Source of the DNA: Pedobacter chitinilyticus
GTDB lineage: Bacteria; Bacteroidota; Bacteroidia; Sphingobacteriales; Sphingobacteriaceae
Assembly (NCBI RefSeq): GCF_003313385.1
Contig: NZ_QMHN01000008.1
Span: 1 to 64,000 of the forward strand
Reading direction: 5' to 3'
DNA: 64,000 nucleotides
The translations under genes were made by a program, and so were the position numbers. The notes beneath the pieces were generated by a model. It was not told where the DNA came from. It ran no database searches and saw only the letters and a list, made by a program, of their open reading frames with translations. This document shows, one piece after another, positions 1-64,000 of this stretch; position 1 is the first letter of the stretch, and the number at the start of each line of letters is the position of its first letter.

Positions 1-2033
1 GTTTTGGCACCAACGATGATGTTGCCCGTAGTATAGCTGATGCTATAGTTCGCTGCAGTAAAGGTGCCTCCGGTAGCGGCACTTGGTGTAACGGAGCCTG
101 TATAGGTACCAACCGAAGCATTTGCCAAAGCACCTGTGCCATAGGCCAAAGTTACGCTACCAATAGTCTCTCCATTTTGAAGCCCGTTTGATGTGAAAGT
201 TGTAACACCAGTTCCATCAGTCAATGCCTGTCCATAAGTTTTATTAACGTTGTTAGCCGTTATTGTGAGTGACCTTCTACTAACTGAACTGTTACCCATG
301 GCAACGTTAACTGCTGTTGCGCCAGTACTACTCAATAAAATATTGCCACTATAGTTACCATATCCAGCTGACGCCGCCAGACGAATATATACCGTTCCCG
401 ATATGGCATCCGAACTTCCTAAAGTAGTCGTAGGTGCATAATCAATGTCATTTACACTCACTTCAAAACCAGCTGGTGATGTTATCAACACCCCTGCCTG
501 CATGTTGGTTCCTGTTACGGAAAACTGAGTAGCGGTAGAAGCTTGTCCGTAGGTGGTAAAAAGAGCCGCGGGTGTTCCACTAAATGTGATAGTGGGCTGG
601 GTATTCACCAAAAAAGTATTAGTGCTAGAATTGACGCTTTGCGCTTTCGGGGAAAGCTCTGCGGTGGCGTAAAATGTATGTGATCCTTCGGCCAATGGAG
701 CAGGTTGTGTATAACTGAAACTACCAGATACACCTGCAGTTGTAGCGTTGAGCAAAATCCCATCAACGTAAATCCTTACCGTACTATTAGGCGTGGCAGT
801 ACCTGTATAGGTTGGTGTATTGGTGGTAATAGTTGCCGCGTTGGCAGGTGTAGTTAGCGACGGTGCAGCCGTAATCTCCTGTACAGCTACGGTTGTTGAT
901 CCAGCAGTACTTGTACAGCCATTCACTGTGTAAGTTACACTATAAATTCCAGCCATACTGGTAGTGACATTGGTAATCGATGGATTTTGAAGCGATGAAC
1001 TAAAACTATTAGGACCGCTCCAAGTGTAGGTAGCTCCAATAACAGTACCTGTACTTAGGTTGATGGTACCACCCTCTACCACTGTACCGCCGCCAGAAGC
1101 GGTTGCTGTTAATACAGGAGGCTCGGTGATGGTAGCACTTGCCGTTGTTGTACACCCTTTTGCATCTGTAACCGTGACGACATAAGTTCCAGGAGCTAGC
1201 CCCGTTGCTGTAGCGTTGATTCCGCCGCCTGAAGACCAGGAATAAGTATAAGGAGCAGTTCCTCCAGATGGTATAGCAGTGGCCGTTCCGTTTGAAACTC
1301 CGTTACAGGTTGCATTGGTTTGGGAACTACTGGCAGTTAAAACAGAAGGCTCGGTGATGGTGAATGTTTGAATAACCCCTTTACAGGTCTCATCGGTAGC
1401 GGTAACCGTATACGTTCCAGGAGCTAGCCCCGTTGCCGTAGCGGCCGTTCCGCCCGAAGGTGACCAACTGTAGCGCACAGCTCCTGTTGTGCCCAATGGT
1501 TGAATAGTGGCGGTTCCATTTGCTGCTCCAAAGCAGGTCACATTCGTTTGCGATGATACTGCGGAAAGCGTATAGGTTTGTGCTGTACCGGCAGTATTCT
1601 GCGTCATGGTCACCTCGAATGGCAAACCAGACCCATTACAGGAATACTGATGGAGTAAAATACGGACATAGCCGCAAAATGTTGCCGTGAAACTCACGGT
1701 AGACTGTAGGCCGCAATAATCATCATTATAGCCTATAAGCCCCCCCGTGGCATCGTTATATACCGTAAGTTGGGTATCATAACCAGGATAAACCCATTCG
1801 TCCCAATCTGGATCATAATATCCAGGACCTCCACCACCACAGGTGCTTACTGTATAAGAAGCGCCGCTCTGGACGTAGGCCAGCACGTACTGTCCTGAAT
1901 TATAGGTGAGCTTGGTGTTCTGTCCCACTCCTGGAGGAGTGAGTGATCCCGCGACGAGTGTGTTGTTGTTGCCACATTGCGCCATTACAGCTCCCGCCAC
2001 TAAAGTCAATAGAAAAGTAAAGATTATTCTCAT
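1..2033 (-). CDS. Secreted SprB-repeat / Ig-like adhesin, 3' end outside window
   Basis: I translated this frame by hand; it stays open from the ATG at 2033 to base 1, about 677 codons, with no stop, so the C-terminus is missing. The N-terminus (MRIIFTFLLTLVAGAVMAQC) is a clear signal peptide. Next come a CUB-like region rich in Cys, Gly and Tyr (about residues 25-140), two SprB-type repeats with the 'TNVTCFGAANGTAT...GLAPGTYTVT' pattern (about 150-300), an Ig/PKD-like domain, a Bap-like Ig domain ('TNTPTYTGTATPNSTVRIYVDG'), and MBG-type domains ending near 'NNVNKTYGQALTDGTG'. Proteins built this way in Bacteroidota are usually surface or secreted adhesins exported by the type IX system, with a C-terminal sorting domain. 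That domain would lie beyond base 1, so the T9SS assignment is inference; signal peptide and repeats are seen. Confidence 0.88.
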   Translation of the reverse strand, partial: MRIIFTFLLTLVAGAVMAQCGNNNTLVAGSLTPPGVGQNTKLTYNSGQYVLAYVQSGASYTVSTCGGGGPGYYDPDWDEWVYPGYDTQLTVYNDATGGLIGYNDDYCGLQSTVSFTATFCGYVRILLHQYSCNGSGLPFEVTMTQNTAGTAQTYTLSAVSSQTNVTCFGAANGTATIQPLGTTGAVRYSWSPSGGTAATATGLAPGTYTVTATDETCKGVIQTFTITEPSVLTASSSQTNATCNGVSNGTATAIPSGGTAPYTYSWSSGGGINATATGLAPGTYVVTVTDAKGCTTTASATITEPPVLTATASGGGTVVEGGTINLSTGTVIGATYTWSGPNSFSSSLQNPSITNVTTSMAGIYSVTYTVNGCTSTAGSTTVAVQEITAAPSLTTPANAATITTNTPTYTGTATPNSTVRIYVDGILLNATTAGVSGSFSYTQPAPLAEGSHTFYATAELSPKAQSVNSSTNTFLVNTQPTITFSGTPAALFTTYGQASTATQFSVTGTNMQAGVLITSPAGFEVSVNDIDYAPTTTLGSSDAISGTVYIRLAASAGYGNYSGNILLSSTGATAVNVAMGNSSVSRRSLTITANNVNKTYGQALTDGTGVTTFTSNGLQNGETIGSVTLAYGTGALANASVGTYTGSVTPSAATGGTFTAANYSISYTTGNIIVGAK

Positions 2034-2628
2034 AAAAAGTATTAAAATGTTTGTTTATAGTCAATAGGGAATAAAGCAAATAGAAAGGACGTAGCTAAAA
2101 AAGCATTTCCGCACAACTCATGAGAATATGTTGGCTGCCTAAAAAAACCTATCGAGAGCAACTTCGGCATGAAAGCGTATATACGGAAATAGTGTTTGGG
2201 TCTAAAACTTTAAGTTGGACGAAACTACTCTTTTTTTTTCATTCAAAAAAGCATCTAATTTAAAAACAGGCAGTTAACTTTTATTCAGCGCAAATAGTTT
2301 TGAGGGCCTGTATCTAAAAACACCTGTCCTTTGACGTTCTTTAACACTTAAAAACACTTCGGAAGGTCAATTGTGTAGCTTAATTTATTGTATGCGATTT
2401 AAACGTCTTTTTCCCCAATCAGCGATCAGGTTCAACAAAGTTTATTAAAATATAGAAGTGTGCTTATCCCCTACTTGACAGGTTGATCGTTCTTATTTGA
2501 AACCTTGACTTGGCCTTGATTTAGCGTTGACTTGGCCTTGATTAGACCTTGGCTTTAAGTATTTGATTATTTATACTTTATGCGTAACTTAGGGTAAGTT
2601 ATTTCGGTATCATAAAGTTACGAAATTC
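2034..2628. other. Intergenic region between divergent genes
   Basis: About 595 bases with no credible reading frame. It must hold the promoter of the minus-strand adhesin and of the plus-strand gene at 2629. It has a run of nine T near 2230 and a short direct repeat at 2505-2543, listed separately. I see no RNA gene or terminator hairpin in it. Confidence 0.6.
2505..2543 (+). repeat. 17-bp direct repeat upstream of 2629
   Basis: TTGACTTGGCCTTGATT occurs at 2505-2521 and again exactly at 2527-2543, a 22-bp period (about two helical turns). A degenerate third piece (AGACCTTGGCTTT) follows. It lies about 85-125 bases before the start at 2629. It could be a paired protein-binding site or simple slippage; nothing in the sequence decides. 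Confidence 0.6.
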
Positions 2629-3426
2629 ATGGCGATCCAGCAAAAAGGATCTCTTCTTTCGGGGAAAGTTGGAGGTAAGGTTTATTCCAATCAACATGGG
2701 AAGACCGTTGTTAAGGCACAATCTAAAAGACCACACCGTTTATCGTTAGGTAGTTTAAGAAGTGGTAAAGATTTATCAGAGGCTAGTGTTCATAGTAAAA
2801 ACGTAAGGCTTGCGCTTGCTGACTTGGTTAACGATTACGGCGACCGAACGCTTTACTATCGTTTAACTGCTCGTTTTTACGATGTTTTGAGGCCGCTCCC
2901 TAAAAGCAAGCTTGGCCGAAAGAAAATTAAGGATGGCGACATTAATGCTTTGCTCGACTTTCAATTTAATGCCCATTGTGGTTTGGATGCGCTGTTGTTT
3001 AAACGACCAACGGTGTTGGTTGATGTGCCAGGTTTTTTAGACATCCAATTTAGTGTTGATGGCTCGGAAAGGATTTCGGGTTTGTCTGCTGATTTGAAGG
3101 CTTTGTTGTTGCAAATTAGCTTGCTGCGATATGATTTAGAAACTGGTGCCAGCGATTTGATCAGTATGGGTGATTTGACTGGGGATCGGTTATTGGCGGC
3201 GAAGAAAAGGCTTGCGGTTGACTTGAAAGGGAATGTATTGTTTTTGGTAGTGGTGGGCATCCAATATCTTCGTGATGGTTACCGCTCTTTTGCTCAGGAT
3301 AAATTTGCTGCTGCGATTACGCATGCTTTTCGTTTTAAGGATGGCAAACAGGTGTTTTTTAAGCCTGTTTTGGAAAAGGTTGCTCCTAAGGTAAAGGTGA
3401 GGAATCAAGTATTGTGGGATGAGTGA
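2629..3426 (+). CDS. Protein of unknown function with basic Gly-rich N-terminus
   Basis: 265 residues starting at an ATG, ending in TGA. I do not recognise a named domain. The first 35 residues are basic and glycine-rich ('KGSLLSGKVGGKVYSNQHGK'), a pattern I associate with unassigned Bacteroidota proteins that exist in several copies per genome; that link is memory, not shown here. There is no signal peptide and no clear membrane segment. The middle and C-terminus alternate hydrophobic and charged residues as in a compact beta-rich fold. It stands alone, with a repeat-containing upstream region and a gap of 248 bases to the next gene. Coding appears real: the frame is long and uses codons like its neighbours. 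Confidence 0.7.
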   Translation: MAIQQKGSLLSGKVGGKVYSNQHGKTVVKAQSKRPHRLSLGSLRSGKDLSEASVHSKNVRLALADLVNDYGDRTLYYRLTARFYDVLRPLPKSKLGRKKIKDGDINALLDFQFNAHCGLDALLFKRPTVLVDVPGFLDIQFSVDGSERISGLSADLKALLLQISLLRYDLETGASDLISMGDLTGDRLLAAKKRLAVDLKGNVLFLVVVGIQYLRDGYRSFAQDKFAAAITHAFRFKDGKQVFFKPVLEKVAPKVKVRNQVLWDE

Positions 3427-3614
3427 TTATTTTATTTTCACATGCTACTTAGCGAGTGTTTCCATTTTTTTAGTCTAGTGAGATTTTGGCGAAGTTATGG
3501 TCGTCTTTTTAAAATAGCTTTTGAAAAGATGCACGAAAACCATGTGTCAAGTTCAATGTTTAAATGGTTGTGAAGATTTTAACATAGATCAAGATTTATG
3601 ATTTTTCACCAATG

Positions 3615-3622
3615 TACTTTTG
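3615..3622 (+). promoter_or_regulatory. -7 element TACTTTTG
   Basis: It matches the Bacteroidota -7 consensus TAnnTTTG and lies 52 bases before the hydrolase start at 3675. No clear -33 TTTG is seen at the proper distance, so confidence is moderate. Confidence 0.45.
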
Positions 3623-3674
3623 CTAATGAATAAAGACAACAACATATTTTAATCCTCAACAAAAACTTAAAACC

Positions 3675-4496
3675 ATGAGCACACTAAAACTAAAAGACGG
3701 CACAGAGATTTTTTACAAAGACCAAGGTCAAGGACCCACTTTAATGTTTCACCACGGCTGGCCATTATCCTCAGATGATTGGGATGCACAGGTGATTTTC
3801 TTTTTACAGCGAGGCTACCGAGTAGTGACTCATGACAGAAGAGGTCATGGACGTTCAAGCCAAGATATTTACGGGCATACGATAGAGCAATACGCTTCGG
3901 ATGCTGCTGAATTGGTTGAATTTCTTGACTTGAAAGATGTGGTGCATATTGGTCACTCTACCGGTGGTGGTGAGGTGATCCGCTACGTGAATAAATACGC
4001 GAAAGGTAGGGCAAAGAAAGCCGTGTTAATTAGTGCTGTTCCACCGATCATGGTTCAGAGCGACAGTAATCCTGATGGTGTTCCTATGTCGGTTTTTGAT
4101 GGCATCAGGGAGCAAACACTGAATAATAGACAGCAATTTTATATTGATTTGACGATTCCTTTTTACGGATATAACAGAGAAGGTGCTGAAGTGAAAGAGG
4201 GTATCCAAAGAAACTGGTGGAGACAAGGCATGATGGGTGGTATTGTTGCTCATTATGATGGCATTAAAGCTTTTTCAGAAACTGACTTTACTGAGGATTT
4301 GAAAGCCGCTGATATTCCAGTGCTAGTGCTTCATGGTGAGGATGATCAAATTGTACCTTATCAAAATGCTGCTTTAAAATCGATTAAATTATTAAAACAT
4401 GGAAAACTGATTACGTATCCTGGTTTTTCTCATGGCATGCCCACTACGGAAGCGGCTACGATTAATAAAGATCTTTTGGAGTTTATAGAAGATTAA
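3675..4496 (+). CDS. Alpha/beta hydrolase, non-haem chloroperoxidase-like
   Basis: 273 residues, the usual length for the family. It has the oxyanion-hole region 'FHHGWPLSSDDW' (residues 25-36), the 'DRRGHGRSS' strand-turn, the nucleophile elbow 'GHSTGGGE' with Ser95, a late Asp in 'HGEDDQIVPY', and the catalytic His in 'GFSHGMP' near residue 252. No signal peptide, so cytoplasmic. This subgroup is annotated as cofactor-free haloperoxidases or arylesterases, but the real substrate is usually a small ester or lactone; that choice cannot be made here. It is a single-gene unit with its own -7 element and a terminator hairpin 35 bases after the stop. Confidence 0.9.
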   Translation: MSTLKLKDGTEIFYKDQGQGPTLMFHHGWPLSSDDWDAQVIFFLQRGYRVVTHDRRGHGRSSQDIYGHTIEQYASDAAELVEFLDLKDVVHIGHSTGGGEVIRYVNKYAKGRAKKAVLISAVPPIMVQSDSNPDGVPMSVFDGIREQTLNNRQQFYIDLTIPFYGYNREGAEVKEGIQRNWWRQGMMGGIVAHYDGIKAFSETDFTEDLKAADIPVLVLHGEDDQIVPYQNAALKSIKLLKHGKLITYPGFSHGMPTTEAATINKDLLEFIED

Positions 4497-4510
4497 TGGT
4501 TTGAATTAAA

Positions 4511-4609
4511 TCTACAGATGACCCAATTTTAAAAGCAGTTCTGAAAAGGGCTGCTTTTTTGTTTGAATTGATTTTAATATCATAAGCAAATGCTTGTCCT
4601 AGAGTGAGA
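4511..4609 (+). repeat. About 99-bp direct repeat, copy 1, includes terminator
   Basis: This segment and 6081-6179 share a common order: TGACCCAAT, the hairpin core GCAGTTC(T/C)GAAAAGGG, TTGAATTGATTTTAAT, ATATCA(T/C)AAGC, GCTTG and CTAGA. The two copies face the same way and lie on either side of the gene at 4671-5963. Many small differences separate them, so the duplication is not recent, or both are members of a dispersed family. Confidence 0.7.
4531..4560 (+). terminator. Rho-independent terminator after the hydrolase gene
   Basis: AAAAGCAGTTCT, loop GAAA, then AGGGCTGCTTTT: a 12-bp stem with two G-U pairs and a run of six T. It sits 35 bases past the stop of the alpha/beta hydrolase. It shares its left arm and loop with hairpins at 6097, 9283 and 16392. 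Confidence 0.85.
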
Positions 4610-4670
4610 ATAAACCTAATATCTGGCAACTCATATGCAACATTTTGCGATCAATATCGTCTAGCCAATA

Positions 4671-5963
4671 ATGAAACGAATCATCTTGATCATGCTTATG
4701 CTGTATGTGCACACTTTATCAGCACAGCAAACAGAAATAACTAACCACCATATTTCTTCTTATTTTAAGGAAATTGAGAAGGCAACCAAAAGGAATATCA
4801 AACTATGGGATAAGCAACTTTACCAGAACATACTTCTGGTTGATCCAAAGACACGACAAGTCTATAGCAACACACCAGATTCCGCAAACATTTTGACACT
4901 ACAGCATGGTATTTATAGCGGTAAACTACCAGAAAACATCAATATCGCGAATACGGCACTATCGTGGAGTGGAAAGCGTTGGGCAATGATCATGCTTCCA
5001 CTATCCAACCATAAATATGATAGAATCAATTTACTGGCCCATGAGCTATTTCATACGCTACAACCTGAGCTGGGTTTCCAGCAATACAACAAGGAGAGCA
5101 ATCATCTAGATCAAAAAGATGGTAGAATCTATCTTCGATTAGAACTGGAAGCACTAAAAAAAGCTATCCTTTCCAAATCAGAGAAAGCGCGGCAAATACA
5201 CTTGGCTAAGGCTATTCTTTTCCGCAAATACCGAAACTCTCTTTTTCCGAATTCGGATACCTTAGAAAACCAATTGGAACTTAACGAAGGTCTTGCAGAA
5301 TTTACAGGTCTTATCATTAGCGGGAGAAATCATAAAGAAACCACAGCACATTTTAGGAACGAGATTGACTCGTTCTTCAAAAACCCCACCTATGTACGTT
5401 CTTTCGCTTATTACACTACTCCTGTATATGGCTATCTGCTTTACAAGAAAAATAAGTATTGGAATAAAGAAATCAGGCCAGATGCTAATCTTACCGATTT
5501 CTTCATCCAGCAATTAAATATCGCTGTACCGCAAGATCTCAAAGCAAATTCCTTAAAAAGTGCTGACGAATATCATGGGCAACTTATTTTTAAGGAAGAA
5601 ATCCTCAGGGAGGAAAGAATCAAAAAACAGATTTACGAGTATAAGGTCAAATTCATAGAGCAACCTCATTTTGAGATACACCTTAAAAAAATGAACATCT
5701 CCTTTGATCCAAGAAACATCCTTCCAATAGAAGAAAAGGGAACAGTATATCCAAAAATGAGAGTCACTGATGTATGGGGCATCCTAGAAGTGGAAATGGG
5801 AGCATTAATGAGTTCCAATTGGAATAAGATATCCATCACCAACCCAACGAAAATATCTCCCAATAAAGTGGAGGGAGATGGTTGGATCCTCACATTAAAA
5901 GATGGCTACGTAGTGAAAAAAGAAGAAAAAACGGGTAATTACATCATTAGTAAAACAGAATAA
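4671..5963 (+). CDS. Secreted protein with HExxH zinc-peptidase motif
   Basis: 430 residues. A signal peptide (MKRIILIMLMLYVHTLSAQQ) indicates export to periplasm or outside. 'LLAHELFHTLQPELG' places a zinc-binding HELFH at residues 124-128, and 'NELNEGLAEFTG'-type sequence about 80 residues later ('LNEGLAEF') offers the third, glutamate ligand, the layout of gluzincin metallopeptidases. The C-terminal third (about 330-430) is a separate beta-rich region with no domain I know. The gene stands alone between two direct repeats that each contain a terminator hairpin. Peptidase activity is inferred from the motif only; the natural substrate is unknown. The first ATG is used because the signal peptide starts there. 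Confidence 0.8.
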   Translation: MKRIILIMLMLYVHTLSAQQTEITNHHISSYFKEIEKATKRNIKLWDKQLYQNILLVDPKTRQVYSNTPDSANILTLQHGIYSGKLPENINIANTALSWSGKRWAMIMLPLSNHKYDRINLLAHELFHTLQPELGFQQYNKESNHLDQKDGRIYLRLELEALKKAILSKSEKARQIHLAKAILFRKYRNSLFPNSDTLENQLELNEGLAEFTGLIISGRNHKETTAHFRNEIDSFFKNPTYVRSFAYYTTPVYGYLLYKKNKYWNKEIRPDANLTDFFIQQLNIAVPQDLKANSLKSADEYHGQLIFKEEILREERIKKQIYEYKVKFIEQPHFEIHLKKMNISFDPRNILPIEEKGTVYPKMRVTDVWGILEVEMGALMSSNWNKISITNPTKISPNKVEGDGWILTLKDGYVVKKEEKTGNYIISKTE

Positions 5964-6080
5964 GGATGACATAAGCTAAGACGGAATTATGCGGAAGTAA
6001 TCAGTAAAGCTAGGAGAGCGAAGCTATTAATCCCTACAGCTCATTAGTGTTTATACAACCTTATTCGGTTTATTTAACTC

Positions 6081-6179
6081 CACAATTGACCCAATAAAAA
6101 AGCAGTTCCGAAAAGGGATGCTTTTTTATTTGAATTGATTTTAATCATATCACAAGCGGACGCTTGCGCTAGAAGAGGG
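6081..6179 (+). repeat. About 99-bp direct repeat, copy 2
   Basis: Second copy of the 4511-4609 repeat, same orientation, with the terminator-like hairpin inside and the tail CACAAGCGGACGCTTGCGCT, itself a small palindrome. It follows the HExxH gene by about 118 bases. Confidence 0.7.
6097..6126 (+). terminator. Terminator-like hairpin after the HExxH gene
   Basis: AAAAGCAGTTCC, loop GAAAA, GGGATGCTTTTTT. The right arm has diverged so the stem has a bulge, but the T-run is intact. Probably still a terminator for the gene ending at 5963. Confidence 0.6.
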
Positions 6180-6215
6180 AGTTCAATTTGAATACACTGT
6201 AAATTTATTTTTTAG

Positions 6216-6223
6216 TATTTTTG
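6216..6223 (+). promoter_or_regulatory. -7 element TATTTTTG
   Basis: Matches TAnnTTTG, 16 bases before the ATG at 6240. A TTTG at 6187-6190 is farther upstream than the usual -33 spacing. Confidence 0.45.
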
Positions 6224-6239
6224 TATATATCAAAATATT

Positions 6240-6470
6240 ATGGAGCTGATTTTAAAATCAAATGACGAAAAAAGTCTTGCAAAGATTATTGCGTTAGCTA
6301 AAAAGCTTAACATAATCATTGAAAAGAAAAATGCAGTTTCTAAGAAAACTGCAAAAAGTGATCTCAAGGATCGCATCCTTGATTTTAAGGCAAAAGAATC
6401 CTCATCTTTTGGCGATGCTACCGAATGGCAAAAAAAAGAAAGATCGGATCGTGAATTACCTTTTTCATAG
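6240..6470 (+). CDS. Small antitoxin-like protein without a visible toxin
   Basis: 76 residues: 'MELILKSNDEKSLAKIIALAKKLNI' then a charged, probably disordered C-terminus ending 'EWQKKERSDRELPFS'. This layout, a short N-terminal strand-helix followed by a flexible acidic and basic tail, resembles Bacteroidota antitoxins that pair with RelE or PIN toxins. No toxin gene follows: the next gene is on the other strand and ends 13 bases later. A -7 element 16 bases upstream and good codon use support expression. Function is inferred weakly; it may be an orphan antitoxin or an unrelated small protein. Confidence 0.6.
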   Translation: MELILKSNDEKSLAKIIALAKKLNIIIEKKNAVSKKTAKSDLKDRILDFKAKESSSFGDATEWQKKERSDRELPFS

Positions 6471-6482
6471 AAATGGCTTTTC

Positions 6483-7460
6483 TTACACCTCATTAGACAA
6501 CCTGGCAAACTTATTTCTATACTCAATTGGGGTAAGTCCTGTAAGCTTCTTGAAAATGTCCCTGAATGATTTGGTATCGGTATAACCTACATCAAACATA
6601 ATTTCGGTGATGTTTTTTCTGGAGGCTTCAAAGAAAGTTTTAGCAGCTTCTATTCTTACCCTTTGTATATATTCTAGCGGCGTGTTATTGGTGGCGTCTT
6701 TAAACCTTCTTTCAAAAGTTCTACGGCCTGAATTGATCAATTTTGCTAAAATTTCTATGGATATTTTATCGCTGTAATTTTTCTCGATGTAGTCCTGCAC
6801 TTTTTTAATGTCCTCGTCGCCATGGTTTCGTTGACCTTTGAAGATGGCGAATTGAGATTGGCTATCTCGCCCAATATCTAAGGCAAAGTATTTTGAAACC
6901 ATTACGGCTACTTCCCTATCTGAAAATTTTTCGACCAAGTATAGAATCAAATTCCATAAACTGCTTGCGCCACCACTACTGTAAATGTTATCGTGCTCCG
7001 TAATGATTGCCCCATCCTCTACCCCTATTGTGGGATATCTTTCTTTAAATTCATTGATATAGGCCCAATGGGTCGAGCATTTTTTTCCATCAAGCAGACC
7101 TGTTTCGGCTAAAAGGAAAGCGCCAATACACAAACTGGCCAAGCTTGCGCCCTGATCGTGCAGCTTTTTAAAGTAAGGAATGGCTTCGGCATTGGCTTTA
7201 ATGCCTTTGGCTGTATCGCCAAAAGTTGGTGGGATGATCAATAAGTCTGTTTTGGCCACGTCTTTAAGCAAACGGTTGGTTTTGACCATGTATTCGCCAT
7301 TGTTGGCGGGTACATATTCGTTTAGTCCTACATATTCGACATTGAAAATAGGCTTTTTACCAAAGGCGGTTAAAAACTCGTTGGCGGTATGAAAGGTTCT
7401 AAACGGTGGGGTTACCGCTTCAATGACCCCATATTCGGGCACAAAAACAGAGATCTGCAT
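6483..7460 (-). CDS. GlxA-type transcriptional regulator (DJ-1/PfpI + AraC HTH)
   Basis: 325 residues. Residues 1-190 form a DJ-1/PfpI-like amidotransferase fold with the elbow 'LASLCIGAFLLAETGLLDGK', the Cys position kept, followed by 'CSTHW'. Residues about 220-315 hold two AraC-type helix-turn-helix motifs ('ILAKLINSGRRTFERRFKDATNNTPLEYI' read in pieces, and 'ITEIMFDVGYTDTKSFRDIFKKLTGLTP'). Proteins of this kind are DNA-binding activators whose DJ-1 part senses a ligand rather than acting as an enzyme. It is divergent from the SRPBCC-DoxX operon across a 134-base gap, so that operon is its likely target (inference). Confidence 0.92.
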   Translation of the reverse strand: MQISVFVPEYGVIEAVTPPFRTFHTANEFLTAFGKKPIFNVEYVGLNEYVPANNGEYMVKTNRLLKDVAKTDLLIIPPTFGDTAKGIKANAEAIPYFKKLHDQGASLASLCIGAFLLAETGLLDGKKCSTHWAYINEFKERYPTIGVEDGAIITEHDNIYSSGGASSLWNLILYLVEKFSDREVAVMVSKYFALDIGRDSQSQFAIFKGQRNHGDEDIKKVQDYIEKNYSDKISIEILAKLINSGRRTFERRFKDATNNTPLEYIQRVRIEAAKTFFEASRKNITEIMFDVGYTDTKSFRDIFKKLTGLTPIEYRNKFARLSNEV

Positions 7461-7558
7461 ATCAATATTGTTTATTGAGCTACAAGGTAAAAATTATTTT
7501 GTCACAATTGACCCCTTATTTGTCGTTTTCGCCACAGCTCCATTTTTTACCGTCCTCC

Positions 7559-7566
7559 TATCTTTG
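7559..7566 (+). promoter_or_regulatory. -7 element TATCTTTG of the SRPBCC-DoxX operon
   Basis: Matches TAnnTTTG and lies 28 bases before the start at 7595, within the divergent gap shared with the GlxA-type regulator. Confidence 0.5.
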
Positions 7567-7594
7567 AAATATCAAATCAATCTAAAAATAAAGG

Positions 7595-8017
7595 ATGACA
7601 CAATTATCAAAAATTACGGTAGAAGCAACAGTGAATGCTCCCGTAGCAAAAGTATGGGAGGCTTGGAATACGCCAAGCGATATTATGCAGTGGAACACTG
7701 CCGATCCAGCTACCTGGCATACTCCTAGCAGTGAAAACGATTTGCGAGTTGGCGGCAAGTTTAAAAACAGAATGGAAGCTAAGGATGGCAGCTTTGGTTT
7801 TGACTTTGAGGGGGTTTACGACAGCGTGATCCCACACCAAGAAATTACCTATACCATGGGCGATGGCAGACAGGCGACCACCTTGTTTACTGAAAAAGAT
7901 GGCAAGACTCATTTGGCTACTACTTTTGATCCTGAGACACAGAATGATCCTGAATTTCAGAAAGCGGGATGGCAAGCGATTTTAAATAATTTCATTAAAT
8001 ACGTTGAATCGAAATAA
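7595..8017 (+). CDS. SRPBCC/AHSA1-family protein
   Basis: 140 residues, the full length of a START-like (Bet v1) domain. It opens with the typical 'ITVEATVNAPVAKVWEAWNTPSDIMQWN' and ends with 'GWQAILNNFIKYVESK', the C-terminal helix that closes the hydrophobic cavity. Family members bind or sense small hydrophobic molecules; the AHSA1 name comes from the Hsp90 co-chaperone and does not imply that role. First gene of a compact operon: the next start follows the stop after 2 bases. Confidence 0.9.
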   Translation: MTQLSKITVEATVNAPVAKVWEAWNTPSDIMQWNTADPATWHTPSSENDLRVGGKFKNRMEAKDGSFGFDFEGVYDSVIPHQEITYTMGDGRQATTLFTEKDGKTHLATTFDPETQNDPEFQKAGWQAILNNFIKYVESK

Positions 8018-8019
8018 TC

Positions 8020-8403
8020 ATGAAAAAGAATAAAATTATCTTTTGGATAGCGACCATCATCATTGTACTTTGGGAAGGCGTGATGCCTTTGAGCACTGTT
8101 CTTTTTATGCCCGATTATGTTACTGCGGGCACTAAACCACTAGGTTATCCTGACTATTTTGCCTATGCCTTGATCATCTGTAAGGTGCTAGGTTGTGTGG
8201 CCATTGTATTTCCAAAAATACCGAGTAGGTTAAAAGAATGGGCTTATGCGGGGCTTACCTTCAGCTTGATTTTTGCCTTCATTAGCCATGCTTGTGTAGA
8301 CAAGAACATTGCCTATATGCTGATGCCGCTGGTGGTATTGGCCATCTTAATGGTTTCGTATGTGTATCATCGTAAAATAAATCTTAATCGACATGAAAAG
8401 TAA
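8020..8403 (+). CDS. DoxX-like integral membrane protein
   Basis: 127 residues with four hydrophobic segments (about 8-30, 48-68, 76-94, 98-116). The sequence 'GYPDYFAYALIICKVLGCVAIVFPKIPSRLKEWAYAGLTF' is the usual DoxX-like core. Inner membrane. DoxX-like proteins often sit beside SRPBCC and VOC genes in Bacteroidota; their chemical role is unsettled. Its last 11 bases overlap the next gene, which argues for translational coupling. Confidence 0.88.
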   Translation: MKKNKIIFWIATIIIVLWEGVMPLSTVLFMPDYVTAGTKPLGYPDYFAYALIICKVLGCVAIVFPKIPSRLKEWAYAGLTFSLIFAFISHACVDKNIAYMLMPLVVLAILMVSYVYHRKINLNRHEK

Positions 8404-8842
8404 TTCAGTTTCCCTACATCGGGTAATTAAAGCAAGTCCTGAAAAAGTATTTAGGGCATTTGCAGATCCTTTAGCGCATGCTACTTGGTTACCTCCTTAC
8501 GGTTTTATCTGCACTGTACAGCAAATGGATTTTAAAGAGGGTGGTCAGTTTAAAATGACGTTTATCAATTTCAGTACGGGTAATAGCCACTCTTTTGGCG
8601 GCAAGTATCTTGAAATTAAACCTAATGAATTTATTAAGTACACCGACACTTTTGATGACCCGAACTTACCGGGCGAAATGACCACTACTATTTGGCTGAA
8701 CAAAGTGATTTGTGGTACTGAACTGAAAGTGGTACAGGAAGGGATTCCAGCAATGATTCCTGCTGAGATGTGCTATTTGGGCTGGCAAGAATCCTTAGAA
8801 AAATTGATGAAATTGGTGGAGCCTGAAATTCCAGACGCTTAA
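8393..8842 (+). CDS. Second SRPBCC/AHSA1-family protein
   Basis: 149 residues. 'VSLHRVIKASPEKVFRAFADPLAHATWLPPYGF' is the family start, 'GGKYLEIKPNEFIKYTDTF' the central strands, and 'CYLGWQESLEKLMKLVEPEIP' the closing helix. It overlaps the DoxX gene by 11 bases and is 10 bases from the VOC gene, so it is third in the operon. Distinct in sequence from the first SRPBCC gene, so not a recent tandem copy. Confidence 0.9.
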   Translation: MKSNSVSLHRVIKASPEKVFRAFADPLAHATWLPPYGFICTVQQMDFKEGGQFKMTFINFSTGNSHSFGGKYLEIKPNEFIKYTDTFDDPNLPGEMTTTIWLNKVICGTELKVVQEGIPAMIPAEMCYLGWQESLEKLMKLVEPEIPDA

Positions 8843-8852
8843 TCGTTTTGCC

Positions 8853-9248
8853 ATGGCAGCATCTAACCAAAACCCATTTGTGAGTGCTGTTTTCCTTACC
8901 TTTTCTGGTAATTGTAAGGAAGCACTCACTTTTTACCAAACTTGCTTTGGTGGAGCTCTTCGATTTGATTTTTTTGAAGGGCTACAGGGTTACGCACAGC
9001 TGCCAGTCATCAATGGTTCGCTTGTTTCCGACACCATCAACATCCATGGTTCTGATTTGGTGCACAATGAAGGTAGAATACTGGGAAATCACATCGCGAT
9101 TTTTATGCAATGCGCAAATGTGGAGGCTAGAAAGGTACTCGTTGAAAAACTACAACAAAACAAAGAGTCTGGTTTTACTGGAAATAACGTAGAAAAGCTT
9201 ATCGAAATCACTGATGCCTTTGACGTAAGATGGATATTGCACGCTTGA
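8853..9248 (+). CDS. VOC-family protein, PhnB-like
   Basis: 131 residues. 'FVSAVFLTFSGNCKEALTFYQTCFGGALRF' is the start of a PhnB-type glyoxalase-fold protein; the C-terminus 'ITDAFDVRWILHA' replaces the usual 'DRFGVRWMIN'. Metal ligands of true glyoxalases are not evident, as is normal for PhnB-like proteins, so the activity is unknown. Last gene of the operon, followed by a terminator 35 bases after the stop. A decayed relative of its C-terminal half lies at 11391-11568. Confidence 0.87.
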   Translation: MAASNQNPFVSAVFLTFSGNCKEALTFYQTCFGGALRFDFFEGLQGYAQLPVINGSLVSDTINIHGSDLVHNEGRILGNHIAIFMQCANVEARKVLVEKLQQNKESGFTGNNVEKLIEITDAFDVRWILHA

Positions 9249-9282
9249 CAATAGTATAATTCCAATCTCACTTGGTTTGAAC

Positions 9283-9309
9283 GCAGTTCTGAAAAGAGCT
9301 GCTTTTTTT
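9283..9309 (+). terminator. Terminator of the SRPBCC-DoxX-VOC operon
   Basis: GCAGTTCT, loop GAAA, AGAGCTGC, then seven T. Stem of 8 bp with one G-U pair. Confidence 0.88.
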
Positions 9310-9444
9310 GTTACTTGCTATTGTTATTTTGAACACAGTGTAACAATTTGATTTTTTCTTTGATGAATAATACAATTAACTTGTCCAAAGTAGTTTGGTA
9401 TTTATTTCTTCAATAAGAGTAACGATTTGAACGGATTGGCGATT

Positions 9445-10200
9445 ATGAACAATGACTTTAATTTTACTTACATTGAACCTGAGAAGCAATTTGCCGATTT
9501 TGTAGAAAGTATTGGTATATTTTTTAATTCCTCGACAACACCCAAAGAAGTAGTGGTTTTACCTGATGGAAGAATTGATCTTTTCTTTTGGAAATCTGAC
9601 GAGGAAACCTTTGAGATCATCCTTTTAGGCCTAGAAACAGTAGCAGAGCAAAGAAGCCTTCCGCCTAAAACCATCATTTATGTGATTAGTTTTAAACCGC
9701 TTGCGGTGGAATATCTTTTACGAGAATCTATTGCTGAGTTATTAAATACTGGGAAAAAGCTACCTTATGGTTTCTGGAGTTTCGGCATTAACGACCTTAA
9801 TGACTTTGACACCTTTTGTTTAAAGGCTAACCAGCAATTAGCCGTACATTTACCAGCAAAAATTGATGAAAGAAAACGCAAACTTTTTGAGTTAATTTAT
9901 GCGTCTAATGGTGAAATGACTGTAAAAGCACTTTCGGAAAATGTTTTTTGGAGCAGCAGGCAGATCAACCGATATTTTACCCAACAGTTTGGTCTGCCAT
10001 TAAAAGCCTACTGCAGTATTTTACGTTTTAGGGCATCATTAAATCATATTGCTAAAGGAAAACTTTTCCCAGAACTAAATTTCACGGACCAAACTTATTT
10101 TATTAAGGAAATCAGAAAATTTTCTGGTGTGGTTCCAAGAGAATTATCCCAAAATAAAAACGACCGATTTGTACTATTATCCGTCCTTAAACAAAAATAG
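9445..10200 (+). CDS. AraC-family transcriptional regulator
   Basis: 251 residues from the ATG at 9445; a TTG at 9427 lies in frame but is a weaker start. The N-terminal half ('PDGRIDLFFWKSDEETFEIILLG', 'ISFKPLAVEYLL') resembles the DUF6597-type sensor domain. The C-terminal half carries the AraC DNA-binding region: 'MTVKALSENVFWSSRQINRYFTQQFGLPLKAY' and 'LNFTDQTYFIKEIRKFSGVVPRELSQ'. It is followed after 28 bases by the TetX-like monooxygenase gene on the same strand. A -7 element straddles its stop codon, so the downstream gene can be transcribed separately, and this protein is its obvious candidate regulator (inference). Confidence 0.88.
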   Translation: MNNDFNFTYIEPEKQFADFVESIGIFFNSSTTPKEVVVLPDGRIDLFFWKSDEETFEIILLGLETVAEQRSLPPKTIIYVISFKPLAVEYLLRESIAELLNTGKKLPYGFWSFGINDLNDFDTFCLKANQQLAVHLPAKIDERKRKLFELIYASNGEMTVKALSENVFWSSRQINRYFTQQFGLPLKAYCSILRFRASLNHIAKGKLFPELNFTDQTYFIKEIRKFSGVVPRELSQNKNDRFVLLSVLKQK

Positions 10201-10205
10201 TTTTG
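10198..10205 (+). promoter_or_regulatory. -7 element TAGTTTTG before the monooxygenase
   Basis: Matches TAnnTTTG. It covers the stop codon of the AraC gene and ends 23 bases before the start at 10229. Confidence 0.45.
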
Positions 10206-10225
10206 TGTCATCATTTAATTGACAC
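10205..10225 (+). promoter_or_regulatory. Inverted repeat GTGTCA-N9-TGACAC, candidate operator
   Basis: A perfect 6-bp inverted repeat lies between the -7 element and the ATG of the monooxygenase. The spacing of half-sites suits a dimeric repressor better than an AraC protein. It could also be chance in an AT-rich stretch. Confidence 0.4.
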
Positions 10226-10228
10226 ATT

Positions 10229-11389
10229 ATGTTATTGACAAATAAAGAAATCGCTATTATTGGCGGAGGCCCTGGGGGCTTAACATTAGCAAAGCTTTTA
10301 CAACTCAAAGGAATTAGGGTAAGGGTATATGAAAGGGATATAGATAAACATGCTCGTGTACAAGGTTCGCCGCTTGATCTTCATGAAGAGTCGGGCATGG
10401 CTGCCTTAAAGAAGGCAAACTTGTTAGACGAGTTTAAAAAGTGTTTTATGTACGGTGCGGATAAAAAGTTAATTACTGATGATCAAGCGAATATCTTTTT
10501 TAGTGATCATGACACCAAACTGGAAGAGAACTTTGGCGATCCGCATTTCCGTCCAGAGATAGATCGTGGTGTACTTAGACGGCTGTTGCTAGATGCGCTG
10601 CTACCTGAAACGGTAATTTGGGACAGCCATTTCGTGCGGATGGAAAAGCAGGATGATGGTTGGCTATTACATTTCAAAAATGGACAGTCTGCATACGCTG
10701 ATCTGGTAGTGGCTGCAGATGGTGCCAATTCCAAAATACGTCCTTATCTTACTGATATTAAACCTTTTTATTCGGGCATCACCATGCTGGAAGGCAATAT
10801 TAATTGTTCGAAACAGGCAGTACCTCGTATAGATGCTTTGATTAAAGGTGGAAAAATAATGGCTTTTGGAAATAAAAAGAATTTATTGCTGGGCCAGAAA
10901 GGTAATGGCGATTTGGGTTTTTATGCCAGTTTTAAAGCTGCCGAAGATTGGGCCACCACCAATGGACTAGATTATACAGATGGTGCTCAACTATTGGATT
11001 GGTATAAGAAAGAATATTCGGAATGGGACAGCATTTGGCAGGAGCTGTTTGAAAAAGCAGCACTACCTTTTATTCCACGGCCAATTTACTGTATGCCTTT
11101 GACACAAAGTTGGGAAACATGCCACAACTTGACCATGCTTGGGGATGCAGCGCATGTAATGCCACCCTTTGCCGGAGAAGGTGCTAACATGGCCATGTTG
11201 GATGCTTTAGAACTGAGCGAATGTTTGACCTCGGACCGATATGCTACTTTACAGGAAGCCATTTCATTGTTTGAAATAAATATGCGTAAAAGAGCGGCTG
11301 CTGCTGCACAAGAATCTTTGGAAAATGGGGAACTGATGCATTCGGAAAATGCATTGACCCACATGTTGGAAATGTTTTCTGGTCACTAA
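10229..11389 (+). CDS. FAD-dependent monooxygenase of the TetX type
   Basis: 386 residues. The Rossmann motif 'IAIIGGGPGGLTLAKLLQLKGIRVRVYERD' binds FAD; 'GSPLDLHEESGMAALKKANLLDEF' and 'FRPEIDRGVLRRLLLDALLPETVIWD' follow the TetX pattern; 'MLGDAAHVMPPFAGEGANMAMLDALEL' is the second FAD/NADPH motif. Length and order match class A flavin hydroxylases. Cytoplasmic; it would add one oxygen atom from O2 to an aromatic or polyketide substrate using NAD(P)H. TetX itself inactivates tetracyclines, but many Bacteroidota chromosomes carry homologues with other substrates, so resistance must not be assumed. Paired with an AraC regulator. Confidence 0.9.
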   Translation: MLLTNKEIAIIGGGPGGLTLAKLLQLKGIRVRVYERDIDKHARVQGSPLDLHEESGMAALKKANLLDEFKKCFMYGADKKLITDDQANIFFSDHDTKLEENFGDPHFRPEIDRGVLRRLLLDALLPETVIWDSHFVRMEKQDDGWLLHFKNGQSAYADLVVAADGANSKIRPYLTDIKPFYSGITMLEGNINCSKQAVPRIDALIKGGKIMAFGNKKNLLLGQKGNGDLGFYASFKAAEDWATTNGLDYTDGAQLLDWYKKEYSEWDSIWQELFEKAALPFIPRPIYCMPLTQSWETCHNLTMLGDAAHVMPPFAGEGANMAMLDALELSECLTSDRYATLQEAISLFEINMRKRAAAAAQESLENGELMHSENALTHMLEMFSGH

Positions 11390-11390
11390 A

Positions 11391-11568
11391 TTTGAGGTAT
11401 TTATTGGCAACGATATGGCCAATTTTGTACCGCGTACTGATATTGAAGCCAGACGAGCTCTTGTTGAAAAATGGCATTCAACAAGAAGCTTAGGTCGTTG
11501 AAAAATTTGATGACAAGCTGATTGGGATCAACGGTGCTTTTAATGTAAGATGGGTGTTATGTGTTTAA
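11391..11568 (+). pseudogene. Decayed VOC/PhnB-like gene fragment
   Basis: Reading from 11391 gives 'GNDMANFVPRTDIEARRALVEKW', a stop at 11499, then after a one-base frame change 'VVEKFDDKLIGINGAFNVRW' and 'VLCV' to a stop at 11566. This matches the C-terminal half of the VOC protein at 8853-9248 ('GNHIAIFMQCANVEARKVLVEKL', 'VEKLIEITDAFDVRWIL'). It lacks the N-terminal half and has an indel near 11490, so it is a broken remnant. It begins directly after the monooxygenase stop. Confidence 0.75.
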
Positions 11569-11586
11569 CTAAAATCAAAATGTCCA

Positions 11587-13002
11587 CTAGTTTTTCTTCC
11601 ATTGGTCTGTCCTGAATGAAGAAACTGGCAGCCCTTCTACGCTATATAACTCTCCTACACACCAATCTGTAAAGGCGTATCTTACGGCAACAGGCTGTTT
11701 TACCTTATCGCTATAAACCCTCACTACATCATTGTGTATTACGGCTGTAGCGGGATAAAATACCTGATCTGCTGCTGCCACCTCAAATTGTGTCAATGGT
11801 TTTCCATGAGTGGTTAAGCCTAGCGGAACGTGATTAAAACTCACGGTAACGGTATCATTTTTTACCACCATTTTTTTATAGGTTGGACTGGCTGCTGGAA
11901 AGCCCTTTTTTTGATAGGTATTGGATAATGCTAAATAAGCCAATCGCTTAGCCACGATGGTTTTATCGGGCGGATGAATGTTTCTTTCTTCGCCAGCATC
12001 AATTAGGATGGCCACTCCCGAATTGCTTAGCGTGTCGGGTAATTTCAACTGCGCCTCACGCAGCAAGGGCACCTTATATTCTTGTTTTTGTGGATATCTC
12101 ATTGGTGCCAGCTGGGCCAAGTAGAATGCCCAGTCGCCTATTTTCCATTGCTCACGCCATGACTTCACCATTGTATATTGCAATGCTAAATAGTCATCGT
12201 AGTTATGGCGGTTTTGTTCGCCCTGATACCAAATTACTCCTGCAATGTGATAACCAATTAAGGGGGCAATCATGCCATTGAACAAATTGCCTGGGGTTTG
12301 ATGCACTGCTTTGGAAATGGATTGGTTTGTGGCTAAGCGTTCTTGTAAAGTCTCGGTCACTAAATCTTTGTCTATCCACGCCTCAATTGCCGAGCCACCC
12401 CAGGTGACCTGAATAATGCCTACTGGCACCCCCAATTGCTTACGTAAATATTTGGCAAATTGATATCCCGCAGCACTAAATGGCGCCACTGATTCTGCAT
12501 CGGCGGCCTGCCAATTCCCCTCTACCTTGGTTTGGGGAGTAGCGGCATGTTTACGAGCCATTTTAAATAAACGGAGCATGGGATCAGGTGATTCCATTAA
12601 CAAATCCAATGAATTGGTAATTGGCAAGACATTGTAGCCTTTAACGGGCATATCCATATTTGACTGTCCCGAACAAATCCAAACCTCTCCTATCAAGATA
12701 TCGTTAAGCACGATCTTATTTTGTTGGCTCACACTGATCTCAAAAGGTCCACCTGCATGAGGCGTGGCTACCTCTACTGACCAGTTCCCCTTTTCATCGG
12801 GCTTGGTGGTATAGGTTTTACGATCCCAAGAAGTTTGAACCGTGATTTCTTTTTTACCCATGGCGTTACCCCATATTTTGGCGTTACTTTGCTGTTGGAG
12901 CACCATATGGTTAGAAAAAAATGCTGGCAAGGTTACTTGTGCTTGTGCCATGGTGGCCATTCCGAAAAAGGAAGCAAATAGCAATGGTATCAATTTTTTC
13001 AT
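11587..13002 (-). CDS. Sialate O-acetylesterase-like carbohydrate esterase
   Basis: 471 residues with a signal peptide (MKKLIPLLFASFFGMATMAQA). An N-terminal beta-domain ('PAFFSNHMVLQQQSNAKIWG') is followed by the SGNH-like SASA domain with the nucleophile motif 'VWICSGQSNMDMPV' and 'GVIWYQGEQNRH'; the Asp-His pair is probably in 'DAGEERNIHPPDK'. Enzymes of this type remove O-acetyl groups from sialic acids or from plant polysaccharides. Location periplasmic or outer surface. It is not in a polysaccharide-utilisation locus here: no SusC/SusD or sialidase nearby. Single gene, convergent with the decayed VOC fragment. Confidence 0.9.
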   Translation of the reverse strand: MKKLIPLLFASFFGMATMAQAQVTLPAFFSNHMVLQQQSNAKIWGNAMGKKEITVQTSWDRKTYTTKPDEKGNWSVEVATPHAGGPFEISVSQQNKIVLNDILIGEVWICSGQSNMDMPVKGYNVLPITNSLDLLMESPDPMLRLFKMARKHAATPQTKVEGNWQAADAESVAPFSAAGYQFAKYLRKQLGVPVGIIQVTWGGSAIEAWIDKDLVTETLQERLATNQSISKAVHQTPGNLFNGMIAPLIGYHIAGVIWYQGEQNRHNYDDYLALQYTMVKSWREQWKIGDWAFYLAQLAPMRYPQKQEYKVPLLREAQLKLPDTLSNSGVAILIDAGEERNIHPPDKTIVAKRLAYLALSNTYQKKGFPAASPTYKKMVVKNDTVTVSFNHVPLGLTTHGKPLTQFEVAAADQVFYPATAVIHNDVVRVYSDKVKQPVAVRYAFTDWCVGELYSVEGLPVSSFRTDQWKKN

Positions 13003-13365
13003 GTATTGTTTTTAAGGTGAAGCTACCGATGGTTTAAGCAGCGATTAAAAATGAATGCACTACCTAACAATAGTAGTTGAAAAACTTGGAGCTACCAAAC
13101 CTAAATGAATAAAACTGGTATGGGTAGTTTGTATTTTACTTGTACCTCCGCGTTAAGATTGCTTCGTGCCTCGCAATGACGAATGATAACTTTAATCTTG
13201 CGCATTTAATTCATTACCATCACTAGAAAGCGGCTCAGCTAGTATCCGTTTGAATTGGCTATCATTTGTCTAGAAAATTCATCCACAGATATTTAACACT
13301 TTTTAACAAGCCTTTAACAGTTTGGCCTTACTTCAAAAATTAGCTTTGTTATAAACTAAACAAGT
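13003..13365. other. Divergent intergenic region
   Basis: 363 bases between the esterase start and the GT117 gene. It contains one dispersed-repeat half (13153-13181, GATTGCTTCGTGCCTCGCAA then TGACG) and the plus-strand promoter at 13321-13348. No coding frame. Confidence 0.6.
13321..13348 (+). promoter_or_regulatory. Promoter TTTG-N16-TAGCTTTG of the GT117 gene
   Basis: TTTG at 13321-13324 and TAGCTTTG at 13341-13348 fit the Bacteroidota -33/-7 consensus. Transcription would begin near 13354, about 12 bases before the ATG at 13366. This is the best-formed promoter in the window. Confidence 0.7.
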
Positions 13366-16300
13366 ATGGAAAAATATAGACGCATCAACAATCTAACTGG
13401 ATTGGTAATTTTCTTCTTCGCCTCCTTTGTATACTGGTTATGCATGGAGCCTACCTTAAGTTTTTGGGACTGTGGCGAGTTTATTGCTGCTTCATTTAAA
13501 ATGCAAGTGGGGCATCAGCCTGGAGCGCCTTTGTTTTTGATGATCGGTAAATTGTTCTCGTTATTGGCCGGAACGGATGTTACTAAAGTTGCTTACTGGG
13601 TTAATTTCGTTTCGGTGGTTTCCAGCGGGGCAACTATTATGTTTCTTTTTTGGACGATTAACGCCATTGCACTCAAATTAATTAAGCCCGAGAATGGAAA
13701 GATGAATGGCACTCAGCTGTTCACGGTGGTTGCTGCTGGAACTGTAGGTGCCTTGGCCTATACTTTTTCGGATACTTTTTGGTTCTCGGCGGTAGAAGCT
13801 GAGGTATACGCCATTTCTACGTTGTGTACGGCGATTGTATTTTGGGCGGCCTTGAAATGGGAGACTCACCTTAACGACAAATGGTTGTTATTCATTGCCT
13901 TTATTATTGGGCTTTCGATTGGTATGCATCTTTTAAGTTTATTGATTATTCCGTCGATCAGTTTGCTGTATTACTTTAAGAAATCTGCGAAGGTTAGCTT
14001 ATGGGGATCGATAAAAGCATTTTTATTAGGTTGTTTGATCTTGGGTTTCATTCAATTTGGTATTATCCAATACCTGGTTTTATTTGCGGCTAAGGTTGAT
14101 CTGTGGTCGGTAAACTCCTTAAAAATGGATTTTGGCCAAGGGGCGCTTTTATTTTTAATTGCTATTGCTGCTGTGTTAGCTACCGGCGTATTTTATAGTA
14201 TCAAGAAACGCTTGTACCAACTTCATTTGGTCCTACTGTCTACCATTCTGGTTTTATTTGGTTTTAGTTCGTATTTCATGATCATTATTAGGGCCAATGC
14301 TAAACCGAACATTAACCTATCTAGTCCTGACACGCCTTTGTCGTTGTATTCGTATTTGAGCAGAACTCAATATGAAGAGAAACCTTTACTGAACGGGCAG
14401 TTCTTCGACTCCAAACCTATAGATCTCAAAGAAAAAGGAACCACTTACAGACGTGGAGAACACGCTTATGAGGTGTCAGGAAAACAATTTAGTTATGTTT
14501 ACGACAAGAACACTTTTTTCCCAAGAATTTATAGCAGTAAGCCTGCTCACATTCAATTTTATCAAAATTGGCTAGGTTTATCTCCCGAGCAAAGTCCAAC
14601 ATTTTGGAATAGCCTTAGCTTTTTCAACAGCTATCAAGTTAACTTTATGTATTGGCGGTATTTTTTGTGGAATTTTTCGGGCAGACAGAATGATGTACAG
14701 GGACAGGGGTCTATTACTGAAGGCAACTGGACTACGGGCATCAAGCCGATAGATGCGTTGAGATTAGGCAATCAAAAGGAGTTACCGCTAAGTATTACTG
14801 AAAATGCAGGTCGTAATTCATTTTATGGTTTACCGCTCCTCCTTGGTATTCTAGGTTTAGCTTATCTGTACCGAAAAGACAAAAAAGCTACGATTGTTTT
14901 AGGTTCACTTTTCTTCTTTACAGGAATAGCCATCATTCTATTCATCAACCAAGATCCTTTACAGGTTAGGGAAAGAGATTACGCTTATGTAGGTTCATTT
15001 TATGTATTCGCCATTTTTATAGGCTTAAGTGTTTTTGCGCTTAAAAGTTACCTGCAAAGATTATTAGCGAATAGAACCAGTCTTGTGTTAGCTACCGCCA
15101 TTGCTTTATTTGCTGCTCCTTTATTAATGGCCTTGCAGGGCTGGGACGATCATGATCGAACTGGCAAAACCACCGCTTTGGATATGGCGAAAAACTATCT
15201 CAATAGCTGTGAACCCAATGCCATTTTGTTTACCAATGCTGATAATGACACTTATCCGCTTTGGTATGCGCAGGAAGTGGAAGGCATTAGAACGGATGTA
15301 CGTGTGGTGAATCTCCAGTTTTTATCTACGGCTTCTTATATCGATCAAATGAAGCGAAAACAGGATCAATCTGAAGCCCTACCCATCTCCACGACCAGAG
15401 AAAAGTATAAGGAAGGGGTGCGAGATTACCTTTCTTATGTTGATTATGGATTGACTGATAGTGTAGAGCTAAAAGATTTGCTGGCTATCCTGACTTCGGA
15501 CCATAATGATGATAAAATTCAAATGAACGACGGTAGTTATGAGAACTTTTTACCTTCTCAACACTTGAAGCTGAGTATTGACCCTACTAAAGTGGTTGCC
15601 ACACATACTGTACCAGCAGCGCAGAAGCACCTGATTGCGGATCAAATGGAATGGAAATTCAACAAAAACCATCTCTTTAAAAGCGAGTTAATGGTTTTTG
15701 ATATCATTGCCAACAACCAGTGGAAGCGCCCCATCTATTTTGCTACCAATGTATCTGATGATACTTATGTTGGGCTAGATCAATATTTGTATCAGGAGGG
15801 TTTTGCTTATCGATTACTGCCGTTAAAGCCTACATCGGATGTGGCCACGGACAAGTCGGCACGGACCAATAATGCGTTGGCCTATCAACATTATGAAAAG
15901 TTTGCATTGGATGGCTTTAAGGAAGCGAAATATCTAGATCCGGAAAGTAGAAGGGTATTACATGCTACTTGGGGTTTTGCTAATACGCTAAGCTCAAACT
16001 TAATCCAAAACAACCAAATCAAGCAGGCTGAAAGGGTTATTCAATTGAGTATGGATAAATTGCCTTTGAAGAACAGTTCTATTTCTGATACGCTTAACAA
16101 GATTTCGTTGGTTCAAAACTTATACGCGATTAACCGTCATGGGGATGCGAATAGATTGATTAAAGAAACTTCGCAGTTTATTGATCAAGAATTTGGCTAT
16201 ATCCTTTCGCTAGCGAATAAAAATCAAAATGAGCTTATTTATGATATCAAACAAGGAATGTATGTTTTGCAGGCTTTTAATGAATTGGCCAAAATTTATC

Positions 16301-16371
16301 AGCAAAAGGCTATTGCAGACCAGCTTAAACTAAAAATAGAAAGTTATCACACGCGATTTTCTGCAAGTTAA
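13366..16371 (+). CDS. DUF2723 / glycosyltransferase family 117 membrane protein
   Basis: 1001 residues. The first 600 residues are a multi-spanning membrane domain of about 12 segments starting with 'NLTGLVIFFFASFVYWLCMEPTLSFWDCGEFIAASFKMQVGHQPGAPLFLM' (read in parts), the DUF2723 signature with an early Glu-Pro and Asp as in lipid-linked GT-C enzymes. The C-terminal 400 residues are a soluble, TPR-like helical domain. NCBI names such proteins glycosyltransferase family 117; they are nearly universal in Bacteroidota and likely glycosylate proteins or envelope glycans on the periplasmic side. It has its own promoter and a perfect terminator, so it is a single-gene unit. Confidence 0.9.
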   Translation: MEKYRRINNLTGLVIFFFASFVYWLCMEPTLSFWDCGEFIAASFKMQVGHQPGAPLFLMIGKLFSLLAGTDVTKVAYWVNFVSVVSSGATIMFLFWTINAIALKLIKPENGKMNGTQLFTVVAAGTVGALAYTFSDTFWFSAVEAEVYAISTLCTAIVFWAALKWETHLNDKWLLFIAFIIGLSIGMHLLSLLIIPSISLLYYFKKSAKVSLWGSIKAFLLGCLILGFIQFGIIQYLVLFAAKVDLWSVNSLKMDFGQGALLFLIAIAAVLATGVFYSIKKRLYQLHLVLLSTILVLFGFSSYFMIIIRANAKPNINLSSPDTPLSLYSYLSRTQYEEKPLLNGQFFDSKPIDLKEKGTTYRRGEHAYEVSGKQFSYVYDKNTFFPRIYSSKPAHIQFYQNWLGLSPEQSPTFWNSLSFFNSYQVNFMYWRYFLWNFSGRQNDVQGQGSITEGNWTTGIKPIDALRLGNQKELPLSITENAGRNSFYGLPLLLGILGLAYLYRKDKKATIVLGSLFFFTGIAIILFINQDPLQVRERDYAYVGSFYVFAIFIGLSVFALKSYLQRLLANRTSLVLATAIALFAAPLLMALQGWDDHDRTGKTTALDMAKNYLNSCEPNAILFTNADNDTYPLWYAQEVEGIRTDVRVVNLQFLSTASYIDQMKRKQDQSEALPISTTREKYKEGVRDYLSYVDYGLTDSVELKDLLAILTSDHNDDKIQMNDGSYENFLPSQHLKLSIDPTKVVATHTVPAAQKHLIADQMEWKFNKNHLFKSELMVFDIIANNQWKRPIYFATNVSDDTYVGLDQYLYQEGFAYRLLPLKPTSDVATDKSARTNNALAYQHYEKFALDGFKEAKYLDPESRRVLHATWGFANTLSSNLIQNNQIKQAERVIQLSMDKLPLKNSSISDTLNKISLVQNLYAINRHGDANRLIKETSQFIDQEFGYILSLANKNQNELIYDIKQGMYVLQAFNELAKIYQQKAIADQLKLKIESYHTRFSAS

Positions 16372-16391
16372 GAGCTATATCACGTTTTTAT

Positions 16392-16423
16392 AAAAAAGCA
16401 GTTCCGAAAAGAACTGCTTTTTT
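16392..16423 (+). terminator. Terminator of the GT117 gene
   Basis: AAAAAAGCAGTTC, loop CGAAAA, GAACTGCTTTTTT: a perfect 13-bp stem, 21 bases after the stop. This is the best-paired member of the GCAGTTC hairpin family in the window. Confidence 0.92.
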
Positions 16424-16639
16424 ATTTATTAGAAACCGTTTAAATTTCATTCAAAGAAAGTACACGAATGGCGGGGACGCCATTCTTTGGCGCAAGGCTC
16501 CTTGGTATTAAGATTCTTTGACCTCAAGCCGACGTTTGACCAAGTACAAAATGGTGAGAGCGCGGTTTTGCCCATACAATTTCTTGTTACCAAAGTTCTT
16601 TTGGTGTCCCCTACAAATACCATTTGTAAAACATACAGT

Positions 16640-17770
16640 TTAAGGCTTTATAATTTTCTCTGATAGTGCAATCAGTTCGCCTTGAGTGCTCTGTGCTGCT
16701 TCATTGGAGAGTAAGACAATGCCTGAGTTCGATTCTGGATAAAACACCATATAACTGCTGAAACCTAAACTACCACCTGTATGTGAAATGCTTCGTTTGC
16801 TGTTTCCCGCTTGTTTCACTTTCCAATTGAGCGCGATGGCACCGTCTTCCAATTTACCAAAAGTAGGTTGGTGACTTAATTTCACTGCTTCATTTGCTTC
16901 GTTGAGCTGAAACGCCATGTATTTTAACATGTCGGCACTGGTAGAGGCGATACTTGCGGCTACTTGTAAGTCTTCCCAATCAATGACAGGCATGATACGC
17001 CCTTTACCATCATAGCCTTTTGCCATTTGTACAGGCTGCTTTCCAGGTTTAATGAGTAAGGTATTTTTCATTTTCAGCGGCTCTACAAAATGCGTTTTCA
17101 ATAGTTGATCAAAAGGGCTTTGATAAACTGTTTCCATCATGTGTCCCAATAGTTGTGCGGCTGTATTGCAATGACGTGCCATCGTACCAGGTGCTACCTT
17201 TAATGTCACTTGATGAAGATCTCTGTAAAAATCTAGTTTGCTGTATTTTCGATGAACCGAATCCAATATATAATGGATTGAGTCTGGATTGGCCTTGCTA
17301 AAAAGATCCTTTTCTGGCATCCAGTTAGGCAGACCAGAAGTTAGATTTGCTAAATTGACTACGGTAATAGGTGTTCCATTGTAATTGAAATTAGGATATT
17401 CTTCTTTCAAATATTTACGGATATCGTCCTTTAGGCCAATTTTTTTATCCACTACCGCTTTAGCCAATAAGGTTGAGCCAAAGGTTTTAGTAATAGAGGC
17501 TAATTCATAAACGGTATTGGATGTCGGCAATTCCTGCTTATCTCTTGATGTTGAACCGTAATTGTAGAGATATGGTTTGCCATCTTTAATGATTCCTATG
17601 GACAAACCGACTCTAGCACTATTGTTCATAAATGTGGAAACGGTTTGGTCTACTAAAGAATCTAGTCCAGTTTTTAATTGATTATCGCTGGGGGTTTTGT
17701 TTGGATTGGTCTGAGCTACGCTAATTATTGAGTATGTCAGAAAAGCGAATGAGAGTAATGCTTGTTTCAT
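16640..17770 (-). CDS. Serine hydrolase, beta-lactamase class C fold
   Basis: 376 residues with a signal peptide (MKQALLSFAFLTYSIISVAQ). The first active-site motif is present as 'ELASITKTFGSTLLA' (Ser-Ile-Thr-Lys) and the third as 'ISHTGGSLGFSS' (His-Thr-Gly). The second motif, normally Tyr-x-Asn, reads 'ARHCNTAAQLLG': the tyrosine is replaced by histidine, one base change from a Tyr codon (CAT for TAT). Relatives act on D-amino-acid peptides, esters or peptidoglycan and rarely on antibiotics. With the Tyr changed, activity may be lowered or altered. It is alone, convergent with the GT117 gene. Confidence 0.88.
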   Translation of the reverse strand: MKQALLSFAFLTYSIISVAQTNPNKTPSDNQLKTGLDSLVDQTVSTFMNNSARVGLSIGIIKDGKPYLYNYGSTSRDKQELPTSNTVYELASITKTFGSTLLAKAVVDKKIGLKDDIRKYLKEEYPNFNYNGTPITVVNLANLTSGLPNWMPEKDLFSKANPDSIHYILDSVHRKYSKLDFYRDLHQVTLKVAPGTMARHCNTAAQLLGHMMETVYQSPFDQLLKTHFVEPLKMKNTLLIKPGKQPVQMAKGYDGKGRIMPVIDWEDLQVAASIASTSADMLKYMAFQLNEANEAVKLSHQPTFGKLEDGAIALNWKVKQAGNSKRSISHTGGSLGFSSYMVFYPESNSGIVLLSNEAAQSTQGELIALSEKIIKP

Positions 17771-17978
17771 CTATTTATCATTTGTTAACCATAAGACGAC
17801 CATATTTTCAAAAGGTTGCAAGATTTTCCCATAGCTAAGCGAGCGTATCTTAAAACGAGTCCTATCCACAAGACTAAATGTAACAAACCATAAAATGATC
17901 TGTCTTAATTCCGAACCAAAAACATCTATCTAGCAATTAGTTACTTAAACCCATTTTTAAACCTCAAAAAATAAAACT

Positions 17979-18785
17979 ATGCGCTATTCATTACTTTTTT
18001 TACTTTGCTTTTTTTTCGCTTTCTCTGCAAGTGCACAAAAAGACACTGTTTTTATCTCAGAAAAAAACATCAACCCAAAAGTTTTACGAGAAGGCACCCA
18101 TCGATACCTTGTGTATTTTAAAATGAGCAAGGACTCGGTGCGCACGCAAACCCAATTTTGGACAAGAACCATCAAAAAGACGGATTACCATGGAGTACCA
18201 GCCATTGAAATTGATCAGATATGGGAAGATAAAGACAGCATTATGCATATTGTCAAATCGGTTTCGGATGCCAAAACCATGAAACCGCTGTACCATCAAA
18301 CGTGGTGGAAAGTGCAAACTTCGAGAACATCTCCGACAAAAACAGTGAGTGCAACTACGGTTGATTTTTTAAACAAAACCGTTGAATACAATGGGAACAG
18401 GTTAAGTGATACTGATACCGAAAAGCAACCCAAAGCCATATGGGACGGATACAAATCATCTGTAGACAAGTTTTTCCTCAATTGGCATTCAGACTTAGAG
18501 ACTTTTCCGCTATTACCCTACAAAGATGGATTGACTTTTGTTATTCCATTTTACGATCCTGGTACAGCTTCTAGTCTTCAAAAGGTTGCTTACACCGTTA
18601 GCGGCTCTGCCCAACTTGTTGGTTACGATGATCAAAAGATTGATTGTTGGTTACTGACGCACGAAAGCAAAGGAAACAAGGAGGTTTTTTGGATCAGTAA
18701 AAAAACAAATGAGGTATTAAAGTTAGAGCAAGAAATAAACGGAAAACTTTATAGATATAAAATAAAGCTAGGTTTTAGTAGCTAA
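17979..18785 (+). CDS. Secreted protein with DUF3108-like beta-fold
   Basis: 268 residues with a signal peptide (MRYSLLFLLCFFFAFSASAQ). The rest is rich in alternating strands ending 'KEVFWISKKTNEVLKLEQEINGKLYRYKIKLGF', a closing pattern typical of DUF3108-like periplasmic lipid-binding-type folds ('W.s.dtr.vlk...'). The domain call is by pattern only. Role unknown. It is followed after 14 bases by the 115-bp tandem repeat, and no separate terminator is seen before that repeat. Confidence 0.75.
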   Translation: MRYSLLFLLCFFFAFSASAQKDTVFISEKNINPKVLREGTHRYLVYFKMSKDSVRTQTQFWTRTIKKTDYHGVPAIEIDQIWEDKDSIMHIVKSVSDAKTMKPLYHQTWWKVQTSRTSPTKTVSATTVDFLNKTVEYNGNRLSDTDTEKQPKAIWDGYKSSVDKFFLNWHSDLETFPLLPYKDGLTFVIPFYDPGTASSLQKVAYTVSGSAQLVGYDDQKIDCWLLTHESKGNKEVFWISKKTNEVLKLEQEINGKLYRYKIKLGFSS

Positions 18786-18799
18786 CGGGATACGCCCCT

Positions 18800-19213
18800 T
18801 ATGTGTCTATGTGGTTATAAGTTTCCTTTAGTTTTAAAAAATCTATAAATGAACCACATAGACACATAGCAAACCCATAGCTTTAATAAATGGAGCTTAT
18901 TCTTCTTAAAGTCCTATGTGTCTATGTGGTTATAAGTTTCCTTTAGTTTTAAAAAATCTATAAATGAACCACATAGACACATAGCAAACCCATAGCTTTA
19001 ATAAATGGAGCTTATTCTTCTTAAAGTCCTATGTGTCTATGTGGTTATAAGTTTCCTTTAGTTTTAAAAAATCTATAAATGAACCACATAGGCACATAGC
19101 AAGCCCATAGCTTTAATAAATGGAGTTTATTCTTCTTAAAGTCCTATGTTTCTATGTGGTTATATTTCCCTTTATATTTAAAAATCTATAAATAAACCAC
19201 ATAGATACATAGG
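18800..19213. repeat. 115-bp tandem repeat, 3.6 copies, each with an 18-bp inverted repeat
   Basis: Units start at 18800, 18915, 19030 and 19145 (exact 115-base period); the fourth stops after about 70 bases. Each unit holds CTATGTGTCTATGTGGTT and, about 34 bases later, its reverse complement AACCACATAGACACATAG, so each can form an 18-bp stem. Copies 1 and 2 are essentially identical; copy 3 has single changes; copy 4 is the most diverged and its arms differ at the same paired position. It fills the gap between two convergent genes (stops at 18785 and 19243) and so may serve as a bidirectional transcription end. Confidence 0.92.
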
Positions 19214-19242
19214 AAAATGAATAGCGGCTAATCTTTGCTTTG

Positions 19243-21600
19243 TTATTTAATATCCACTTTTTCAACTCCATAGTTTACGCCAATTCGTAAAGCTTTCAAA
19301 CCACTTACTCCTTGTAGCTCTTCGAGTTCGAGCATTTCTACATCCGACATTAAAAGTCCTTGTTCTTGTAAGTAGCTGATGTAGGTGAGGTATTCATTCG
19401 CCTCGAAAGCGTTATAATAAATCATGGCAATTTTGCCAGGCTGGGTTAGTCTTTCGTCCTTATCCTTGATTTTCACTTTATCGATGCGTTTTTTAATCAC
19501 CTCATAGCGAATGTTATAAGTTCCTTCTACGTCAAAGCGTCGCTCATCATTTCTAAAACTAATATCAATAGGGTTTGAATGAATGAAAATGAGCTGGGTA
19601 GTTAACAATGGTTTCTCCATTTTATCTACCAAGCGGTTGGTTAAACGTGCAATTTCCACCATTGATTGCAATTGCCAAAGCCGCATGTTCTTTAAGAAAA
19701 GCATGTCAAATGGTTTGTCAGGAGCAATGTCCTGTCCAATGTAAATATCGTATTCTACCCCATCGGTACGGAATTTCGCAAAATAAAACGGAAAGGTTTT
19801 CTGCAATTCGTCTTGGGCACTTTCTAAATACTCTCCTACTGAGGCGTTGATGAACTGCATGGATGTTTCCAAAGTTCTTCGGTTTTTGAAGGCTTCTCCT
19901 GTTTCTGGATTGATGCTTTCAAAATATTCATCTACAATGGCCTTGGTTGAAGGGTGGTTTTTTTCGACATGTTTCAATACAGGGTATACCTCGAACTCCA
20001 AAAACTCATTTAACGAATCTTCGTCACTAGAACTAATAAAAGCATCGGTTCTTTGCATCCAGTTTTTACAACTGTACAGGATTTTGTCTATTAAATCAAG
20101 CTTTACTGTTTTCTTTAACGCAATTAGCGATGTGCTCAGCTTATTTAACTGCAGTTTTAAATCTTCTTTTAAGGCTTGATTTCGTTCTATGGTAGAATTT
20201 CTAATATCAATAGCCCCAAATAATGGGTATAGATTTTTGAAGGTAACGGTTTCAATATCTTGAGCATTTTTGTTGCCTTTGTTTTTCTTGATGAATTCCC
20301 ACACCTGCTCATTAAATTTCCACTGCACGGAAGGTTGTAATGCCGTAAATTTATCTTTAAGCACTTCGTCCATCTTGGTGTTAAATTCTTCTATACGATA
20401 CTGGAAAAGCTGTCCTAGAAGCGGCATCGCCGAATGCAAACGCGAGAGTAGCATGTCGTCAATCAGTACTTCTTTTTTTGAGTAAATTTCCAATATCCCT
20501 ACTAGTTGTGCATTGTAAAAAACAGGCAAAATAGAATACGATTGGATACCGCTTTTTCGAATGGCCTCCATAAATGGGGTTTTCTCTATTTGCTCATCCG
20601 TAATTTTATTAAAAAAGATCGGTTGCGGATTATTCTTGTATAGTTCTAACTGATTATAAAAAATGCTGTCATCTATGCCGAAATGTTTGCCCGCATTAAT
20701 GAGAATACTCGAATCGTCATCGACATCTAGCACAGGCTTATCGTTTACCGTAATCAAGGGCAACAATCCAAATTCGATATCTGCATTCCCGCCCAATGTT
20801 CTCAGGGTTTGAATGACATGTTGGTAAGCCTCGGTTTGATAGTTATGGTTCACCAACGATTCCCTAATGCCATCGATGGCGTGCTGTAGTGTTACGTCCG
20901 TTACCGAAATTACGGTAAAACCATCAAACTTGAAATCGCTCAGGGGTAATACTTCATGTAGCAATTCCAAACCACGCTCATCGTCTACAAAGCCCGAGAA
21001 TTGCTCAAAATTAAGTACTGGTAATTCTTTTTTATTATAACTGATATCTACAAACTGCGTGTCTACGTTCACATTATAATACTGCGTCAAGCCTGTTTCT
21101 GGATTGTTATAGGCAAAGCGCATTTCGTTATTGGTTAAAGCCGAATAGTTATAGTATCGCTTTAAAATCACGTTATAAATGAACTTGATTTGGTCTTTTT
21201 CTTTTTGTTTTTGATATTCTCCTCCAGCTTTGCTGTGCTCTTCTACATTTTTTTGAATGAAGTTATAAAGCAAATCGGTACTGAAGAAAATTTGATCTGG
21301 AACTGGCGTACTTAGTGCCCAATACAATTCCTTTTCGTTGGCCATTAAAGGCGTTAAAATGGTAAAAATGAGTTCCAACGTTTCTTTGTACTGAGCCAAA
21401 TCCTCAACCATCAGGTTTTTAGCCAAAGCCCCTTCCTTCTCTATCTTTTCTAGTAAAAACCTGTAGAATTCCTTTTTAATGGTTTCTTCGGTTTTTAACC
21501 TCCTTTTTAAATAAGCAACCAATGGCCTGAAAGAGAGATTCCACTCTATCTGACAGGCAATACATTCGTTTTTATTTATTTTTATAACGTTGGTGTTCAT
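19243..21600 (-). CDS. GAF-domain protein, last gene of the ppk1 operon
   Basis: 785 residues, no signal peptide or membrane segment, so cytoplasmic. The N-terminus has a Cys-x-x-Cys pair ('NECIACQIEWNLSFRP', residues 14 and 17). A GAF-like region lies near 340-400 ('SGIQSYSILPVFYNAQLVGILEIYSKKEVLIDD'), with a helical, dimerisation-type region after it and a long C-terminal helical and beta part ('YDIYIGQDIAPDKPFDMLFLKNMRLWQLQSM'). No output domain (kinase, cyclase, HTH) is recognisable. GAF domains bind small ligands or act in dimer signalling. It starts 3 bases after the phosphatase-barrel gene. I do not know a characterised relative. Confidence 0.85.
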   Translation of the reverse strand: MNTNVIKINKNECIACQIEWNLSFRPLVAYLKRRLKTEETIKKEFYRFLLEKIEKEGALAKNLMVEDLAQYKETLELIFTILTPLMANEKELYWALSTPVPDQIFFSTDLLYNFIQKNVEEHSKAGGEYQKQKEKDQIKFIYNVILKRYYNYSALTNNEMRFAYNNPETGLTQYYNVNVDTQFVDISYNKKELPVLNFEQFSGFVDDERGLELLHEVLPLSDFKFDGFTVISVTDVTLQHAIDGIRESLVNHNYQTEAYQHVIQTLRTLGGNADIEFGLLPLITVNDKPVLDVDDDSSILINAGKHFGIDDSIFYNQLELYKNNPQPIFFNKITDEQIEKTPFMEAIRKSGIQSYSILPVFYNAQLVGILEIYSKKEVLIDDMLLSRLHSAMPLLGQLFQYRIEEFNTKMDEVLKDKFTALQPSVQWKFNEQVWEFIKKNKGNKNAQDIETVTFKNLYPLFGAIDIRNSTIERNQALKEDLKLQLNKLSTSLIALKKTVKLDLIDKILYSCKNWMQRTDAFISSSDEDSLNEFLEFEVYPVLKHVEKNHPSTKAIVDEYFESINPETGEAFKNRRTLETSMQFINASVGEYLESAQDELQKTFPFYFAKFRTDGVEYDIYIGQDIAPDKPFDMLFLKNMRLWQLQSMVEIARLTNRLVDKMEKPLLTTQLIFIHSNPIDISFRNDERRFDVEGTYNIRYEVIKKRIDKVKIKDKDERLTQPGKIAMIYYNAFEANEYLTYISYLQEQGLLMSDVEMLELEELQGVSGLKALRIGVNYGVEKVDIK

Positions 21601-21603
21601 TAC

Positions 21604-24600
21604 TTAAAATCTAAAGTTCATTGAAAATTGAGGATACCAGCCCTCTTTTGAATAAGCGGCAATTATTCTTAAAATGGTTAACTGTGCTGGTGAGAAGTAC
21701 AGACCGCCACCTACGCCATGATGCCAATTATCGGAAGCATCATTTCTTTCCCATACTCTTCCCACATCATACAACCCCATTAGTCCTACTTGGCCAGGTA
21801 ATACATAACTGATAAAATCGCCCAGTTTTAACCTTAACTCCAAATTATTGTAAAAACTATGCTTGCCCGCAAAGCGATATTGCCTGTAGCCTAATAGCGT
21901 ACCTTCGCCTCCCAAATAGGCATATTGATAAAAAGCAGGATTACCTACCGTTACCGCGCCGCCAAATCTGTTGGCCAATACCAAATTGGCACGTCCATCT
22001 AAGTTTTTGTACAAAGCTATGGAGCCGTTAAATTGCGCAAATGACCTTGCAGCACTGCTCACCCCTTGATAGCCTAATAACTTAAAATCGATATAGCTTC
22101 CTAAGGTGGGTAGCATTTCGTTATCCTTGGTGTTATTAATGAAGTTAACGATTGCGCCTACATACAGTTTTTCACGATCGATCACCAAACGATCTGACGA
22201 GTTTAGCTCCGATACGTTATTGATGAATTTATTTTGGTTATCCTCTTTATCGAAAGTATAGAATTGGAAGCTTGGCCCTACACTAAAGGTAGATTTTGGC
22301 CTACGCCAGCGTAAACTGGTTTCGAACTGAAAGAGGTTCATTCGGGTGCGGTAATATCTAATGTTGTTGTCGAAGGAGGTTTCGTTACCTACGCCAAAAA
22401 AGTTTCGGGTATTGTCTGGTGCCTGCACACTGGCATGCACCACCACATCAGCATTGCCAATAGCTTTTAACCAATCGCCAGTATATTTAAACCTAACCGC
22501 CGAAGTGGCAAAGGCATATAACATCCTAAAGGACTGCGAATTTCCGTAGGGTTGTTTTCTGAAGCCTGGGTTGGTAATGTTCATGAACGCTCCTAAAGAA
22601 AAGCCATCATCTACGTTGAAACCTACGTTTGGATAGAGCGAGGTTCTGCTATACAAATCCTTGCCCAAATAAGTAGCATTACCTGTATCGCTAGATAGTT
22701 TTGTGCGCAGTTTATTGGCTGCTTCGCCTTCAAATATATTCTCATCTTTAAGGCCAAACAAGCGAACGGATTGACGAGAAGCGGTTACATTGTACACTTT
22801 TTTCCCATGCCCAGCAATGATTTTCAAAGTAATGGGCGAAGTTTTATTGTTGAGGAATACGCTGTCATTTCCGTCTCGCATATATAAGCGAATTTGTTTT
22901 GTGGTTTTAGGATCGAAAACGCGGCTGAAAGTTACATCTTTTACATTCCCCGACTTGTTGATTTTGTACAGTTCTACTTTCAAATGACCATTGTCTAAAC
23001 TGTTAATCTCGGCCTTCTCATTTTTATGGCTCGCTTGCACGTCTACAATGCGATTGAAAAAGTGGTAATACTCATTCATCACCTTGGGAATGGTGGCTTT
23101 ACGTTGTTTAAGTTGCGCCAAAAATTGGTCATGCCTTAACGCATAGCTTTCTTTAGGCAGTCTTTTTAAAGCTTCCTCAAAAATCTCGTCGGTAAAAAGG
23201 TCACAAAACTCCTTCACATCCTTGTCCCATTGTTCTTCGGTATATTGTGACAACAGTTTGCTATTCATCGCCCTGCCTTCCCATAAGAACCAGTTTCCAT
23301 CTTTCAAATCTCTTTCGAAGCCTTGCATCATTGGCAGCAAATCAGATTTTTGAGCAAAACGCTGAATTTTACCATCGGCCCTAAAGAATACTTGGTCACG
23401 GTCTCTTGGGATGGCGATATATTTCAAACCTTTTTTGGTGCTATCGGCTTTCCAACGCCATTGGTCTTCGTGTCGATCCCAATCGCCTAGCAACACATCC
23501 AAAGCCTTTGCCCTTAAGTACAACTTTGCATCGTAAGTATTGTCGTTGTCTTTATCTAGCTTTTTAAGCATTTTGGCTGTATTGTCCGAAGGTCCAAGGG
23601 GATTTCTTTCTTCCAATAGGCATATTGTGTTTTCAAATAAGGAAGCGTAATCGCCCAAATTTTTATCAGGAGAAACCAAACCAATCATCGGGTTGCTATG
23701 AGGTACGCCCGCAGCTTTAGCCAAAACAGGCACCACCAATGCCGTGAATGGATGTTGTGAAGCCATGTTGTCACGCATTACATCTTTAGCGAAGGTATTC
23801 CTCAATCCTTGCGGCAATAATACTTCAGGGTATTTCTCGACACTGCGCAGTACATATTCCTTACCGTTTTTATCCTCCAATCTTAAGGAACGAGATTGGT
23901 TACCCCCACCCAATTGGGTTGGTTTTAAACCTCCCGCTATTTCCGAAATACGGATGACAGGTACTTTGGTATCCGTAGCATAGTCTTTCCGATAGTTATC
24001 GCCAAACAGGTAACGGTGAAACCTGCTTACACTGTCGAACGATGGCTTTACTTTGACCATCACACTGTCCGCCGTAATTACTTTGGCTAATTTTGAGGGT
24101 GTATTTTCTGTTTTTTGAAAAGGCTGTGTATAGCTAAAAACTTTGTTTACGCCTGTATCGCTAAAGGTGTAATATTCGTAGCGCATGTCATTATTCATCA
24201 GCTGATCGGCTACCACGTAACCATTTTGAAAGCTATGGAATAGTGAGTTTTTTCCAAGCTTATTGGGTGAGTGCTTTGCTCCTGCCCCACTTACAATTTG
24301 CAATTGTTTATTTTTGATCAGCTGTAAACCATGCTCGTGCCCTGCAGCGTAAACCACGTTAGGGACCTCACCAAAAACACCATTCACCTTTTCTATCATT
24401 TCCTTATATAAAGGATGTTTCATATCCTCTGGGCTTAAAAAAGTTGTTCGTAAAAAAGGATAAAGGGAGCCGATGATTGGTAAAGGGATATATAAATTTT
24501 TATTGAGCGAGGTCAGTGGGAAAAGATGATTTTTAAAAGTAAAGTAACCACCATGTGCTCCATAACTTTGGAAAGGATGGTGAGAGGCCAAAATGATCAT

Positions 24601-25194
24601 TTTATCCTTATTTTGGTCGAAGAGCTCCCGCATTCGCATGATCACCTCTTCTTTGCTATTGCATTCGCAATCTGGATTTGCTTTATCATAAGGAAAAAGC
24701 CACCATTCACTATCGTAAGCAATGATGGTCAATTTATCTGTAAGGTTAATGGCTACAGGATTGGGGCAACCATTATCAGGAATAAGCTTGAGCAAAGGAT
24801 CGTTAAAAGAAGCTAAATACTGCCCCTGCGCCTGAATTTTAGCCAAACCATTGGGACCAGATTTATCCCAATCGTGATTGCCTGGCACAAAGTAAACCGC
24901 AGCACCGTTGGCACGCATGGGTTCAAACTGCGATTTTAAAATCTGCTCGGTTTCTTTAATGTTATTGCTTCCTGGCAAAGCCATCCCCGTAGGGTAAATA
25001 TTATCTCCCAAGAAAAGGGTGGTTGTTTTTCCTTTGATGACATGGTTTGCCGCACTTTTTAGAGATTCTAGTTGGCCCGTATTCATTTCTCCAGCATCGC
25101 CAATTAAAATGACACGGTATTTTACTTCTTGCTGTGCAAAAGCAAACAAGTTAGTTAAGGTAAATAGAACGATTAGCGTAATTTTTTTAAGCAT
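21604..25194 (-). CDS. Calcineurin-like phosphatase fused to an outer-membrane beta-barrel
   Basis: 1196 residues with a signal peptide (MLKKITLIVLFTLTNLFAFAQ). The metallophosphoesterase domain fills about residues 25-330 with all motifs: 'GDAGE' (32-36), 'GDNIY' (63-67), 'GNHDWD' (about 105), 'ASHHPFQSYG' and 'GHEHGLQ'. A middle region (about 400-780) has no clear name ('DRDQVFFRADGK', 'YLRAKALDVLLGDWDRHEDQW'; the last resembles kinase-like Asp motifs of HipA/FAM20-type folds, a weak hint). The last 400 residues are strand-rich and end in '...YPQFSMNFRF', a BamA/Omp85-like barrel with terminal Phe. So a surface or periplasmic phosphatase is anchored in the outer membrane. Third downstream of ppk1 in the operon. 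Confidence 0.9.
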   Translation of the reverse strand: MLKKITLIVLFTLTNLFAFAQQEVKYRVILIGDAGEMNTGQLESLKSAANHVIKGKTTTLFLGDNIYPTGMALPGSNNIKETEQILKSQFEPMRANGAAVYFVPGNHDWDKSGPNGLAKIQAQGQYLASFNDPLLKLIPDNGCPNPVAINLTDKLTIIAYDSEWWLFPYDKANPDCECNSKEEVIMRMRELFDQNKDKMIILASHHPFQSYGAHGGYFTFKNHLFPLTSLNKNLYIPLPIIGSLYPFLRTTFLSPEDMKHPLYKEMIEKVNGVFGEVPNVVYAAGHEHGLQLIKNKQLQIVSGAGAKHSPNKLGKNSLFHSFQNGYVVADQLMNNDMRYEYYTFSDTGVNKVFSYTQPFQKTENTPSKLAKVITADSVMVKVKPSFDSVSRFHRYLFGDNYRKDYATDTKVPVIRISEIAGGLKPTQLGGGNQSRSLRLEDKNGKEYVLRSVEKYPEVLLPQGLRNTFAKDVMRDNMASQHPFTALVVPVLAKAAGVPHSNPMIGLVSPDKNLGDYASLFENTICLLEERNPLGPSDNTAKMLKKLDKDNDNTYDAKLYLRAKALDVLLGDWDRHEDQWRWKADSTKKGLKYIAIPRDRDQVFFRADGKIQRFAQKSDLLPMMQGFERDLKDGNWFLWEGRAMNSKLLSQYTEEQWDKDVKEFCDLFTDEIFEEALKRLPKESYALRHDQFLAQLKQRKATIPKVMNEYYHFFNRIVDVQASHKNEKAEINSLDNGHLKVELYKINKSGNVKDVTFSRVFDPKTTKQIRLYMRDGNDSVFLNNKTSPITLKIIAGHGKKVYNVTASRQSVRLFGLKDENIFEGEAANKLRTKLSSDTGNATYLGKDLYSRTSLYPNVGFNVDDGFSLGAFMNITNPGFRKQPYGNSQSFRMLYAFATSAVRFKYTGDWLKAIGNADVVVHASVQAPDNTRNFFGVGNETSFDNNIRYYRTRMNLFQFETSLRWRRPKSTFSVGPSFQFYTFDKEDNQNKFINNVSELNSSDRLVIDREKLYVGAIVNFINNTKDNEMLPTLGSYIDFKLLGYQGVSSAARSFAQFNGSIALYKNLDGRANLVLANRFGGAVTVGNPAFYQYAYLGGEGTLLGYRQYRFAGKHSFYNNLELRLKLGDFISYVLPGQVGLMGLYDVGRVWERNDASDNWHHGVGGGLYFSPAQLTILRIIAAYSKEGWYPQFSMNFRF

Positions 25195-25197
25195 AAG

Positions 25198-26097
25198 CTA
25201 CTTTTTTGTTCTTTTATAATCAAATCTCAAAATATTTCCATACTGGGTATCGCTACCTTCGTTGGAGATAAATAGGTTCCCTTGCTTGTCGAAGGCAATT
25301 CCCTCAGGTTGGTTAAATGTATTGGAGCTTAAATGGTAGGCGGCTTTAATTTTCCAATGCTGATCAGCTACGACCAATGCCTTGTTAATGGCTGATACGA
25401 TGTACCATTCTTTGGTGATGGGATGCTGCGCCAAAGCTGATGGATGAAATGTTCCTTTTTTGCGACCAGTTAATTTTTCAAGGGTACTGGCATCTACATT
25501 AAAGTTGCTGGCCAAGGTAAAGCGACCATCATTTTGCATGTTTAGGATAAAACCACTGGTGTTTTTTGAGCCTTTATCTTGTTTACATTCCTTGCACAAC
25601 ACATAAAGTTGTCCATTGGCTGGATTGGCATACATGGCTTCGTATTCGCCTTTGGGTAAAATCGACTTGGTTTCTATTACGTTTGAGGCTTGCTCTTTCT
25701 GGGTCTCGGTAAGCGGAAATGCATATAAATCGCCATTACTTTTAAGCACGATGACTTTGTTTTTGGCTATCGCGATATCTTCATAATCGCCATTTTTAGC
25801 AAACTTGGTAGAGGTGTGTTTTTTTGATCCCAAAGGAAACACAAATACTCTCCCTTCTTCGTCTTGCTCGGCGTAAACCGTAGCATTATTTCCATTTAAG
25901 AAAGCAATGCCCGATATTTCCTGCAATACGTCTGGCATGTTATATTTTTGCGGGGTAGCCAGGTTGTAACCTGGTGGATTTGCATTCTTTTTTGTTTTTT
26001 CCTGTGCACAAGAAAGTAAAGTAATAGCGCAACCAAAACAGCTGGCAAAAAATAAAAACAAAAATTTCTGATATCTTTTGATGGCGTAATTATTCAT
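25198..26097 (-). CDS. SdiA-regulated-domain lipoprotein
   Basis: 299 residues. An N-terminal hydrophobic stretch ends in a lipobox-like 'ITLLSCAQEK', predicting a lipoprotein. The mature part carries the SdiA-regulated beta-propeller pattern: 'LQEISGIAFLNGNNATVYAEQDEEGRVFVFPL', 'YEDIAIAKNKVIVLKSNGDLYAFPL', 'PSALAQHPITKEWYIVSAINKALVV' and 'NQPEGIAFDKQGNLFISNEG' (all quoted in part). Related proteins are periplasmic or surface propellers, some calcium-binding or with phytase-like folds. Placement 2 bases after ppk1 and 3 before the phosphatase-barrel gene suggests an envelope partner of that phosphatase (inference). Confidence 0.85.
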   Translation of the reverse strand: MNNYAIKRYQKFLFLFFASCFGCAITLLSCAQEKTKKNANPPGYNLATPQKYNMPDVLQEISGIAFLNGNNATVYAEQDEEGRVFVFPLGSKKHTSTKFAKNGDYEDIAIAKNKVIVLKSNGDLYAFPLTETQKEQASNVIETKSILPKGEYEAMYANPANGQLYVLCKECKQDKGSKNTSGFILNMQNDGRFTLASNFNVDASTLEKLTGRKKGTFHPSALAQHPITKEWYIVSAINKALVVADQHWKIKAAYHLSSNTFNQPEGIAFDKQGNLFISNEGSDTQYGNILRFDYKRTKK

Positions 26098-26099
26098 GG

Positions 26100-28148
26100 T
26101 TATACTTTGTTTTTTAAATATTGATAAATGGCGTATTGCGACTGAACCAAATCACCTTCTACTGGCACTGGAATGTTGTTCATTTCTTCGTCGATCAACA
26201 CCGCTTGTACATTGTCTTTTAGTTGCAGGGATAGGATTTCTTTCAATTCTGCCTTGATGGTTGTATTAAAAATAGGAAAACAAACTTCAATTCTTCGGTA
26301 GATATTTCTACTCATCCAGTCTGCCGAACCTAGGAACATTTCTTCGTTGCCATTGTTGTGAAACAAAAAGATTCTGCCATGCTCTAAATAGCGGTCGACA
26401 ATACGTCTGATGGTGATGTTTTCCGTGGGCACTAGTCTGCAAATCCCCCTAATGATGAGGTTAATTTTCACTCCCGCATGGGCTGCTTCGTAAAGTTTGT
26501 TAATCATCACGGCTTCTTCCAAATTGTTGAGCTTAATGGTAATGGCTGCTGGTTGCCCCAAATTGGCAAATTCGATTTCACGCTGGATCAACTCCAAAAA
26601 TTTGGTCTGCAAGTTAAATTGTGCCACCAATAAATGGTTGAACTTGATCAGATTGGGATTAGATGGCTTTTCACGTCGGGCCAAAAACAAGAACAATAAT
26701 TCGAGTTCACGTAACATGCCTTTGTGAGCCGTCATTAAAATATGATCGGTATAAAAATTGGCCGTGGTTTCGTTAAAGTTTCCTGTCGCAAACAGACCAG
26801 TATATTGCATTCTAATTCCTTGTTTGCGTTTTACTAAAGCTACTTTGGCATGAACCTTTAAGGCGGTAACGCTGTAAATAATCTCCACCCCAGCGGCCTT
26901 CATTTTCTTTGCCCATTTGATGTTGTTGGCTTCATCAAAACGTGCTTTCAGTTCGACCAATACCGTCACTTTCTTTCCATTTTTGGCAGCGGTAATTAAG
27001 GCGTTCACAATCTTCGAATCGCTGGCTACCCGATATAAAGTGGTATAGATTTCGGTGGTTGACTCATCGGTAGCCGCTTCATTAAAAAAGCGCAACACAC
27101 TGTCATACGATTGATAGGGCGGATTAATGAGCAAGTCGTCCTCGATAATTTGCTGGTGGAGCGTAATGTCTTTCCTAAATGTTGGATATACTACTTTAGG
27201 CCATTTTTGATTGCTCCATTTTGCATCCTTAATAGGGAAACCACCCAAATCTTTTAAATTATGGTATCTACCCCCTTCCACCACATTAGCATGCCCAATA
27301 TTTAACTGCTGTACCAAAAGCATCAAGGTTGTTTGCGGAATATTTGGCTCGTGCAAAAATCTGGTAGCCAAGCCCAAATCACGTTTTTGGATTTGCTTTT
27401 CTATTAAATCAGCAATGTCCACGTTATATTCATCCTCCAACTCCATTTCGGCATTACGGGTAATCTTAAAGCTGTAACAAGCTTTAAGATCTTTGTTTTT
27501 AAACAGCAGCGAAAGATTTTGACGGATGATATCATCGATGAACAATACATATTTCTGTCCATCAACGCTTGTTTCGTAAAAGCGAGACAACTCATTGGAA
27601 GGAATATTCACCACATAACTGGTTATCTTTCCTTCGGTTTCTACGTTTACCAAAAAATAGAGTTCGTTATTATTTGGGAAAAAATCGGTTTTAGGATTAG
27701 CGATTTCAACAGGTTGAAGGAATGCCAGAATGTTGCTTAAGAAATAATTGCTCAATTCATCTTGTAAGCGCTCAGGAATAGGCTCATTGTAAATAAAATG
27801 AATCCCGTGGGATTTTAACTGTGGCAATACGATACTTTTCAAGATGGTTCCAAACTGCTCTTGTTGCTGATGGATGGTCTCAGTGGCTTGTTTCAGCAAA
27901 TTATCTTCCTGTTGGATGTCGTTATTTTCCTTTTTGCTCAGCTTTTTAAGGGCCTGCAAAACAGGCATACGCACTCGATAAAACTCATCCAAGTTGGAGG
28001 AATAGATGGACAGGAATTTGATTTTCTCCAAAAGCGGCGTGGCTTCTCTTTCTGCCTCTGCCAACACACGCCCATTGAATGAAATCCAACTCAAATCTCT
28101 ATCAAACATGGTATTGACTACCTCAAGCATATGATTAGAATTTACCAT
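26100..28148 (-). CDS. ppk1: Polyphosphate kinase 1
   Basis: 682 residues, normal for PPK1. 'FDRDLSWISFNGRVL' is the N-terminal signature, 'SIYSSNLDEFYRVRMPVL' the head domain, 'TTLYRVASDSKIVNALI' and 'KVHAKVALVKRK' the first catalytic region with the histidine that is phosphorylated, and 'TGNFNETTANFYTDHIL' and 'GSADWMSRNIYRRIEVCFPI' the C-terminal phospholipase-D-like domain. It makes inorganic polyphosphate from ATP, reversibly. ATGs at 28148, 28130 and 28109 are all possible starts; the core begins after the last. The first overlaps the stop of the HD-PycTM gene by 14 bases, indicating co-translation. Confidence 0.95.
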   Translation of the reverse strand: MVNSNHMLEVVNTMFDRDLSWISFNGRVLAEAEREATPLLEKIKFLSIYSSNLDEFYRVRMPVLQALKKLSKKENNDIQQEDNLLKQATETIHQQQEQFGTILKSIVLPQLKSHGIHFIYNEPIPERLQDELSNYFLSNILAFLQPVEIANPKTDFFPNNNELYFLVNVETEGKITSYVVNIPSNELSRFYETSVDGQKYVLFIDDIIRQNLSLLFKNKDLKACYSFKITRNAEMELEDEYNVDIADLIEKQIQKRDLGLATRFLHEPNIPQTTLMLLVQQLNIGHANVVEGGRYHNLKDLGGFPIKDAKWSNQKWPKVVYPTFRKDITLHQQIIEDDLLINPPYQSYDSVLRFFNEAATDESTTEIYTTLYRVASDSKIVNALITAAKNGKKVTVLVELKARFDEANNIKWAKKMKAAGVEIIYSVTALKVHAKVALVKRKQGIRMQYTGLFATGNFNETTANFYTDHILMTAHKGMLRELELLFLFLARREKPSNPNLIKFNHLLVAQFNLQTKFLELIQREIEFANLGQPAAITIKLNNLEEAVMINKLYEAAHAGVKINLIIRGICRLVPTENITIRRIVDRYLEHGRIFLFHNNGNEEMFLGSADWMSRNIYRRIEVCFPIFNTTIKAELKEILSLQLKDNVQAVLIDEEMNNIPVPVEGDLVQSQYAIYQYLKNKV

Positions 28149-29355
28149 AAATGGCAGAGAAAAGGATATAAGCCAACACTGATGTGATTAAACCGAACAT
28201 GAATATGTTGTAAGCGATGCGGATGAGCTTATATTTTCGGCCCAACACCACGCCTTGCGAATACACATCTTTAATTAAGGTGCCATACAGGAAATCTCGA
28301 TCGGCCATCACCTTCTCCATGCTGTGATGATATTCGTCCAATGGCATTTTGTAGAAATTACCGAAGAATACCAGGTTTACTCTTTTCTGATCCACATCTT
28401 CCTTAGTGAAAACACCTTTGGGAATGCTTGGCCTAGTGGCTAGTATGGAGAATACGATGCAGGATAAACTTACCAATAAGAGTATAAAGGTAGGCACCAC
28501 CAAGTAGGCATTGTCTTCGAGGCGGCGTAGCAGCAAACTCACAATCAACGATAAAATAATCGAATTCACCGTTATCAGCAATTGGGCTTTGTTGTCGGCC
28601 ATATCGCTCAAGCGTTGGTTATTTGCCGAAGTAATGCGGAACATGGTTTCTACCCCTTTGCTAGGCAATGCATCTTTGTCTTCTTTAGCAGGCTTATCAG
28701 CCTTTTCCTTCTTATCGTGCTTCAATTTATCTTCTTCTTTATTTGCTTGTTCTAAAATATCTTCGTTAAATTTCTTTTTAAGCTTTGCCAAATTCTTGCT
28801 CTTTTGTGCTTCCAGTAACAATCTGCAATAGTCAGTATGATATTCGTGTTTTTCTAAAAATTCAATATCCTTTAAGCGCCAGCTCTTTTTACTGATTTCT
28901 TTATTGCAAAGCCGCTCTACTTCTTTATGCAAAAGCTTCGACCGCTCACTAAAATCATCGCTCCCCAAGTGGAATAAATCTGCATCGCACAAAATCTGCT
29001 CATTTAAATTGGTAGGGCTTTGTGGTAATCTGGTAGATAAAATGGCACTCTTTACCGCAGCAACAATCTTTTCATCTACCTGATGATTGGATAAATAGGT
29101 CACCGCATGTTCTGCCCCTTTTTCTTCGTGTGATAAATTCTCTATGAAATATCCCGTATCATGGAACCATGCACTCGCATAAACGATGAAAAAATCAACC
29201 TCTTTTAACTGATAATGATTGGCAATTTGTACGGCTGCCTGAACCACTCTTTTGGTGTGCGCTAAATTATGATAAACAAGATCAGCACGATGGTGGTCAT
29301 TAAAATAATTCACCACATAAGTTTCTATCTCTTGCTGCAATTGATGGTAGTTCAT
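28135..29355 (-). CDS. HD-domain phosphohydrolase fused to Pycsar-type membrane effector domain
   Basis: 406 residues. Residues 10-190 are an HD domain: 'YHNLAHTKRVV' (His33), 'WFHDTGYF' (His65, Asp66) and 'ILCDADLFHLG' (Asp124/Asp126) keep the metal-binding set. Residues about 190-235 are highly charged and helical. Residues about 240-406 match the PycTM (DUF5706) domain: 'NNQRLSDMADNKAQLLITVNSIILSL', a second membrane segment near 291-311, and a C-terminal one near 383-402. PycTM proteins in Pycsar defence bind cCMP or cUMP and damage the membrane; here it is joined to a likely nucleotide-cleaving HD domain and no cyclase is near, so a regulatory role is more likely. First gene of the five-gene operon. 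Confidence 0.9.
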   Translation of the reverse strand: MNYHQLQQEIETYVVNYFNDHHRADLVYHNLAHTKRVVQAAVQIANHYQLKEVDFFIVYASAWFHDTGYFIENLSHEEKGAEHAVTYLSNHQVDEKIVAAVKSAILSTRLPQSPTNLNEQILCDADLFHLGSDDFSERSKLLHKEVERLCNKEISKKSWRLKDIEFLEKHEYHTDYCRLLLEAQKSKNLAKLKKKFNEDILEQANKEEDKLKHDKKEKADKPAKEDKDALPSKGVETMFRITSANNQRLSDMADNKAQLLITVNSIILSLIVSLLLRRLEDNAYLVVPTFILLLVSLSCIVFSILATRPSIPKGVFTKEDVDQKRVNLVFFGNFYKMPLDEYHHSMEKVMADRDFLYGTLIKDVYSQGVVLGRKYKLIRIAYNIFMFGLITSVLAYILFSAIYGKF

Positions 29356-29663
29356 GATCTACGAATTTGTCTCAAAAATAAATATTAAGCAGGGATGAAA
29401 GCTAAACAAATTACACACCCAACTAAACGTCCTTAAAAATTGCACGTATCAACCTACCCTAACCACTAAGTTACCACAAAATATTCTTCTGTGTACACGA
29501 AAAGGTGATAATAAAGCTACAATTTCAATGATCGTTATTAAACGAATGCATCACTGAACTGCCTAACAAAGCGCATGACACGCTGAACAAAGTAAGTTGA
29601 CATGCACAACAAAATCCTCGGTTGCAAAGCCCGCTAAATTTGTGGTATCAAAACAATAAAGAC
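29356..29663. other. Divergent intergenic region
   Basis: About 308 bases between the ppk1 operon and the SDR gene. It holds the operon promoter on the minus strand and a -7 match TAAATTTG at 29635-29642 on the plus strand for the SDR gene. Otherwise I see nothing in it. Confidence 0.55.
29373..29400 (-). promoter_or_regulatory. Promoter of the HD-PycTM/ppk1 operon
   Basis: On the minus strand TATTTTTG (29380 to 29373) matches TAnnTTTG, with TTTC at 29400-29397, 16 bases upstream, as an imperfect -33. The predicted leader before the ATG at 29355 is only about a dozen bases. Confidence 0.5.
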
Positions 29664-30683
29664 ATGACACAAAACAATTATCAAGGCGTATTGCAGCAAC
29701 CTATTGGTTCTGGCTTTAACGCAACATCTACTTCAAGCGAAGTTATTAAAGGCATAGATTTAACTGGAAAAATTGCCATTGTGACTGGCGGGCACACTGG
29801 TATTGGTTTAGAAACCACTAAAACGCTGGTAGGTGCTGGTGCAACCGTGATTGTTATTGCCAGAGATGTGGAGAAGGCTAAAAAGAACTTGGAAAATATT
29901 CAAAACGTAGAATTGGAAGCCATGGATTTAATGGACAGTGCATCCATAGACCGCTTTTGTACTCAATTTCTCGCAAGCCAAAGACCTTTACACCTGCTAA
30001 TTAACAATGCAGGCATTATGTGGGTACCCTTACGCAGAGATGTACGTGGTTACGAATCTCAATTGGTGACCAACTATCTCGGTCAATTTCAGCTTACTGC
30101 CAGGTTATGGCCTGCGCTCAAAAAAGCCAATGGTGCCAGGGTCATCAACGTATCTTCTTTTGGACATCAGATGGCTCCTTTCCATTTCGAAGATCCTAAC
30201 TTTAAGCATCGGGAATATCAAACCTTGGAAGGTTATGGACAATCCAAAACTGCCGCTAATCTTTTTGCCGTAGAATTGGATCTTCGCGGGCAGCCATTCA
30301 ACATCCGTGCTTATTCGCTTCATCCTGGCAGTGTGATTGGCACCGACCTTGGCAGAGAAGAACCGATTGAACTTTTTAAGCAGTTGGGCACACATGATGC
30401 CAATGGCGACCTTAAACCCGAAGTAGCTGCGACGCTTAAAACCATTCCTCAAGGTGCCGCAACCACCATTTGGTGCGCTACAAGCCCAGCGCTAAATAAC
30501 ATTGGCGGCGTTTATTGCGAAAACGCTGACATTGCCGAACTGGATATGGGAAACATCAACCATCAATACGATCAACCTGAAACCCTACGTGGGGTAAAAC
30601 CTTACTCGGTAGATCGAGACAATGCCTTACGCCTTTGGGATTTGAGTGAAACGCTTTTAGGTTTCCAATTTTTGGCCGATTAA
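29664..30683 (+). CDS. SDR-family NAD(P)-dependent oxidoreductase
   Basis: 339 residues from the ATG at 29664. A longer in-frame TTG start at 29622 is rejected because it lies upstream of the -7 element at 29635. The cofactor motif 'GKIAIVTGGHTGIGLETT', 'LLINNAGIM', and the catalytic 'YGQSKTAANLFAVEL' (Tyr-x-x-x-Lys) with an upstream Ser in 'RVINVSSFG' are present. 'LHPGSVIGTDLGR' follows. The subgroup resembles retinol dehydrogenase/WW-domain-type SDRs that reduce or oxidise small carbonyls; the substrate is unknown. The AraC gene follows after 24 bases on the same strand, so the two form a small operon. Confidence 0.9.
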   Translation: MTQNNYQGVLQQPIGSGFNATSTSSEVIKGIDLTGKIAIVTGGHTGIGLETTKTLVGAGATVIVIARDVEKAKKNLENIQNVELEAMDLMDSASIDRFCTQFLASQRPLHLLINNAGIMWVPLRRDVRGYESQLVTNYLGQFQLTARLWPALKKANGARVINVSSFGHQMAPFHFEDPNFKHREYQTLEGYGQSKTAANLFAVELDLRGQPFNIRAYSLHPGSVIGTDLGREEPIELFKQLGTHDANGDLKPEVAATLKTIPQGAATTIWCATSPALNNIGGVYCENADIAELDMGNINHQYDQPETLRGVKPYSVDRDNALRLWDLSETLLGFQFLAD

Positions 30684-30707
30684 AAAGCGATTAAACAAAG
30701 ATTAGAA

Positions 30708-31547
30708 ATGGAGAAAACACCTAACTTTATAGCAATGGAACATATTTCTAGATACCTCACCCAAGAAATCAAGCTTTCGAGCTACGAGGATAAACTCTTC
30801 AAATCAGATTTGATGTTCGACGACCATATGCTGGTGTGGTTCATTTCGGGAGAAACGAAGATCATCCAAGCGGATCGCACCTTCTATTTCAAAACAGGCG
30901 ATATCTTTCTTATCCCCAGAAACCAGCTGGCGACTGTAATTAACTACCCCAAGGATGGACAGCCTCACAAAACGGTAGTCATGCATTTGAGCATAGAAAG
31001 GCTCAAGAAGTTTTACGAGCATATTGACACGAGAGGAACACCGCCGCCAGAACAGCAAATATACCGTTTCAGCAATCATCCACTATTAGCAAGTTGTTTA
31101 GCTTCGCTGATCCCCTATTTTGATGTTTCTGGTGAATTTCCTGAGAGCTTGGCACAGTTGAAGATTACGGAAGCAATCAGTATCCTACGCACCATCGACC
31201 CGAAGGTAGATAGCGTTTTGGCCCACTTTGATGCTCCAGGAAAGATAGACCTGATTGGATTTATGCAACGTAATTTCATGTTCAATATGTCTTTAGAAAA
31301 GTTGGGCTACCTTTCTGGCCGAAGCCTGTCGACCTTTAACCGTGATTTTAAAAAGTTATTTAACACGACCCCGCAAAAATGGCTGACTGACAAAAGGCTT
31401 GAATTGGCTTATTACCATCTCTCTGAAAAAAAGCTAAAACCTACAGAGGTTTATTTGGAAGTTGGCTTTGAAGATTTATCCCATTTCTCCTTTTCATTTA
31501 AGAAAAAGTATGGCGTGTCGCCAACTCAACTGCTAGTAACCCGTTAG
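30708..31547 (+). CDS. AraC-family transcriptional regulator
   Basis: 279 residues. The N-terminal cupin-like domain ('MLVWFISGETKIIQADRTFYFKTGDIFLIPRNQLATV', read in part) senses a ligand; the C-terminal DNA-binding region is 'NMSLEKLGYLSGRSLSTFNRDFKKLFNTTPQKWL' and 'PTEVYLEVGFEDLSHFSFSFKKKYGVSPTQLL' (each in part). It lies 24 bases after the SDR gene, its likely target. Confidence 0.9.
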   Translation: MEKTPNFIAMEHISRYLTQEIKLSSYEDKLFKSDLMFDDHMLVWFISGETKIIQADRTFYFKTGDIFLIPRNQLATVINYPKDGQPHKTVVMHLSIERLKKFYEHIDTRGTPPPEQQIYRFSNHPLLASCLASLIPYFDVSGEFPESLAQLKITEAISILRTIDPKVDSVLAHFDAPGKIDLIGFMQRNFMFNMSLEKLGYLSGRSLSTFNRDFKKLFNTTPQKWLTDKRLELAYYHLSEKKLKPTEVYLEVGFEDLSHFSFSFKKKYGVSPTQLLVTR

Positions 31548-31670
31548 TTCTAAAGGTTTACCACTTTTTGATTTTATTTCCTAGAAAGGTTAGTATAACA
31601 CATCAGCTTTGTTACCCATTTCTTAAAAAGTATCACTTATTTTAGCTTTAAGATTTAACTAACAAAGTTT

Positions 31671-34600
31671 ATGAAGAAACTACTAACCTTATCTTTAGGT
31701 TTTTTGTTGTCTACCCCATTGTTTGCGCAAGAAAAACCGCAATGGATGAGATATCCAAGCATTTCTCCAGACGGCAGTACCATTGTTTTCACGTATAAAG
31801 GTGATTTGTATCGAGTAGCCAGCAACGGTGGAAATGCACAACAACTTACTTTTCATGAAGCGCACGATTTTATGCCTCAATGGAGTAAAGACGGCAAGCA
31901 AATCGCTTTTGCCTCTGACCGTTATGGTAATTTTGATGTTTTTGTGATGGATGCAAATGGTGGCCCAGCGAAAAGATTAACTTATCATTCGGCTGATGAA
32001 GTACCGTTCAGTTTCTCCGCAGATAACAAGTCGGTAGTTTTTGGTGCTGCCAGGCAAGATGCTGTGAACCATCGTCAATTCCCTACAGGTTCCCAACCAG
32101 AACTATACTCGGTGCCTACCACTGGTGGACGCATTTCACAAATTTTCACCATCCCAGCAGAAGCGGTACAAAGTAGCAAGGATGGTTCAAAAATGATTTA
32201 CCACGACAAAAAAGGTGGCGAAAACGAATGGCGTAAGCATCATCAGTCGTCTATTGCCCGAGACATTTGGGTTTACGATAAAAAAACCGACAAACATACT
32301 CAGCTCACTGGTTTTTATGGCGAAAACAGGAACCCAGTATTTGCCGATAATGAGCAAAGCATTTATTATTTGAGCGAAGAAAGCGGCACTTTCAACATCC
32401 ACAAAATGCCTTTGAAGGAAAAAGCCAAGAATGAGCAGATCACGAAGTTCAAGAATTTCCCAGTGAGATTTTTAAGTGCTGCCAACAATGGCACCTTATC
32501 TTTTGGTTATGATGGTGAGCTTTACACCTTAAAGCCTGGATTGAGCCCACAGAAACTAAATGTCATCATCAACACCCAAGAAAAAGCCAATAACGATGGC
32601 TTTATTACCATTAATGGTGGCGTAAGGGAAATGTCGGTATCTCCCGATGGAAAAGAAGTGGCCTTTATTGCTAGAGGTGAAGTTTTTGTGACTTCGGTAG
32701 ATGGCAAAATGACCAAAAGAATTACCAATACGCCAGAGCAGGAACGTTTTGTGGAGTTTGCACCGGATGGCAAATCTCTGGTTTATGCCAGCGAACGGAA
32801 TGGCAAATGGCGTATTTACGAAAGTAGAAAAACCCGTAAAGAAGAGCCTTATTTCTTTGCCGCTACGTTATTAGAAGAAAAGCCTCTGATCAGCAATTCA
32901 AATGACAACTACATGCCTACTTTATCTCCAGATGGCAAAAAAGTGGCTTTCATTGAAAACCGCAGAACCTTAAAGGTAATGGAACTTGGCAATAAAAATA
33001 CGGTAACCTTGCTTACGCCCGACCAACTTTTTTATATGCAGGATGGCGACCAGTATTTCACTTGGAGCCCTGATAGCAAATGGTTATTAGCGACCTACAA
33101 ACCAACCATGTCTAACGGCGAAGTGGTGTTGTTAGATGCAACAGGCAAACAAGCCATGAAAAACCTGACTAAAAGTGGTTACGGGGATGGTAGCGCTAAA
33201 TGGGTAAACGGCGGCAAACAACTGATTTGGTTCAGTAATCGCGATGGGATGAAAGCCCATGCGAATAGCGGCTCTTCGCAACGTGACGTTTATAGCTTGT
33301 TTTTAACCAAAGATGGCTGGGACCGTTTCAACTTGAGCAAGGATGATTTTGCCTTGTTAAAAGACATCGAGGCTAGTGAAAAGAAAGCCAAAGAAGAGGC
33401 CGCGAAAAAAGAAGCCAAAGATCCTAAAGCTAAGACCGTAAAACCAGATTCAACCGTCGTATTTGATTGGGATGGTTTGGATATGAGAAAAGCGAGGTTA
33501 ACCATTCACTCATCGTCGTTGAGCGATGCCGTACTTTCAAAAGACGGTGAAAAGCTTTACTATTTAGCCAGTTTCGAAAAAGGCAGTAATTTATGGAGCA
33601 CCAACCTACGCACCAAAGAAACCAAAATGGAAATTCCATTAGATGGTATGGGCGGCAGTCTTTCATGGGATAAAGCTCAAAAAAACCTGTATTTATTAAG
33701 CGGTGGTCGTATTTCGAAAATCAACACCGACAATAACAAGCGTGACCAAATCAATATTGACGGCGAAGTAGAAGTTGATGCCGCTGCTGAAAGAGCTTAC
33801 ATGTTTGAACACGTTTGGTTGCGCAACAAAGGGATGTTTTACACCCCAACCATGCATGGTGCCGATTGGGATGGCTTAAAACCAGCTTACGCAAAATACC
33901 TTCCGCATATTGGCAACAGCTATGAATTTGCTGAAATGCTATCTGAACTATTGGGAGAGCTGAATGTTTCCCACGCGGGTGCTCGTTTCAGCAGAACCAT
34001 CCCTAATGCTGACGCTACCGCATCTTTAGGGGTGATTGCCAGCTACAAACATCAAGGCGATGGTATTTTAATTGACGAAGTCCTTTCTGGCGGTCCGTTG
34101 GATAAAGCCAAACTGAGCGTAAAACCAGGAATGATCATTGAAAAAGTGGATGGTGTAGTAATCGAAGCCAACCAGGATGTTGCGAAGTTCTTAAACAGAA
34201 AGTCTGATCAATTTACCTTATTAGAAATTTTGGACCCTAAAACAAAAGAAAGACAACAAATCACGATCAAGCCAATTAGTCTTGGTGCCGAAAACCAGTT
34301 ACTTTACAAACGCTGGGTAAAAATGAACCAAGCGGAAGTAGATAGCTTAAGTAAAGGTCAGTTGGGCTACGTGCATATCCCAGGAATGAGCGATGGCCCA
34401 TATCGTAGCGTGTACGAAGAAATGATGGGCAAATTCGCCGATCGCAAAGCAGTAATTGTAGACACTCGCTTTAACGGTGGTGGCGATTTGGTATCGGATT
34501 TGGCGATGTTCTTCACTGGACAGAAATTCTTAGACTACGCTACCGAACAACGTTCGGTAGGTTATGAACCAACCTTTAGATGGACTAAACCAACCTTGGC

Positions 34601-34907
34601 CATGTTTAACGAAGCCAATTACAGTGATGGTCATTGCTTTTCATGCGGCTATAAGGATTTAGGTATTGGAAAAACCGTGGGAATGCCTGTACCTGGTACT
34701 TGTAGTTTTGCAGGATGGGAATTACTGCCCGACGGAACCCGCTGGGGATCTGTGCCTATTAGTGCTAAAAACAAGGCTGGTCAATGGTTAGAAAATAATG
34801 AAACCAAACCAGACATTCAGGTTAAAAACATGCCTGGTTTGATAGATAAAGGAAAAGACCAACAGCTTGAAGTAGCCATTGCAGAATTATTGAAAGCGGT
34901 GAAGTAA
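31671..34907 (+). CDS. Tricorn-like S41 family peptidase
   Basis: 1078 residues with a signal peptide (MKKLLTLSLGFLLSTPLFAQ). Residues 25-340 and 340-660 form WD/TolB-like beta-propellers ('YPSISPDGSTIVFTYKGDLYRV', 'MSVSPDGKEVAFIARGEVFV'). Then a mixed domain, a PDZ domain near 790-870 ('VLSGGPLDKAKLSVKPGMIIEKVDG'), and the S41 core 'KAVIVDTRFNGGGDLVSDLAMFF'. The catalytic Ser is expected around 'GKTVGMPVPGTCSFAGWE', where archaeal tricorn has a similar loop. It probably degrades peptides in the periplasm. Single gene with no terminator hairpin; a palindromic element follows the stop by 8 bases. Confidence 0.92.
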   Translation: MKKLLTLSLGFLLSTPLFAQEKPQWMRYPSISPDGSTIVFTYKGDLYRVASNGGNAQQLTFHEAHDFMPQWSKDGKQIAFASDRYGNFDVFVMDANGGPAKRLTYHSADEVPFSFSADNKSVVFGAARQDAVNHRQFPTGSQPELYSVPTTGGRISQIFTIPAEAVQSSKDGSKMIYHDKKGGENEWRKHHQSSIARDIWVYDKKTDKHTQLTGFYGENRNPVFADNEQSIYYLSEESGTFNIHKMPLKEKAKNEQITKFKNFPVRFLSAANNGTLSFGYDGELYTLKPGLSPQKLNVIINTQEKANNDGFITINGGVREMSVSPDGKEVAFIARGEVFVTSVDGKMTKRITNTPEQERFVEFAPDGKSLVYASERNGKWRIYESRKTRKEEPYFFAATLLEEKPLISNSNDNYMPTLSPDGKKVAFIENRRTLKVMELGNKNTVTLLTPDQLFYMQDGDQYFTWSPDSKWLLATYKPTMSNGEVVLLDATGKQAMKNLTKSGYGDGSAKWVNGGKQLIWFSNRDGMKAHANSGSSQRDVYSLFLTKDGWDRFNLSKDDFALLKDIEASEKKAKEEAAKKEAKDPKAKTVKPDSTVVFDWDGLDMRKARLTIHSSSLSDAVLSKDGEKLYYLASFEKGSNLWSTNLRTKETKMEIPLDGMGGSLSWDKAQKNLYLLSGGRISKINTDNNKRDQINIDGEVEVDAAAERAYMFEHVWLRNKGMFYTPTMHGADWDGLKPAYAKYLPHIGNSYEFAEMLSELLGELNVSHAGARFSRTIPNADATASLGVIASYKHQGDGILIDEVLSGGPLDKAKLSVKPGMIIEKVDGVVIEANQDVAKFLNRKSDQFTLLEILDPKTKERQQITIKPISLGAENQLLYKRWVKMNQAEVDSLSKGQLGYVHIPGMSDGPYRSVYEEMMGKFADRKAVIVDTRFNGGGDLVSDLAMFFTGQKFLDYATEQRSVGYEPTFRWTKPTLAMFNEANYSDGHCFSCGYKDLGIGKTVGMPVPGTCSFAGWELLPDGTRWGSVPISAKNKAGQWLENNETKPDIQVKNMPGLIDKGKDQQLEVAIAELLKAVK

Positions 34908-34915
34908 AACAAAAC

Positions 34916-35015
34916 CGTCATTTCAAACGCAGAGAGAAATCTAGCAATATGATCTCATAACGCTAGATTTAACTGCGTTGATTTTCAATTCTCCTCATAC
35001 TTCGTCGAAATGACG
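34916..35015. repeat. Nested three-level inverted repeat, 100 bp
   Basis: Outer pair CGTCATTTC (34916-34924) / GAAATGACG (35007-35015); middle pair AACGCAG (34926-34932) / CTGCGTT (34973-34979); inner pair AAATCTAGC (34937-34945) / GCTAGATTT (34962-34970). The three arms are collinear and could fold as one long interrupted hairpin. The termini match the GTCATT...AATGAC family seen at 38888, 58155 and 60565. It sits between the tricorn gene and rnhA and may act as a terminator or be a non-autonomous mobile repeat. Confidence 0.8.
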
Positions 35016-35026
35016 ATAATAAAACT

Positions 35027-35034
35027 TAGTTTTG
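35027..35034 (+). promoter_or_regulatory. -7 element TAGTTTTG of rnhA
   Basis: Matches TAnnTTTG and ends 10 bases before the rnhA ATG, predicting a leader of only a few bases. The element overlaps nothing else and lies just outside the nested inverted repeat. Confidence 0.5.
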
Positions 35035-35044
35035 CTACTGTATT

Positions 35045-35524
35045 ATGATAGAAATCTACACAGACGGAGCAGCAAGCGGAAATCCAGGTCCTGGCGGTTA
35101 TGGCGTTATCCTACGTTCGGGCAAGCACTATAAAGAATTAAGTGGCGGTTTTAGAATGACCACCAACAATCGTATGGAACTTTTGGCCGTGATTGTAGCC
35201 CTTAAGGCTTTAAAAACACCAGGGCAGCAAGTCGTTGTCTTCTCCGATAGCAAATATGTAGTAGATGCGGTAGAAAAAGGTTGGGTATTTGGCTGGGTAC
35301 AAAAAGGTTTTAAAGACAAAAAGAATAAGGATTTGTGGTTGCAATATCTTCAACAGCACAAATTACATCAAGTTAAATTCAAGTGGATTAAAGGCCACAA
35401 TGAACACCCAGAAAATGAACGCTGCGACCGACTAGCGGTAGCGGCTTCACAAGATAAGGCGAACTGGGCCATCGACAGCGCTTTTGAAGCGGAACGAAAT
35501 AGCAATAATACTTTTCTTTCTTAG
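35045..35524 (+). CDS. rnhA: Ribonuclease HI
   Basis: 159 residues, normal length. The four catalytic acids are visible: Asp7 in 'IYTDGAASGNPGPGGYG', Glu45 in 'NNRMELLAV', Asp68 in 'VVFSDSKYVVDAV', and the last Asp in 'NERCDRLAV'; the basic handle 'GWVQKGFKDKKNKDLW' and the active-site His in 'WIKGHNEHPENE' are also present. It cuts the RNA strand of RNA-DNA hybrids in the cytoplasm. The TPR gene follows after 37 bases on the same strand. Confidence 0.96.
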   Translation: MIEIYTDGAASGNPGPGGYGVILRSGKHYKELSGGFRMTTNNRMELLAVIVALKALKTPGQQVVVFSDSKYVVDAVEKGWVFGWVQKGFKDKKNKDLWLQYLQQHKLHQVKFKWIKGHNEHPENERCDRLAVAASQDKANWAIDSAFEAERNSNNTFLS

Positions 35525-35561
35525 CATTATTATGTAGTTTTAATCTAATTTACAATCTCAT

Positions 35562-36305
35562 ATGATGTTTGCCTATTGGAACGACTATTACTATATCGTT
35601 ATCATTTTACAAATTATCGCCATCATCCACGCTATCAAAACTGGTAGAAGGGAATGGATATACCTATTGATTTTCTTACCCGCCATTGGGGCTATTGTCT
35701 ATTTCTTCATGGAGTTCCTTCCTGAAATGCGTAGAGGAAGTGGTTCCAAAAGCCTCACCAAAGCCCTGTTTCCTAATAGAGAAATTAATGAATGGGAACG
35801 AAAGCTACAGGTTTCGGATAGCGTAACCAATAAACTGGGCCTTTCAAAGGCTTATGCCAACCAAAAAAAATATGACCAAGCCATCACGTTAACGCTGGAT
35901 TGTCTTAAAGGACATTATGATGATGATCCCGCTATTTTACTACAGCTGTCACGTCAGTACTTTTATAGTGGACAATACCAAGAAAGCATCAAGTATTTCG
36001 ACCGATTTAACAGCAAAACTTCTATTAAAACAGCAGAAGATGAACTGCTATATGCAAGAGCTTTGGAGGGCATCGGAAACGAAGATGCTGCAAACGATGA
36101 TTACAAACGGATTATTCGTGTTCACCATTCCATAGAAGCGCGTTATTATTATGGCTTATTCTTAAAAAACCGCAAGCAAACAGAGCAAGCAAAAGAACAG
36201 TTTAGGGCTATAAGAAGCGAACTCAAACTTTTACCGCGATATTTAAGGAAAAGAAATGCGAAATGGCTAAGATTGGCTATTAAAGAATCCATCGCATTAA
36301 AATAA
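35562..36305 (+). CDS. Membrane-anchored TPR protein with PLDc_N-like N-terminus
   Basis: 247 residues. Two N-terminal membrane segments ('YYYIVIILQIIAIIHAIKTGRREW', 'YLLIFLPAIGAIVYFFMEFLP') make a short helical hairpin of the kind found at the start of phospholipase-D-like synthases. After residue 75 come about four TPR-like helix pairs ('SKAYANQKKYDQAITLTLDCLKGHYDDDPAILLQLS', read in part). It is probably a protein-interaction scaffold on the inner membrane. Likely co-transcribed with rnhA; a strong terminator overlaps its stop codon. Confidence 0.85.
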   Translation: MMFAYWNDYYYIVIILQIIAIIHAIKTGRREWIYLLIFLPAIGAIVYFFMEFLPEMRRGSGSKSLTKALFPNREINEWERKLQVSDSVTNKLGLSKAYANQKKYDQAITLTLDCLKGHYDDDPAILLQLSRQYFYSGQYQESIKYFDRFNSKTSIKTAEDELLYARALEGIGNEDAANDDYKRIIRVHHSIEARYYYGLFLKNRKQTEQAKEQFRAIRSELKLLPRYLRKRNAKWLRLAIKESIALK

Positions 36306-36335
36306 GAAAGCCATCTCAGCAGAGATGGCTTTCTT
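36304..36335 (+). terminator. Terminator after the TPR gene
   Basis: AAGAAAGCCATCTC, loop AGCA, GAGATGGCTTTCTT: a perfect 14-bp stem that starts inside the stop codon of the TPR gene. The T-run is interrupted (TTTCTTATTT), yet the stem is strong. Confidence 0.85.
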
Positions 36336-36380
36336 ATTTACGTTTATATTTTTAATCTCTCTATGATTTCGCGAACGCTA

Positions 36381-36515
36381 TAGGATTGCTTCGTACCTCG
36401 CAATGACGGTTAAATTATACCTCATTTCAACGAAGTATGACTAAGCAATTCCATAATTATAACTCCTAACACTAACGCTTTAAGATTGCTTCGCAAAGCT
36501 CGCAATGACGGTTAG
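36381..36515. repeat. Two copies of the GATTGCTTCG...CGCAATGACGG dispersed repeat
   Basis: GATTGCTTCGTACCTCGCAA plus TGACGG near 36383-36408 and GATTGCTTCG then CAAAGCTCGCAATGACGG near 36483-36511, with a loosely related CATTTCAACGAAGTATGA between. Similar pieces occur at 13153 and 60333. This is a short dispersed motif, not a gene. Confidence 0.7.
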
Positions 36516-36521
36516 GTCAAC

Positions 36522-37040
36522 TTACTTTATTGAAACTGGAACAGATACTTTATCCCATTCCAAAGAAAATCCTTTGCTATGTACCTTATAAACCAATCTT
36601 TCTTGCGTTTCAGCTAAGGGCTTTACCTTTACATCAACCCTTAAAGCATCTTTAGCTTCTTCATATTTGTAAGCTCCCCATTGTTTAGGCTCTTTGTTAA
36701 AGATGGCCGTCCAAGTACCACTTTCTTTAGGGATTAAGAAAAAGCTATATTTTCCAGCAGGCAAGTTTTTACCTTCTACCTTAATATCTTTGTCGGTTTC
36801 AAAAGTAGTAGCATCATTAGCACCCGCACGCCAAACTTTGTCGTAAGCTTCCAATCCACCCCAAATTTTGCGTCCCTTTACGGCTGGGCTACTGTAGTTA
36901 ATGGTAATTGTAGCACCATTCACCTTGCCTGTAGCCGTAGCCGCTGGGCTAGGTTTAGGTTTCGCATCTTGGGCCATTGCTCCTACAGAAACGAAAAGCG
37001 CAAGCACTGCTGTTGCCATTGTTTTAATTGTTGATTTCAT
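36522..37040 (-). CDS. DUF2911 secreted protein
   Basis: 172 residues with a signal peptide ([24 protein letters not shown]). The DUF2911 pattern is intact: '[24 protein letters not shown]', '[25 protein letters not shown]', '[12 protein letters not shown]' and '[11 protein letters not shown]' (in part). This domain is common in Bacteroidota periplasmic proteins, role unknown. Single gene. Confidence 0.93.
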
Positions 37041-37127
37041 AACTTTTAATTTTATCTTTTTGATTTGATACTAAGTTAACTGATAATCTCTCAAATATCC
37101 TAGCACCAACAATAAAATTACGGACAA

Positions 37128-37157
37128 CAAAAAAGGCGAGTTTATGCACTCGCCTTC
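37128..37157 (-). terminator. Terminator of fbp
   Basis: AGGCGAGT, loop TTATGC, ACTCGCCT with a run of six A on the plus strand (T on the minus strand). It lies 25 bases past the fbp stop on the minus strand. Confidence 0.88.
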
Positions 37158-37181
37158 TTGTATTATTTAACCAATAAAAGA

Positions 37182-38231
37182 CTAGGCTGTTTTAATTTCT
37201 ACCGTTTTTTCTGAAAGCTTTTCAACAGGCGAAAACTCTGCCATAAATTCCTCAGCCTTCTTCACCATTTTAGGAGAACCCACAAAAATAGCTACACGTT
37301 GATGCAATTCAGTAGGTTCTATATCCAAAATTCTATTTAAACCATCAGAAGCAATTCCTCCAGCTTGCTCAATAATAAAGGCCATTGGATTACACTCGTA
37401 CAACAAGCGTAGTTTGCCTTTTGGTGAAGCCGAGGTTGTTGGGTACATATAGATACCGCCCTTAATTAAACTTCTGTGAATATCGGCGGCCATGGCCCCA
37501 ATATATCTCGAAGTATAAGGTCTGTTCGTTGCCTTATCTTCTACCTGCGCATATTTAATGTATTTTTTCACTCCTTCAGGGAAATGAACATAGTTTCCTT
37601 CGTTGATAGAATAGATCACCCCATCCTCTGGAATTTTCATATTTGGGTGCGATAGACAGAACTCCCCTATCGATGGATCCAAGGTAAATCCATTGACACC
37701 TTTTCCTGTGGTATAAACCATCATCGTAGACGAGCCATAAATTACGTATCCCGCAGCCACTTGTTCCGTACCTTTTTGCAACACATCATCCAAAGTAGCT
37801 GGTCCTTCTGTAGATTTCCTTCTATAGATCGAAAAAATAGTTCCCACGGTTACATTGATATCAATATTAGAGGAACCATCCAAAGGATCAATACATACAA
37901 TATATCTGGCGTTTTTGGATACCGGTGATTCAATACGCACAAAATCATCCTCTTCTTCTGAAGCCACAATACAGCATTCGCCACCACTGGTTAGGGCCGA
38001 AATAAATTGCTCGTTAGCATATACATCAAGCTTTTTTTGTCCCTCTCCTTGTATATTAATGGTATCTGCATCACCCAAAATATCAACCAAACCCGCTTTA
38101 TTCACTTCTCGGTTCACAATTTTTGAGGCAATACCAATATCTCTCAACAAGCGAGAAAGCTCTCCTTTAGCATACGGGAAATCCGCTTGCTTTTCAATAA
38201 TAAACTGGCCTAATGTTTTTATACCCGACAT
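37182..38231 (-). CDS. fbp: Class 1 fructose-1,6-bisphosphatase
   Basis: 349 residues. The metal-binding signature '[23 protein letters not shown]' and the later '[19 protein letters not shown]' place it in the class I family; '[14 protein letters not shown]' holds the first acidic metal ligands. It hydrolyses fructose-1,6-bisphosphate to fructose-6-phosphate in gluconeogenesis, cytoplasmic. The C-terminus 'AVIK' style tail is short and normal. The YfcE-like gene lies 24 bases upstream on the same strand, so the two may share a transcript. Confidence 0.96.
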
Positions 38232-38255
38232 TTTTTACTTAGTGTATTTTTTACG

Positions 38256-38747
38256 TTATCTATCCCCTAATTCTATGGCCTCTAAGGTATGGATTTTTTC
38301 TTCGGAAATACAAAAGCGAATCAAAGTTCTTTTCTTGTGCCAGCCGTGTTTTCCAGCCGCACCGGGATTAATATGCAAACATTGTATTTTTTTATCGAAA
38401 ACTACTTTCAAAATATGTGAGTGTCCAGAAATGAAAAGCTGAGGAGGCTTAGTGTAAATTTCCTTCTTTACCTGAGGCGCATACCTATCGGGATAACCGC
38501 CAATATGCGTCATCCAAACATCCACCTGTTCGCACTTAAATCTTAAATGCTCTGGAAAAGCTGCTCGAATATCTGGCCCATCTATGTTTCCATACACGCC
38601 GAGCAAAGGTTTAAAGGCTGCCAAAGGCTCAATTACATTAGGCCCAAAATCACCAGCATGCCAAATTTCGTCTCTATCGTCAAAATATTTAAACACCGCA
38701 TCATCTAAAAAACCATGCGTATCTGAGATTAAACCTATTTTTTTCAT
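38256..38747 (-). CDS. YfcE/MJ0936-type metallophosphoesterase
   Basis: 163 residues, the single-domain length. Motifs: 'IGLISDTHGFLDD', 'EIWHAGDFG', 'GVYGNIDGPD', 'WMTHIGGYPDRY' and 'LFISGHSHILKV' followed by 'HINPGAAGKHG'. Cytoplasmic phosphodiesterase of unknown natural substrate; relatives cleave cyclic nucleotides or bis-pNPP in vitro. Upstream of fbp with a 24-base gap. Confidence 0.93.
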   Translation of the reverse strand: MKKIGLISDTHGFLDDAVFKYFDDRDEIWHAGDFGPNVIEPLAAFKPLLGVYGNIDGPDIRAAFPEHLRFKCEQVDVWMTHIGGYPDRYAPQVKKEIYTKPPQLFISGHSHILKVVFDKKIQCLHINPGAAGKHGWHKKRTLIRFCISEEKIHTLEAIELGDR

Positions 38748-38847
38748 TTATTAGATATGAGTATTGAGATATGAGTATTGAGACTTCATCCCAAACTTAT
38801 ATCTGGTAAATATTTTTTTGGAAAGCATTTTCAGTGCTGCTATTTTA

Positions 38848-38998
38848 AATCCGTCGGGCTTTTTGCTACAATCTTTTTGTTTGTTGTCATTGTGAACGTT
38901 AGCAAAGAATCTCTAAGTTATTGCACATTGAAGGAGATTCCTCGTTCCTCGGAATGACAGGTAGACAAACAAAAAGTATTTCCGCTTCAATCCCGTTT
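38848..38998. repeat. Composite dispersed element (arm - palindrome - arm)
   Basis: Left arm CGTCGGGCTTTTTGCTACAA plus TCTTTTTG, a core that starts TGTCATTGTGAACG and ends TCGGAATGACAG, and right arm CAAAAAGTATTTCCGCTTCA plus ATCCCG. The same order, in reverse orientation, is at 58119-58275, and a version with a different core lies at 57620-57730. The core is itself an inverted repeat (TGTCATT / AATGACA; AGAATCTC / GAGATTCC). Confidence 0.8.
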
Positions 38999-39049
38999 AA
39001 TTTACAAAGCCAGTTTTTCAAAGCGCACAACCCTACCATGCTATATACC

Positions 39050-39087
39050 CAAAAAGACTTACGAAGTTTTAGAAACTTCGTAAGTCT
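39050..39087 (-). terminator. Terminator of the 600-residue serine hydrolase
   Basis: AGACTTACGAAGTTT, loop TAG, AAACTTCGTAAGTCT: a perfect 15-bp stem; on the minus strand it is followed by TTTTTGGG. It starts 14 bases after the stop codon. Confidence 0.9.
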
Positions 39088-39101
39088 GATATGAGATTCC
39101 C

Positions 39102-40904
39102 TTAATTTTTCCTAGTTGCTTTAAAAGTACCGTTAGGCTGTACAAGCAACATAGAAGTTGCTTTTTTACCCGATGGACCTTCAAATTTAATGCTATAGCC
39201 CTCCAAAGCTTTTAGCTCAAAGGTCTTCTCATCAACTACCACCGTTTCGTATTCTGGTTGTCCAGGAACAGACACATACAACACATCTCCCTTCAAATAA
39301 ACTTTTGCTGGCGTCTTTCCCAACATATATTCACCAACCAAATTCTCTAGTATTTTCGCCTCTAATTTTTTCACTTCTGGTTTAAAATCAAACATCACGG
39401 GTTTTTCGCTACCATCTAAAAAGATACCTATTCCGCTGATCTTACCATCAACACCACTAGAAAAATTAAACATCAAATTACTTTGTGCCGTATCTACCAC
39501 ACCATTTTTATCCACAGATTTTGGATCAAATACATCATAATGCATGTGTTTAAGCAATATTTTCTCCTCTCCCAATATTGTACGCAAAGCATTGTTCTCA
39601 AGCGTCACCTTAATGATACCATAAGCCTCATTTTCAAAAGAACCCACATAATCTTTCAACGGATGCGACGGATTTGTGTTTGAAATGATAGTTGCCTTTT
39701 TGAGTTCTTTGTTTGCCTTGTTAGCTTTTTCCGTTTCTGCTTTTGCTTCACCATTCCAATCCACCGGTTTCAAATCAAACATTATATCAGCAATAGCGCT
39801 CGTAATTATATCTGGCACTTTCGACACACTTTGATTGGTTAGTACTACAATGCCTAATTTATCTGAAGGGTAAAAGGCTACATTCGCCGAAAAACCATTG
39901 ATATTACCGCCATGTTCTACCGAATAATGACCTCTATAGGAGCCAATCATCCAACCCAAACCATAATTAGACAAAAAGACATCGTTATGTTTATTAGGCA
40001 AACCTGCATCCATTACCATTTGAGAGCTTGCTGCTTCTCTAATGTAATTAGTAGGCAAAATTTCTTTTCCTTTGAAATATCCACCGCTGATCCAAACTTT
40101 TAACCAGTTGGCCATGTCGTTTACACTACTGTTAATGCTCCCAGCTGGCCCCATACCATTAATATTGTAGTAATCTATTTTTTTAATTTCATTACCATTA
40201 ACAACGGTATAAGGCAATGCCGCATCGCTATCGTTCTTAAAAGTTTCGATATCAGTATTAGAACGGGTCATTTCTAAGGGATCAAAAAACTTCTCTTTGA
40301 TATTTTGCTCCCAAGTTTTACCACTCAAGCGTTCTACAATCATACCTTGAGCTAAAAACATAAAATTGTTATAGTACCATCTCTCCCTAACACCAGAAGT
40401 TGGCTTCATGTATTTTACTCTTTTAATAATGCTATCTCTATTGGCTGTATTAAATAAAAACCAAGACAAATCGTACCTCGACAATCCTGTTCTGTGCGCC
40501 ATTAAATCACGCACCGTAATTTGATTATTCATTTCGGCATTATAAAAGCTCAATTGAGGTAATAGGCTGGTTGCTTTATCATCCAATTTTAGCTTACCAT
40601 CTTTTTCCAACAAACCAACCAGCGAGGAAGTGAATGCTTTAGAGCTTGAACCAATGGCAAAAAGTGTATTTGGTGTTACTGGTTTTTTATTTTCCAAATC
40701 GCGATAGCCAAACCCTTTGCTATAAATAACTTGATCTCCTTTTACAATGGCCACTGCAAAACCTGCAATATGCTGATCTTTTAAAACTTGGTTTAAAACC
40801 GAATCGATACTCGATTTTTGTACGGCTACTTTACTTTTTGTTTGCGCTTTTACCGAAAAAGCAGTGGTTATTAGTAACGAGGTAATTAAGACAGAAAGCT
40901 TCAT
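39102..40904 (-). CDS. Serine hydrolase (beta-lactamase class C fold) with DUF3471-like C-terminus
   Basis: 600 residues with a signal peptide (MKLSVLITSLLITTAFSVKAQ). Residues 30-380 are the catalytic domain with 'AIGSSSKAFTSSLVG' (Ser-x-x-Lys), 'RWYYNNFMFLAQG' (Tyr-x-Asn) and 'SVEHGGNINGFSA' (His-Gly-Gly). Residues about 420-600 form a lipocalin-like DUF3471-type domain ('LKDYVGSFENEAYGIIKVTLENNALR' in part). All three motifs are intact, unlike the hydrolase at 16640. Location periplasmic; substrate unknown. Single gene. Confidence 0.92.
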   Translation of the reverse strand: MKLSVLITSLLITTAFSVKAQTKSKVAVQKSSIDSVLNQVLKDQHIAGFAVAIVKGDQVIYSKGFGYRDLENKKPVTPNTLFAIGSSSKAFTSSLVGLLEKDGKLKLDDKATSLLPQLSFYNAEMNNQITVRDLMAHRTGLSRYDLSWFLFNTANRDSIIKRVKYMKPTSGVRERWYYNNFMFLAQGMIVERLSGKTWEQNIKEKFFDPLEMTRSNTDIETFKNDSDAALPYTVVNGNEIKKIDYYNINGMGPAGSINSSVNDMANWLKVWISGGYFKGKEILPTNYIREAASSQMVMDAGLPNKHNDVFLSNYGLGWMIGSYRGHYSVEHGGNINGFSANVAFYPSDKLGIVVLTNQSVSKVPDIITSAIADIMFDLKPVDWNGEAKAETEKANKANKELKKATIISNTNPSHPLKDYVGSFENEAYGIIKVTLENNALRTILGEEKILLKHMHYDVFDPKSVDKNGVVDTAQSNLMFNFSSGVDGKISGIGIFLDGSEKPVMFDFKPEVKKLEAKILENLVGEYMLGKTPAKVYLKGDVLYVSVPGQPEYETVVVDEKTFELKALEGYSIKFEGPSGKKATSMLLVQPNGTFKATRKN

Positions 40905-40968
40905 TTAACGGGTTTAAAATGTATTTAAATTAGAAATTATCACTATAACAATTGTTTATTGGAACGAT

Positions 40969-41673
40969 TTAGTATGCTAAAAAAAAGTCTTTTAGCAATA
41001 ACTCGTATGCTTTGGTATATTTCTTTTCACTTTCGTAAATCATGAAATCTTTTTCTGCCAGACTAGACTTTTCTCTCTCCAAACAGACAATACGCCTAAA
41101 CTCAGGCTTGGTAATGTCCGAGTGCAATTTAACCAAATGGGTTAGAAATAGGCCTTTCATTTTTGCTTTTTCTACTAAATCCTGAGCTTGCTTAACAGGC
41201 AGCACGACCCAAAAGCAACCCTCTGGACTTAGCAAAGCAGCTACTTTCTCAATCAGATCATTAAAAAAGGTATCACTGGCATGCCTGGCCATCTCCTTCT
41301 TTTTCTCCGCATTTTTAAGGTCGTTCACAAAAAAAGGTGGATTGCTGACGATTAGATCAAATTGATCTGAATTATTGTATTGCTCAATTGGCATGTGGTG
41401 AACGGATAATTGCCTATTGAAAACAGAATTCTCAAAATTTCTTCCTGCAGTTATTGAAGCCTGCTCATCTATTTCTACGGCGTGAACTTGTGCTTTTGGA
41501 AAACGTTGCGCCAACATTAATGCGATGACACCCGTACCTGTACCAATATCTAATATCCGTTGCGGATCTGGATGCTTCGCCATCGTCCCCAACAACACAC
41601 CGTCGGTATTGATCCTCATGGCACAGCCAGTTTGGTCTATTTCAAATTGTTTAAAACGGAAAATATGTTTCAT
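40969..41673 (-). CDS. trmN6: tRNA1(Val) (adenine(37)-N6)-methyltransferase
   Basis: 234 residues from the ATG at 41673 ('MKHIFRFKQFEIDQTGCAMRINTDG'); a longer frame reaches 41751 but runs into the upstream VOC gene. Motif I 'RILDIGTGTGVIALMLAQRFP' binds S-adenosylmethionine and 'FDLIVSNPPFF' is the catalytic Asn-Pro-Pro-Phe motif of N6-adenine methyltransferases. It methylates A37 of tRNA1(Val). The start is one base after the stop codon of the VOC gene, so the two are an operon. Confidence 0.92.
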   Translation of the reverse strand: MKHIFRFKQFEIDQTGCAMRINTDGVLLGTMAKHPDPQRILDIGTGTGVIALMLAQRFPKAQVHAVEIDEQASITAGRNFENSVFNRQLSVHHMPIEQYNNSDQFDLIVSNPPFFVNDLKNAEKKKEMARHASDTFFNDLIEKVAALLSPEGCFWVVLPVKQAQDLVEKAKMKGLFLTHLVKLHSDITKPEFRRIVCLEREKSSLAEKDFMIYESEKKYTKAYELLLKDFFLAY

Positions 41674-41674
41674 C

Positions 41675-42058
41675 TTATTTCTCGTAGACTTCCAAAGGCA
41701 ATCCATCAGGATCGGTAAAAAAAGTAAATTGTTTTCCTGTAAACTCATCAATCCTTATGGCTTCGGTCACAATTCCTTTCTTATTTAATTCAGTAATGGT
41801 TGCCGCCACATCATCTACCTCAAAAGCCAAATGCCTTAACCCTTGCGCTTCTGGTCTCGAAGGCCTTGCTGGAGGATTTTCAAAAGAGAACAATTCAATT
41901 TGATAAACACCATTTACAGCCAAATCCAATTTCCACGATTTACGTTCCTTGCGATAAACTTCGCCAAGCACTTCAAAACCTAGCTTATTGACATAAAAGT
42001 CCTTCGATTGCTCATAGTCTGAACAAATTATAGCGATATGATGAATACGGTTAAACAT
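41675..42058 (-). CDS. VOC-family protein, YaeR/GloA2-like
   Basis: 127 residues. 'IHHIAIICSDYEQSKDFYVNKLGF', 'YRKERKSWKLDLAVNG', 'IELFSFENPPARPSRPEAQGLRHLAFEVDD' and 'FTFFTDPDGLPLEVYE' (in part) follow E. coli YaeR almost word for word. Glyoxalase-fold metalloprotein of unknown reaction; the His and Glu metal ligands are kept. Directly upstream of trmN6, and divergent from purL over a 163-base gap. Confidence 0.92.
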   Translation of the reverse strand: MFNRIHHIAIICSDYEQSKDFYVNKLGFEVLGEVYRKERKSWKLDLAVNGVYQIELFSFENPPARPSRPEAQGLRHLAFEVDDVAATITELNKKGIVTEAIRIDEFTGKQFTFFTDPDGLPLEVYEK

Positions 42059-42195
42059 TTTTCAAGTCAAAAGTTTGAAGTCGGGTGTCCGAAGATATGA
42101 CGCCTATTAAATCATTCAAAATTTTATCATTCAAAATTCAATAATTCGGCATACAAATAAACCCAAAAACAGCGAAATTTCTCCTAAAAAAAACC

Positions 42196-42204
42196 TAAAT
42201 TTGC
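42196..42204 (+). promoter_or_regulatory. -7 element TAAATTTGC of purL
   Basis: Matches TAnnTTTG. It covers the in-frame TTG at 42201, which shows that TTG is part of the promoter and not the start; the ATG is at 42222. Confidence 0.6.
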
Positions 42205-42221
42205 GTCTTCAAAAAATAAGC

Positions 42222-45200
42222 ATGATTCATTTCTTTTTAGGTCAATCTGACGAGGTTTTTGTTGTACAAACAAACCATACTTTATCCCAAACTGATACAG
42301 AAAAACTAGCGTGGCTTTTTGGCGGAGCTAAATTGAGCGCCGAAAGCATCCTAACTGGCTTTTTTGTAGGTCCACGAGCGGCTATGATTACTCCTTGGAG
42401 CACCAATGCTGTGGAAATTACTCAAAACATGAGCATAGAGGGAATCATCAGAATTGAGGAATTTAAAAAGGTTGACGAAGGGTTTGCTGCCTACGATCCC
42501 ATGCTTTCGCAGAAATATCAGGAGCTTGGCCAAGATGTTTTCACCATTAACATCAAACCAGAGCCTATTTTAGAAGTAACCGATATCGCTGCCTACAATA
42601 AACAAGAAGGCTTATCGCTAAGCGACGAAGAAGTTGATTATTTAAATGGATTGGCCGAAAAACTGGGAAGACCTTTAACAGACTCTGAAGTTTTTGGTTT
42701 TTCTCAAGTAAACTCCGAGCACTGCCGTCACAAAATATTTAATGGCAAATTTGTAATTGATGGGGTGGAACAACCGACTTCGCTGTTCAAACTCATCAAA
42801 AAAACTTCAGAGACACATCCAAACGACATTGTCTCTGCCTATAAAGATAACGTAGCCTTTGTTAAAGGACCTAAAGTGCAACAATTTGCACCGTCTAAAC
42901 CAGATGAGCCATCGTTTTACGAAACAAAAGACTTTGATTCGGTCATTTCCATCAAAGCCGAAACCCATAACTTCCCTACTACGGTTGAACCTTTTAATGG
43001 CGCTGCTACAGGTTCGGGTGGGGAAATCAGAGATCGTTTAGCTGGTGGACAAGGTTCATTACCATTAGCAGGAACTGCCGTTTACATGACTGCGCTTTCT
43101 CGTTTAGAAGAAAATCGTCCTTGGGAAAAAGGTGTTGAAGAACGCAAATGGTTATACCAAACACCAATGGACATTTTAATCAAAGCTTCTAACGGAGCTT
43201 CTGATTTTGGAAATAAATTCGGTCAGCCATTAATTACTGGTTCCGTATTAACTTTTGAGCACGAAGAGCACAATCGCAAATTAGGTTTCGATAAAGTAAT
43301 TATGCTTGCTGGTGGTATTGGCTACGGCAAAGTAGACCAGGCCAAAAAACAAGAACCAAAAACTGGCGATAATATCGTGGTTTTAGGTGGCGAGAACTAC
43401 CGTATTGGGATGGGTGGTGCCGCCGTATCTTCTGCAGACACTGGTGAGCATGGTTCTGGCATTGAACTAAATGCCATCCAGCGTTCAAACCCCGAAATGC
43501 AAAAGCGTGCAGCTAACGCAGTACGTGCCATGGTTGAAAGCGATCATAACACCATTGTCTCTATTCACGACCATGGTGCTGGCGGTCACTTAAACTGTCT
43601 TTCGGAATTGGTAGAGGCAACTGGCGGTAAAATTGACTTAGATAAATTGCCTGTAGGCGACCCTACTCTATCGGCAAAAGAGATCATCGGCAACGAGTCT
43701 CAAGAACGTATGGGATTGGTGATTGGTGAGGAACATATTGCCACACTACAAAAAATTGCTGACCGTGAGCGTTCACCTATGTACACCGTAGGTAAGGTAA
43801 CTGGCGACCATCGCTTTACTTTTGAATCGGCTACTACAGGTGTTAAACCAATGGATTTAGCGCTTAGCGACATGTTTGGCAGTTCTCCAAAAATGATTAT
43901 GGAAGACAAAACCGTTAATCATCAATATGCCGAAGTAACTTATAGTCAAGATAAAATCAACGAGTATCTAGAGCAGGTGCTTCAATTAGAGGCCGTAGCT
44001 TGTAAAGACTGGTTAACAAATAAAGTGGACAGATGTGTGGGCGGCCGTGTTGCTAAACAACAATGTGCTGGTCCATTGCAATTGCCTTTGAACAACGTAG
44101 GCGTAATGGCATTGGATTTTCAGGGTAAAGAAGGTATTGCTACTTCGGTAGGCCATGCCCCGCTTTCAGCTTTGATTGATGCTGGTGCTGGTAGTAGAAT
44201 TGCCATTGCCGAATCTTTATCAAACATTGTTTGGGCACCGCTAAAAGATGGTTTGAAAAGTGTTTCACTTTCGGCCAACTGGATGTGGGCTTGTAAAAAC
44301 GAAGGTGAAGATGCCCGCCTATACCAAGCCGTTCAAGCTTGTTCAGATTTTGCCATCGACTTAGGAATCAATATCCCAACAGGTAAAGATTCGCTTTCGA
44401 TGAAACAGAAATATAAAGATGGCGATGTGATTGCGCCAGGAACGGTAATTATTTCGGCAGCAGGAAACTGTAATGACATTACCCAAGTGGTAGAACCTGT
44501 TTTGCAGAAAGATGGCGGCAACATTTATTACATCAACTTAAGTAATGATTCTTACAAACTGGGCGGTTCTTCTTTCGCTCAAATTTTAAATAAAATTGGC
44601 AATGAAACTCCTGATGTAAAAGATGCTGCTCAATTTAGCACTACTTTTAACGTCATTCAGGATTTAATCAAAGCTGGAAAAATTAAAGCTGGACACGACG
44701 TAGGTAGCGGTGGTTTAATCACCACGCTTTTAGAGATGTGTTTTGCAGATAAAAACTTAGGGGCAAACCTTGATTTAACTTCATTAGGTGAAGCTGATGC
44801 CTTAAAAGTATTATTCGCTGAAAACATCAGTTTGGTTTTCCAAGCCGATGGAAGTGTTGAAGCTGTTTTAACGGCTAAGGCAGTTAAGTTCCATAAAATT
44901 GGAACAGCAACAAACCAACCAACTTTGAGTGTGACAAATGGCTCACAAAACTATACGTTCGACATTGAGCATCTGCGTGATGTTTGGTATAAAACTTCTT
45001 ATCTACTAGACCGCAAACAAAGTGGCGAAGTAAAAGCGAAAGAGCGTTTTGATAATTATAAAAACCAACCCTTAAAATTCAATTTCCCAGCTCAATTTGA
45101 CGGTAAAAAGCCAGTGACTGATGCGAGCAAACCTCGTCCAAAAGCAGCTATTTTACGTGAAAAAGGAAGCAACTCTGAGCGTGAGGTCGCTAATGCGATG

Positions 45201-45881
45201 TATTTAGCTGGTTTTGATGTAAAGGATGTCCACATGACCGATCTTATCTCGGGCAGAGAAACTTTAGAAGACATTCAATTTATTGGTGCTGTTGGTGGTT
45301 TCTCTAACTCTGATGTATTGGGTTCTGCAAAAGGTTGGGCTGGTGCATTTTTATATAACGAAAAAGCTCGTGTAGCTTTAGAGAATTTCTTCAATAGAGA
45401 AGATACTTTATCGGTAGGTATTTGTAACGGTTGCCAGTTATTTATTGAATTGGGACTGATCAATAAAAACCACGAAGTAAAGCCTAGAATGCTTCACAAC
45501 GATAGTCGTAAGCACGAAAGTGTGTTCACTTCGTTAGTGGTTCAGGAAAACAATTCTGTGATGTTGTCGTCATTAGCGGGCAGCACTATTGGTGTTTGGG
45601 TATCGCATGGCGAAGGTAAATTCCAGCTACCTTACGAAGAATCGAAATATCAAATTGTTTCCAAATATGGATATGACCAGTATCCTGCTAGTCCAAATGG
45701 TTCTGATTACAACACTGCTATGATGTGCGACGACAGCGGAAGACACTTAGTAATGATGCCTCATATTGAGCGTTCATTATTCCAATGGCACTGGGCAAAT
45801 TACCCTGCTGGTAGAAAAGACGAGGTTTCTCCTTGGATGGAAGCTTTTGTAAATGCCAGGAAGTGGTTGGAAAAACATTGA
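42222..45881 (+). CDS. purL: Phosphoribosylformylglycinamidine synthase, single-chain type
   Basis: 1219 residues from the ATG at 42222. It is the large form with all parts fused: an N-terminal PurS-like region, two AIR-synthase-like halves ('[20 protein letters not shown]', '[28 protein letters not shown]' in part, and '[16 protein letters not shown]'), and a C-terminal glutamine amidotransferase with the catalytic Cys in '[16 protein letters not shown]' and the His-Glu pair near the end ('[13 protein letters not shown]'). It converts FGAR, glutamine and ATP to FGAM, the fourth purine step; purM, the next enzyme, is 12.5 kb downstream. Single gene with a TAnnTTTG promoter and a short leader. 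Confidence 0.97.
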   Translation: [1219 protein letters not shown]

Positions 45882-45928
45882 AATAAGGAATAATTTGTTA
45901 CTTTCAATTGTTTTTTCCTAAACGATAA

Positions 45929-47197
45929 GTGGCTATTTCTCTTAAAATCAATTTTGCTAGCCTCAAAGGGGCTCTTCCTCTTGCAATTTCCAATAGTATA
46001 GCCAAATCAATTGCGGCTATTGGAAGTTTGGTATTAGCAAAAATATATGGGCCACAAGATTTCGGTATATACAATGCAATTTTAAGTATTGCTTATATTT
46101 TCACTGTCGTGGTTTCTTTTAACCTCGACAGTATTATCATTTTAATAAGAGATAAAAAAGAGGCAAACTCTTTTTTCTATGGTACATTTTGGACAGCTAG
46201 TTTTAGTACGCTAATAGGCTTAATTATTCTTTTTTTCATTAACTACACAAATATTGTTGTTGTAAGTAGCAGTAATATAATCTTGATCATTCTAGCAATG
46301 GCAAGTTGGTTGACTGTCATCAACAATTCTCAAATCTCCTTACTAACCAAAAACAAAGAATATTACAAAATATCAGTGTTGATCATTACACTATCTGTTA
46401 CTACGATTGGATTTCAATTCATTTTTCATCAAACTGAATACAAGTCAAATGGATTAGTTTATGGCTGGGCACTTGGATTATTGTTTACGGTACTTTGCGC
46501 ACTATTTACTTCAATTAGAAGCATAAGAGACACCAGTCTTTATTCCTTTAAAAACAATATTAGAAAATACGCAGACATTATTAAACAATCCTATTTTGCA
46601 TCATTAATAGATGTAATCAGCAGCAACCTATTTGTAATCCTAACTTTAGCCTATTTTTCGGCCAGCGAAGTTGGAGTCTATTCATTGGCATCTAAAATAT
46701 TAACCGTACCATTGAGCATATTGTCGGCTTCTTTTTTAAAATTCTATGCAGAAAAAGCCTCGGTTCTATACGAGGACTCTCCTACAGAACTTATAAAGCT
46801 AACCAAATCTATCATTATTATAAATGCAAGTATTGTATTGTTATTTATTATTTTGATGAACAGTGTTGGTTTTTATATTTTAGAGATATATTTAGATAAA
46901 AAGGAATGGGCTAACTTGCAATATTATGTCCTAATATTGTCCTTTTGGATTCTATCAAGAAGCATGGTTAATCCCATATCTTCAATTATTAGCGTAATTA
47001 GAAAGAATCGATGGTCTTTGATTTTTAATACTTTTATACTTTTTATTTCTTTACTAAGTTTGTACGTAGGTGTAAAAGAGCAGGAGTATTTGATTTGTAT
47101 AATACTATATTCCATATTATCCTCTTTAGCTTATATTATCCTTTTAATAGCCATTGTTAAAAATTTAAAAGAAAATGCGAGAAAAAAAATCAGTTAA
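45929..47197 (+). CDS. Polysaccharide flippase (Wzx/MATE-like)
   Basis: 422 residues with about 12 membrane segments; 'LPLAISNSIAKSIAAIGSLVLAKIYGPQDFGIYNAILSIAYIF' (read in part) is the usual first two helices of Wzx-type flippases. The frame opens with GTG at 45929 and no better ATG is near. It would flip lipid-linked sugar repeats across the inner membrane. Base use is clearly more AT-rich than purL, suggesting a different history. The acyltransferase gene overlaps its last 23 bases. No glycosyltransferase genes are near, so the partner pathway is elsewhere. Confidence 0.85.
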   Translation: MAISLKINFASLKGALPLAISNSIAKSIAAIGSLVLAKIYGPQDFGIYNAILSIAYIFTVVVSFNLDSIIILIRDKKEANSFFYGTFWTASFSTLIGLIILFFINYTNIVVVSSSNIILIILAMASWLTVINNSQISLLTKNKEYYKISVLIITLSVTTIGFQFIFHQTEYKSNGLVYGWALGLLFTVLCALFTSIRSIRDTSLYSFKNNIRKYADIIKQSYFASLIDVISSNLFVILTLAYFSASEVGVYSLASKILTVPLSILSASFLKFYAEKASVLYEDSPTELIKLTKSIIIINASIVLLFIILMNSVGFYILEIYLDKKEWANLQYYVLILSFWILSRSMVNPISSIISVIRKNRWSLIFNTFILFISLLSLYVGVKEQEYLICIILYSILSSLAYIILLIAIVKNLKENARKKIS

Positions 47198-47804
47198 ATT
47201 TTTCTTGAAAAAATTGGATTTCATTCTTTTAAGCTGGCTAACAAGATGGTGTTATCCTCAATATTATAGACCAAAGTATAATTACGTCCCACACTATAGA
47301 CTTTTATTTGAGTTCATCTTACCTCAAAAAATTTTAAGGATAAATGGCAATGTTCCCTGGCCTGTACATTACACTTCTAAAGTAAGGGCGGCCCATAAAA
47401 TAAAGAAAGGTATTTTATGCGACCCAGGAGATAATATAAATGTTTATATACAAGCCATGAACGGAATTATTATGGGAAACAATGTAGGAATTAGCCCTGG
47501 ATGCGCCATTATTTCTGCCAACCATAATCATGAGGACCACTTGCTACATGATGATTGCCCTCCAATTATTATTGGGAATGATGTGTTTATCTATGCTAAC
47601 AGCATAATTTTACCTGGCGTACAAATAGGGAATAATGTGATCATTGGTGCTGGTTCTGTAGTAACTAAAAATATTCCATCTAATTCTATTGCTGTTGGAA
47701 ATCCTTGCAAAGTGATAAAAAATAAATCAAACTATAACAACAAACTATTAGTAAAAGATTTCAATAGAAAAATACCTGAAGAATACCTTAACTACTTCGC
47801 TTAA
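47175..47804 (+). CDS. Hexapeptide-repeat acyltransferase
   Basis: 209 residues. The left-handed beta-helix repeat is visible ('IIMGNNVGISPGCAIISANHN', 'IIIGNDVFIYANSIILPGVQIG', 'NNVIIGAGSVVTKNIPSNSIAVGNP'), with the acceptor-site His in 'ANHNHEDH'. The last part 'GNPCKVIKN' is the typical end of the WbbJ/Maa-type family. It probably acetylates a sugar of the exported polysaccharide. It overlaps the flippase gene by 23 bases in another frame, so both form one transcript. Confidence 0.9.
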   Translation: MREKKSVKFFLKKLDFILLSWLTRWCYPQYYRPKYNYVPHYRLLFEFILPQKILRINGNVPWPVHYTSKVRAAHKIKKGILCDPGDNINVYIQAMNGIIMGNNVGISPGCAIISANHNHEDHLLHDDCPPIIIGNDVFIYANSIILPGVQIGNNVIIGAGSVVTKNIPSNSIAVGNPCKVIKNKSNYNNKLLVKDFNRKIPEEYLNYFA

Positions 47805-47876
47805 AGCAAGTTTAAAGTTATCCATAATTAACAACAAGTTTATTTTTTAAGACAATGTATTGAGCAATAATTTCGT

Positions 47877-50800
47877 ATGTTTGAATTTATGTCTCGCTTA
47901 TACTTATTCATCATTTTAATCGCCTGTCATTTAACTTCGTTAGGACAAACAACCTACGGCAATGATTGGATTAACCCTACTCAACCTTATTACAAAATTA
48001 AAGTAGCTCAAAAAGGCATATTTAGATTAAATTATACTACGCTTAATCAACAAATCCCTACTTTAGGAAGTATCAACCCTAAAAACTTTCAACTTTTCAA
48101 AAATGGAAAAGAAGTAGCCATTTATGTGCAAGGTGAAAGCGACAATAGTTTTGACAATAGCGATTTTATAGAATTTTTTGGAGAACCTAATGATGGGACT
48201 TTAGACAAAGAGCTGTATACTGGCACTCAGCCTCACACTTACTACAGCTTATTTACTGATACTGCTGCATATTTCCTAACAATAAACACCAATATACAGG
48301 GAGCTAGAATACAAAATTTCAAAGCTTCAAAAACTGGATTGACTTCGGAAAGTTATGTCATATACGAAAGTCTAGGCGTGTATCCAAACACCTATTATCC
48401 AGGCAAATATATTATTGCCCAAATGAGTTTATCAGACTATCAAGAAGCAGAGGGCTTTATGGGTGAAACTTATGGATTAGGAGGTCAGCAAATAAAAACA
48501 CTAGCCACGCCAAACCTTTACACTGGAATTGGAGCACCAGTAATTAAATTTCAAACTTATGTAGCAGGTCGATCTAATTCGCTATCTACAAATATTCAAG
48601 GCCATAATCATCATTTAAGAATTCGGATAAATAATGGCTCAACAACGAGTCTTAAAAAAGACACGCTTTTTACTGGTTATGATGTATATAACGGATCTTT
48701 CTCTATCTCACCCAATGAGCTTGGCACTTCAACACAAATTTTTTATGAGTCAATTAATGATTTGGGTGTATTATCAGATTATCAAGCTGTTGCCTATAGT
48801 AAAATTACCTACCCGAGGATTTTAGATCTTCAAGGAACAGCTGATTTTAATTTTATCATTCCAAGAAATAGTTCCAATCGATACTTAAACTTTTCAAACA
48901 ACAATAAATCTAAACCTGTAATATGGGACGTCACTTCAGGACAAAGAATTATTGGCGAAGTAAATGGCAATAATGTAGAATTTGTATTAAGCACTAATGA
49001 TACAGACAGAAAAGTTCTTTTATATGATAGTGCAGGGTTCAAATCTCCGTCTATTTCAAAAATTGAGATGCTAAACATCAACCCGAATAGCTTTGATAAA
49101 AATTTCATTATTGTTACGCATAAATCACTAATTAACGGTGCAAATAATTATGCTACTTATAGAACGCAAAGCGGATATAAACCGTACGTTATTACTACAG
49201 AACAGCTATATGATCATTTTTTCTATGGCGTGCACCATCCTCTAGCTATAAGAAATTTATCTAAATATCTACTTCAATATGCAAGTACAAAACCTGAATA
49301 CCTATTATTGCTGGGAAAAGGCTTAGAGAATCACTTAATTCGTTCTTCAGAAGGACTTAATGCAGATCTTGTACCTACTTATGGCTCTCCTCCTTCTGAT
49401 GATTTATTTACTGCCCGCATTAATAATTCCAGCTTAGCTCCAGCAATAGCCACTGGACGCATAGTGGCAAAAACAAATGACGAAATTGACATTTATCTAC
49501 AAAAGATAAAAAGTTACGAACAATACCCAGATTCATTATGGAGGAAAAAGTTCATACACATAAGTGGTGGTAATTCACTATCAGAAAATCTATCGTGGGC
49601 AGGCTACCAAGCCAATATGTATAACATGGCCAAAGGAGAATTTTTTGGTGCAGACACGGTTAATTTCCATAAGAATATCAACCTCCCAATTAGCTCAAAT
49701 AGAAAACAAAATATCATTTCCGAAATCAACAAGGGCGCTGCGCTATTATCATTTTTAGGGCACGGATCACACCAAGCTACTGAAATAGACTTTAGTATTC
49801 CAGAAGAATTAAGCAATAATACCAAGTTACTTTCATTTCTGGTTAACGGATGTACCACAGGAAATATGTATATCGTCGCACCCTCTTTAGGAGAAAAACA
49901 CATTATGTATCCTGGTAAGGGAGCCATTGGCTGGATAGGAACTTCGAGTGAAGGTATTGCCAGTTATCTTTCGAACTTTAGTTCTATCTTTTACCAAAAG
50001 GCTTTTAATACTAGCTACGGAAAATCTATTGCTACCATCTTAAAAGAAACGAAATCACAGTATCAAAATTTAAACGATTTGATCAATGTAATGCACACTA
50101 CGCAATATACATTCCAGGGAGATCCAGCATTGAAATTCTATAATCCTTCTAAACCAGATTATATGATTGAGAACAAGGACTTATTTATTTATCCAAATAA
50201 TGTAACCGCGAGTGCAGACTCTTTTTCTGTAGCGATTGTTGTAAAAAATATAGGAAAAGCATTAAATAGTCCCTTAAAAGTTTCTCTTGTACGTACGCTA
50301 CCAAACAACACCATTATTACTTATCCAAGTCAAACATTTACAAAGGCAGTTTTTAATACAGATACGCTTTACTTTAGCATTAAATCTAATGATGCTGCAA
50401 CATCAGCAGGAACTAATAAATTTACTATAAAGTTAGACCCCGACAATCAGTATGACGAGCTTTCTAAAGTTAACAATACGGCATCCTTCGAATATAATAT
50501 GCTTTCCAATGGCATAAACATTATTTATCCCCCAAAGTATGGCATTGTTCCTCAAACGAATGTTGAGCTCGTAGCCCAATCCATTAATCTAACTATAGGA
50601 CAAACTAAATATGTTTTTGAAATAGACACAGTCAGAACATTCAATAGTCCTTGGAAACAATCTTCAAGCCTCAGCACTGGCTTTCTTCCAAAATGGACAA
50701 CAAATCTGCTATCCAAAAACAATCAAGTTTATTATTGGCGAGCAAAGCTAGATGTTCCAATCGAAAATGGAGGGACTTGGCAGGAAAGCAACTTCACTTA

Positions 50801-52814
50801 TATAGCCAATAGCCCAGATGGTTGGAATCAATCTCAATATGAGCAATATAAAAACGGAGTATTAAATAGTTTGGAATTCAATGAAAATACCAAGCTATTA
50901 GAATTTGCGAAAACATCGCTATATACTGTAGTGCAAACACGAGGAGACGATGCTCCTATTACCGAGGAAAGAAGGTATAGATCTAATCCTGGCGGATCCT
51001 TGGGATTTAGGCCAGACAGTTTTACTGGCTTCACGATCCTTGCGCTAAACCCAGCAAACTTACAAGAACTGAACTATCCATCAGCATTTAATTTTCAAAA
51101 TCAAGATGCAGCTAATCAACCCCTATATTATTCAGGTCAATTCTATTATGACACAAATAATAGCGTTGAAGTTGATAGTCTCATAGATTATATCCATAAA
51201 ATACCCCAAGGTTATTATGTAGTAGGATACAACGGTTTTAATATTAACTTATCGGCATTACCTCAAAATGCTAAAGATGCATTTTTACAAGTGGGCGTGG
51301 TTAATATCGGCAATATTGGAGCAGGAGAACCTTATATGTTTTGGGGGCAAAAAGGAGCAATTCCTGGCACGGCCATAGAGAAAATGGCTGAAACAGGCAC
51401 TACAATACCAGCACGCAGTCAGGTCATAAGATTTGACAAATCTTATGCTTATCCGCTTACCCAGGGCAGCTATACTTCTGCAAAAGCTGGTCCCTCTAAA
51501 AAATGGAAAAGTGTAGATTATGAAGTAAAAAAAGAAGCTTCAGACCAAGTTTCTTTCGATTTACTAGGATACAACAAATCAGGGACAATGCAAGTACTCC
51601 AAACTAACCTCCCCTCAAATTCTTTAGATTTAAGCAATTTTAGTGCTGAAGATTATCCTACAATGGCAATAAGAGCCAATTTTACAGATGCTATAAACCG
51701 CACCCCATCACAGATTATAAAATGGAAATTTTTATATGAAGGCTATGGAGAAGCCACGATCAACCCTGAAATCAAAAATGACTTTTACAAAGAAATTATT
51801 CAAGAGGGAGACAGTGTTATCTGGAATATAGCTTATCAAAACCTATCTAAGTACCCTACAGACTCTGTTCATGTCTATTACACCCTGACAAAACCAGATA
51901 GAAGTGTTTCTAAAATTAAATCAGGAACAATAGAAAGTCTTCCTCCAGGCACTAATACGACATTTAAAATGAAACTCCCTACAATAGGTCTAGTTGGCAA
52001 TAATCTACTTAAATTAGATTTCACACCTATTAATGAAAAAGATAGCTACAGTTTCAATAACTACATCCAAAAAAACTTTACTGTAACTAAAGATACAAAG
52101 GATCCTCTTGTTGAAGTAACGTTTGATGGCAAGCAGATTATGAACAGAGAAATTGTTGCTCCTCAGCCTAACATATTGATCAACCTCACCGATGAGAACG
52201 CATACAGATTGTTAAACGACACTACTGTTCTTGACATCTATCTAAAATCTGAAAGTGGAAATTATAAAAGAATAGCATACTCTTCAAACTTACTTAATTT
52301 TACACCTGCCAATTCTGCTACAAATAATAAAGCCACTGTAATATATAAACCTAATAGGTTAACGGATGGTATTTACAACTTAAAGGTTGAAGCGAAAGAT
52401 GCTACAGGAAACGTTAATGGTCAAAACAGCTACACTATAGAGTTTGAAGTTATCAATGAGTCAACCATAACGCACTTTTATCCTTATCCGAATCCTTTCA
52501 CCACGGCCATGAAATTTGTCTTCACCTTAACAGGAGATAAGGTCCCAGATAAGATCAAAGTACAGATTATGACGGTCACAGGAAAAATTGTGCGAGAAAT
52601 TTTCAAAGAAGAACTGGGTAATATTCGTATTGGAAATAACATTTCAGATTTTACATGGGACGGAACGGATATGTATGGAGACAGACTAGCAAATGGTGTT
52701 TACTTTTATAAGGTGATTATCGAAAATAACGACAAATCAGAAATTAAACACAGAGGAACATCCAGTGATAGTTTTTTCAAGAAGAATACTGGAAAAATCT
52801 ATTTAATGAAATAA
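47877..52814 (+). CDS. porU2: C25-family peptidase, putative type IX sortase PorU2
   Basis: 1645 residues with an N-terminal signal sequence (MSRLYLFIILIACHLTSLGQ after a short extension; ATGs at 47877 and 47889 are possible). The first 420 residues are a beta-rich propeptide; the gingipain (C25) domain spans about 420-760 with the catalytic His in 'LLSFLGHGSHQATEIDFS' and Cys in 'FLVNGCTTGNM'. CARDB-like and Ig-like domains follow, and the end ('YPYPNPFTTAMKFVFTL...GDRLANGVYFYKVI') is a FlgD-like Ig fold. Relatives are annotated PorU2, a paralogue of the PorU sortase that processes T9SS cargo. Long and AT-rich. The distance of 72 bases from the acyltransferase suggests a separate unit. Confidence 0.87.
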   Translation: MFEFMSRLYLFIILIACHLTSLGQTTYGNDWINPTQPYYKIKVAQKGIFRLNYTTLNQQIPTLGSINPKNFQLFKNGKEVAIYVQGESDNSFDNSDFIEFFGEPNDGTLDKELYTGTQPHTYYSLFTDTAAYFLTINTNIQGARIQNFKASKTGLTSESYVIYESLGVYPNTYYPGKYIIAQMSLSDYQEAEGFMGETYGLGGQQIKTLATPNLYTGIGAPVIKFQTYVAGRSNSLSTNIQGHNHHLRIRINNGSTTSLKKDTLFTGYDVYNGSFSISPNELGTSTQIFYESINDLGVLSDYQAVAYSKITYPRILDLQGTADFNFIIPRNSSNRYLNFSNNNKSKPVIWDVTSGQRIIGEVNGNNVEFVLSTNDTDRKVLLYDSAGFKSPSISKIEMLNINPNSFDKNFIIVTHKSLINGANNYATYRTQSGYKPYVITTEQLYDHFFYGVHHPLAIRNLSKYLLQYASTKPEYLLLLGKGLENHLIRSSEGLNADLVPTYGSPPSDDLFTARINNSSLAPAIATGRIVAKTNDEIDIYLQKIKSYEQYPDSLWRKKFIHISGGNSLSENLSWAGYQANMYNMAKGEFFGADTVNFHKNINLPISSNRKQNIISEINKGAALLSFLGHGSHQATEIDFSIPEELSNNTKLLSFLVNGCTTGNMYIVAPSLGEKHIMYPGKGAIGWIGTSSEGIASYLSNFSSIFYQKAFNTSYGKSIATILKETKSQYQNLNDLINVMHTTQYTFQGDPALKFYNPSKPDYMIENKDLFIYPNNVTASADSFSVAIVVKNIGKALNSPLKVSLVRTLPNNTIITYPSQTFTKAVFNTDTLYFSIKSNDAATSAGTNKFTIKLDPDNQYDELSKVNNTASFEYNMLSNGINIIYPPKYGIVPQTNVELVAQSINLTIGQTKYVFEIDTVRTFNSPWKQSSSLSTGFLPKWTTNLLSKNNQVYYWRAKLDVPIENGGTWQESNFTYIANSPDGWNQSQYEQYKNGVLNSLEFNENTKLLEFAKTSLYTVVQTRGDDAPITEERRYRSNPGGSLGFRPDSFTGFTILALNPANLQELNYPSAFNFQNQDAANQPLYYSGQFYYDTNNSVEVDSLIDYIHKIPQGYYVVGYNGFNINLSALPQNAKDAFLQVGVVNIGNIGAGEPYMFWGQKGAIPGTAIEKMAETGTTIPARSQVIRFDKSYAYPLTQGSYTSAKAGPSKKWKSVDYEVKKEASDQVSFDLLGYNKSGTMQVLQTNLPSNSLDLSNFSAEDYPTMAIRANFTDAINRTPSQIIKWKFLYEGYGEATINPEIKNDFYKEIIQEGDSVIWNIAYQNLSKYPTDSVHVYYTLTKPDRSVSKIKSGTIESLPPGTNTTFKMKLPTIGLVGNNLLKLDFTPINEKDSYSFNNYIQKNFTVTKDTKDPLVEVTFDGKQIMNREIVAPQPNILINLTDENAYRLLNDTTVLDIYLKSESGNYKRIAYSSNLLNFTPANSATNNKATVIYKPNRLTDGIYNLKVEAKDATGNVNGQNSYTIEFEVINESTITHFYPYPNPFTTAMKFVFTLTGDKVPDKIKVQIMTVTGKIVREIFKEELGNIRIGNNISDFTWDGTDMYGDRLANGVYFYKVIIENNDKSEIKHRGTSSDSFFKKNTGKIYLMK

Positions 52815-52956
52815 TGTAGAGTATTATTGGCTTTATATATTATCAAAAGTTCATCAACAATATTTACATAGTGCGTCTTCTGTATTTCGTCATATTGATA
52901 GATGCATATGGTCATATCTACGATGGAAAAAACATATTGGGTTAGCTAATAAATGA
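52810..52956 (+). pseudogene. Possible remnant of a group II intron maturase (GIIM-like)
   Basis: The frame ending at the stop 52954-52956 reads 'YLHSASSVFRHIDRCIWSYL' then 'RWKKHIGLANK'. Group II intron proteins carry a maturase end of the form 'Y....SS.VFR.LDR.V...LRRW.RR'. The match is short and no reverse transcriptase or intron RNA parts are seen, so this is a weak call; the frame is open for only about 49 codons and has no proper start. Confidence 0.3.
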
Positions 52957-53088
52957 GAGTTAGATAGAGTAACCATCCATTATGAGATAGATAACCTTGA
53001 TATATGTTTAAAACCGTATTATTTTGACTTCTTAAAAAAATGGGTGGCTATTATTACAACCCCAGATATAGTACAATAACTATTTAAA

Positions 53089-54051
53089 CTAACTGCGAGC
53101 TATAACAATTGTTCGTTTTATTAGATAAGTTATTTTTTTATATACTATATCAAAAAATACTCTTGTTTTGCTATATCTAACAATATTTGCTGTATGCAAA
53201 TCGGCCTTGAACCTAGATTTGAATAACGAAATCGGCTCCATATTCGCTCCAAGCAAATCTACATATTCAAAACCTTGAGATTTTAGATATATAAAAAGGT
53301 GATGGTACAAAACTGAATGTAAAGATCCTGATTGCTCTTTATATTGCTTGTTTTTTAGAACCGTATAGGCTATTTTGTTTTCCTTATCTAAAAATAATAT
53401 ATGCGATACGAGAAGCTGATTTTCAAAATAACAACTAAAACAAGTCAAATATTCAGTACTAGATAATTGAGTTATCAAATCTTTTATTTTATTAATCGAT
53501 TTTTTAGAGTACAATTTAAGTTCAAGAAATATTCTAAGGTTTATATCTAAAATTTCCTTATTTAGCAACTCCTGCTTATATAAATAAGTTGCGTTAGAAG
53601 ATTTTTCAATATTTTTGTGTACATCTTTGGCATACTCAAGTTTATCCAGTCTCTTTATATAGGTAAACCTGTTATCGATGGAAAAACCAGCCCATAAAAA
53701 AGGACGAACATCCTCAATAGACGGAGAAAGCCTAATATCTATTTTTTTAAATTGCAATTGAAGCATTCTTAGGAAATCGGAAACATATTCACAATATTTT
53801 GTATCCCCTAGCATTGGATCTATCCACAATGCTGAATAAAAAAAATGGATGGGTGATATGATATTTTTACTTTTAACCAAAGCTAGAAAACTTATTGCCA
53901 CCCTACCTTTTTTCTCAAAAACTATATATTCGGCAGTACAACTATGCTTATGCACCAAGGCATCAACCACTTTAGGTTGCTCGTTAAAAAAGAGCTTTCT
54001 TTGGCTCTTCATTTTCACAATCCAATCATCTTGGCTTAGGAACTTAAGCAT
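53089..54051 (-). CDS. FemAB/GNAT-like acyltransferase
   Basis: 320 residues, no signal peptide. The region 'NQLLVSHILFLDKENKIAYTVLKNKQYKEQSGSLHSVLYHHLFIYLKSQGFEYVDLLGANMEPISLFKSRF' (read in part) has the layout of the second GNAT half in FemAB-like proteins that transfer amino acids or acyl groups to cell-surface glycans or lipids ('..W..G..y..fK.rFg'). Strongly AT-rich and with many Lys and Ile, like the flippase gene. It is separated from both neighbours. Target unknown; a role in sugar or lipid decoration is inference. Confidence 0.75.
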   Translation of the reverse strand: MLKFLSQDDWIVKMKSQRKLFFNEQPKVVDALVHKHSCTAEYIVFEKKGRVAISFLALVKSKNIISPIHFFYSALWIDPMLGDTKYCEYVSDFLRMLQLQFKKIDIRLSPSIEDVRPFLWAGFSIDNRFTYIKRLDKLEYAKDVHKNIEKSSNATYLYKQELLNKEILDINLRIFLELKLYSKKSINKIKDLITQLSSTEYLTCFSCYFENQLLVSHILFLDKENKIAYTVLKNKQYKEQSGSLHSVLYHHLFIYLKSQGFEYVDLLGANMEPISLFKSRFKADLHTANIVRYSKTRVFFDIVYKKITYLIKRTIVIARS

Positions 54052-54103
54052 TAGTTATATTTATTTCGCAATAAAACTACATTAATTTAAAAGCTAAAAA
54101 AAC

Positions 54104-54133
54104 AAAAAAGCGATGGAAATTACTCCATCGCTT
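54104..54133 (-). terminator. Terminator of the tonB gene
   Basis: AAGCGATGGA, loop AATTAC, TCCATCGCTT: a perfect 10-bp stem with a run of A on the plus strand (T on the minus). It begins 24 bases after the tonB stop. Confidence 0.88.
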
Positions 54134-54157
54134 CACAAATCAACATTAAACTTGAAA

Positions 54158-55009
54158 CTAATTGCTTATGGTATAACTAATAGGCATGTTATACCTCACT
54201 CTAACAGGTAAATTATTTTGCATACCCGCTTTCCAACGCGGTGATTTTTTAATTACCCTCATGGCTTCGTCATCACAACCGTAGCCAATACCTTTAACTA
54301 CTTTTACATCGGTAATGGTTCCATCTTTCTCTACCACAAAGCTTAAATACACCTTTCCCTGTATCCCTTGGTCTTGGGCCATACCAGGATACCTCAAGTT
54401 TCTTTGGATATATTTAGCCCAAGCTTCCATACCACCTGGAAATTCTGGATAAACATCAACCCCTGCTGCATCAAGAATCTCGGTGCCATTACCTCCAGTA
54501 CCAGTGCCAGAACCTAATCCTGCTGGAGCTGTTGTAACATCCGCATTGCCCTTACCAGTAATGCCATCTTGAGTAGTACTTGCGATCACAGCATCTCTTA
54601 ATTCATCGGAAGTTGGCGGTTGTAGCGTTACCAAATCATCTTTAACTACCTTAATGTTATCAGTCATTGCAACTGACTTCACTTTAGGCGCTACTACTTT
54701 TGGTGTTTCTACCTCTGCTTGTTTTTCCACTTGCTTTTGTTCCTGCTTAGGTTTAAGCTCATGAACAACGTTATCTACTTTAACTTCCTTTTGAATAGGA
54801 TCTACCACGACCTCTTCATCCTTAAATGCTGAAGCAATATATGGACCAACAAACGCTGCTACGAACAAAGGCGCAACAATCAAAAATGCCTTTAATAAAG
54901 TACTGGAAGACTGTCTTCTTAATTGATAAGCGCCATAGTTTTGATTTCTGTTGGCAAATACAAGAGCGAGCCACTCGCTACCGTACAAATTTGATGATTT
55001 ATTAAACAT
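54158..55009 (-). CDS. TonB-family energy transducer
   Basis: 283 residues from the ATG at 55009 ('MFNKSSNLYGSEWLALVFANRNQNYGAYQLR' in part), a start conserved in Bacteroidota TonB proteins; a TTG 18 bases upstream is rejected. One membrane segment (about 37-60), a charged Pro/Glu/Lys region to about 170, and the TonB C-terminal domain ('YIQRNLRYPGMAQDQGIQGKVYLSFVVEKDG', 'AMRVIKKSPRWKAGMQNNLPVRVRYNMPISY' in part). It passes proton-motive energy to outer-membrane receptors such as the one at 63528. Single gene with its own terminator. Confidence 0.93.
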   Translation of the reverse strand: MFNKSSNLYGSEWLALVFANRNQNYGAYQLRRQSSSTLLKAFLIVAPLFVAAFVGPYIASAFKDEEVVVDPIQKEVKVDNVVHELKPKQEQKQVEKQAEVETPKVVAPKVKSVAMTDNIKVVKDDLVTLQPPTSDELRDAVIASTTQDGITGKGNADVTTAPAGLGSGTGTGGNGTEILDAAGVDVYPEFPGGMEAWAKYIQRNLRYPGMAQDQGIQGKVYLSFVVEKDGTITDVKVVKGIGYGCDDEAMRVIKKSPRWKAGMQNNLPVRVRYNMPISYTISN

Positions 55010-55262
55010 AGCTAATCGGTTTTTCAACTATGATGTTAGTTATATTCAAATTCCATACGTATCCAAAAAAAAATTTCCGTCAGGTAAAATTGAGTATCCT
55101 AACGTAATTGAGCAAAAGTCTTCGGCAAGCAACATTTTAAAAATCCAGCCAACAAAACACACAAAAAAGATAAAAAACCATACAAAAATTGATTTTAAAG
55201 CATAAAAAATTATTTTTTTTAAGATTTTTAACAAAAAATCAATCAAAAACCACAAAATATTT

Positions 55263-55270
55263 TATTTTTG
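55263..55270 (+). promoter_or_regulatory. -7 element TATTTTTG of glutamine synthetase
   Basis: Matches TAnnTTTG, 21 bases before the ATG at 55292. The upstream 200 bases are extremely AT-rich and no nitrogen-regulator site is recognisable. Confidence 0.5.
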
Positions 55271-55291
55271 AATAAAAATTTAAACAAATAA

Positions 55292-57475
55292 ATGAAAAGC
55301 TTAAGAACCATAGCGCTAAAAGAAGCACAAACCAGAGAAATACCTGAAGTAAAAGCTCCATCAAGCAAAATTTCAGAATTCTACGGCTCGAATGTTTTCG
55401 ACAAAAAGAAGATGAAAGAATATCTTTCTAAAGATGTTTTTGAAAAACTAATTTCTTCGATTAACCAAGGTGAGTTAATTAACCATGATGATGCAAATCA
55501 AATTGCAGCTGCCATGAAATCTTGGGCAATGAGCAAAGGTGCAACCCATTATACGCACTGGTTCCAACCATTAACGGGTACAACCGCTGAAAAACACGAT
55601 TCATTTTTCGAGCCAAGCGGTGATGGTGCCATTGAGAAATTTGCAGGTAGTGCATTGGTTCAACAAGAGCCTGATGCCTCAAGTTTCCCTAACGGTGGTA
55701 TCCGTAACACTTTCGAAGCCCGTGGTTATACTGCTTGGGATCCTTCTTCTCCAGCTTTCATTATGGAAAACCCAGCTGGTAAAACACTTTGTATTCCAAC
55801 GGTATTTGTTGCCTATACAGGTGAAGCACTAGACTACAAAGCTCCATTATTAAAAGCACTATCAGCTATTGATAAAGCTGCTGTTGAGGTTTGCCAATAT
55901 TTTGACAAAGCTGTATCTAAAGTAAATGCTTCTTTAGGTATCGAACAAGAATATTTCTTAGTAGACTTAGCGTTGTTTAACGCCCGTCCAGATTTAGTAC
56001 TTACTGGCCGTGCCTTATTTGGACACATGTCTGCTAAAGGACAACAATTAGAAGATCACTACTTTGGTTCTATTCCAGAGCGTGTATTTGCTTACATGGT
56101 TGATTTCGAGAACGAAGCCATCAAATTAGGCATTCCTTTGAAAACCCGTCACAATGAGGTAGCTCCTTCTCAATTTGAGTGCGCACCTATTTACGAAGAA
56201 ATCAACTTAGCGATTGACCACAACCAATTGTTGATGGACGTAATGGAGAAAGTTGCTCGTCGTCACAACTTCAAAGTATTATTGCACGAAAAACCATATG
56301 CAGGCATTAACGGTTCTGGTAAACACAACAACTGGTCGTTAATTACCGATACTGGTAAAAACCTATTGGCACCAGGCAAAACGCCTAAAAATAACTTAAT
56401 GTTCTTAACCTTCTTTGTAAACACCATCAAAGCGGTTCACGAGCATGCTGATTTATTGAGAGCTAGCATTGCATCGGTAAGCAACGACCACCGTTTAGGT
56501 GCTAACGAAGCTCCTCCAGCAATCATTTCTATCTTCTTGGGCCAACAATTAGACGAGATTTTAGATGAAATCGAGCACTCACGTTTAAGCAAAAAATTAA
56601 AAGAAGACAATTCACTATGGTTAGGTATCCCTAAAATTCCTCAAATTTTATTGGATAACACCGACCGTAACCGTACTTCTCCATTTGCTTTTACTGGTAA
56701 CAAATTTGAGTTAAGAGCGGTAGGTTCTACGGCTAACTCTTCTGCGCCAATGACTGTATTAAATGCAATTGTTGCAGATCAGTTAACTAAATTTAAAGTA
56801 GACGTTGACAAATTGATCAAAAAAGGCGACAAAAAAGACGTTGCTTTAATGACCGTTCTAAAACGTTACATCAAAGAATCTAAAGCAATCCGTTTTGAAG
56901 GTAATGGTTATAGCGATGAGTGGGCTCAAGAAGCAGAAAAACGTGGTTTATCAAATATCAAAACTACGCCTAAGGCGCTTGATGCTTATGTAAGTGAGAA
57001 AACTACAGAGCTTTTCGCCAAAACCAATGTGTTCAGCAAGCGTGAGCTACATGCCCGTCACGAAATTTTGTTAGAGAACTTCTACAAAAAACTTCAAATT
57101 GAGGCACGTGTATTTGGCGATGTTACCAATAGCCAAATTATCCCTGCGGTAATTGCTTATCAAAATACTTTAATCGAGAATGCTAAAGGTTTAAAAGAAC
57201 TTGGTTTAAGCAAAGAAACTTTGGCTACTCCATTAGCAATTATCGACAAAATCTCTAACCATTTATCTATCGTTAAAACTAGCGTAGACACCATGTTAGA
57301 AGATCGTAAAGAGGTAAACAAAATTGAAGATACTCGCGAAAAAGCAATCGGTTACGATGAGAAAGTAAAATCTCACTTCGACACTATCCGTTACCATGTT
57401 GACAAACTTGAGCAAATTGTTGACGATAGCGTTTGGCCATTGCCTAAATTCAGAGAATTGTTATTCTTAAAATAA
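55292..57475 (+). CDS. glnN: Glutamine synthetase type III
   Basis: 727 residues, the length of the GSIII family. 'THYTHWFQPLTGTTAEKHDSF' and 'FPNGGIRNTFEARGYTAWDPSSPAF' are GSIII-specific; 'GIEQEYFLVD' and 'TRHNEVAPSQFECAPIYEE' carry the metal ligands; 'GINGSGKHNNWSL' is the ATP/glutamate loop; the end has the long helical extension ending 'VWPLPKFRELLFLK'. It makes glutamine from glutamate, ammonia and ATP. Single gene with a strong terminator. Codon use is highly biased (many GGT, CGT), as expected of a highly expressed gene. Confidence 0.97.
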   Translation: MKSLRTIALKEAQTREIPEVKAPSSKISEFYGSNVFDKKKMKEYLSKDVFEKLISSINQGELINHDDANQIAAAMKSWAMSKGATHYTHWFQPLTGTTAEKHDSFFEPSGDGAIEKFAGSALVQQEPDASSFPNGGIRNTFEARGYTAWDPSSPAFIMENPAGKTLCIPTVFVAYTGEALDYKAPLLKALSAIDKAAVEVCQYFDKAVSKVNASLGIEQEYFLVDLALFNARPDLVLTGRALFGHMSAKGQQLEDHYFGSIPERVFAYMVDFENEAIKLGIPLKTRHNEVAPSQFECAPIYEEINLAIDHNQLLMDVMEKVARRHNFKVLLHEKPYAGINGSGKHNNWSLITDTGKNLLAPGKTPKNNLMFLTFFVNTIKAVHEHADLLRASIASVSNDHRLGANEAPPAIISIFLGQQLDEILDEIEHSRLSKKLKEDNSLWLGIPKIPQILLDNTDRNRTSPFAFTGNKFELRAVGSTANSSAPMTVLNAIVADQLTKFKVDVDKLIKKGDKKDVALMTVLKRYIKESKAIRFEGNGYSDEWAQEAEKRGLSNIKTTPKALDAYVSEKTTELFAKTNVFSKRELHARHEILLENFYKKLQIEARVFGDVTNSQIIPAVIAYQNTLIENAKGLKELGLSKETLATPLAIIDKISNHLSIVKTSVDTMLEDRKEVNKIEDTREKAIGYDEKVKSHFDTIRYHVDKLEQIVDDSVWPLPKFRELLFLK

Positions 57476-57497
57476 GCAGCAAATTTTCTTTTTATAT

Positions 57498-57530
57498 AAA
57501 GGTGCAGAGTTCAACTTTGCACCTTTTTTA
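57498..57530 (+). terminator. Terminator of glutamine synthetase gene
   Basis: AAAGGTGCAGAGTT-C-AACTTTGCACCTTT with one G-U pair, then a T-run to 57529. Starts 23 bases past the stop. Confidence 0.92.
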
Positions 57531-57696
57531 TTTTATTTTTTTGTCATTCTGAGGGAAGCGCAGCGACGAAGAATCTCTACGTTGATTAGCAAAGCAAATC
57601 CCTACACCAATCAACATCAGTCCCGCTTTACGCTACAATCTTTTTGCGATCTTTAGGTATAAACCCCGTAGGTACGGGGTTTGTTCAGTCTCCACA

Positions 57697-57771
57697 ACAA
57701 AAAGTATTTCCGCTGCAATCGGGTTTATGATACAACCAACTATGCAACTATCCGCGGTTAACCTGCAAACG
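57697..57771 (+). repeat. 75-bp direct repeat, copy 1
   Basis: ACAACAAAAAGTATTTCCGC, then TGCAATCGGGTTTATGATAC, AACCAACTATGCAACTATCC and GCGGTTAACCTGCAAA. The copy at 58029-58103 is the same apart from scattered substitutions. Confidence 0.85.
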
Positions 57772-58028
57772 CATAAATAATGTCACCCCTTCGGGTTATT
57801 GTTTAAACTACCTAAAGGCTAGAAAAATTTCACCACTTCGTGGTTTAACCAACAAAACATATTTGCCCGAATTCGATTATTAGAAAAATGATTATCAAAA
57901 AATTTTCAACTAAACCACCCCCCGTCTTCAACTACCCCTCTGGAAGAAGGGAAAGCAAGCTGCCATTCCCCTCTTTCAGAAGGGTGTCCAACGGGCGGGG
58001 TGTTTTACGAGATTTATTCGGCGCCCAC

Positions 58029-58103
58029 AACAAAAAGTATTTCCACTATAATCGGGTTTATTATACACCCAACTATGCAACTATCCGTAGTTAACCTGCA
58101 AAA
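58029..58103 (+). repeat. 75-bp direct repeat, copy 2
   Basis: Second copy, 332 bases downstream of the first, same orientation, with changes such as CCACTATAATCGGG for CCGCTGCAATCGGG. Confidence 0.85.
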
Positions 58104-58118
58104 GCCTTAGTTAACTAA

Positions 58119-58275
58119 ACGGGATTGCAGCGAAAATACTTTTTGCTTTTGTTTGTCATCCTGAACGCTAGTGAAGGGTCTGTAGCCTAAAGCAGTTCGG
58201 CAACAGATTCCTTGTTCCTCGGAATTACAGCAAAGAACCTAGCAAAAAGATTGTAGCGTAAAGCCCGACAGACGT
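58119..58275. repeat. Composite dispersed element, inverted relative to 38848
   Basis: Reads as the reverse complement order of the element at 38848-38998: CGGGATTGCAGCGAAAATAC and TTTTTG, core TGTCATCCTGAACGCTAG ... TCGGAATTACAG, then CAAAAAGATTGTAGCGTAAA and GCCCGACAGACG. Length about 157 bases. Confidence 0.8.
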
Positions 58276-58363
58276 TAAAATGGAGCACTAAACTTACCTT
58301 TCTAATTAAATTTAAACTGCTATTTCTTTACGTTTTCAGCTTTATGCTTTCGGCTTAAAAAGC

Positions 58364-58372
58364 TATCTTTGC
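58364..58372 (+). promoter_or_regulatory. -7 element TATCTTTGC of purM
   Basis: Matches TAnnTTTG; the G at 58371 is only 9 bases before the A of the ATG at 58380. Transcription should start at about 58375-58378, giving a leader of 2-5 bases or none. Confidence 0.6.
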
Positions 58373-58379
58373 AGCAATT

Positions 58380-59561
58380 ATGAGCGACAATAGGTACAAC
58401 CAGCGTGGCGTATCGGCATCTAAAGAAGATGTACACGCAGCCATCAAAAACATCGACAAAGGCATATTCCCTAAAGCATTCTGCAAAATCATTCCTGATA
58501 TACTGGGAAATGATGAAGCGTATTGCAACATTATGCATGCCGATGGCGCAGGAACCAAATCCTCTTTAGCTTATACTTACTGGAAAGAAACAGGTGATCT
58601 TTCTGTTTGGAAGGGCATTGCACAGGACGCGATCATTATGAATATTGATGACTTGATTTGCGTGGGTGCTACCGATCAAATTCTATTATCATCGACCATT
58701 GGTCGTAATAAAAATCTAGTGCCTGGTGAAGTGATTGCAGCCATTATTAATGGTACTGAAGAAATTTTGGCCGAGTTGAGAAATTTGGGCATCTCTATTT
58801 ACTCTACAGGTGGCGAAACTGCCGATGTGGGCGACTTGGTACGTACCATTATTGTTGATTCTACCGTAACTTGTCGCATGAAACGTGAGGAGGTGATCAG
58901 TAACGACAACATCAAAGCAGGCAACGTAGTGGTGGGCTTGGCTTCTTACGGAAAAGCGACTTACGAGAGTGAGTACAATGGTGGTATGGGTTCTAACGGA
59001 TTAACTTCTGCCCGTCACGATGTTTTTGAAAAATCTATTGCTACAAAATATCCTGAGAGTTTTGACCCTGGTGTTCCTTTTGATCTGGTATTTTCGGGTG
59101 GCAAGCAATTAACTGACCTTGTTCAAATTAGCGATACTGAGAGCATAACGGCTGGTAAATTGGTACTCTCCCCTACTCGCACCTATGCGCCTGTTATTAA
59201 ACAGATTTTAGATCAATACCGCTCGCAAATAGATGGTATTGTACACTGTAGTGGTGGTGCGCAAACGAAGGTGCTTCATTTTGTGAATGACGATGTTCAT
59301 GTGATTAAGGACAACTTATTTCCTATTCCGCCGCTATTTAAATTGATCCAAGAACAATCGGGCACTGATTGGAAAGAAATGTACAAGGTGTTTAATATGG
59401 GGCACCGCATGGAGCTTTATGTGCCTGCGGAAATTGCCGAGGATATTATTGCCATTTCTAAAAGTTTTAACATTGACGCCCAGATTATTGGTCGTGTGGA
59501 GAAAAGCGAACAGAAACAGGTGACTATTCATAGCGAATTTGGCGAATTTGTTTACAACTAG
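58380..59561 (+). CDS. purM: Phosphoribosylformylglycinamidine cyclo-ligase (AIR synthase)
   Basis: 393 residues. 'RYNQRGVSASKEDVHAAI' at the start, 'MHADGAGTKSSLAYTYW' (the ATP/phosphate-binding part), 'STGGETADVGDLVRTIIVDSTVTC', 'EYNGGMGSNGLTSARHDVF' and the C-terminal 'FNMGHRMELYVPAEIAEDII' are the AIR-synthase motifs in the variant usual in Bacteroidota. It closes FGAM to AIR, the fifth purine step, directly after PurL. A decayed copy of its last 150 bases lies about 1 kb downstream (60413-60554). Confidence 0.95.
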   Translation: MSDNRYNQRGVSASKEDVHAAIKNIDKGIFPKAFCKIIPDILGNDEAYCNIMHADGAGTKSSLAYTYWKETGDLSVWKGIAQDAIIMNIDDLICVGATDQILLSSTIGRNKNLVPGEVIAAIINGTEEILAELRNLGISIYSTGGETADVGDLVRTIIVDSTVTCRMKREEVISNDNIKAGNVVVGLASYGKATYESEYNGGMGSNGLTSARHDVFEKSIATKYPESFDPGVPFDLVFSGGKQLTDLVQISDTESITAGKLVLSPTRTYAPVIKQILDQYRSQIDGIVHCSGGAQTKVLHFVNDDVHVIKDNLFPIPPLFKLIQEQSGTDWKEMYKVFNMGHRMELYVPAEIAEDIIAISKSFNIDAQIIGRVEKSEQKQVTIHSEFGEFVYN

Positions 59562-59641
59562 GCCCATCGCTTATGATTAAGGGAACTGTGTAACAAGCAT
59601 CATTTTTTTGAAAAACGATGTGCTCCACTTATTGCAGTACA

Positions 59642-59998
59642 TTATTTCTCTTCTCTTTCATTGACGATGGTCGCAGTAATGGCTTTGAGTTCACTTAATG
59701 GTGCTTTCATTAAGGTGTCTTTTAGGTTTAAACTGTCGGAAGCTTGTTTTTTTAGCTTAGCTAGAGGAAAGTTTTCTGGATAATGCTGTTCACTCTCTGG
59801 CAACCAGGTTAATAAATCGTTTGGTTCACATACTAATATCTCACATAGTTTCTCTATGTGATCTAATCTATAAACGCGGTTTTTTCCATTAATTAATAGG
59901 TTGGCTGCATGCCTCGAAAAGCCATTCTTTACCAAATAGGAAAAAGGCTTTTCTATGCCACGTATTTTAAATATAGGGTTGAGATTCAAGATAAGCAT
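59642..59998 (-). CDS. Cro/CI-type helix-turn-helix regulator
   Basis: 118 residues. 'YLVKNGFSRHAANLLINGKNRVYRLDHIEKLCEILVCEPNDLLTW' (read in part) is an XRE-type HTH in the short form common in Bacteroidota, where 'P.DLL.W' follows the recognition helix. The C-terminal 50 residues ('LAKLKKQASDSLNLKDTLMKAPLSELKAITATI') are helical. It lies in the opposite direction to purM, with a 21-bp tandem array beginning 82 bases upstream of its start. Not part of an operon. Its likely target is its own upstream region (inference). Confidence 0.85.
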   Translation of the reverse strand: MLILNLNPIFKIRGIEKPFSYLVKNGFSRHAANLLINGKNRVYRLDHIEKLCEILVCEPNDLLTWLPESEQHYPENFPLAKLKKQASDSLNLKDTLMKAPLSELKAITATIVNEREEK

Positions 59999-60079
59999 AG
60001 GTGTTTGTAAAATTTCATCAACAATATTGTTTAATGTACAAATTATTTGACAAACATTATAAGTGCAGTTAATAAAAAC

Positions 60080-60289
60080 ACAAACGCAGTGATTAATAAT
60101 ACAAACGCAGTTACTAATAATACAAACACAAGTGAAAAAAGTACAAACTATATTGATAATAATACAAACGCAGTTATCAATAATACAAATGCAGTTATTA
60201 AAAATATAAACGCAGTTACTAATAATACAAACACAGTTACCAATAACACAAACTCAGTTACCAATAACACAAACAAAATTTACTAAAGC
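60080..60289. repeat. Ten 21-bp tandem repeats upstream of the HTH gene
   Basis: Units start at 60080 and every 21 bases to 60269 without a single insertion or deletion. Each begins ACAAAC (two units with one change), most have GCAGTTA in the middle and end AATAAT or AATAAC. Partial units flank the array (ACAAAC at 60050 and at 60290). Read on the plus strand it is open for 79 codons from a TTG at 60047 to a stop at 60284 and would give a heptad peptide repeat (AVTNNTN). No ATG start or clear ribosome site exists, so I list it as repeat DNA. A 21-bp period equals two DNA turns. Confidence 0.93.
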
Positions 60290-60412
60290 ACAAACTAAGA
60301 TCATAATTTTAAGGTGCCAGTTATAAAGTTGGAGACTACTTCGTTCCTCGCAGTGACGAGCGTGTTCCATCTTTACGGATGGGCACAAATAAGTATCCCC
60401 ACTGGTGGTAAT

Positions 60413-60554
60413 GAATGAGGTTTATGTTCCTACCCCGAAATTACTGAGAATATTATCGACATTTCTAAAAGCGTTAACATCGACCCCCAGATTATTGGCA
60501 GTGTTGAAAATAGCGAAAAGAAACAGGTATTAATAGCGAGCTTGTTTACAACCA
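60413..60554 (+). pseudogene. Decayed duplicate of the purM 3' end
   Basis: The run from ATGAGGTTTATGTTCCTACC to CTTGTTTACAACCA aligns base for base with purM 59409-59561: shared stretches include ATTTCTAAAAG, CCCAGATTATTGG, AGCGAA and AAACAGGT. Translation gives 'VYVPTPEITENIIDISKSVN' and 'IDPQIIGSVENSEKKQV' against 'LYVPAEIAEDIIAISKSFNI' in PurM, then loses frame. The rest of purM is absent, so it is non-functional. Confidence 0.85.
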
Positions 60555-60564
60555 GCATTGTAGT

Positions 60565-60658
60565 TCTGTCATCCAGAGCATTACTTGTAACGACACTTCG
60601 GTAGCGAAGGATCTCTTTTACTCTTGAGATTCCTCACTATGTTCGGAATGACAGGCAG
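60565..60658. repeat. TGTCATC...GGAATGACA palindromic element
   Basis: Outer pair TGTCATCC / GGAATGACA and inner pair GGATCTC / GAGATTCC. Member of the family also seen at 38888-38962 and 58155-58235. A second AATGACG lies at 60681. Confidence 0.7.
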
Positions 60659-60692
60659 CATTCGTTACACTCTGCTTGAAATGACGAGAGCC

Positions 60693-61547
60693 CTAACTCA
60701 ATTTCTTCTTAAATAAATCGATGGTGCGCTGCCAAGCTAATTTAGCTGCAGCTTCATTGTATCTGGTAGGCGACGTATCGTTGTTAAAGGCATGGTTTAC
60801 GCCTTCGTAAACATATAGTTGGTAATTGATGTTATTGGCTTTTAAAGCTTGTTCATAAGCGGGAATGCCGGCATTGATGCGTTCATCTAAACCGCCATAA
60901 TGCAATAGCAAACTGGCTTTGATGTTAGGCACTTCTTCTGCTTTTGCCTGCGACCCATAATAAGCTACCGCCGCATTTAATTGTGGATCGTTTACGGCAA
61001 GTTTGTTGGTCATGGCTCCGCCCCAGCAAAAGCCTACACAGCCCGTTTTGCCATTTCCTTGTGGGTGCGCTCTTAAAAAGGCTAGGGCTTTTAAATAATT
61101 CTGTAAGTTCTTTTCGGCGTCTAATTTACCGATCAGTTCCCTGCCTTTATTTTCATCGGCTGGTGTGCCACCAAATGGAGACAGTGCATCGACCCCTAAA
61201 GCCAAAAAACCTGCCATAGCAACCCTTTTAGTTACATCTTTAATATGCGGTGTTAGCCCTCTGTTTTCGTGGATGACTACTACCGTTCCTAACTTCTTCT
61301 TATTCCCTTTAGGCATGGCAAAAAGACCTGACATGTCGCCATCAGCACCTGGGAAGGTGATTTCTTCACTAAATACTTCATCATCTTTCACCGTAGCTGC
61401 TGCTGCATAATTGCTTTCTAAGGATGGCAATATGGTTAGCGCTAAGGCCGTGCTTCCCGTTAAAATAGCCAGCTTTTTCATAAATTCTTTACGACTAATT
61501 TGGCTGTGGGTGTACGAATCGTACAAGTTGATGATTTTTTGATCCAT
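60693..61547 (-). CDS. Exported dienelactone hydrolase-family protein
   Basis: 284 residues. After a leader 'SRKEFMKKLAILTGSTALALTILPSL' (Tat-like in shape but with only one Arg) the mature domain has the dienelactone hydrolase triad: Cys in 'VGFCWGGAMTNKLA', Asp in 'GGLDERINAG' and His in 'YEGVNHAFNN'. Early 'VVVIHENRGLTPHIKDVTKR' holds the conserved Glu. The same long N-terminal form is common in Sphingobacteriaceae. Substrate unknown; small lactones or esters are typical. Single gene; a run of direct palindromic repeats follows the stop. Confidence 0.9.
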   Translation of the reverse strand: MDQKIINLYDSYTHSQISRKEFMKKLAILTGSTALALTILPSLESNYAAAATVKDDEVFSEEITFPGADGDMSGLFAMPKGNKKKLGTVVVIHENRGLTPHIKDVTKRVAMAGFLALGVDALSPFGGTPADENKGRELIGKLDAEKNLQNYLKALAFLRAHPQGNGKTGCVGFCWGGAMTNKLAVNDPQLNAAVAYYGSQAKAEEVPNIKASLLLHYGGLDERINAGIPAYEQALKANNINYQLYVYEGVNHAFNNDTSPTRYNEAAAKLAWQRTIDLFKKKLS

Positions 61548-61584
61548 GGTTTTGAGGTTTGGGTTTGTTCTAAGTTAGGCATAA

Positions 61585-61618
61585 ACAAAAAATTCCCCAA
61601 GCTTTCACTTGGGGAATT
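61585..61618 (-). terminator. Terminator of the small lipoprotein gene
   Basis: AATTCCCCAAG, loop CTTTCA, CTTGGGGAATT (11-bp stem) with a run of A on the plus strand. It begins about 20 bases past the stop at 61639. Confidence 0.9.
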
Positions 61619-61638
61619 AATATAAGATCATTTAATTT

Positions 61639-61968
61639 TTACCGGCTTTGAAGCTTTAAAATGCGGTTGTTCTCATATCTGAGTTCCGTATTAGAAATGA
61701 TTTTAAACTTTGTTAAAGTTTTTCCTTCTTCTACTTGAAGTATACTTCCCTTAACATTAAACTTTCCTCGGTAAATAATATCCCCACCATACAAGATATC
61801 AGCTCTACCGTCTGGATATAGCGTTAAAATAATACCTCCAAAGCCAATTTCACTAGAGATTTTGCCCTGCTCTACATATACTTTGTCTGCATTTATTTCT
61901 AGGCTATCTTTACAGGCAAGCAAAAAGCATGTAAAAAGCGTCAGCATAATGATAGATAGTTTTTTCAT
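61639..61968 (-). CDS. Small lipoprotein of unknown function
   Basis: 109 residues. 'MKKLSIIMLTLFTCFLLACKDS' is a lipoprotein signal with the Cys at residue 19. The mature part (about 90 residues) is strand-rich with no domain I know. Lies between two minus-strand genes with a terminator of the CCCCAAG family after it and another before it, so it is its own transcript. Confidence 0.75.
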   Translation of the reverse strand: MKKLSIIMLTLFTCFLLACKDSLEINADKVYVEQGKISSEIGFGGIILTLYPDGRADILYGGDIIYRGKFNVKGSILQVEEGKTLTKFKIISNTELRYENNRILKLQSR

Positions 61969-62059
61969 AGTTTGTAAATAATTTAATTTATAGATTGACG
62001 ATTATTTAATATTACGCCAAGATTTATCAAAACGCTACACCAACACTTAGCCAAATGAC

Positions 62060-62091
62060 AAAAAAAATCCCCAAGTTTCACTTGGGGATTT
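62060..62091 (-). terminator. Terminator of the astacin-like gene
   Basis: AAATCCCCAAG, loop TTTCA, CTTGGGGATTT with eight A on the plus strand. Very similar to the hairpins at 61585 and 63445. Confidence 0.9.
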
Positions 62092-62108
62092 CTGAAAAAT
62101 AAGCCGAA

Positions 62109-63317
62109 TTACCTCATTCGAATAACGTTATAAGTAATAGAGTAGGAGCCATCCATTTCATTCATATTTTGATCATATTGCTCTTCATAAGTCTCTGTTC
62201 CTATTTGATATTGCTGAGTTCCAGCTGGAAGGGTAATAATATTTTGACTTATAATTTGATAAACATAGTTATGATTACTATAATCTTTCCTTGTACATAC
62301 GATCTTGACAGTTATTGGCTTGGGTAACGTTATCCAGTTAAAATTGCCTTCATAAAAATTAATCCAAATATCTTTTTTACACTTATTTGCATACTCACTC
62401 ACATCTGTTATCTCTGAGTAATTAGATACCCAACCGATCTTTATAGGTGTATATATATAATTTATACCATCAATATCGCCTTGCGAAAGATAATAATTAT
62501 CGCCCCATGTTGAACCATCTAGTCTTGTCATTTGAGGCACCGAACTACCATTAATAGAAGCTTCAGAGTTAATTGACCTATATAGCATCACTGATTGAAA
62601 ATCGAACGGGCCATAATGTTCTCCTTCCCTACCTTGAACACTATAAGTATCATATTGAAACTTCCAATCATTATTAATATTGCTGTAATTTACATTAATA
62701 TATTGATCTCTATCAGTTCTAGTCTGTTCATGCATTAATCCTAAAGCATGACCTATCTCGTGTACAGCAACAGTAAAGCCTGCATTTGGAATGAGCTTAA
62801 TTTCTTGCATCCCGCCTTTCATACCCAAATACGAACTACCTCCACCTTGAGAAGGCACGCCGCTAAAATTTACATAATTATATTGATAAGTTCTTTGAAC
62901 AAATCTAATAGGTGTATTACTTTCCCAATGATTAATAGCCGCTATTATACTTGAACTATTATTGGGGTCATTAATAGTGTAATACACAACACCTTCATAC
63001 CATAATTTAACAAATTCTCCAGTAAATGTACTTTGCGTTTGATTACCGTTACTTTTAGCGCCAATTTTATTAGTTTCTAAATAATTGATTTGATCTTTTG
63101 ATAGAACCACGTCCCCACCCACAATGTACTCTCCTTTCTCATTAATGTAAACAGAGACCTGTCCACCGTCTTTTAGTTTGTAGAGGATATAACTTCCTTT
63201 ACTTTGTATCTCTTCTTGTTTTGTGAAATCTATTTTATTTTCCTTTTTACATCCTACGGTAAACATGATACAGCATAACACTAGTAAAGCCGCATTAATT
63301 TTGATTTTTTTTGTCAT
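62109..63317 (-). CDS. Astacin-like (M12A) zinc metalloprotease lipoprotein
   Basis: 402 residues. 'LLVLCCIMFTVGCKKE' is a lipoprotein signal. The catalytic site 'VAVHEIGHALGLMHEQTRTDRD' is the metzincin HExxHxxGxxHE with the astacin Glu; 'VNFSGVPSQGGGSSYLGMKGG' and the Met-turn 'FDFQSVMLYRS' (SVMLY for the usual SxMHY) follow. The C-terminal 110 residues form a beta-rich domain. It would be anchored at the outer membrane and cut proteins outside or in the periplasm. Single gene, terminator 18 bases after the stop. Confidence 0.92.
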   Translation of the reverse strand: MTKKIKINAALLVLCCIMFTVGCKKENKIDFTKQEEIQSKGSYILYKLKDGGQVSVYINEKGEYIVGGDVVLSKDQINYLETNKIGAKSNGNQTQSTFTGEFVKLWYEGVVYYTINDPNNSSSIIAAINHWESNTPIRFVQRTYQYNYVNFSGVPSQGGGSSYLGMKGGMQEIKLIPNAGFTVAVHEIGHALGLMHEQTRTDRDQYINVNYSNINNDWKFQYDTYSVQGREGEHYGPFDFQSVMLYRSINSEASINGSSVPQMTRLDGSTWGDNYYLSQGDIDGINYIYTPIKIGWVSNYSEITDVSEYANKCKKDIWINFYEGNFNWITLPKPITVKIVCTRKDYSNHNYVYQIISQNIITLPAGTQQYQIGTETYEEQYDQNMNEMDGSYSITYNVIRMR

Positions 63318-63444
63318 ATCGTTAATTTATTTTGTCCTAATATAACAAATGAAACAGTATCAACAAATTAATTATCAACAACTTAAAACACAAAAAAGTT
63401 GTAATTAACAACAATATTCATCTAATCTTAACTTTAGCATATAT

Positions 63445-63478
63445 AAAAAACCCCCAAGCTTTCGCTTGGGGGTTTTTT
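63445..63478 (-). terminator. Terminator of the TonB-dependent receptor gene
   Basis: AAAAAACCCCCAAGC, loop TTTC, GCTTGGGGGTTTTTT: a perfect 15-bp stem with A and T tracts on both sides, so it can work in either direction. It lies 50 bases past the receptor stop. Confidence 0.9.
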
Positions 63479-63527
63479 ATATAGAGGTCTAAACGCGGCC
63501 TCAATTATTTAGCTTAAAAACGATGTA

Positions 63528-64000
63528 CTAGTTAAACAAGTAACGCACACCAAATTGAGCTGCCCATCTAGATGATGTTTGGTTGATTTGATAAGCTGTA
63601 TTACCTGCTGGAGCAGCAAAAGTAAAGCCACCACCACTAGCAGTAGTGTAGTTGATCAAAGTAGAAGCATTGTTACCCAATGAGTATCCACGGCCCCACT
63701 CTTTGTTCAATAAATTACCAACGTTAAATACGTCTACTGATAATTGGATTTTGTTAGAAGTGCCTTTGATTAGACCACCTAAATCTTGAAGTAATCTTAC
63801 GTCAAATTGGTGCTCCCAAGGCATACGTCCACCAAATCTTTCAGCGTACTGACCTCTTCTTGAGCTTAGATATTTATCATTTTTAATGAAAGCATCTAAA
63901 GAAGCCCATTGCTCAGCAGGAGTAATTGTTCTTGCTGTAGCACCTGAACCAACAACCAAGTTTACCAATTTAATGTCAGATTGTGTTCTTGGAACAAAGA
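63528..64000 (-). CDS. TonB-dependent receptor, C-terminal part only
   Basis: The frame is open from the stop at 63528 to the window edge, at least 157 codons, starting '...FVPRTQSDIKLVNLVVGSGA' at the edge, so the upstream start is outside. The sequence 'YAERFGGRMPWEHQFDVRLLQDL', 'IQLSVDVFNVGNLLNKEWGRGYSLG' and the end 'AAQFGVRYLFN' (final Phe-Asn) are typical last barrel strands of Oar/CarboxypepD-type TonB receptors. An internal start at 63968 is a TTG and is not the real beginning. Ligand unknown. Confidence 0.88.
   Translation of the reverse strand, partial: FVPRTQSDIKLVNLVVGSGATARTITPAEQWASLDAFIKNDKYLSSRRGQYAERFGGRMPWEHQFDVRLLQDLGGLIKGTSNKIQLSVDVFNVGNLLNKEWGRGYSLGNNASTLINYTTASGGGFTFAAPAGNTAYQINQTSSRWAAQFGVRYLFN

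Follow-up and report, generated by a model that had tools for sequence, protein, structure and literature searches.

A family of small HTH proteins in the Bacteroidota is often paired with upstream arrays of 21-bp repeats

Introduction

A long run of 21-bp repeats in front of the gene for a small helix-turn-helix (HTH) protein raises the question of what the repeats are: binding sites for the protein encoded beside them, the coding sequence of a peptide, a by-product of replication, or part of an element that spreads through genomes. The locus considered here lies in a window (the whole stretch of DNA analysed, 64,000 nucleotides) of Pedobacter chitinilyticus, taken from a contig of 234,753 bases. 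A preliminary description of this DNA had counted ten repeats and read them as an iteron-like or operator array bound cooperatively by the HTH protein. Below, the array and its gene are described, a family of related proteins is compared, and the possible functions of the pairing are weighed.

The array and the adjacent gene

The array (60065-60295), delimited by Tandem Repeats Finder, by the sequence itself and by self-match, consists of eleven 21-bp units in one register, and the consensus of the unit, read on the strand of the HTH gene, is AACTG.GTTTGTaTTaTTa.T. Tandem Repeats Finder reports 60065-60274 with a period of 21, 10.0 copies, 77% matches and 2% indels; a degenerate eleventh unit follows at 60275-60295. 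Written out in lines of 21 bases, the DNA keeps its phase throughout 60065-60295, and because this phase is constant the array is read as free of net indels. For the 600 bp upstream of the HTH gene, the self-match score peaks at lag 21 (115) and lag 42 (86); the next-best lag scores 12, and the maximum in 30 shuffles is 14 (lags 8-59). The first count was therefore one unit short, while the periodicity itself is real and the claim that the repeats run without an indel is confirmed in the sense that the register contains no net indel. The array starts 66 bp, rather than the 82 bases given at first, from the start codon of the HTH gene at 59998, and the intervening gap (59999-60064, minus strand, from the sequence; the family median is 67 bp) is presumably promoter and leader. 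The divergent arrangement that had been proposed also has to be revised: the dienelactone hydrolase (DLH) gene that lies past the array (60693-61547, minus strand; PF01738, E 3.4e-46) is co-oriented with the HTH gene, so that the array fronts the HTH gene alone and no divergent gene shares it. Elsewhere in the window, a 21-bp unit is present twice (55175-55216) in the gap preceding a glutamine synthetase III gene, and a 115-bp tandem repeat (3.6 copies, 95% matches) occupies 18800-19216.

The HTH gene (59642-59998, minus strand; identified by ORF, Pfam and AlphaFold) encodes a 118-aa DNA-binding protein of the HTH_26 (Cro/CI) type with a C-terminal helical extension. Its sole Pfam match is to PF13443 (HTH_26; E 5.9e-08, 33.3 bits against a cut-off of 22), an entry matched by 50 of 51 aligned family members, and NCBIfam returned nothing for it. 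The AlphaFold model (mean pLDDT 86.5) has five helices within residues 7-62; its Cro/CI-type domain leads into a short helix and then two longer ones (C-terminal helices 78-117). Structure alignment of residues 1-65 yields Cro/CI-type folds with Z up to 9.9; the best relatives are Stl of SaPI2 (Z 9.9), a Bacteroides fragilis DNA-binding protein (3bs3, 8.9) and CylR2 (8.5), aligned over residues 1-68 at most. A Foldseek search with the model gave no match at E <0.001. SaPI2 Stl, the best match in the PDB by both sequence and structure, was at first considered a telling relative on account of its many chains per PDB entry, and was dropped, since the HTH domain alone aligns. We infer that the helical tail mediates protein-protein contact.

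A family defined by protein and array

A protein search found a 55% relative within the genus of the window and several relatives in two other families. Among the first eight inspected, seven have upstream 21-bp repeats of differing unit sequence, the exception being L004. In a profile search, members of about 115 aa are recovered at E 1.8e-25 or better, and the next group, at 1.3e-10 and weaker, is made up of HTH_26 proteins without the aligned C-terminal part. The family is defined here by HTH_26 plus the C-terminal extension, aligned over about 115 aa, and by a 21-bp array within 600 bp upstream; the window protein and its array show both features (alignment over about 115 aa; score 115). 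In the window's order, members turned up in 13 of 400 genomes (the window genome counted); another class has them in 7 of 294 genomes and a further order in 25 of 149. Two small orders have members in 6/7 and 7/9 of their genomes, with at most five matches per genome, some of these multiple matches being second domains within one ORF. Two HTH domains per ORF occur in L101, L105, L108 and L110 (order of G068), with clear arrays at L101 and L110. A survey of named records comprises 54 loci, of which 53 are titled Bacteroidota and one is an Ignavibacteria MAG. The window genome is grouped in one genus with G016, G653 and G587, which match the records of Pedobacter boryungensis (L173), P. planticolens (L187) and P. 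soli (L186), respectively.

The most constant property of the family is the period of the array. After repeated or short regions were removed, 128 distinct upstream regions remained. A score of at least 18 is reached in 90 of these at lag 21, in 88 at lag 42 and in 76 at lag 63, and in at most 3 at any other lag between 10 and 70. Downstream of the genes, a lag-21 repeat is present in 1 of 126 regions. Ordinary HTH_26 (PF13443) regulators, which share the Pfam family and DNA-binding fold of the window protein and are mostly open frames of 70-110 aa without the aligned C-terminal part, served as a control: against 90/128 in the family, lag-21 upstream repeats (scores 19-20) precede 3 of 43 of these genes (44 before one with a short upstream region was removed), so short 21-bp repeats are not exclusive to the family. 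In the named loci an array is present in 44 of 53, L219 having been left out of the 54 because it has 100 bp upstream; in a further set, 86 rows were reduced to 81 by leaving out the second domains L106, L107, L109 and L111 and the broken gene L073. The median array has 9.3 units and ends 67 bp before the ATG (85 arrays). Two loci, L076 and L207, may have a 20-bp period, with lag 20 or 40 highest.

The preliminary description had named a regulator without an array in related strains as evidence against an operator, and such members exist. In a tree from which repeated proteins were also removed (122 distinct proteins, 85 with an array), the array label needs 21 changes, compared to 31.8 in shuffles, and 37 of the 122 have no clear array; 16 of these 37 fall in one clade of 18 (order of G220). 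Judged by eye, this array-poor clade retains weak TTTGnnnTTTT sites. In the same clade, a conserved dyad, TTATnCACAnnTGTGnAA, lies about 90 bp upstream of the start codons of L112-L130; it resembles a DnaA box. As judged from sequence comparison, then, the pairing with a 21-bp array is a family trait that recurs in many Bacteroidota relatives, with a unit sequence that differs from lineage to lineage.

Core, spacer and co-variation with the protein

Insight into what is held constant within the unit comes from 12 pairs of orthologs (6/6 of a first set and 6/10 of a second set, in which the register was picked for best match). Identity of the spacers is 0.45-0.85 between same-numbered units and 0.26-0.33 between other units, and identity of the cores between other units is still 0.72-0.93; because the same units served to define the core and spacer columns, the independent part of this result is the contrast between same and other units alone. 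Since spacers match only unit by unit and cores match across units, the units are old and have not been homogenised, and consequently their common core and exact length need another cause. The simplest such cause would be purifying selection on the site and on its helical phase. The possibility that each unit consists of two equal half-sites was rejected, as column conservation shows no second peak near lag 10 in its mean circular autocorrelation.

The sequence of the unit also changes along with the protein. Among 77 distinct proteins with strong arrays, mean array similarity is 0.27-0.29 below 35% protein identity and 0.72 at 75-95%, and an opposite-strand control rises from 0.28 to 0.38 only. 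The Mantel rho between arrays and proteins is 0.254, a value reached in 0 of 1000 permutations; below 60% protein identity rho is 0.20, against 0.12 for the opposite-strand control. Not every pair follows this trend. Against L172 (55% identical), the closest relative that has a strong array, the window array reaches a similarity of 0.27, which is background, and L060 and L062, at 64% protein identity, have an array similarity of 0.30 only. The rise of unit similarity with protein identity agrees with co-evolution of protein and site, and common descent would contribute to it.

We favour, and consider probable, an explanation in which the array provides the protein of the adjacent gene with some eleven binding sites in a row, phased and probably occupied cooperatively. 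Each 21-bp unit would combine a single sequence-specific core with a spacer that matters by its length and not by its sequence. As 21 bp amounts to two helical turns, the bound proteins would lie on one face of the DNA, where they could touch, and binding to successive units would be cooperative, perhaps through the C-terminal helices. The protein may thereby repress or buffer its own promoter, it may occupy distant arrays as well, and the gene together with its array could be gained as a compact block.

Possible gain and movement of the gene and its array

The surroundings of the window locus bear on such a gain. The left neighbour of the HTH gene is an AIR-synthase-related (PurM-like) gene (58380-59561, plus strand; Pfam AIRS, AIRS_C), and a second fragment of the 3' end of this gene (60417-60539, plus strand), 79.5% identical by self-match to 59412-59536, sits at the right edge of an extra segment that includes the HTH gene and the array. 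The PurM-like locus was compared in 12 relatives, none of which has DNA there that matches the HTH gene; within the flank that was fetched, DLH is the next gene after the PurM-like gene in 8 of the 12 and is not in the other 4. The gap between the two genes is about 820 bp in L149, and in L153 it contains a 21-bp array of another core. A 21-bp array of unrelated core is found in this gap at L275 (4433-4612; G653), the same gap that the HTH gene and array occupy in the window.

Shared blocks were delimited among four MAGs whose proteins are 97-100% identical. The three pairs that involve L185 share 578-586 bp, extending from the outer end of the array to 12 bp beyond the stop codon; the other three pairs share up to about 400 bp more downstream, and upstream flanks are unrelated in 6/6. 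In some cases, then, array and gene are shared as a block of about 0.58 kb with unrelated flanks. In L178/L180 and L209/L211 the gene is shared and little else. Similarity extends for 3-5 kb around the gene in L189/L191, L175/L176/L177 and L206/L208, so that in these the neighbours have been kept. Among 97 neighbouring ORFs, 81 are singletons. A search for a conserved neighbour or operon partner yielded none that is widespread, and the upstream neighbours point away in 14/48.

These observations bear on a reading that we regard as possible, if doubtful, in which the HTH gene and its array are a mobile or genome-colonising element, a selfish satellite, and binding serves the spread or upkeep of the array rather than host regulation. 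The sharp edges and unrelated flanks of the blocks in the L185 pairs, the gene-only or gene-plus-array blocks of L178/L180 and L209/L211, the singleton neighbours, and the extra segment beside the duplicated PurM fragment, missing in relatives, all agree with it, as does the grouping of proteins from distant families (some of them from MAGs) with those of Pedobacter where the tree is weakly resolved. However, the module has no transposase or integrase, and the surroundings kept over 3-5 kb speak against general mobility. As to a vehicle, no protein match was found in 72,556 plasmid records, no relative was found among the 133 IMG/VR stretches fitting the two peptide patterns used, and phages gave two weak HTH matches at 39% coverage (Listeria phages); on the strength of these searches an origin from a plasmid, phage or virus was set aside. 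The selfish reading does not exclude the explanation by a row of binding sites, with which it is compatible.

Arrays elsewhere in the genome

The window genome contains at least three further arrays, located by pattern search. With the window unit as the pattern, one was found near 340 kb on contig C3; a three-site AACTNC pattern found those at 459 kb on C3 and at 53 kb on C8. (It should be kept in mind that the trans-array pattern was derived from the home core and covers arrays of that core only.) The home array and the three trans arrays, on contigs C3, C8 and C9, have AACTGCG...GTA..AT in common; the arrays keep their own spacers, and two of them show higher-order repeats of 42 or 63 bp, a feature that would also suit a selfish satellite. 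As one family gene alone was found in this genome, the three trans arrays stand without one. Their settings are a gap between a sigma-factor-like gene (Pfam score just below the cut-off) and a lipoprotein-like gene, a gap flanked by a DUF3467 gene and one named by eye as rpoC, and a position adjoining the gene of a 247-aa protein that belongs to no known family. The trans arrays whose surroundings were read are placed between co-directional or convergent genes, with one in a divergent gap. These orientations make a poor fit to plain promoter operators, and the placement would also allow a structural or selfish role.

The AACTNC pattern was also run against 145 congeners, of which 15 have a match, with clear arrays in G000, G016, G653, G570 and G052. 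The first three all carry the HTH gene with an AACTNC home core. Those of G570 and G052 are 21-bp arrays of another core, and a search of these two genomes found no family gene, which refutes the idea that every 21-bp array is tied to a family HTH protein. Short AACTNC arrays are present in G564, which carries the HTH gene, and in G708; the three matches of G018 and the single matches of eight other genomes (G564 included) are isolated or coding-looking by eye. In the three-site search described above, the ratio of matches to control among the matches listed is 65:5 in G000, 25:7 in G016 and 32:11 in G653; in most other genomes of that search the matches are about as many as the control matches or fewer, and many of the trans matches listed stand alone or belong to 7-bp-type repeats. 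In the search of the congeners, the reversed control pattern matched G027 18 times and G034 5 times, so unrelated repeats with a spacing compatible with 21 do exist. The trans arrays of G016 have little beyond AACT.C in common with the home array, and the trans-array core of G671 is not clearly its home-array core. Some trans arrays have a 7-bp substructure, by eye, and these may be of different origin. In G220, which belongs to a different family, the home unit recurs once on another contig, near the contig end, and no family gene was seen by eye within the 6 kb read around this second array. The two genomes nearest to the window genome by PurM-like protein (97%; G780 and G017, from 119 congeners searched) are without the family gene, and the pattern search found no array in the first and one isolated match in the second.

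Several other genes lie beside 21-bp arrays. Proteins of 247-248 aa, designated GHAKN (L265 5561-6304, L267 4511-5257, L272 4618-5364, L278 3951-4694), are encoded in all four copies met by a gene with a 21-bp array immediately on its 3' side, a biased count because the copies were found through the arrays. Three of the four were scanned, with no Pfam match and weak NCBIfam/PHROG matches; the best of five models, at pLDDT 84.9 (44-69 for the other four), is an all-helical bundle in two parts, for which the PDB gave no match at E <0.001. Proteins of 177-178 aa, designated CKNP and alike by eye, have an upstream 21-bp array in three genomes (L273 3590-4126, L279 5691-6227, L280 3349-3882). A possible second class of partner occurs in G570, a genome that yielded no family member: array and gene at L276 (5053-5335 and 5508-6155) are a 21-bp array on the 3' side of a 215-aa gene whose start is HTH-like by eye.

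Taken together, the comparison, which is one of sequences, shows the pairing, the invariant period, the contrast between core and spacer, the family-wide co-variation of unit and protein, and the same core in trans. The first four of these speak for the operator or iteron-like array of the preliminary description; the last agrees with the explanation favoured here, and further arrays elsewhere in the genome mean that a simple local operator would not be a full account. A broader proposal, which we put forward as more speculative still than the selfish element, is that these are a Bacteroidota counterpart of satellite DNA: solitary HTH proteins, each matched to a fast-changing 21-bp satellite of its own, would travel as a module of about 0.6 kb and seed arrays at other places in the genome (with higher-order repeats of 42 and 63 bp), and the protein would coat these arrays to organise or exploit the chromosome, not to regulate particular genes.

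A role in chromosome organisation proper, in which the protein would link dispersed arrays in space after the manner of a centromere or macrodomain system, seems unlikely. Four arrays of one core on C3, C8 and C9 (the trans ones among the matches listed) would be appropriate for it, as would their location in gaps regardless of promoter direction, but no neighbour gene recurs widely, and the sporadic occurrence of the family (13/400 genomes of the order) argues against a core role.

It is highly improbable that the repeats arose by neutral replication slippage, with their place beside the gene being incidental. Arrays of 21 bp do occur without a family protein, as do short repeats beside the 3/43 ordinary HTH_26 genes, and the 7-bp substructure noted above would agree with it; yet slippage would have to account for the concentration of upstream repeats at 21 (90/128) with almost none at other periods and 1/126 downstream, and for units that are old and unhomogenised with cores that are still alike. 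Finally, the expressed heptad-repeat peptide that had been offered as the alternative can be dismissed for the family as a whole: the plus-strand frame is indeed open for 79 codons without an ATG in the window, starting from TTG (60047-60286), and a similar frame runs through the L171 trans array, but across the family (51 rows with a score of at least 18) none of the six frames is open in 25 of 51 arrays, and codon-position bias is found at p<0.05 in 2/51.

Relation to known systems

Searches of the literature, with preprints and most subscription journals outside their scope, found no description of this pairing of HTH protein and array. Several systems resemble it in part. In plasmid iterons, direct repeats some two helical turns long lie close to the gene whose product, the Rep initiator, binds them; the window protein, by comparison, is a 118-aa Cro/CI-type HTH protein that matches Pfam HTH_26 only and no Rep family. 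In REP/REPIN systems a single-copy RAYT gene has repeats on its flanks, and further copies of these are scattered over the genome; RAYT, however, is a nuclease, whereas the window protein shows only an HTH domain and a helical tail.

BldC of Streptomyces is a small regulator that forms head-to-tail oligomers on direct repeats, with sites of variable length (PMC5859096). It is MerR-like and not of the Cro/CI type; the window protein matches HTH_26 and Cro/CI folds, and the abstract of that report does not mention a long array of fixed period tied to its own gene (PMC5859096). StbA of plasmid R388 is a DNA-binding protein with direct-repeat arrays in its own promoter region: this promoter contains the stbDRs, two sets of five 9-bp repeats with two-nucleotide spacing, and the motif is present in fewer copies in other promoters (PMC3098194). 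As described there, StbA is plasmid-borne, has an 11-bp period and is encoded in an operon with stbB and stbC (PMC3098194). The gene studied here is solitary and apparently chromosomal, and the period is 21 bp.

Significance

In this family a presumed DNA target is present in about ten copies beside the gene of its own protein, varying between lineages while the spacing stays fixed, and it would thus constitute a natural experiment in protein-DNA specificity. Each of the 77 distinct proteins with strong arrays gives a protein and its presumed site together, and from such pairs a recognition code for Cro/CI-type proteins may be learnable. The arrays of the same core elsewhere in the genome raise the further question of whether bacteria, too, have selfish or structural satellites.
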